DNA from: Gammaproteobacteria bacterium
GTDB lineage: Bacteria > Pseudomonadota > Gammaproteobacteria > Pseudomonadales > Halomonadaceae
Direction of reading: 5' to 3'
NCBI GenBank assembly: GCA_023485185.1
Contig: JAMCZP010000232.1
Location: 1-14,564, forward strand
DNA: 14,564 bases
The notes beneath the pieces were generated by a model that was not told the DNA's origin, did no database searches, and worked only from the letters and a program-made list of their open reading frames with translations. Of the stretch, positions 1 through 14,564 are shown in pieces. The position numbers and the translations under genes were made by a program. The stretch's first letter is position 1, and each line of letters begins with the position of its first letter.

Positions 1-2
1 GC

Positions 3-281
3 AACGATGCCGAGAGCTTGATGCGTGCGGCGTTAATGGGGCAAGGGTTGGTGATGTTTCCTACTTGGCTAATTGCAGACGAGCTAGCCTCAGGCATGCT
101 GTTACCAGTACTCGAAGGGTGGGAGTGCGAGGTCATGCCGGGTAGGCGGGACATTCACGTGCTTTATGCCCAGCGCCGCCTGCACACGCGCAAGGTGAGC
201 GCTTTTCTGGAGCATCTATTTGAGACGGTCGGGCCTACGCCGCACTGGGACTGCTGGCGCGAGCGGAAAGCTGTTAACTAG
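3..281 (+). CDS. LysR-type transcriptional regulator, C-terminal fragment (5' end outside window)
   Basis: Only the last 92 residues are present; the reading frame is open from the window edge to the TAA at 279-281. The start of the fragment (acidic residues, then an 'MRAALMGQGLVMFPTWLIADELASG' type stretch followed by 'LLPVL') is the signature of the second subdomain of the periplasmic-binding-protein-like effector domain of LysR regulators, where an Ala/Gly-rich helix leads to a 'G-L-P-W-L' segment. LysR proteins are cytoplasmic DNA-binding regulators with an N-terminal winged helix, which is not visible here. The effector and target genes cannot be told. Its 3' end overlaps the convergent downstream gene by 8 bases. 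I read it as resident chromosome outside the island. The family call is good, the exact member unknown. Confidence 0.8.
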   Translation, partial: NDAESLMRAALMGQGLVMFPTWLIADELASGMLLPVLEGWECEVMPGRRDIHVLYAQRRLHTRKVSAFLEHLFETVGPTPHWDCWRERKAVN

Positions 282-666
282 CGTCTTGCCAGTCGCCACT
301 GCTGATCTTCGACTGCTCTTCAACATTCGCGTTGAAAAGATAACACCAGGCTTCCCCGTGTCGGGTAGCCAGCACCGCTCGGTCGTATACACCTTCATTA
401 GGTGCGTGGTGAAAATAGTCTTCCAACTGATCAAGCCGTTTTAATTGCTGGGCGTTGATGGCATAAATTTCGACCACGGAGCCATTTGAAGGGGCTAATT
501 TAGCTCCCGGGTAGGGACCAAGATCATACAGGGTAATAGCGGCCAAGCGGTCATGGCCGATGAGTGTCGCGCCTTCAAGCCAGTGGTGATTACGTTGCCC
601 CTGTTTCAACGTGCCGTAGACAGCTACCCTTGGGCAGCGCTGAATATCGCGCTGTAAGTGATCCAT
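274..666 (-). CDS. Gamma-glutamylcyclotransferase-family (AIG2/YtfP-like) protein
   Basis: A 130-aa protein, the normal size for the small bacterial gamma-glutamylcyclotransferase (GGCT) fold. The signature 'VYGTLKQG' lies at residues 16-23 (substrate-binding loop), and the acidic residue that acts as general acid/base is best matched by E82 in 'LDQLEDY'. Y94 in 'VYDR' is also typical. Enzymes of this fold cyclise gamma-glutamyl groups to 5-oxoproline, but the substrate of small bacterial members is often unknown, so I give no specific reaction. The ATG at 666 is well supported: GGAGGTGA sits 5 bases upstream on the minus strand. The gene is convergent with the LysR gene and overlaps its end by 8 bases. 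A terminator-like hairpin lies just upstream of it (694-726). Confidence 0.88.
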   Translation of the reverse strand: MDHLQRDIQRCPRVAVYGTLKQGQRNHHWLEGATLIGHDRLAAITLYDLGPYPGAKLAPSNGSVVEIYAINAQQLKRLDQLEDYFHHAPNEGVYDRAVLATRHGEAWCYLFNANVEEQSKISSGDWQDAS

Positions 667-692
667 CGTGTCACCTCCATAATCGGTAGGCG

Positions 693-748
693 CAAAAAAG
701 CCGCTACCTTTCGGTAACGGCTTTTTCTATGTTTGGTAGCGGGGACCG
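693..748. repeat. Direct repeat copy 1 (terminator plus tRNA acceptor end)
   Basis: These 56 bases match 844-899 at 55 positions; the one difference is G versus A in the spacer between the hairpin and the tRNA end. The repeat covers a complete terminator hairpin and the first 14 bases of a tRNA 3' end read on the minus strand. The two copies are 151 bases apart. Confidence 0.9.
694..726. terminator. Bidirectional rho-independent terminator, copy 1
   Basis: A perfect-looking 9-bp stem, GCCGCTACC pairing with GGTAACGGC (one G-T pair), closes a TTTC loop. It is flanked by AAAAAA on the left and TTTTT on the right, so it can stop transcription in either direction. On the minus strand it would terminate the tRNA gene that once lay to its right. 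Confidence 0.85.
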
Positions 749-783
749 CTGGGTTTGAAATAAAAAGCGAACCGATGACCTTC
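734..783 (-). pseudogene. Degenerate tRNA 3'-end remnant (copy 1)
   Basis: On the minus strand this ends with the acceptor strand and CCA (734-747) identical to copy 2 at 885-898. The matching anticodon-arm/T-arm segment follows at 769-783 (equal to 905-919). Between them copy 1 has 21 bases where copy 2 has 6, so the T-loop is interrupted by about 15 extra bases. Beyond 783 the similarity ends. It cannot make a functional tRNA. It is probably the scar of an earlier integration at the same tRNA site. Confidence 0.7.
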
Positions 784-843
784 CAAGGTGATGATAATCT
801 GAACATGACGCCTTTTTCAAAGACTCTTTATAAAGTTCAGACA

Positions 844-899
844 CAAAAAAGCCGCTACCTTTCGGTAACGGCTTTTTCTATATTTGGTAGCGGGGACCG
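844..899. repeat. Direct repeat copy 2 (terminator plus tRNA acceptor end)
   Basis: Second copy of the 56-bp repeat at 693-748, with 55 of 56 positions identical. Here it runs on without interruption into an intact T-arm and anticodon loop, so this is the better preserved copy. Confidence 0.9.
845..877. terminator. Bidirectional rho-independent terminator, copy 2
   Basis: Same hairpin as copy 1 (GCCGCTACC / GGTAACGGC, TTTC loop) with A-run and T-run flanks. It lies 8 bases beyond the CCA end of the tRNA fragment on the minus strand, the normal position of a tRNA terminator. Confidence 0.85.
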
Positions 900-933
900 G
901 ATTTGAACCGATGACCTTCGGGTTATGAGCCGG
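885..933 (-). pseudogene. 3' part of a tRNA-Met-like (CAU) gene; likely island attachment site
   Basis: Read on the minus strand, this gives an anticodon loop CTCATAA, the stem strand CCCGA, then a variable region, a T-arm with GGTTCAAATCC, the acceptor strand CCCCGCT, A and CCA. The anticodon loop and 3' stem strand resemble bacterial initiator tRNA-Met, but U rather than A precedes the discriminator base. The 5' half is missing: only two bases of the opposite anticodon stem strand pair before the sequence changes. Elements that integrate into tRNA genes rebuild the tRNA at one end and leave a 3' fragment at the other. I infer this is the displaced fragment, with host DNA to the left and the island to the right. 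Confidence 0.72.
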
Positions 934-1383
934 ATTGACTTGGGTTTCCTTACGTTCCCTTTTTTGTTGTTATTTGCAAAAAATGCCCGCTATGTATAGA
1001 TTTTTGCGGTTTTTTAAAATGCTGGCTAGGTAATTTAAGGACAATTGCGTACACTGAGTACTGTCACAAAATTAAAAGCTAAATTTACAGCATAAATGAC
1101 CGTTAGGCTGCCACTGAGTATCAGATTGGCGTGAATGTCATTGCAGGCTGGAGACAAACCCACCCGAGGAACCCATGCTGCCGTAATTTGCTACGTCGGC
1201 ATTATCGCGAGCGAGGACAACGCTTGGGCGAGAAGTGAAAGTTAAACGGTTCAGGCTAGGCTGACGTAGCAAAAACCTTCACGATATTGTCGGCAAGCTT
1301 CTGATCAATTCGGTGGACGCTAGCAAATAATGTGGTGGGAATAATGCTCGAAACCGAGCTGGATGATTAATACAGGAGTGCGC
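934..1383. other. Gene-free left end of the island
   Basis: No convincing gene is seen in these 450 bases; the frames are short, and I recognise no product in them. The first third is AT-rich, unlike the rest of the window. It contains an 11-bp perfect inverted repeat (1187-1197 and 1263-1273). The promoter of the downstream nuclease and recombinase genes should lie here, but I cannot place a -10/-35 pair with confidence. Confidence 0.5.
1187..1273. repeat. 11-bp inverted repeat, 65-bp spacer
   Basis: TTTGCTACGTC at 1187-1197 is repeated as its exact reverse complement, GACGTAGCAAA, at 1263-1273. The pair lies upstream of the Rpn gene and just inside the presumed island end. It could be a binding site for a recombinase or regulator. 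A chance occurrence cannot be excluded. Confidence 0.45.
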
Positions 1384-2343
1384 ATGGCCGACACTAATCA
1401 CAAACATCATGATACTGGCTACAAGGAGTTGTTCAGCTATCCTGAGTTCGTTCAGCAGTTGATTGAAGGCTTTGCACCCGCCGAGATTGCCCAGCTGATG
1501 GACTTCACCACGTTGAAGCAACACAGCGGCTACTACATCACTCCGATGTTTGAAGAGAAGATCGAGGACGTGGTGTGGTCGGTTAACGTCACTTGGGAAG
1601 GTGTAACCCAGGAGGTGTATCTGTATATCTTGCTGGAATTTCAGTCCTCGGTAGATCGCACTATGCCGATCCGGCTAATGCACTACGTGGCCTGCTTCTA
1701 CAGCGAACTGCTCAAGCAAAAAGTCATTACGCCAAGCCAAGGCTTACCGCCCGTGTTTCCGGTGGTGCTCTATAATGGCTCGAAGCCTTGGACGGCACCA
1801 TTAGATGTTTTTGAGATGATTACCCCTGAGCCGCGGGGCTTCCTTCGCGCCTATCAGCCACACCTGCGCTACTACCTAGTGGACGAGGCGCGCTATACTG
1901 ACGAACAGTTAGGTTTGGTACAAACCCCGCTGAGCGGGGTGTTTAGTATCGAGAAAGCTTCTAAAGACCGCCAGGGGCTCCAGCAGGCTGTGGATCGGAT
2001 CGTGGCAATCATCCAGGCTGGCCCCCACAAGGATCGGATTGATAAAATTATCACCCGCTGGCTTAAGCGTCATTTGCAGCGGCTTGGGGCTGAGGTCAAT
2101 CTGGATCAGCTCAACAGTTTGGTGGAGGATAAAGATATGTTGGCAGAGAATCTCGAAAGCTGGGCTCAAAAAGAGCGGCAAGCTGGTGTCGAGGGTACGT
2201 TACGTAAGCTCATCACGCTAAAGTTTGGTGAGATTCCTGACTGGGCAGATATGCGCCTAGAACAAGCGAGCGAGGCGCAAATAGATACTTGGGTAACTAA
2301 GATTCTAACCGCCAATTCACTTGATGAGCTATTCGGCGACTGA
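1384..2343 (+). CDS. Rpn-family recombination-promoting nuclease / putative transposase (PD-(D/E)XK)
   Basis: A 319-aa protein. The N-terminal 'DTGYKELFS' motif (residues 10-18), then 'EDVVWSV' with D61, and 'LLEFQSSVD' with E85 and Q87, are the conserved blocks of Rpn-type PD-(D/E)XK nucleases (formerly transposase_31). Family members cut DNA and raise RecA-independent recombination. Whether this one transposes is unknown. I prefer the ATG at 1384 because AGGAG lies 5 bases upstream (1374-1378); an in-frame ATG at 1363 would add seven unusual residues and has no ribosome site. The C-terminal region (from about residue 240) has the charged 'DMLAENLESWAQKERQ' type helix common in the family. 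The gene lies 95 bases before the recombinase operon in the same direction and may be co-transcribed with it. Confidence 0.88.
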   Translation: MADTNHKHHDTGYKELFSYPEFVQQLIEGFAPAEIAQLMDFTTLKQHSGYYITPMFEEKIEDVVWSVNVTWEGVTQEVYLYILLEFQSSVDRTMPIRLMHYVACFYSELLKQKVITPSQGLPPVFPVVLYNGSKPWTAPLDVFEMITPEPRGFLRAYQPHLRYYLVDEARYTDEQLGLVQTPLSGVFSIEKASKDRQGLQQAVDRIVAIIQAGPHKDRIDKIITRWLKRHLQRLGAEVNLDQLNSLVEDKDMLAENLESWAQKERQAGVEGTLRKLITLKFGEIPDWADMRLEQASEAQIDTWVTKILTANSLDELFGD

Positions 2344-2442
2344 CGTTCCTTCGTAGAGATGCGAAATATGCTGGCTGAAAATTTAGGCAATCTTGCTGAA
2401 AAAGAGCGCCGCCAAGGAGGCGATCAACGAGGAATGTTGTGA
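2344..2442 (+). pseudogene. Vestigial duplicate of the Rpn C-terminal helix
   Basis: The frame of the Rpn gene stays open after its TGA and reads '..VEMRNMLAENLGNLAEKERRQGG..' before stopping at 2440-2442. This closely copies the gene's own residues around nucleotides 2128-2186 ('..VEDKDMLAENLESWAQKERQAG..'). It looks like the leftover of a tandem Rpn copy or of a duplicated C-terminal repeat. It has no catalytic part. Its end overlaps the start of the next gene by four bases. Confidence 0.55.
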
Positions 2443-2966
2443 CAAGTTTGCCAATATCGAAGATCAAATCCCCTTCCGGAGCGCTCGCTGAGATTGAGCG
2501 GGTCAGTATTAATATTGCCAATCAATTGCCCGTGTCGTCATGGCTGAATGCTGAATTAGCCGATACCTTACTTGCCTACCATCCCGTTTCTGTGCAAAAG
2601 GTCTCGAGGCATTACGAAGCTGTCAGTGGATTTCGCGCGTTTCATGCCGTTAGTGCCTTGCTGGATCCAGAGGCCTCCATCTCGGTAGGCATCACAGATG
2701 CTCACGAATCTGATCTGGTCAGAGGAGCGTTGTTTGAGCTTATTAGCCATAGCCTGATGCACTGTCCTGAGGCTGTGGATGCGAAAGAGCGCGTCTATCG
2801 ACAGTTAAAAGAGCTCTCCATTACGCTGCGTAAGACGCACGGCATCAAGGTGCCTAAGAGTCTGTCCACACGCAATCTAAAGGCATTAATGGGACTAGAA
2901 GAGCGCCGCATCACGCATTCAAGGAAGCGAAAATCAGAACTCCAGCGGATCATGGAGTCCCAGTGA
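2439..2966 (+). CDS. gmtX: Small first protein of a three-gene recombinase operon (GmtX-like)
   Basis: A 175-aa soluble protein with a predicted mostly helical character and a very basic C-terminus ('RRITHSRKRKSELQR'). I see no catalytic motif, signal peptide or membrane segment. Translation starts at GTG 2439: the frame is closed by TGA at 2397-2399, no ATG lies between, and GAGG sits at 2429-2432, six bases upstream. It is followed after one base by the 829-aa gene. Assignment to GmtX of the Gamma-Mobile-Trio rests on size, position as the small partner and the two large recombinase-like neighbours, not on a residue-level match. By analogy with TnpC of Tn554 it may be an accessory factor for recombination or orientation, which is inference. 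The operon reading is firm; the symbol is tentative. Confidence 0.6.
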   Translation: MTSLPISKIKSPSGALAEIERVSINIANQLPVSSWLNAELADTLLAYHPVSVQKVSRHYEAVSGFRAFHAVSALLDPEASISVGITDAHESDLVRGALFELISHSLMHCPEAVDAKERVYRQLKELSITLRKTHGIKVPKSLSTRNLKALMGLEERRITHSRKRKSELQRIMESQ

Positions 2967-2967
2967 C

Positions 2968-5457
2968 ATGGTGATGCAAGCAGATTTGGAGAAATTGGCA
3001 ACTTTGAGTAGCGTGGAGCTTTCCAGAATAGAAAAGCTGCTTGCGCTGCTGAAAGCGCCGGATGATCTAACCCACCTTCTCCTAGTTATGGAAAACTTGA
3101 ACCGTGCTTTACAAGCAGTTCAAAGAAGCCAAAAAATTCGGGAGGATCTTGATGATGCGACCGAGAAAAAGGAGGAGAAAGACCTCTTTCATTACCTTCC
3201 TGTCATTATCCAGATTATCGCCGTGCTGAAGGGATTTGATCGCGAAAGCTGCCCAGAGACGTGGTTAGATCAGTCGGGGAAGCAGCGCGGCATTATCAAT
3301 GACCACCCTGAATGGGCGATGCTGATTCTTACCCCCGATGCTGAGTGCTATGGCAATGATGCGTATTGGCAGCATACCGGTGTAGTTATGGCGTGCTCAG
3401 CCGTTCAGCGAAAGCGGCACCAAGCGCATATTGGTTCCGAAATCACCGCTGCTTGTCGTGATATCCGGACGATTGGCAATGGCAAGAAGTCTCTCGGGCT
3501 GTTGGTAGAGATTGAGATGGACGCCACGCTCAAAAGCTATCACAAACAATATCTGCTGGAGGGCGACGAGATCCTCGAGCCGCTGTCGGGTATCGAGTTG
3601 CTCGTTCGAAAAGTACTCGGCCATAAGGGAAAGACGAGAGACGGTGGGGGTGGGGGTGGCCACCCGGCCCGAACGATCGAGCGGCGCGTTGATGTGTCGG
3701 ATTCGGATGACGAGGAAAATGAGGGGCCAGAAAAGTCGATGCAACTGTTGGAATCGGCCGGTGACGAGCAGGCGCAGGGCCGTCAGCGTGCCGCCGGTTT
3801 GCACCCCAAAGAATCCCAGACACTGCGTGCTGTTTCCTTCACGGAAAGTAAAGCATCACCGACATTAGGGTTTGATCTAAGGGACTTGATCCGGCGCCAG
3901 AGCAGCCGTATCCAACATATCAGCCAGTCCAACCAGAGGCTTCCTTTTCGCTACGCCAGCTTAAGTCGGGTCGAGCTATCGCTGGCGGCGAAAGCAGCTT
4001 TCGAGCTATTTACGGGCCGAGGCCGCTTTGAAAAGCGTGATGACGAAGATGTCTATGCCGGTCTACTGCTGCTGTTGATGATCTGGCTTGGACGTCCCGT
4101 CGAGCAGATTCTGGGGATGCGGGTCTATAACCATCGACATGAGCTACCGAAACACCGCAAGGACGTACTCGCTTTTTTGATTGAAGAGCACGCCTTTGTA
4201 CTCCCCATTCCGTCGCCGGAGTGGCGTAACAGTCTCCAGGACGACGCAAAGAAACTGCTCTTTACAGCCGGTGGGAGCACGCCTGCATTGGTGGATGAGG
4301 TAGTGGTGGTCGCCAGTCCCGTGCGGATGGGGAAGTTTATCTCGCGCCTCAGCTTGGTGCGGAAAAGTCGGACAAAATATCGCGAACTGTTTCCCGAATG
4401 GCGTTATGGCGGCATTGAGGAGGCAATGCGGGCGGCGGTTTCAAAGATCAACCGCGCCCACCATATGCGGCTGACACCCCGTCGCATCAGTCAAGCGCTG
4501 TTCGATGAGATCGTCGGCCACTCCAGCGATTGGGTCGATGCTTACCTGTTGACCGGGCACCGTTTCACCGTCGCTGACGTGGCCGCACATTATTACAGCG
4601 TGCCGGCTGGCTATCTTGAGACACTCTATCATGCTGCTGCTGTTTCGCTGCGCAACAGCATTTATCAGTACCTTAGCGTAGAAGAAAAGCATTACTACGC
4701 CTTCAAACAAGTCGTTCAAAACAGGGGCGACCATGGCAGTAAGCTGAACCTCAAACCGATATTGCTGACACGCTTGGTCAAACACCTGAAAGGCGAACTG
4801 CGGGCAGCTAGGCGCCTTCAGCCTAGGGAGGAGACTTGGCGGCAAACGCATAATCATTACGTGGCTTATATCGCTTTCTGGTTACTGTTCGCAACGGGCT
4901 ACCGTGCTGTCAATGACTTGATTTTTCGCTGGCGGGAAATCGATTTTGCATCTGGTTTTCTAGCTATCTCCGATAAAGATGACGAAGCGATGAGTCAGGC
5001 ACGGGTGGCTTGGCTGTTGCCGGAATTGCGTGATCAATTACGCCAGTATGCAAGCCACTTGGAAGTTCTACAGGCTCGGCTTTATCAACGTGCATCTCTT
5101 TACGAGCACCTTGAAGCAGTGTTGAGTGAGCCTCAGCCAGACGTGCCGCTGATGTTCTTTATCAGTGACAGCTGGCAGATGGTTCAGCTCTCTCCAGAGA
5201 ATCTGCGGCGCCACGTACCGCTCTTTACGCTGCCAGTCAACGCAAGTCGGCACTATCTTCGCAGTGCTTTGCGTGCTGAAGGGGTTCGTGGCGAACTGGT
5301 TAATGCCTTTATGGGGCACGCTCAACAAGGGCAGGAGCCGTTTGGCGCTTTCTCTACCTTGACCCCCGTGGAAATGTTTCGGGAGCTAGCGCCTGTCCTC
5401 AGTAAAATGCGCCGGGAAGCGGGATGGACAGTGCAGCAGGGGCTAGCGGATGACTGA
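2968..5457 (+). CDS. gmtY: Large tyrosine-recombinase-like protein of the trio (GmtY-like), with two recombinase-like domains
   Basis: 829 aa, about twice a normal phage integrase. Residues 1-220 are helical with no known motif. A flexible linker follows: six glycines (226-231) and an acidic stretch (about 242-256). The middle (about 320-570) looks like a first recombinase domain: 'WLGR' (R376), 'TPRRIS' (R505/R506), 'TGH' (H531), and 'HYY' (Y542/Y543). The C-terminal part (about 610-829) is a clearer second domain: 'TGYR' (R646), K670, 'RHYLR' (H762, R765), 'MGH' (H784). The residue where Tyr is expected, 11 after that His, is F795. Tyrosine recombinases break and rejoin DNA through a covalent phosphotyrosine, so the second domain may be inactive. 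The start is ATG 2968, with GGAG at 2954-2957; in-frame GTG 2971 and ATG 2974 are alternatives. The end overlaps the next gene by 8 bases. Which large protein carries the GmtY and which the GmtZ name is not certain. Confidence 0.65.
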   Translation: MVMQADLEKLATLSSVELSRIEKLLALLKAPDDLTHLLLVMENLNRALQAVQRSQKIREDLDDATEKKEEKDLFHYLPVIIQIIAVLKGFDRESCPETWLDQSGKQRGIINDHPEWAMLILTPDAECYGNDAYWQHTGVVMACSAVQRKRHQAHIGSEITAACRDIRTIGNGKKSLGLLVEIEMDATLKSYHKQYLLEGDEILEPLSGIELLVRKVLGHKGKTRDGGGGGGHPARTIERRVDVSDSDDEENEGPEKSMQLLESAGDEQAQGRQRAAGLHPKESQTLRAVSFTESKASPTLGFDLRDLIRRQSSRIQHISQSNQRLPFRYASLSRVELSLAAKAAFELFTGRGRFEKRDDEDVYAGLLLLLMIWLGRPVEQILGMRVYNHRHELPKHRKDVLAFLIEEHAFVLPIPSPEWRNSLQDDAKKLLFTAGGSTPALVDEVVVVASPVRMGKFISRLSLVRKSRTKYRELFPEWRYGGIEEAMRAAVSKINRAHHMRLTPRRISQALFDEIVGHSSDWVDAYLLTGHRFTVADVAAHYYSVPAGYLETLYHAAAVSLRNSIYQYLSVEEKHYYAFKQVVQNRGDHGSKLNLKPILLTRLVKHLKGELRAARRLQPREETWRQTHNHYVAYIAFWLLFATGYRAVNDLIFRWREIDFASGFLAISDKDDEAMSQARVAWLLPELRDQLRQYASHLEVLQARLYQRASLYEHLEAVLSEPQPDVPLMFFISDSWQMVQLSPENLRRHVPLFTLPVNASRHYLRSALRAEGVRGELVNAFMGHAQQGQEPFGAFSTLTPVEMFRELAPVLSKMRREAGWTVQQGLADD

Positions 5458-8400
5458 CTATGTCGAGGAAGTTTGGAGCGGCTGGAAGCTAATACAAGTT
5501 CCGGAAGGGGCAGGTGGTGCCGAGGCACGCCATCGGCAGCATCTGCTAAATAGGCGTCGTCACCAAATGGCAGTGCTGGAACTGCTACAGGAAACGCACC
5601 CTGGCCTTGTCCGCGGTGAATCGGATGTCAGCGTGCCGACGGATATCGCCCAGCAGTGGGAAGAAGCCCTACAAACCGGTGACAACCGTTCAGTCGTCGA
5701 AATTCGCAACAAGGTTAACTTCTTATCACTGGGGCTGTCGCGTGGGCAGCGTGAGTTGGGGTGGGATGTGCGCGTTCCAGCGCCGCTGCACCTGGTCAGG
5801 CCAGCGGCGAGTCCTTTTACGCCTTTATCTTTCAAAAATTTAAGCGATTACCGTGACTGGTGCCAGCATGCCGATCATGAGATTAAGCAGCCAGACTTTC
5901 AGGCGATTCTTTGGAACGGCAATGGAAAAAAGGGACACCGTCGGCTTGAGCCTGAAATGATCAGTTGGGGGCTGTTTCTTTATTGTGTGATTGCCAATGA
6001 CGGCCTGCTGGGCAGCAAGCACCTGAACTCACTGCCATTGGCCACCACTACATTGGCAGTGCACGGGGCTTCTGCCTGGTTGGTGCTGCATGAGACGGTA
6101 CCGGACGGCATGCCAAAATCGAAACGGGTGTTGCCACGAAGCCGTTGGCTGTTGGGGGTGTCGGCCTTGGCGGTGTTGATGCGCCACATTCAGCATTTTG
6201 GCCATCCTGGCGAGAAGTGTGGCGGTTATCAGCAGGCCAGGACATATACCCAGACGGCTTGGCTGCACTTCTGTGGCGCTTTAAAGGCTGAGCCGGTATC
6301 ACTTCCGACGTTTAGCGAGCATGCCACGACCGCCTTTCGATTACATGTACCGGCTTATATCGTGAACAGCGCACACGGCAAACATCCAAGCACGTCAATT
6401 GCTGAAGAGCGTTGGCATCAGCTGCTCGCCGGTGGGTACGTAGAGCATACCAAGCCAAAAGCCGAGCAGGAGGATGTGCTTCCAGCAGCAGGATCCGGGC
6501 TAACGCCAATGGTGACCGAGCGTTGTGAGCGGGACCAACCGTTGTATGAAGGGCGTGCGCTGCTGAAATCGTTACACGATACGCTCTATAAGCGTCGTAA
6601 CCAGAAACGCCTCAAATTTCGAGACCTTTCTCGCGAGCTGGAAAGTGCCATTGTTGCTTCTCAGCGTATGGCTCCCATCATTGAATGCCTGTGTCGCTGG
6701 CTGCTGTTCCTGCATCAGAAGCAGAAGCGAAAGCAGTCGACGCTTTACAAGTATCTCGGTGTAAGCATGCCGCTTCTGCAGGCTTTGGGGGAGACGCCGG
6801 TTGATCAGGATCGGATGGATGCGCTTATTGAGGCCTATCAGTTCGTGGTCGAACAGGCCAAGACCGAGAAAAACCGCCACTACCGTTGGGCGGTGTTGCG
6901 CTCATTCCATTCTTTTCTCGTGATTGATCAAGGACTGGCCAATGTCTCTATGGTGTTTGCTGACGGTGGGATAACTGTCGCGCATCACGCCGATGCCAAT
7001 TGTCTGTCAGAGGATGAGTATCGTCTGATAGCTAGCTTTCTTACCTCCCGCTCGGCAAACATCATGGGGCAAATTCGCTATTGGATATTTGTGCTTGGAT
7101 TTCGCGCTGGTCTCAGGATAGGAGAAGCACTTTCCATTCAGCTAGATGATGTCTTGCTCCATCAAGAGGTGCAGGATACTGACGTTACTCTTCTGGTTCG
7201 TAACAACGAGTATGTGGGGGTTAAGAGCCATGATTCACGGCGGCAGCTTCCGCTTCATTATCTGCTGACAGACAGCGAGCTGGAAGCATTCAAGGCCTTC
7301 ATCGCCAATCGACAAGAGGTGACCCTTCACGGTCGTGTCATGCTGTTCGGTGAGGGGAGTGGTTCGGTGGCACCGCTACACGATGATGAGGTGCAGGCAG
7401 AGATCCACGAAGCCATGCGACGTATCACCGGGGATTACAGTCTGCGCTTTCATCACCTGCGTCATTCACTGGCTAATTATCTGTTGCTCTCTTTTCATGG
7501 GGTGGAGATACCCTGGACAGCGCCTTCCCATCATGCTTTTCTTTGGGACAAGGTCGCTGAGGGTCCCACGCGATCAGGGCTGTACTTTATCGCGCAGCTG
7601 ATGGGGCATGCGTCCCCCGATGTGACATTACGAAGCTACTTGCACTTTACCTGCCTGCTCCTTGACCATTATTGCCACAAGCAGTCCTCCTCGATGGAGA
7701 GCTGTATTCCGAGCCACGCAATTGCTCAGTTGGAACCCTTGGCCAACGTGCTCCAAATCAAGCCGGCGATCCTGCGTAAGTGGAAAGAGCGCTTCGGCGA
7801 AAATCCGCCACGTTGGCTTAATAAGGCCTTTCCCAAATGTTCTGTGATAGACGTAGCTCAGCAGGCGTTTGCCCCCTATCCTGAATTGCCAGCCAAGATA
7901 CTGCTTGAGCGCCAAGGTTTGAGTCAGCTATCGCTTGAGCAGGTTGCCGCCGCGCTGGATGCTTTGTATCAACGCGATTTTGACGACGTTGAGCATATCT
8001 TTAATTTGTGTAAAGGCGAGGCAGAGCGGCTAACTTTTTGCGCGCGGCGGGTTCTAACAGCGCGCACGCGGCAGGGGATGAGCGCGTTTCGTCACTACCG
8101 GATGACGAAAGGTAAGCAGCCAGCACCGAATGATTTCGCCCACCCACGCCTGGCAATGCCGCGCTCGCTGGTGGAACGCTCAGTGGCGAATGCGATGTAC
8201 CAAGCCATCTGGTCACGGTGGTTTAGCCATCATCCGGATGAATTGCGTAGGCATCTTCGTTTTTTCTACCGCTACCACCGTGCCACCGACGGTCATGTAT
8301 GGATTCGCGATGCCGATGATGGCTTGGCCTTTGTGAGTTGGGTGCTGGGTCTAGATGTTCACGTTAGAGCAGTCGTTGAGGTGACACCAAGTACGCGATC

Positions 8401-8650
8401 ATCCCTGTCTGAGAAGCAGCAGCTGAGTGAATGGAAGAAGCGACTACCCTCGCATCAACATAAGGTGGAATGGCGATCTAAACCTCCAGGCAACCGTTTT
8501 TCAAAACCGCTGGGCACGGGCAACGTTACTTTCTATGTAGTCAATGAGAATAAGCGTTCTCAAAGTGGCTACCCTGTACGCTATGTGCTGGTGATGGCGT
8601 GTATCGTAATGGCTACGGTCGCCCAACATGTGAGCTCTAAAGTGAGGTAG
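5450..8650 (+). CDS. gmtZ: Very large tyrosine recombinase of the trio (GmtZ-like), complete catalytic set
   Basis: 1066 aa. The N-terminal 380 residues are unassigned. A core-binding-like helical region precedes the catalytic domain (about 530-740). This domain has every expected residue: 'AGLRIGE' (R556), 'VGVK' (K592), 'HHLRH' (H668, R671), 'LMGH' (H720) and the nucleophile Y730 in 'TLRSYLHF'. The last 330 residues are an extension with several Trp/His-rich segments and no motif I know, possibly for DNA binding or partner contact. The start ATG at 5450 lies inside the end of the upstream gene (ATGACTGA overlap), which suggests translational coupling. As the only trio member with an intact Arg/Lys/His/Arg/His/Tyr set, it probably performs strand exchange when the island moves. 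The tyrosine-recombinase call is strong; the GmtZ name rests on the trio context. Confidence 0.7.
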   Translation: MTDYVEEVWSGWKLIQVPEGAGGAEARHRQHLLNRRRHQMAVLELLQETHPGLVRGESDVSVPTDIAQQWEEALQTGDNRSVVEIRNKVNFLSLGLSRGQRELGWDVRVPAPLHLVRPAASPFTPLSFKNLSDYRDWCQHADHEIKQPDFQAILWNGNGKKGHRRLEPEMISWGLFLYCVIANDGLLGSKHLNSLPLATTTLAVHGASAWLVLHETVPDGMPKSKRVLPRSRWLLGVSALAVLMRHIQHFGHPGEKCGGYQQARTYTQTAWLHFCGALKAEPVSLPTFSEHATTAFRLHVPAYIVNSAHGKHPSTSIAEERWHQLLAGGYVEHTKPKAEQEDVLPAAGSGLTPMVTERCERDQPLYEGRALLKSLHDTLYKRRNQKRLKFRDLSRELESAIVASQRMAPIIECLCRWLLFLHQKQKRKQSTLYKYLGVSMPLLQALGETPVDQDRMDALIEAYQFVVEQAKTEKNRHYRWAVLRSFHSFLVIDQGLANVSMVFADGGITVAHHADANCLSEDEYRLIASFLTSRSANIMGQIRYWIFVLGFRAGLRIGEALSIQLDDVLLHQEVQDTDVTLLVRNNEYVGVKSHDSRRQLPLHYLLTDSELEAFKAFIANRQEVTLHGRVMLFGEGSGSVAPLHDDEVQAEIHEAMRRITGDYSLRFHHLRHSLANYLLLSFHGVEIPWTAPSHHAFLWDKVAEGPTRSGLYFIAQLMGHASPDVTLRSYLHFTCLLLDHYCHKQSSSMESCIPSHAIAQLEPLANVLQIKPAILRKWKERFGENPPRWLNKAFPKCSVIDVAQQAFAPYPELPAKILLERQGLSQLSLEQVAAALDALYQRDFDDVEHIFNLCKGEAERLTFCARRVLTARTRQGMSAFRHYRMTKGKQPAPNDFAHPRLAMPRSLVERSVANAMYQAIWSRWFSHHPDELRRHLRFFYRYHRATDGHVWIRDADDGLAFVSWVLGLDVHVRAVVEVTPSTRSSLSEKQQLSEWKKRLPSHQHKVEWRSKPPGNRFSKPLGTGNVTFYVVNENKRSQSGYPVRYVLVMACIVMATVAQHVSSKVR

Positions 8651-8829
8651 GAATAGGCGACACCTCCCTCGCTGGCGTTGCAGTTTTTTTGTGCCGTTTC
8701 TCTAAGGTGGCTACCAGTGTACAGCTTGGGCTGTTGCTGTCTGATCTAGTGTGTCAGGTTAGCAGTGCTAATTTAGGTAAGCGGTATAAGTGCATTACTT
8801 GGCTGCTAGGTTTTCCCTACTCTCAAAGA
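8651..8829. other. Convergent intergenic gap
   Basis: This 179-base gap lies between the end of the recombinase operon and the end of the minus-strand primase-helicase gene. A T-run occurs near 8685-8691, but I see no good hairpin in front of it. No gene is visible. Confidence 0.5.
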
Positions 8830-11163
8830 CTATAGTAACCTATTTTGCTCGGAAGAGGTAAACTGATATTCCATTGCCCTGTAGCCTTTCTCGCGTTTTC
8901 GGTACATGTGTTCAAGCATTGGCAGTCCAGTATCAAGGTAGTCATAGACAGTGACTTCCTGTTTGCCTTCAACCGCTCGGTGGATCCTACCAGCGTACTG
9001 CGACAGCGTTCCTTTCCAGGCGATGGGCAGGGCTAAAAACAGCGTGTCTAACCGAGGCAAGTCAAAACCTTCTCCGATGTATTTGCCAGTTGCAACGATA
9101 ACCTGAGCCTTATGTAACTGCGCTTCCGCCGCCTGACGTTCTCTGACACGCATCCCTCCACGCAATACAACCGACGTTATGGATTCAGCGGCCAACAGTG
9201 CTGCCAGTGTCACGGCGTGCTCTCGTCGTTCCGTCAGGAGAAGGCAGTTTGCCTGGTTGTTCACGCAGCTTGCTACATCCTGAACAATGTCCTGATTCCG
9301 GGCGTTGTTCTGTGCAAGCCAGCGGTAAACTGAGGCTATATGGGGGCGTTCACCAGACTGACAGATATCGGCAGGTGGAATTTCATGACGCTCCCGAACG
9401 ATGACGCGCTGGAGAAACTGTGAGCTGTGTTCCGCCCGAACTTTGTGACGAACGGGCCCCGCAACCATCAACATGATCTTTTGGTGCCCATCCTGGCGGT
9501 CAGGCGTTGCTGTCAGGCCGACGACGTAGCGAGCGCTGACTTCATTAAGAAGCATCTCGTAGCGAGGGGCTGAGATATGATGGCATTCATCGATGATGAT
9601 CTGGCCGTAGTCTCTAACCAAGCTGGAGACCGTATTGTCTTTCTTATTGAGTAGACTCTGGTAGGTGGCAACGTCGACCTGACCGGTAGGTTTCTTTTTC
9701 CCACCGCCTATCACACCCACGGAGACACCCTCAATAAAGGTTTCCAGTCGCTCCTTCCATTGTCCTAGTAATTGGCGACTGTGAGTGAGGATCAAGGTGT
9801 TGACCTGCCGCTTGGCTATTAGGCCAATGGCCGTTACGGTTTTACCGAATGCGGTCGGCGCATGAAGTATTCCGGTATCATGCTCGGCAAGTGCCTCCAC
9901 AGTCCTATTCTGATCATCACGCAGCGTTGCTTTCAGGCTGATGCCATTTAGAACCAGGCCTGGCAGTCTGCGGTCATCGATTTATACCGTTATTCCCTGG
10001 CCCAGCAACAATGCCTGGAGCTCATCAAAACAGCCTCTTGGTACCGAGAGATAACCTTGCTCGATTCGGGCACAGGATATGTAGCGAGGGATACCATGCG
10101 TTGAGAAACGCAGTGCCTGTGTTTTGAAAAATACGGGATTGGCAAAGCTCGCCATGCGCTTAATTCGTGCAGCCAGTGTCCCGGGTATGTCTGACAACTT
10201 CATATAAATATGATTGGCCAGTATGAGCGTGACGGTTTCAGGACAACCGATAATTTTCTCTGTCTCAACTGATAACGCTTGTTCCCACGGCAATGTAACG
10301 TCTGCGGTAGCATCGGAATCTGGCTCCCTACCAACCTTTTCTCCGAGCTGAGCCGGTGAAAGAGACTCTTGCCGACTGAGCAATGCCCATTGATCCAGAT
10401 AAGGAATCAAGTCATCGTCGACGAACACAGTACATCCGCGTTTTCGCACTTGGTGTTGAAGCGGAAGGGCAATCAAATTGCCAAACCCACCAGCGGGCAT
10501 CGTGTCCTGATTGGGGAATAACCGGTCATAGGAATTGAAGGACAAGCCCGGATGGAGATTCATAGCTTTATCCAGCAACTTGAACCCCAGCGTCCTCGCT
10601 GACCAAGCCGGTACGGCTTCCGAAAAGAATATCCACAGATGGGCACCCGCTCCAGACCGAGAGATCTCAACAAGATAAGGAATATCTTCTTCACGACAGG
10701 CCTGAGCTAGCGCACGGACATCTGCTTTCCAGTTCTCTTTATCAAAATCTACTGTCAACAGATAGCAGGAGCTATTCGGTAGTAAAGGGTAAAGGCCAAC
10801 CACCTGCTTACCCGACAGGTGGTCGTATACTGCATTAAAGTCCAGGGGTTTGAATTTTCTATTGGGACATTCCCCGCACTTGATCTGGGGTTTCTGGCAG
10901 AGTCCTGGGCCCCATTCGTTCTCACAGGCGACGGCATAGCCGGAACGGCCACCGGAATTCTGCCAGCGAATCGCATAGACATCCTGCCTGCCACGAAAAA
11001 GCTTCCGGAATAGCTCGACTTTTTGATCGGGGGTTAGCTGCGGTACTGTAGGTCGGTGCGCAGCATGATGCAGCTCGCTCTTCCGGGAAAGAAGGGCAGC
11101 CTTTTCCTTCTCAAGCGCTGATAATCTCAGCTCAATAGCAGCGAGTTCTTGATCTGCTCGGAT
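8830..11163 (-). pseudogene. Primase-helicase fusion of 'TOTE conflict system' type, broken by an in-frame stop and a lost start codon
   Basis: One minus-strand frame encodes, in order: a short coiled coil rich in Leu, Glu and Lys; a four-Cys cluster (codons at 10924, 10897, 10876, 10867); an archaeo-eukaryotic-type primase domain with the catalytic 'VDFD' (about 10741-10752), 'GAHLWIFF' His (about 10640) and 'YDRLFPNQD'; and a superfamily 2 helicase with Walker A 'APTAFGKT' (K at 9841-9843), 'DECHH' (about 9577-9591), 'LTATPDR' and 'QYAGRIHR'. Proteins of this architecture are named for the TOTE conflict systems, thought to act in conflict with foreign DNA. TAA at 9982-9984 falls exactly between 'GITV' and 'IDDRR', splitting an otherwise continuous frame. 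ATC at 11161-11163 sits just after a GAGGTAGGT ribosome site and is followed by a typical N-terminus. The frame, open back to 11202, has no ATG, GTG or TTG before an internal GTG at 10803. Intended length is about 777 aa. Homology is strong; loss of function is inferred. Confidence 0.8.
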
Positions 11164-11229
11164 ACCTACCTCGTGCTTAGTTAAACCGTTTGATCTTACG
11201 ATTTAGCGGATCAGAAAAGCTTATACACA

Positions 11230-11233
11230 CTAG
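11230..11233. repeat. CTAG target-site duplication, left copy
   Basis: CTAG lies directly outside the left inverted repeat of the IS701-family element and is matched by CTAG at 12674-12677. A 4-bp YTAR duplication is the known target preference of the IS701 family. Confidence 0.8.
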
Positions 11234-11250
11234 TACTACTGTGTCATAAA
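11234..11250 (+). repeat. Left terminal inverted repeat of the IS701-family element
   Basis: TACTACTGTGTCATAAA, an exact inverse match to 12657-12673. The shorter GTGTCAT occurs again near 11274-11280, between this end and the transposase start. Confidence 0.9.
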
Positions 11251-11300
11251 TAGATATGTTATCAATACGTATTGTGTCATCTGTATAGCGATTTCGCATT

Positions 11301-12663
11301 ATGGTAAACGACGCACTTCACGACCGCTTCGAGACGTATCTTGATGAGCTAGCACCTCGCCTGGGCCATGCTGATCGAGTGAAGGGTTTTCAGAATTACT
11401 GTCGTGGCTTGATGCTGCCGCTGGAACGCAAGAGTATCGAGCCCATCGCCGCCAGTGTCGATCCGGGTAACGTTCAAGCCTGTCATCAGTCGCTGCACCA
11501 CCTGGTGGCTCGCTCTGGATGGTCTGACCGAGGGATGCTCAATGGCGTGGCGCAGCAGGTGCTACCCTACTTGCTGTCCCCCGATACGACGCCTTTTTGG
11601 ATTATCGATGACACCGGTATTCGCAAGAAAGGACGACATTCGGTGGGCGTTAGTCGCCAGTACTGCGGTGAGATTGGTAAACAGGACAATTGTCAGGTCG
11701 CCGTTAGCCTATCGGTGGCGACCGAACAGGCCAGCCTGCCGGTCGCATGGCGGCTTTATTTGCCCACATCATGGACAAACGATCCGGCGCGCTGTCGCCG
11801 CGCTGGCGTGCCAGAAGAGATCGACTTTGCCACCAAACCGGAGATCGCCCTCCAGCAGGTGCGCGAGACACTGGAGGCCGGTATCACGCCCGGTATCGTG
11901 CTGGCAGATGCGGCTTACGGCAAAGTGACGCCGTGGCGAGAGCAGCTTGCGGAATGGGGCTTGAGTTATTGCGTTGACGTGCCGGAGGGTATCAGTGTCT
12001 GGCCGCCTGGCAGTGAGCCTCTGCCTCCGAAGTGGTCCGGCCAGGGGCGACCGCCGACACGGTGGCAGCAGACCTCGGAGCATCACCCAGTGGCGGCACA
12101 AGCACTGGCCGAGTCGCTGGATGCCAATGCCTATCAGGCTATCACCTGGCGGGAAGGTACCAACAAGCCGTTGTGCTCCCGGTTTGCCGCTGTCCGAGTG
12201 CGTGTGGCGCGAGGCCAGCAGAAGCGTGAACCGGAGTGGTTGCTGATCGAATGGCCCCAAAGCGACGCCGCGCCAGCGAAGTATTGGTTAAGCAATCTGC
12301 CGGAAGATACGTCACTGACCACTCTGGTGACGACAGCGAAAGGACGCTGGCGCATCGAACGAGATTATCAGGAGCTCAAGCAGGAGTTTGGGCTGAAGCA
12401 TTACGAGGGGCGCAACTGGCGAGGATTTCACCACCACGCCACTCTGTGTACGGTCGCTTACGGTTTTCTGGTCATGGAGCGCCGACGTTGTGGGGATCAA
12501 AAAAAAATCAGCCCCTGCCAGGCAGTTGCCGTATCCGAAGGCTACTGGGCGCGGGGTCATAAAACGCGCACAACGCCACGTGGTTAACTCCATCGCCACC
12601 CTGCGATGGGAGCTAAATCAGGCGATCATGATAGCGTTGGGTAGTCGATCACGATGTTTATGA
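11301..12663 (+). pseudogene. IS701-family transposase, frameshifted in an A9 tract (or slippage-dependent)
   Basis: A DDE transposase that cuts and pastes its element. Visible catalytic residues are D103/D104 in 'WIIDDTG', D203 in 'VLADAAYG', and E353 with the 'R-x3-E-x6-K' (YREK-like) motif in 'RWRIERDYQELK'. 'YEGRNWRGFHHH' follows, as in the family. The zero-frame ORF ends at 12587 after 428 aa with an atypical tail. After the run of nine A's at 12499-12507, the +1 frame gives the family-like C-terminus ('RAQRHVVNSIATLRWELNQA') and stops at 12661-12663 inside the right inverted repeat. One A too many explains this. Either the copy is inactive, or slippage on the A-run makes the full protein of about 453 aa. 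The start is ATG 11301; I see no strong ribosome site. Confidence 0.85.
12499..12507 (+). other. A9 slippery tract at the transposase frame change
   Basis: Nine consecutive A's mark the exact point where the conserved reading passes from the zero frame to the +1 frame. Loss of a single A in DNA or RNA would restore one open frame to 12663. A-runs of this length are known to favour transcriptional slippage. Confidence 0.75.
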
Positions 12664-12673
12664 CACAGTAGTA
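12657..12673 (-). repeat. Right terminal inverted repeat of the IS701-family element
   Basis: Exact reverse complement of 11234-11250. The stop codon of the full-length transposase frame (12661-12663) lies inside it. Confidence 0.9.
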
Positions 12674-12677
12674 CTAG
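12674..12677. repeat. CTAG target-site duplication, right copy
   Basis: Pairs with CTAG at 11230-11233. Together they mark the target of the IS701-family insertion. Confidence 0.8.
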
Positions 12678-12812
12678 ACACTGTTTTAACCAACTATACA
12701 GCGTCGCGTCAGAGATGCCTTCCTCTGTCGCTACCGATGCCGCACTGTAATTATGGGGTGGCAACAACTTTTTCAGGACGGCTGCTTTACGCTCTGCACA
12801 ATAACGTGGCAC
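12678..12812 (-). pseudogene. IS3-type transposase OrfA fragment
   Basis: From a GTG at 12812, the minus strand reads a protein beginning 'VPRYCAERKAAVLKKLLPP' and continuing to 'EEGISDATLYSWLKQ'. This is the N-terminal helix-turn-helix of IS3-family OrfA (transposase_8 type), which recognises the ends of its own element. Only about 44 residues match before the IS701-family element interrupts it. If that element is removed and one CTAG kept, the frame runs on for some 14 unfamiliar residues and then stops. The gene was therefore probably truncated before the IS701-family element arrived. No OrfB part is present in the window. Confidence 0.65.
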
Positions 12813-12875
12813 AAGGACTCCATGCCGCTCCCTCTGGATTAGATTTAGGCGATATCGCCAACCGGACAACTGGTA

Positions 12876-12886
12876 TGGATTGACCC
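12876..12886. repeat. Subterminal inverted repeat, 3' side of the IS1111-type element
   Basis: ATGGATTGACC, the inverse of 14419-14429. It lies beyond the non-coding end that follows the transposase. Confidence 0.7.
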
Positions 12887-12954
12887 GTCAAGGGTTCGGT
12901 TGTCTTTAATTCATTCAGTTGTCCTCAATGCCTACGGGGCAGGAAGCGAAGGGC

Positions 12955-13080
12955 TATCAGCGACGGTGGATCTCTCTGGTATTCGTGGGTTGGGTACCGA
13001 CCTGTCATCACTTCGTCGCGGAGCTACCCTGGTCTAGGTGCGAGGGTCACCCCACCCAGGAAGGTAGGGGCCTCATAGTT
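12955..13080 (-). ncRNA. Candidate IS1111-type guide RNA (bridge RNA / seekRNA)
   Basis: The non-coding end of the IS between the transposase stop and the subterminal repeat contains two back-to-back hairpins. The first pairs GCGACG (12960-12965) with CGTCGC (13014-13019). The second runs from GAG at 13021 to CTC near 13074: GAG/CTC, CTACC/GGTAG, CTGG with CCAG, and GGTG/CACC around a CGAGGGT loop. IS110-family elements encode a structured RNA that guides the transposase to target and donor DNA, and in the IS1111 group it lies at this end. Exact ends and the guide loops cannot be fixed by eye. Confidence 0.5.
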
Positions 13081-13141
13081 GTCTCTGGGGTTCTCTCACC
13101 GGCCCGACGCTCCCTGACACATAGGCACTGGAACACACTTG

Positions 13142-14344
13142 TCATACAGTTGCCCGGCTTCCATGTGGCTTGCTCATCGCTTCGCATACAATCGCCCACA
13201 AGAAGCCAGCCAGCTCTCGCGCTACTGCCGTGACGACCTGTTGCTTCACCTTGCCTGTAGCAGCCAGTCGGCGGTAACGACCGCACAGGCGTTTTTGGGC
13301 CTCCCAAGCGATGGCTTGAACCGCTGGCGAGGTTATCTCCGCCCGCCGCTGAATCGTTCGCGTCTTACGTGCCGGGAAGCGATAGCTCCAAGCAGCCTCT
13401 ACCAGCACGCGTCTTACATGTCCATTGCCGGTCTTGGTGATACCGCCTTGACGTCGGCTGCCGCCGCTGGAGTGCTCGCTGGGCACGAGACCCAGATAGG
13501 CCATCAACTGACGAGGCGAGTCGAAACGACTAATATCACCGAGCTCAGCGAGTACCGTCATTGCCGTAATCAGGCTCACGCCGCGCATCGCCATCAGCGC
13601 CTTCACCACAGGAGCCAGAGACCAGTTTGTTAACGCTTCCCCCATTTGCTTTTCGAGACTGGCTACACGGCGCTGAGCGTCCTTCACGGTATCGATGTAC
13701 TCGGCCAGCACGATCTGCTGAACCGGCGTACCGAAACGGACCGTCTCTAACCAACGGAAGTGAGCAGGCCCCCATTTGCTCTTGCCACCGTAGATCTTGC
13801 CATGCCGTAGCAAAAAAGCGCCCAAGCGTTGTCGAGCCTTGAGTTCGATGGCCTTTATGTCTTCACGTGCCCGCGTTAGGTCCCGAATCGCCTCTTGCTC
13901 ATGGGTGGGGACCCACACTGGGGTAAGCTCGCCGGTGCGAGATAGGCGTGCCAACATCTTTGCATCGCGCCGATCTGTCTTGACGCGATCTCCTGCACGT
14001 TGGGGAATTAAAGATGGAGCGACCACCTCAGCGTCATGGCCACTGTCTTGTATCTGGTGATAGAGCCCGTAGCCGCAGGGACCGGCCTCATAACTGAACA
14101 GTAGTGGCTGCCCCTCGAAACGTTGGCTCAGCTGATAGAGCAACTTGTCTATGGCCTTGGGATTATTGGGGATCTCACCGCGGAACTCGGGTTCCTTGCG
14201 GCCTGCTTCGGCGATGGCTACAGATATACTCTCCTGGTGTACATCCAGACCAATATAGGCGGCATGGACGTCGCTGACAGCGTTGAGCCTGTCAGCAGTG
14301 ACGGATTGAACAATGGAAGGCTGAGTTAGATTAGACTGTTTCAT
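13142..14344 (-). CDS. IS110-family transposase (IS1111 group)
   Basis: 400 aa from ATG 14344, with AGGCAGG just upstream. A GTG at 14356 in the same frame would add four residues. The N-terminal RuvC-like DEDD domain shows 'YIGLDVHQ' (D34), 'YEAGPCGYGLY' (E86), and 'KTDRRDAKMLARL' (D124, D127). A coiled-coil stretch runs over about 155-240. The C-terminal Tnp domain has 'MRGVSLITAMTVLAELGD' (a helix-hairpin-helix-like segment) and 'PSEHSSGGSRRQGGITKTGNGHVRR' (about 288-312), which holds the catalytic serine. Such proteins act with a structured guide RNA to recombine element and target DNA. The gene looks complete and undamaged, so the element may still be mobile. Confidence 0.92.
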   Translation of the reverse strand: MKQSNLTQPSIVQSVTADRLNAVSDVHAAYIGLDVHQESISVAIAEAGRKEPEFRGEIPNNPKAIDKLLYQLSQRFEGQPLLFSYEAGPCGYGLYHQIQDSGHDAEVVAPSLIPQRAGDRVKTDRRDAKMLARLSRTGELTPVWVPTHEQEAIRDLTRAREDIKAIELKARQRLGAFLLRHGKIYGGKSKWGPAHFRWLETVRFGTPVQQIVLAEYIDTVKDAQRRVASLEKQMGEALTNWSLAPVVKALMAMRGVSLITAMTVLAELGDISRFDSPRQLMAYLGLVPSEHSSGGSRRQGGITKTGNGHVRRVLVEAAWSYRFPARKTRTIQRRAEITSPAVQAIAWEAQKRLCGRYRRLAATGKVKQQVVTAVARELAGFLWAIVCEAMSKPHGSRATV

Positions 14345-14418
14345 GACCTGCCTCACTCAATAGCGGCTATATATTGTTACCTCAAAACCAACGTAACCCA
14401 CGACGTTGATGAGGGGTA

Positions 14419-14429
14419 GGTCAATCCAT
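14419..14429. repeat. Subterminal inverted repeat, 5' side of the IS1111-type element
   Basis: GGTCAATCCAT, the inverse of 12876-12886, 75 bases upstream of the transposase start. Confidence 0.7.
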
Positions 14430-14499
14430 CATGTCTAGGCTGACAGGGGGGCAGGGTGCTCACATTGCCAAGGGCGAGTATCCGAAGTGATAGGCGCTA

Positions 14500-14564
14500 A
14501 TGCCATTGCATGTTTCTAATGGCGAGCTGCTGCTGGTGTTGACCATCATGTGGGTGTTCTGGCC
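14500..14564 (+). CDS. Possible start of an unidentified membrane protein (runs off the window)
   Basis: An ATG at 14500 opens a frame of 21 codons to the window edge, with a hydrophobic stretch ('ELLLVLTIMWVFW') that could begin a membrane segment. The ribosome site is weak. A short in-frame tail ending in TGA at 14488-14490 lies just upstream and could be the end of another gene cut by the IS. There is too little sequence to name either. Confidence 0.25.
   Translation, partial: MPLHVSNGELLLVLTIMWVFW

Follow-up and report, generated by a model that had tools for sequence, protein, structure and literature searches.

An unnamed recombinase operon at the left end of a putative tRNA-fMet island in Halomonas/Vreelandella

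The window analyzed here is a 14,564-nt stretch of DNA from a salt-loving member of the Halomonadaceae (assembly GCA_023485185.1, contig JAMCZP010000232.1). It contains three closely packed forward-strand genes located at 2439-2966 (gene 1), 2968-5457 (gene 2), and 5450-8650 (gene 3), which encode proteins of 175, 829, and 1066 aa, respectively. Inspection of the ORF list placed a 1-base gap between genes 1 and 2 and an 8-base overlap between genes 2 and 3, exactly as the initial annotation had described this operon. Gene 3 encodes a giant tyrosine recombinase (PF00589, 36.3 bits against a cut-off of 27.1), and the six residues previously named in it (R556, K592, H668, R671, H720, and Y730) proved to be invariant in 17/17 aligned sequences, the window included. 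Judging from these residues, it is the one complete tyrosine recombinase in the window. Gene 2 encodes an apparent pseudo-recombinase, as structural models predict a C-terminal tyrosine-recombinase fold lacking a conserved nucleophile. Profile-profile comparison detected no homology between genes 2 and 3, although this is a weak method that yielded 44% for GmtY versus GmtZ, and therefore the predicted fold is the only tie between gene 2 and the recombinases. For gene 1, a ParB/sulfiredoxin (ParB/Srx N-domain) fold is likewise predicted. The CTP-binding motif of ParB consists of GxRRxxA and ENxxR, and at the corresponding positions of gene 1, G64 and R66 are present in all 20 sequences of the close group, with E100 also kept. 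A second subfamily has N64 in 9/9 sequences and has mostly lost the motif; the gene 1 sequences of the two subfamilies are only weakly related (hhalign probability 10%). With a length of 175 aa, gene 1 presumably has little space for a ParB-type C-terminal dimer domain.

The remainder of the window consists of chromosomal flank, a putative island end, and cargo. A GGACT (gamma-glutamylcyclotransferase-like) gene on the reverse strand (274-666; PF06094, 78.6 bits) belongs to the left flank outside of the island. Further right are an Rpn/YhgA-like nuclease gene (Transposase_31) on the forward strand (1363-2343; PF04754, 101.3 bits), a broken homologue of TOTE-type primase-helicases on the reverse strand (8820-11224; PF22548 and ResIII/Helicase_C), an IS701-family transposase gene on the forward strand (11301-12587; NF033540, 442.1 bits), and an IS110-family transposase gene on the reverse strand near the window end (13142-14356; NF033542, 278.5 bits). 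The nuclease occupies the slot between the left end and the trio, as it does in G002, and a TOTE gene is found there instead in G001, G003, G029, and G031. The conflict-system gene proposed in the initial annotation does have an AEP-TOTE domain (204.9 bits), but it is split in the window into ORFs of 356 and 273 aa (8830-9900 and 9982-10803), and the first part of the primase domain is not in frame, so that the domains are present without an intact AEP-TOTE primase-helicase. The same region aligns with G003, where a single 797-aa ORF carries both domains; elsewhere, the gene is one ORF of 797-799 aa (G003, G029, and G031) or 693 aa (G001).

The tRNA remnant reported previously was recovered at 886-931 on the reverse strand, where the putative attL core corresponds to the 3' 46 bp of an initiator tRNA-fMet gene, from the anticodon stem to the acceptor end. 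No complete tRNA gene was found in the window. The intact copy elsewhere is a tRNA-Met (CAT) with initiator features, and the core is identical at 46/46 positions to the intact tRNAs of G010 and G090 and to the one that closes off the G029 island on its far side. Immediately adjacent is a conserved left end (932-1118) with the sequence TGTCACA at 1062, a motif found in 6/6 left ends, and positions 887-1118 are 80-86% identical in G001, G002, G003, G029, and G031. An intact tRNA-Met marks the opposite end of the islands in G029 (76.6 kb) and G003 (62.6 kb). In addition, five genomes (G010, G079, G087, G090, and G099) have an intact tRNA and no gene 3 match; both flanks of this uninterrupted site are continuous between G010 and G099, and positions 1-899 of the window match the sequence flanking the G010 site at 88% identity. 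With a tRNA 3'-end repeat, an intact tRNA at the opposite end, and uninterrupted tRNA genes elsewhere, the window to all appearances contains one end, the left one only, of an integrative island that occupies the initiator tRNA-fMet gene of a Halomonas/Vreelandella.

Five other genomes align with the 6.2-kb trio unit at 97, 85, 84, 73, and 73% DNA identity, and thus the arrangement is not due to chance; in the G002 copy, genes 1 and 2 are interrupted. All nine pairwise comparisons gave a dN/dS of 0.06-0.31, with near-saturated dS for the pairs that include G029. Between the window and G001, the trio is 97.2% identical over 6.3 kb and the chromosomal flank just 74-80%, a contrast that we count as a probable sign of mobility. 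Natural fusions of genes 2 and 3 encode proteins of 1635-1799 aa in G027, G031, and C23 of G001, and shorter forms exist in G020 and G246. Sequence shows that tRNA-fMet islands carry the trio or its fused form at their attL end. The small-mid-giant order extends further, being complete in 7/11 fetched loci of the second subfamily (the remaining four are interrupted or truncated) and present in G158, in G215, in an Acinetobacter plasmid stretch, and in a Vibrio cyclitrophicus plasmid (119.6 and 106.6 bits for the gene 2 and gene 3 profiles, respectively). The middle and small proteins of the Acinetobacter form have homologues in 255 and 221 plasmid records, respectively. The gene 1 profile scored 63.0 bits in G158 and 22.7 bits in G215, and gene 1 went unrecognized in the trios of Vibrio, Acinetobacter, G192, and G347. 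Since 8/8 named relatives of gene 1 and 9/10 of gene 2 are labeled hypothetical or uncharacterized, current annotation misses this module.

The operon had originally been interpreted as a probable Gamma-Mobile-Trio (GMT) driving a tRNA-anchored island. A recombinase operon near the end of such an island, accompanied by a conflict-type gene, is indeed what we find, but the GMT identity fell to the refuting check that the initial annotation itself had set. At E ≤ 0.1, GmtX (NF040692) had no match for gene 1, nor did GmtY (NF040693) or GmtZ (NF047926) match anywhere in the trio. The same library, with cut-offs of 40 (GmtX), 340 (GmtY), and 600 bits (GmtZ), returned 210.9, 508.9, and 765.1 bits, respectively, for a positive control locus in G215 (L081); in a second control (L082), GmtZ reached 330.4 bits and remained below its cut-off. 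None of 14 Halomonas genomes had GmtY above cut-off, and the weak matches in 10 of them were never at the trio. Conversely, neither the G215 nor the G468 GMT locus was matched by the trio profiles at E ≤ 0.01. Gene order and sizes differ as well, as the G215 GMT locus is arranged Y-Z-X (441/908/200 aa) as opposed to 175-829-1066 in the window. Going by the NCBIfam models and by PMC12715929, which cites the original description (Mahata et al. 2024), there is a likeness, namely two recombinase-type proteins plus one small protein and defensive cargo, yet given these results it is very improbable that the trio is a GMT. It is instead a different, unnamed recombinase set in which a small protein of predicted ParB shape is followed by a damaged recombinase and a giant active one.

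That the operon drives the island is unproven: several islands carry, next to the intact tRNA, a conventional integrase that is just as well placed for this role. The domains of this protein are those of classical integrases (Arm-DNA-bind_2, SAM-like, and catalytic), and 16 of 18 close copies lie 761-802 bp from tRNA-fMet, genomes without a close trio included (the integrase is at tRNA-fMet and a close trio is absent in G008, G019, and G028). In a second integrase group, 16/16 copies adjoin the trio or its remains (11/11 trio-selected and 5/5 integrase-selected loci), with the trio complete in 9 of these 16, and the integrase is also near the gene pair or trio in L092, L093, and L095. The arm-type integrase is often located at the attR end or, in the second subfamily, convergent beside the trio. 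Were such an island to circularize, its integrase and trio would come to lie on either side of attP. A junction in C23 of G001 has just this circle-type layout with a fused gene, as an integrase is followed by the right end, att, the left end, and a fused recombinase. The trio and the tRNA-side integrase fall on separate contigs in G001 and in G031, and so their membership of the same island is inferred. Furthermore, no PF00589 match other than gene 3 was found in the G029 island (76.6 kb, both ends) or in a 53-kb trio-bearing segment of G002, nor was an arm-type integrase found in the Vibrio and Acinetobacter plasmid stretches read or in L094, L096, and L098. For this reason, any cooperation between integrase and trio is not obligatory.

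On comparative sequence evidence, we lean slightly toward a reading in which the window is the left end of a tRNA-fMet island whose trio would act as one complex together with the arm-type integrase. The three proteins would form a single complex in which gene 3 would cut, gene 2 would hold the partner site, and gene 1 would position or bridge the ends, with the phased GTCACA motifs, which form a cluster at the right end of G029, as candidate sites. This complex and the integrase could then act jointly in excision and integration, similar to four-protein systems such as the strand-biased circularizing integrative elements (SE) and GInts. A bolder version seems doubtful: a ParB-fold switch on helically phased GTCACA end sites would license a heteromeric synapse of the dead and the giant active recombinase with a separate arm-type integrase, and diverged forms of this new class of recombination machine would drive Halomonas islands and Vibrio/Acinetobacter plasmid modules.

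It is somewhat unlikely, though the strongest competing explanation, that the arm-type integrase alone integrates islands at tRNA-fMet and that the trio is a passenger or has a separate function beside attL, such as end protection, competitor exclusion, or cargo exchange. The classical domains of the integrase, its regular spacing from tRNA-fMet even in genomes without a close trio, and the second group agree with this, but it does not readily account for the integrase-free G029 island and plasmid stretches, or for fused genes that begin ~10 bp (G020) and ~120 bp (G027) from attL, the place of an att-bound recombinase. The converse, with the trio alone integrating and excising left-end elements and the integrase being part of different elements that have accumulated at this hotspot, is quite improbable. 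It would explain G029 and the left segment of G002, the stacked att copies of G002 and G035, and the right-end terminator directly left of attL in G001 and G003. However, the second integrase group adjoins the trio or its remains without exception, and the right-end DNA of G029 is common to integrase-bearing islands (96% over 210 bp with C23 of G001). The family also bears on a standing question, since multi-recombinase islands (SE, GInt, GMT, and RIT) are poorly understood, including the reason why some of them require a defective recombinase along with a small helper. Here, the helper receives a predicted fold whose mechanism is known elsewhere (ParB clamps), and natural fusions tie the defective recombinase to the giant one. 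Because the ends are mapped and uninterrupted sites and a circle-like junction are available, the roles of both are directly testable.

Among known systems, the predicted fold of gene 1 is common to the ParB/Noc/KorB CTPases, although their nucleotide motif is only partly kept. SE encode IntA, Tfp, IntB, and Srap, and PMC10214605 describes a comparable set at one element end in Gammaproteobacteria: ordinary and large tyrosine recombinases, a recombinase-fold protein whose catalytic residues are missing, and a small auxiliary protein. As presented there, however, the intA-tfp-intB-srap operon has two RHRY recombinases, Srap has a low-confidence model that resembles TetR and contains a coiled coil, and the target is a 6-bp footprint, whereas our operon begins with its small gene, has one complete recombinase and a predicted ParB-fold protein, is accompanied by an arm-type integrase that is convergent or at the opposite end, and belongs to an island whose target is a 46-bp tRNA block, the tRNA on the other side being intact. 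In pAQU1, the annotation of three stretches has no SE operon, and the trio profiles found no match on the first stretch. GInts (ginABCD, with cargo that can reach at least 70 kb) similarly have four genes, one recombinase relative without a catalytic residue, and a small auxiliary protein (PMC5385486). By that description, they are set apart by full motifs in both GinA and GinB, plus GinC, versus three genes in small-mid-giant order; by direct imperfect repeats of 10-11 nt versus the 46-bp block; by a helix-loop-helix model for GinD versus the ParB fold predicted for gene 1; and by sites such as an ABC-transporter gene and ssb, among others, versus tRNA-fMet. RIT elements and Tn554 are also operons of three recombination proteins, but according to PMC8138268 and PMC10214605 they consist of three recombinases and of TnpA, TnpB, and TnpC without a Tfp-like helper, respectively, whereas the trio combines one complete recombinase, one predicted recombinase without a conserved nucleophile, and one predicted ParB-fold protein.

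The three consecutive ORFs described in the initial annotation (gene 1, 2439-2966, 175 aa; gene 2, 2968-5457, 829 aa; gene 3, 5450-8650, 1066 aa; all forward strand) were borne out by ORF reading of the window, including their 1-base gap and 8-base overlap. They encode a predicted ParB fold, a predicted recombinase fold lacking a conserved nucleophile, and a complete giant tyrosine recombinase, respectively. Gene 3 was present in five of 58 related genomes (72-95% protein identity), and in those five the whole trio unit aligned at 73-97% DNA identity, with genes 1 and 2 being interrupted in G002. The host is a Halomonas/Vreelandella, and its closest relative among the genomes compared is G001. 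All nine dN/dS values computed were between 0.06 and 0.31 (dS relative to G029 was near saturation); the trio is therefore maintained by selection. The same annotation had identified these genes as a probable Gamma-Mobile-Trio (GMT), and this we rejected, because the NCBIfam hmmscan matched no GMT model to the trio at E ≤ 0.1, whereas the same library recognized control loci in G215 (GmtY 508.9 bits, cut-off 340; GmtZ 765.1, cut-off 600; GmtX 210.9, cut-off 40) and G468 (GmtY 394.3; GmtZ 330.4, under its cut-off; GmtX 63.6), and the trio's own profiles failed to match either GMT locus at E ≤ 0.01.

The tRNA remnant noted beside the trio proved genuine, as all 46 bases of window 886-931 (attL) are identical to intact tRNA-Met(CAT) genes of other genomes. 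This tRNA shows a mismatch at 1:72 as well as three G:C pairs in its anticodon stem, which are marks of initiator tRNA. In both G029 and G003, this att core lies on the left, while the intact tRNA gene is found 76.6 kb and 62.6 kb rightward, respectively. Five genomes carry the intact tRNA gene without a gene 3 match (G010, G079, G087, G090, and G099, the assembly of the last being only 74% complete). The comparison with relatives lacking the island that had been proposed initially did reveal an uninterrupted site, since both sides of the tRNA align between G010 and G099; the left flanks of G079 and G090 match G010 solely within repeats adjoining the tRNA. The window trio is 97.2% identical to that of G001, whereas the flanks of the same pair are merely 74-80% identical and the left flank of the window is 88% identical to G010; the island has thus passed from lineage to lineage.

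Only the left end of the island lies in the window, near the right end of which is an IS110 transposase; a short ORF between the IS701 and IS110 genes (12618-12869) is weakly similar to the IS66/IS3 accessory TnpA. Window positions 887-1118 are conserved in all six of the left ends that we compared, and TGTCACA occurs once in every one of them. At the right ends of G029, G003, and G002, a terminator precedes the tRNA, and two or three exact GTCACA-type words are present in each, spaced 11 bp apart in G029 (103313, 103324, and 103335) and G003 and 22 bp apart in G002. Such words are also scattered within island interiors. Stacked att cores are seen in G002 and G035, and in G001 and G003 a right-end terminator sits before attL; therefore, elements pile up in tandem. 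Tandem copies of a terminator plus tRNA-fMet 3' end, about 140-155 bp apart, were also seen beside the tRNA site in the window (693-748 and 844-899), G079 C1, G090 C1, and G010 C25, with the end motif occurring five times in G079; these are scars of earlier insertions or slippage. At the tRNA-fMet site on contig C1 of G035 (L123), two att copies enclose a 4.6-kb remnant (3297-7903) in which neither trio nor integrase was detected.

We searched the three genomes with mapped islands (G002, G003, and G029) for PF00589 proteins. At the attR end of G003, this yielded, beside gene 3, a 412-aa integrase with Arm-DNA-bind_2, SAM-like, and catalytic domains, and the attR end of G002 has such an integrase with one internal stop; the G029 island and the 53-kb trio-bearing segment of G002 had no PF00589 protein other than gene 3. 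Across 82 genomes, 18 integrase copies are at least 78% identical, and 15 of these (16 with G063) have a tRNA-fMet match 761-802 bp away, with no whole tRNA in the stretches fetched near those of G001 C23 and G025 C16. Three genomes have a close integrase without a close trio (G008, G019, and G028). In G001 and G031, the trio and integrase sit on separate contigs and presumably belong to one island. Contig C23 of G001 reads integrase, short frame (by eye, a helix-turn-helix protein), right end (96% identity with G029 across 210 bp), 30-bp att core, left end, and fused recombinase, which is the junction expected of a circle or tandem pair. An HD-domain/TraI_2-like ORF adjoins the integrase gene in G003 (L054, 7092-8186), mostly overlapping it, and the six other right ends read (L124-L129) have ORFs of about 315-370 aa in the same spot.

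A second Halomonas subfamily retains the trio order (about 170, 795, and 1100 aa); among 11 loci fetched, seven have three full ORFs, two have a split gene 2, one is truncated where its contig stops, and the last has a gene 2 fragment with gene 1 not recognized. A second integrase group (16 copies in the 82 genomes, 53-59% identity) lies downstream of the trio and convergent with it at all 11 loci fetched for the trio, while the five remaining loci, fetched for the integrase only, all carry a trio or the part left by a split or contig end. Overall, nine of the 16 loci have a complete trio.

More widely, in a sample of 369 genomes from the class the gene 3 profile matched eight (E ≤ 1e-15), and in a sample of 398 from the phylum the gene 2 profile matched 13 (E ≤ 1e-12), five of them from outside the class. 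Gene 2 adjoins gene 3 in G215, G158, G192, and G347; the gene ahead of the pair matches the gene 1 profile in G158 (63.0 bits) and G215 (22.7 bits), with no match in G192 and G347. Relatives of the integrase (49-58% identity) are near the G215, G158, and G347 loci, and none was seen near those of G192, G246, G261, Vibrio, and Acinetobacter, where some stretches were short. A Vibrio cyclitrophicus plasmid keeps the gene order (197/743/995 aa; gene 2 119.6 bits, gene 3 106.6 bits). By tblastn, gene 3 matched 296 of 72,556 plasmid records, 290 of them from Acinetobacter, across its central part and at 23-25% identity among the matches listed. The one Acinetobacter record read, A. pittii plasmid p1_005069 (L120), has a same-order trio at 1262-7283 (154/779/1066 aa), with gene 3 at 112 bits, gene 2 at 20 bits, and no detectable gene 1 similarity in the small protein; its middle and small proteins matched 255 and 221 Acinetobacter records, respectively. 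Fusions of gene 2 with gene 3 occur in G027 (1799 aa), G001 C23 (1797 aa), and G031 C12 (1635 aa, beginning at the first bases of its contig), with shorter matches in G020 and G246.

A variable slot adjoins the left end of the islands. In the window and in G002 it contains an Rpn-type nuclease, and in G001, G003, G029, and G031 a TOTE primase-helicase whose gene diverges from the trio. TOTE is one long ORF in three relatives and changes trio side between islands; in the window it is instead downstream of the trio (8820-11224), and G001 likewise has a TOTE fragment behind its trio, with 93% identity to that of the window. The conflict-system gene claimed for this island is present in the window as a TOTE homolog, but it is broken. 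PADLOC and Pfam scans covered ten large cargo proteins out of 110 listed ORFs of at least 120 aa in the G029 and G003 islands. The four from G029 are two heavy-metal ATPases, an antiporter-like protein, and a QatA homolog directly after the trio (L029, 3123-5042; 371.8 bits); three ORFs follow it and may complete a QatABCD defense system. The six from G003 are three glycosyltransferases, a cadherin-repeat giant, a subtilase, and a protein that has a methyltransferase domain and weakly matches mad2.

The association of the trio with the integrase is evident from these genome comparisons, and we infer that they cooperate. In the model we prefer, the arm-type integrase and the trio would be two halves of one recombination module either side of attP, with the trio proteins forming one complex in which gene 3 would act as the enzyme, with gene 2 as a dead partner and gene 1 in an architectural or switch role. 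That the integrase acts alone with the trio as its passenger, or conversely that the trio acts without the integrase, are both less probable alternatives to this cooperative arrangement. In the literature searched, we found no description of the trio composition, its ParB-fold partner, or a separate ordinary integrase. SE and GInt elements already exemplify this kind of multi-recombinase island module.
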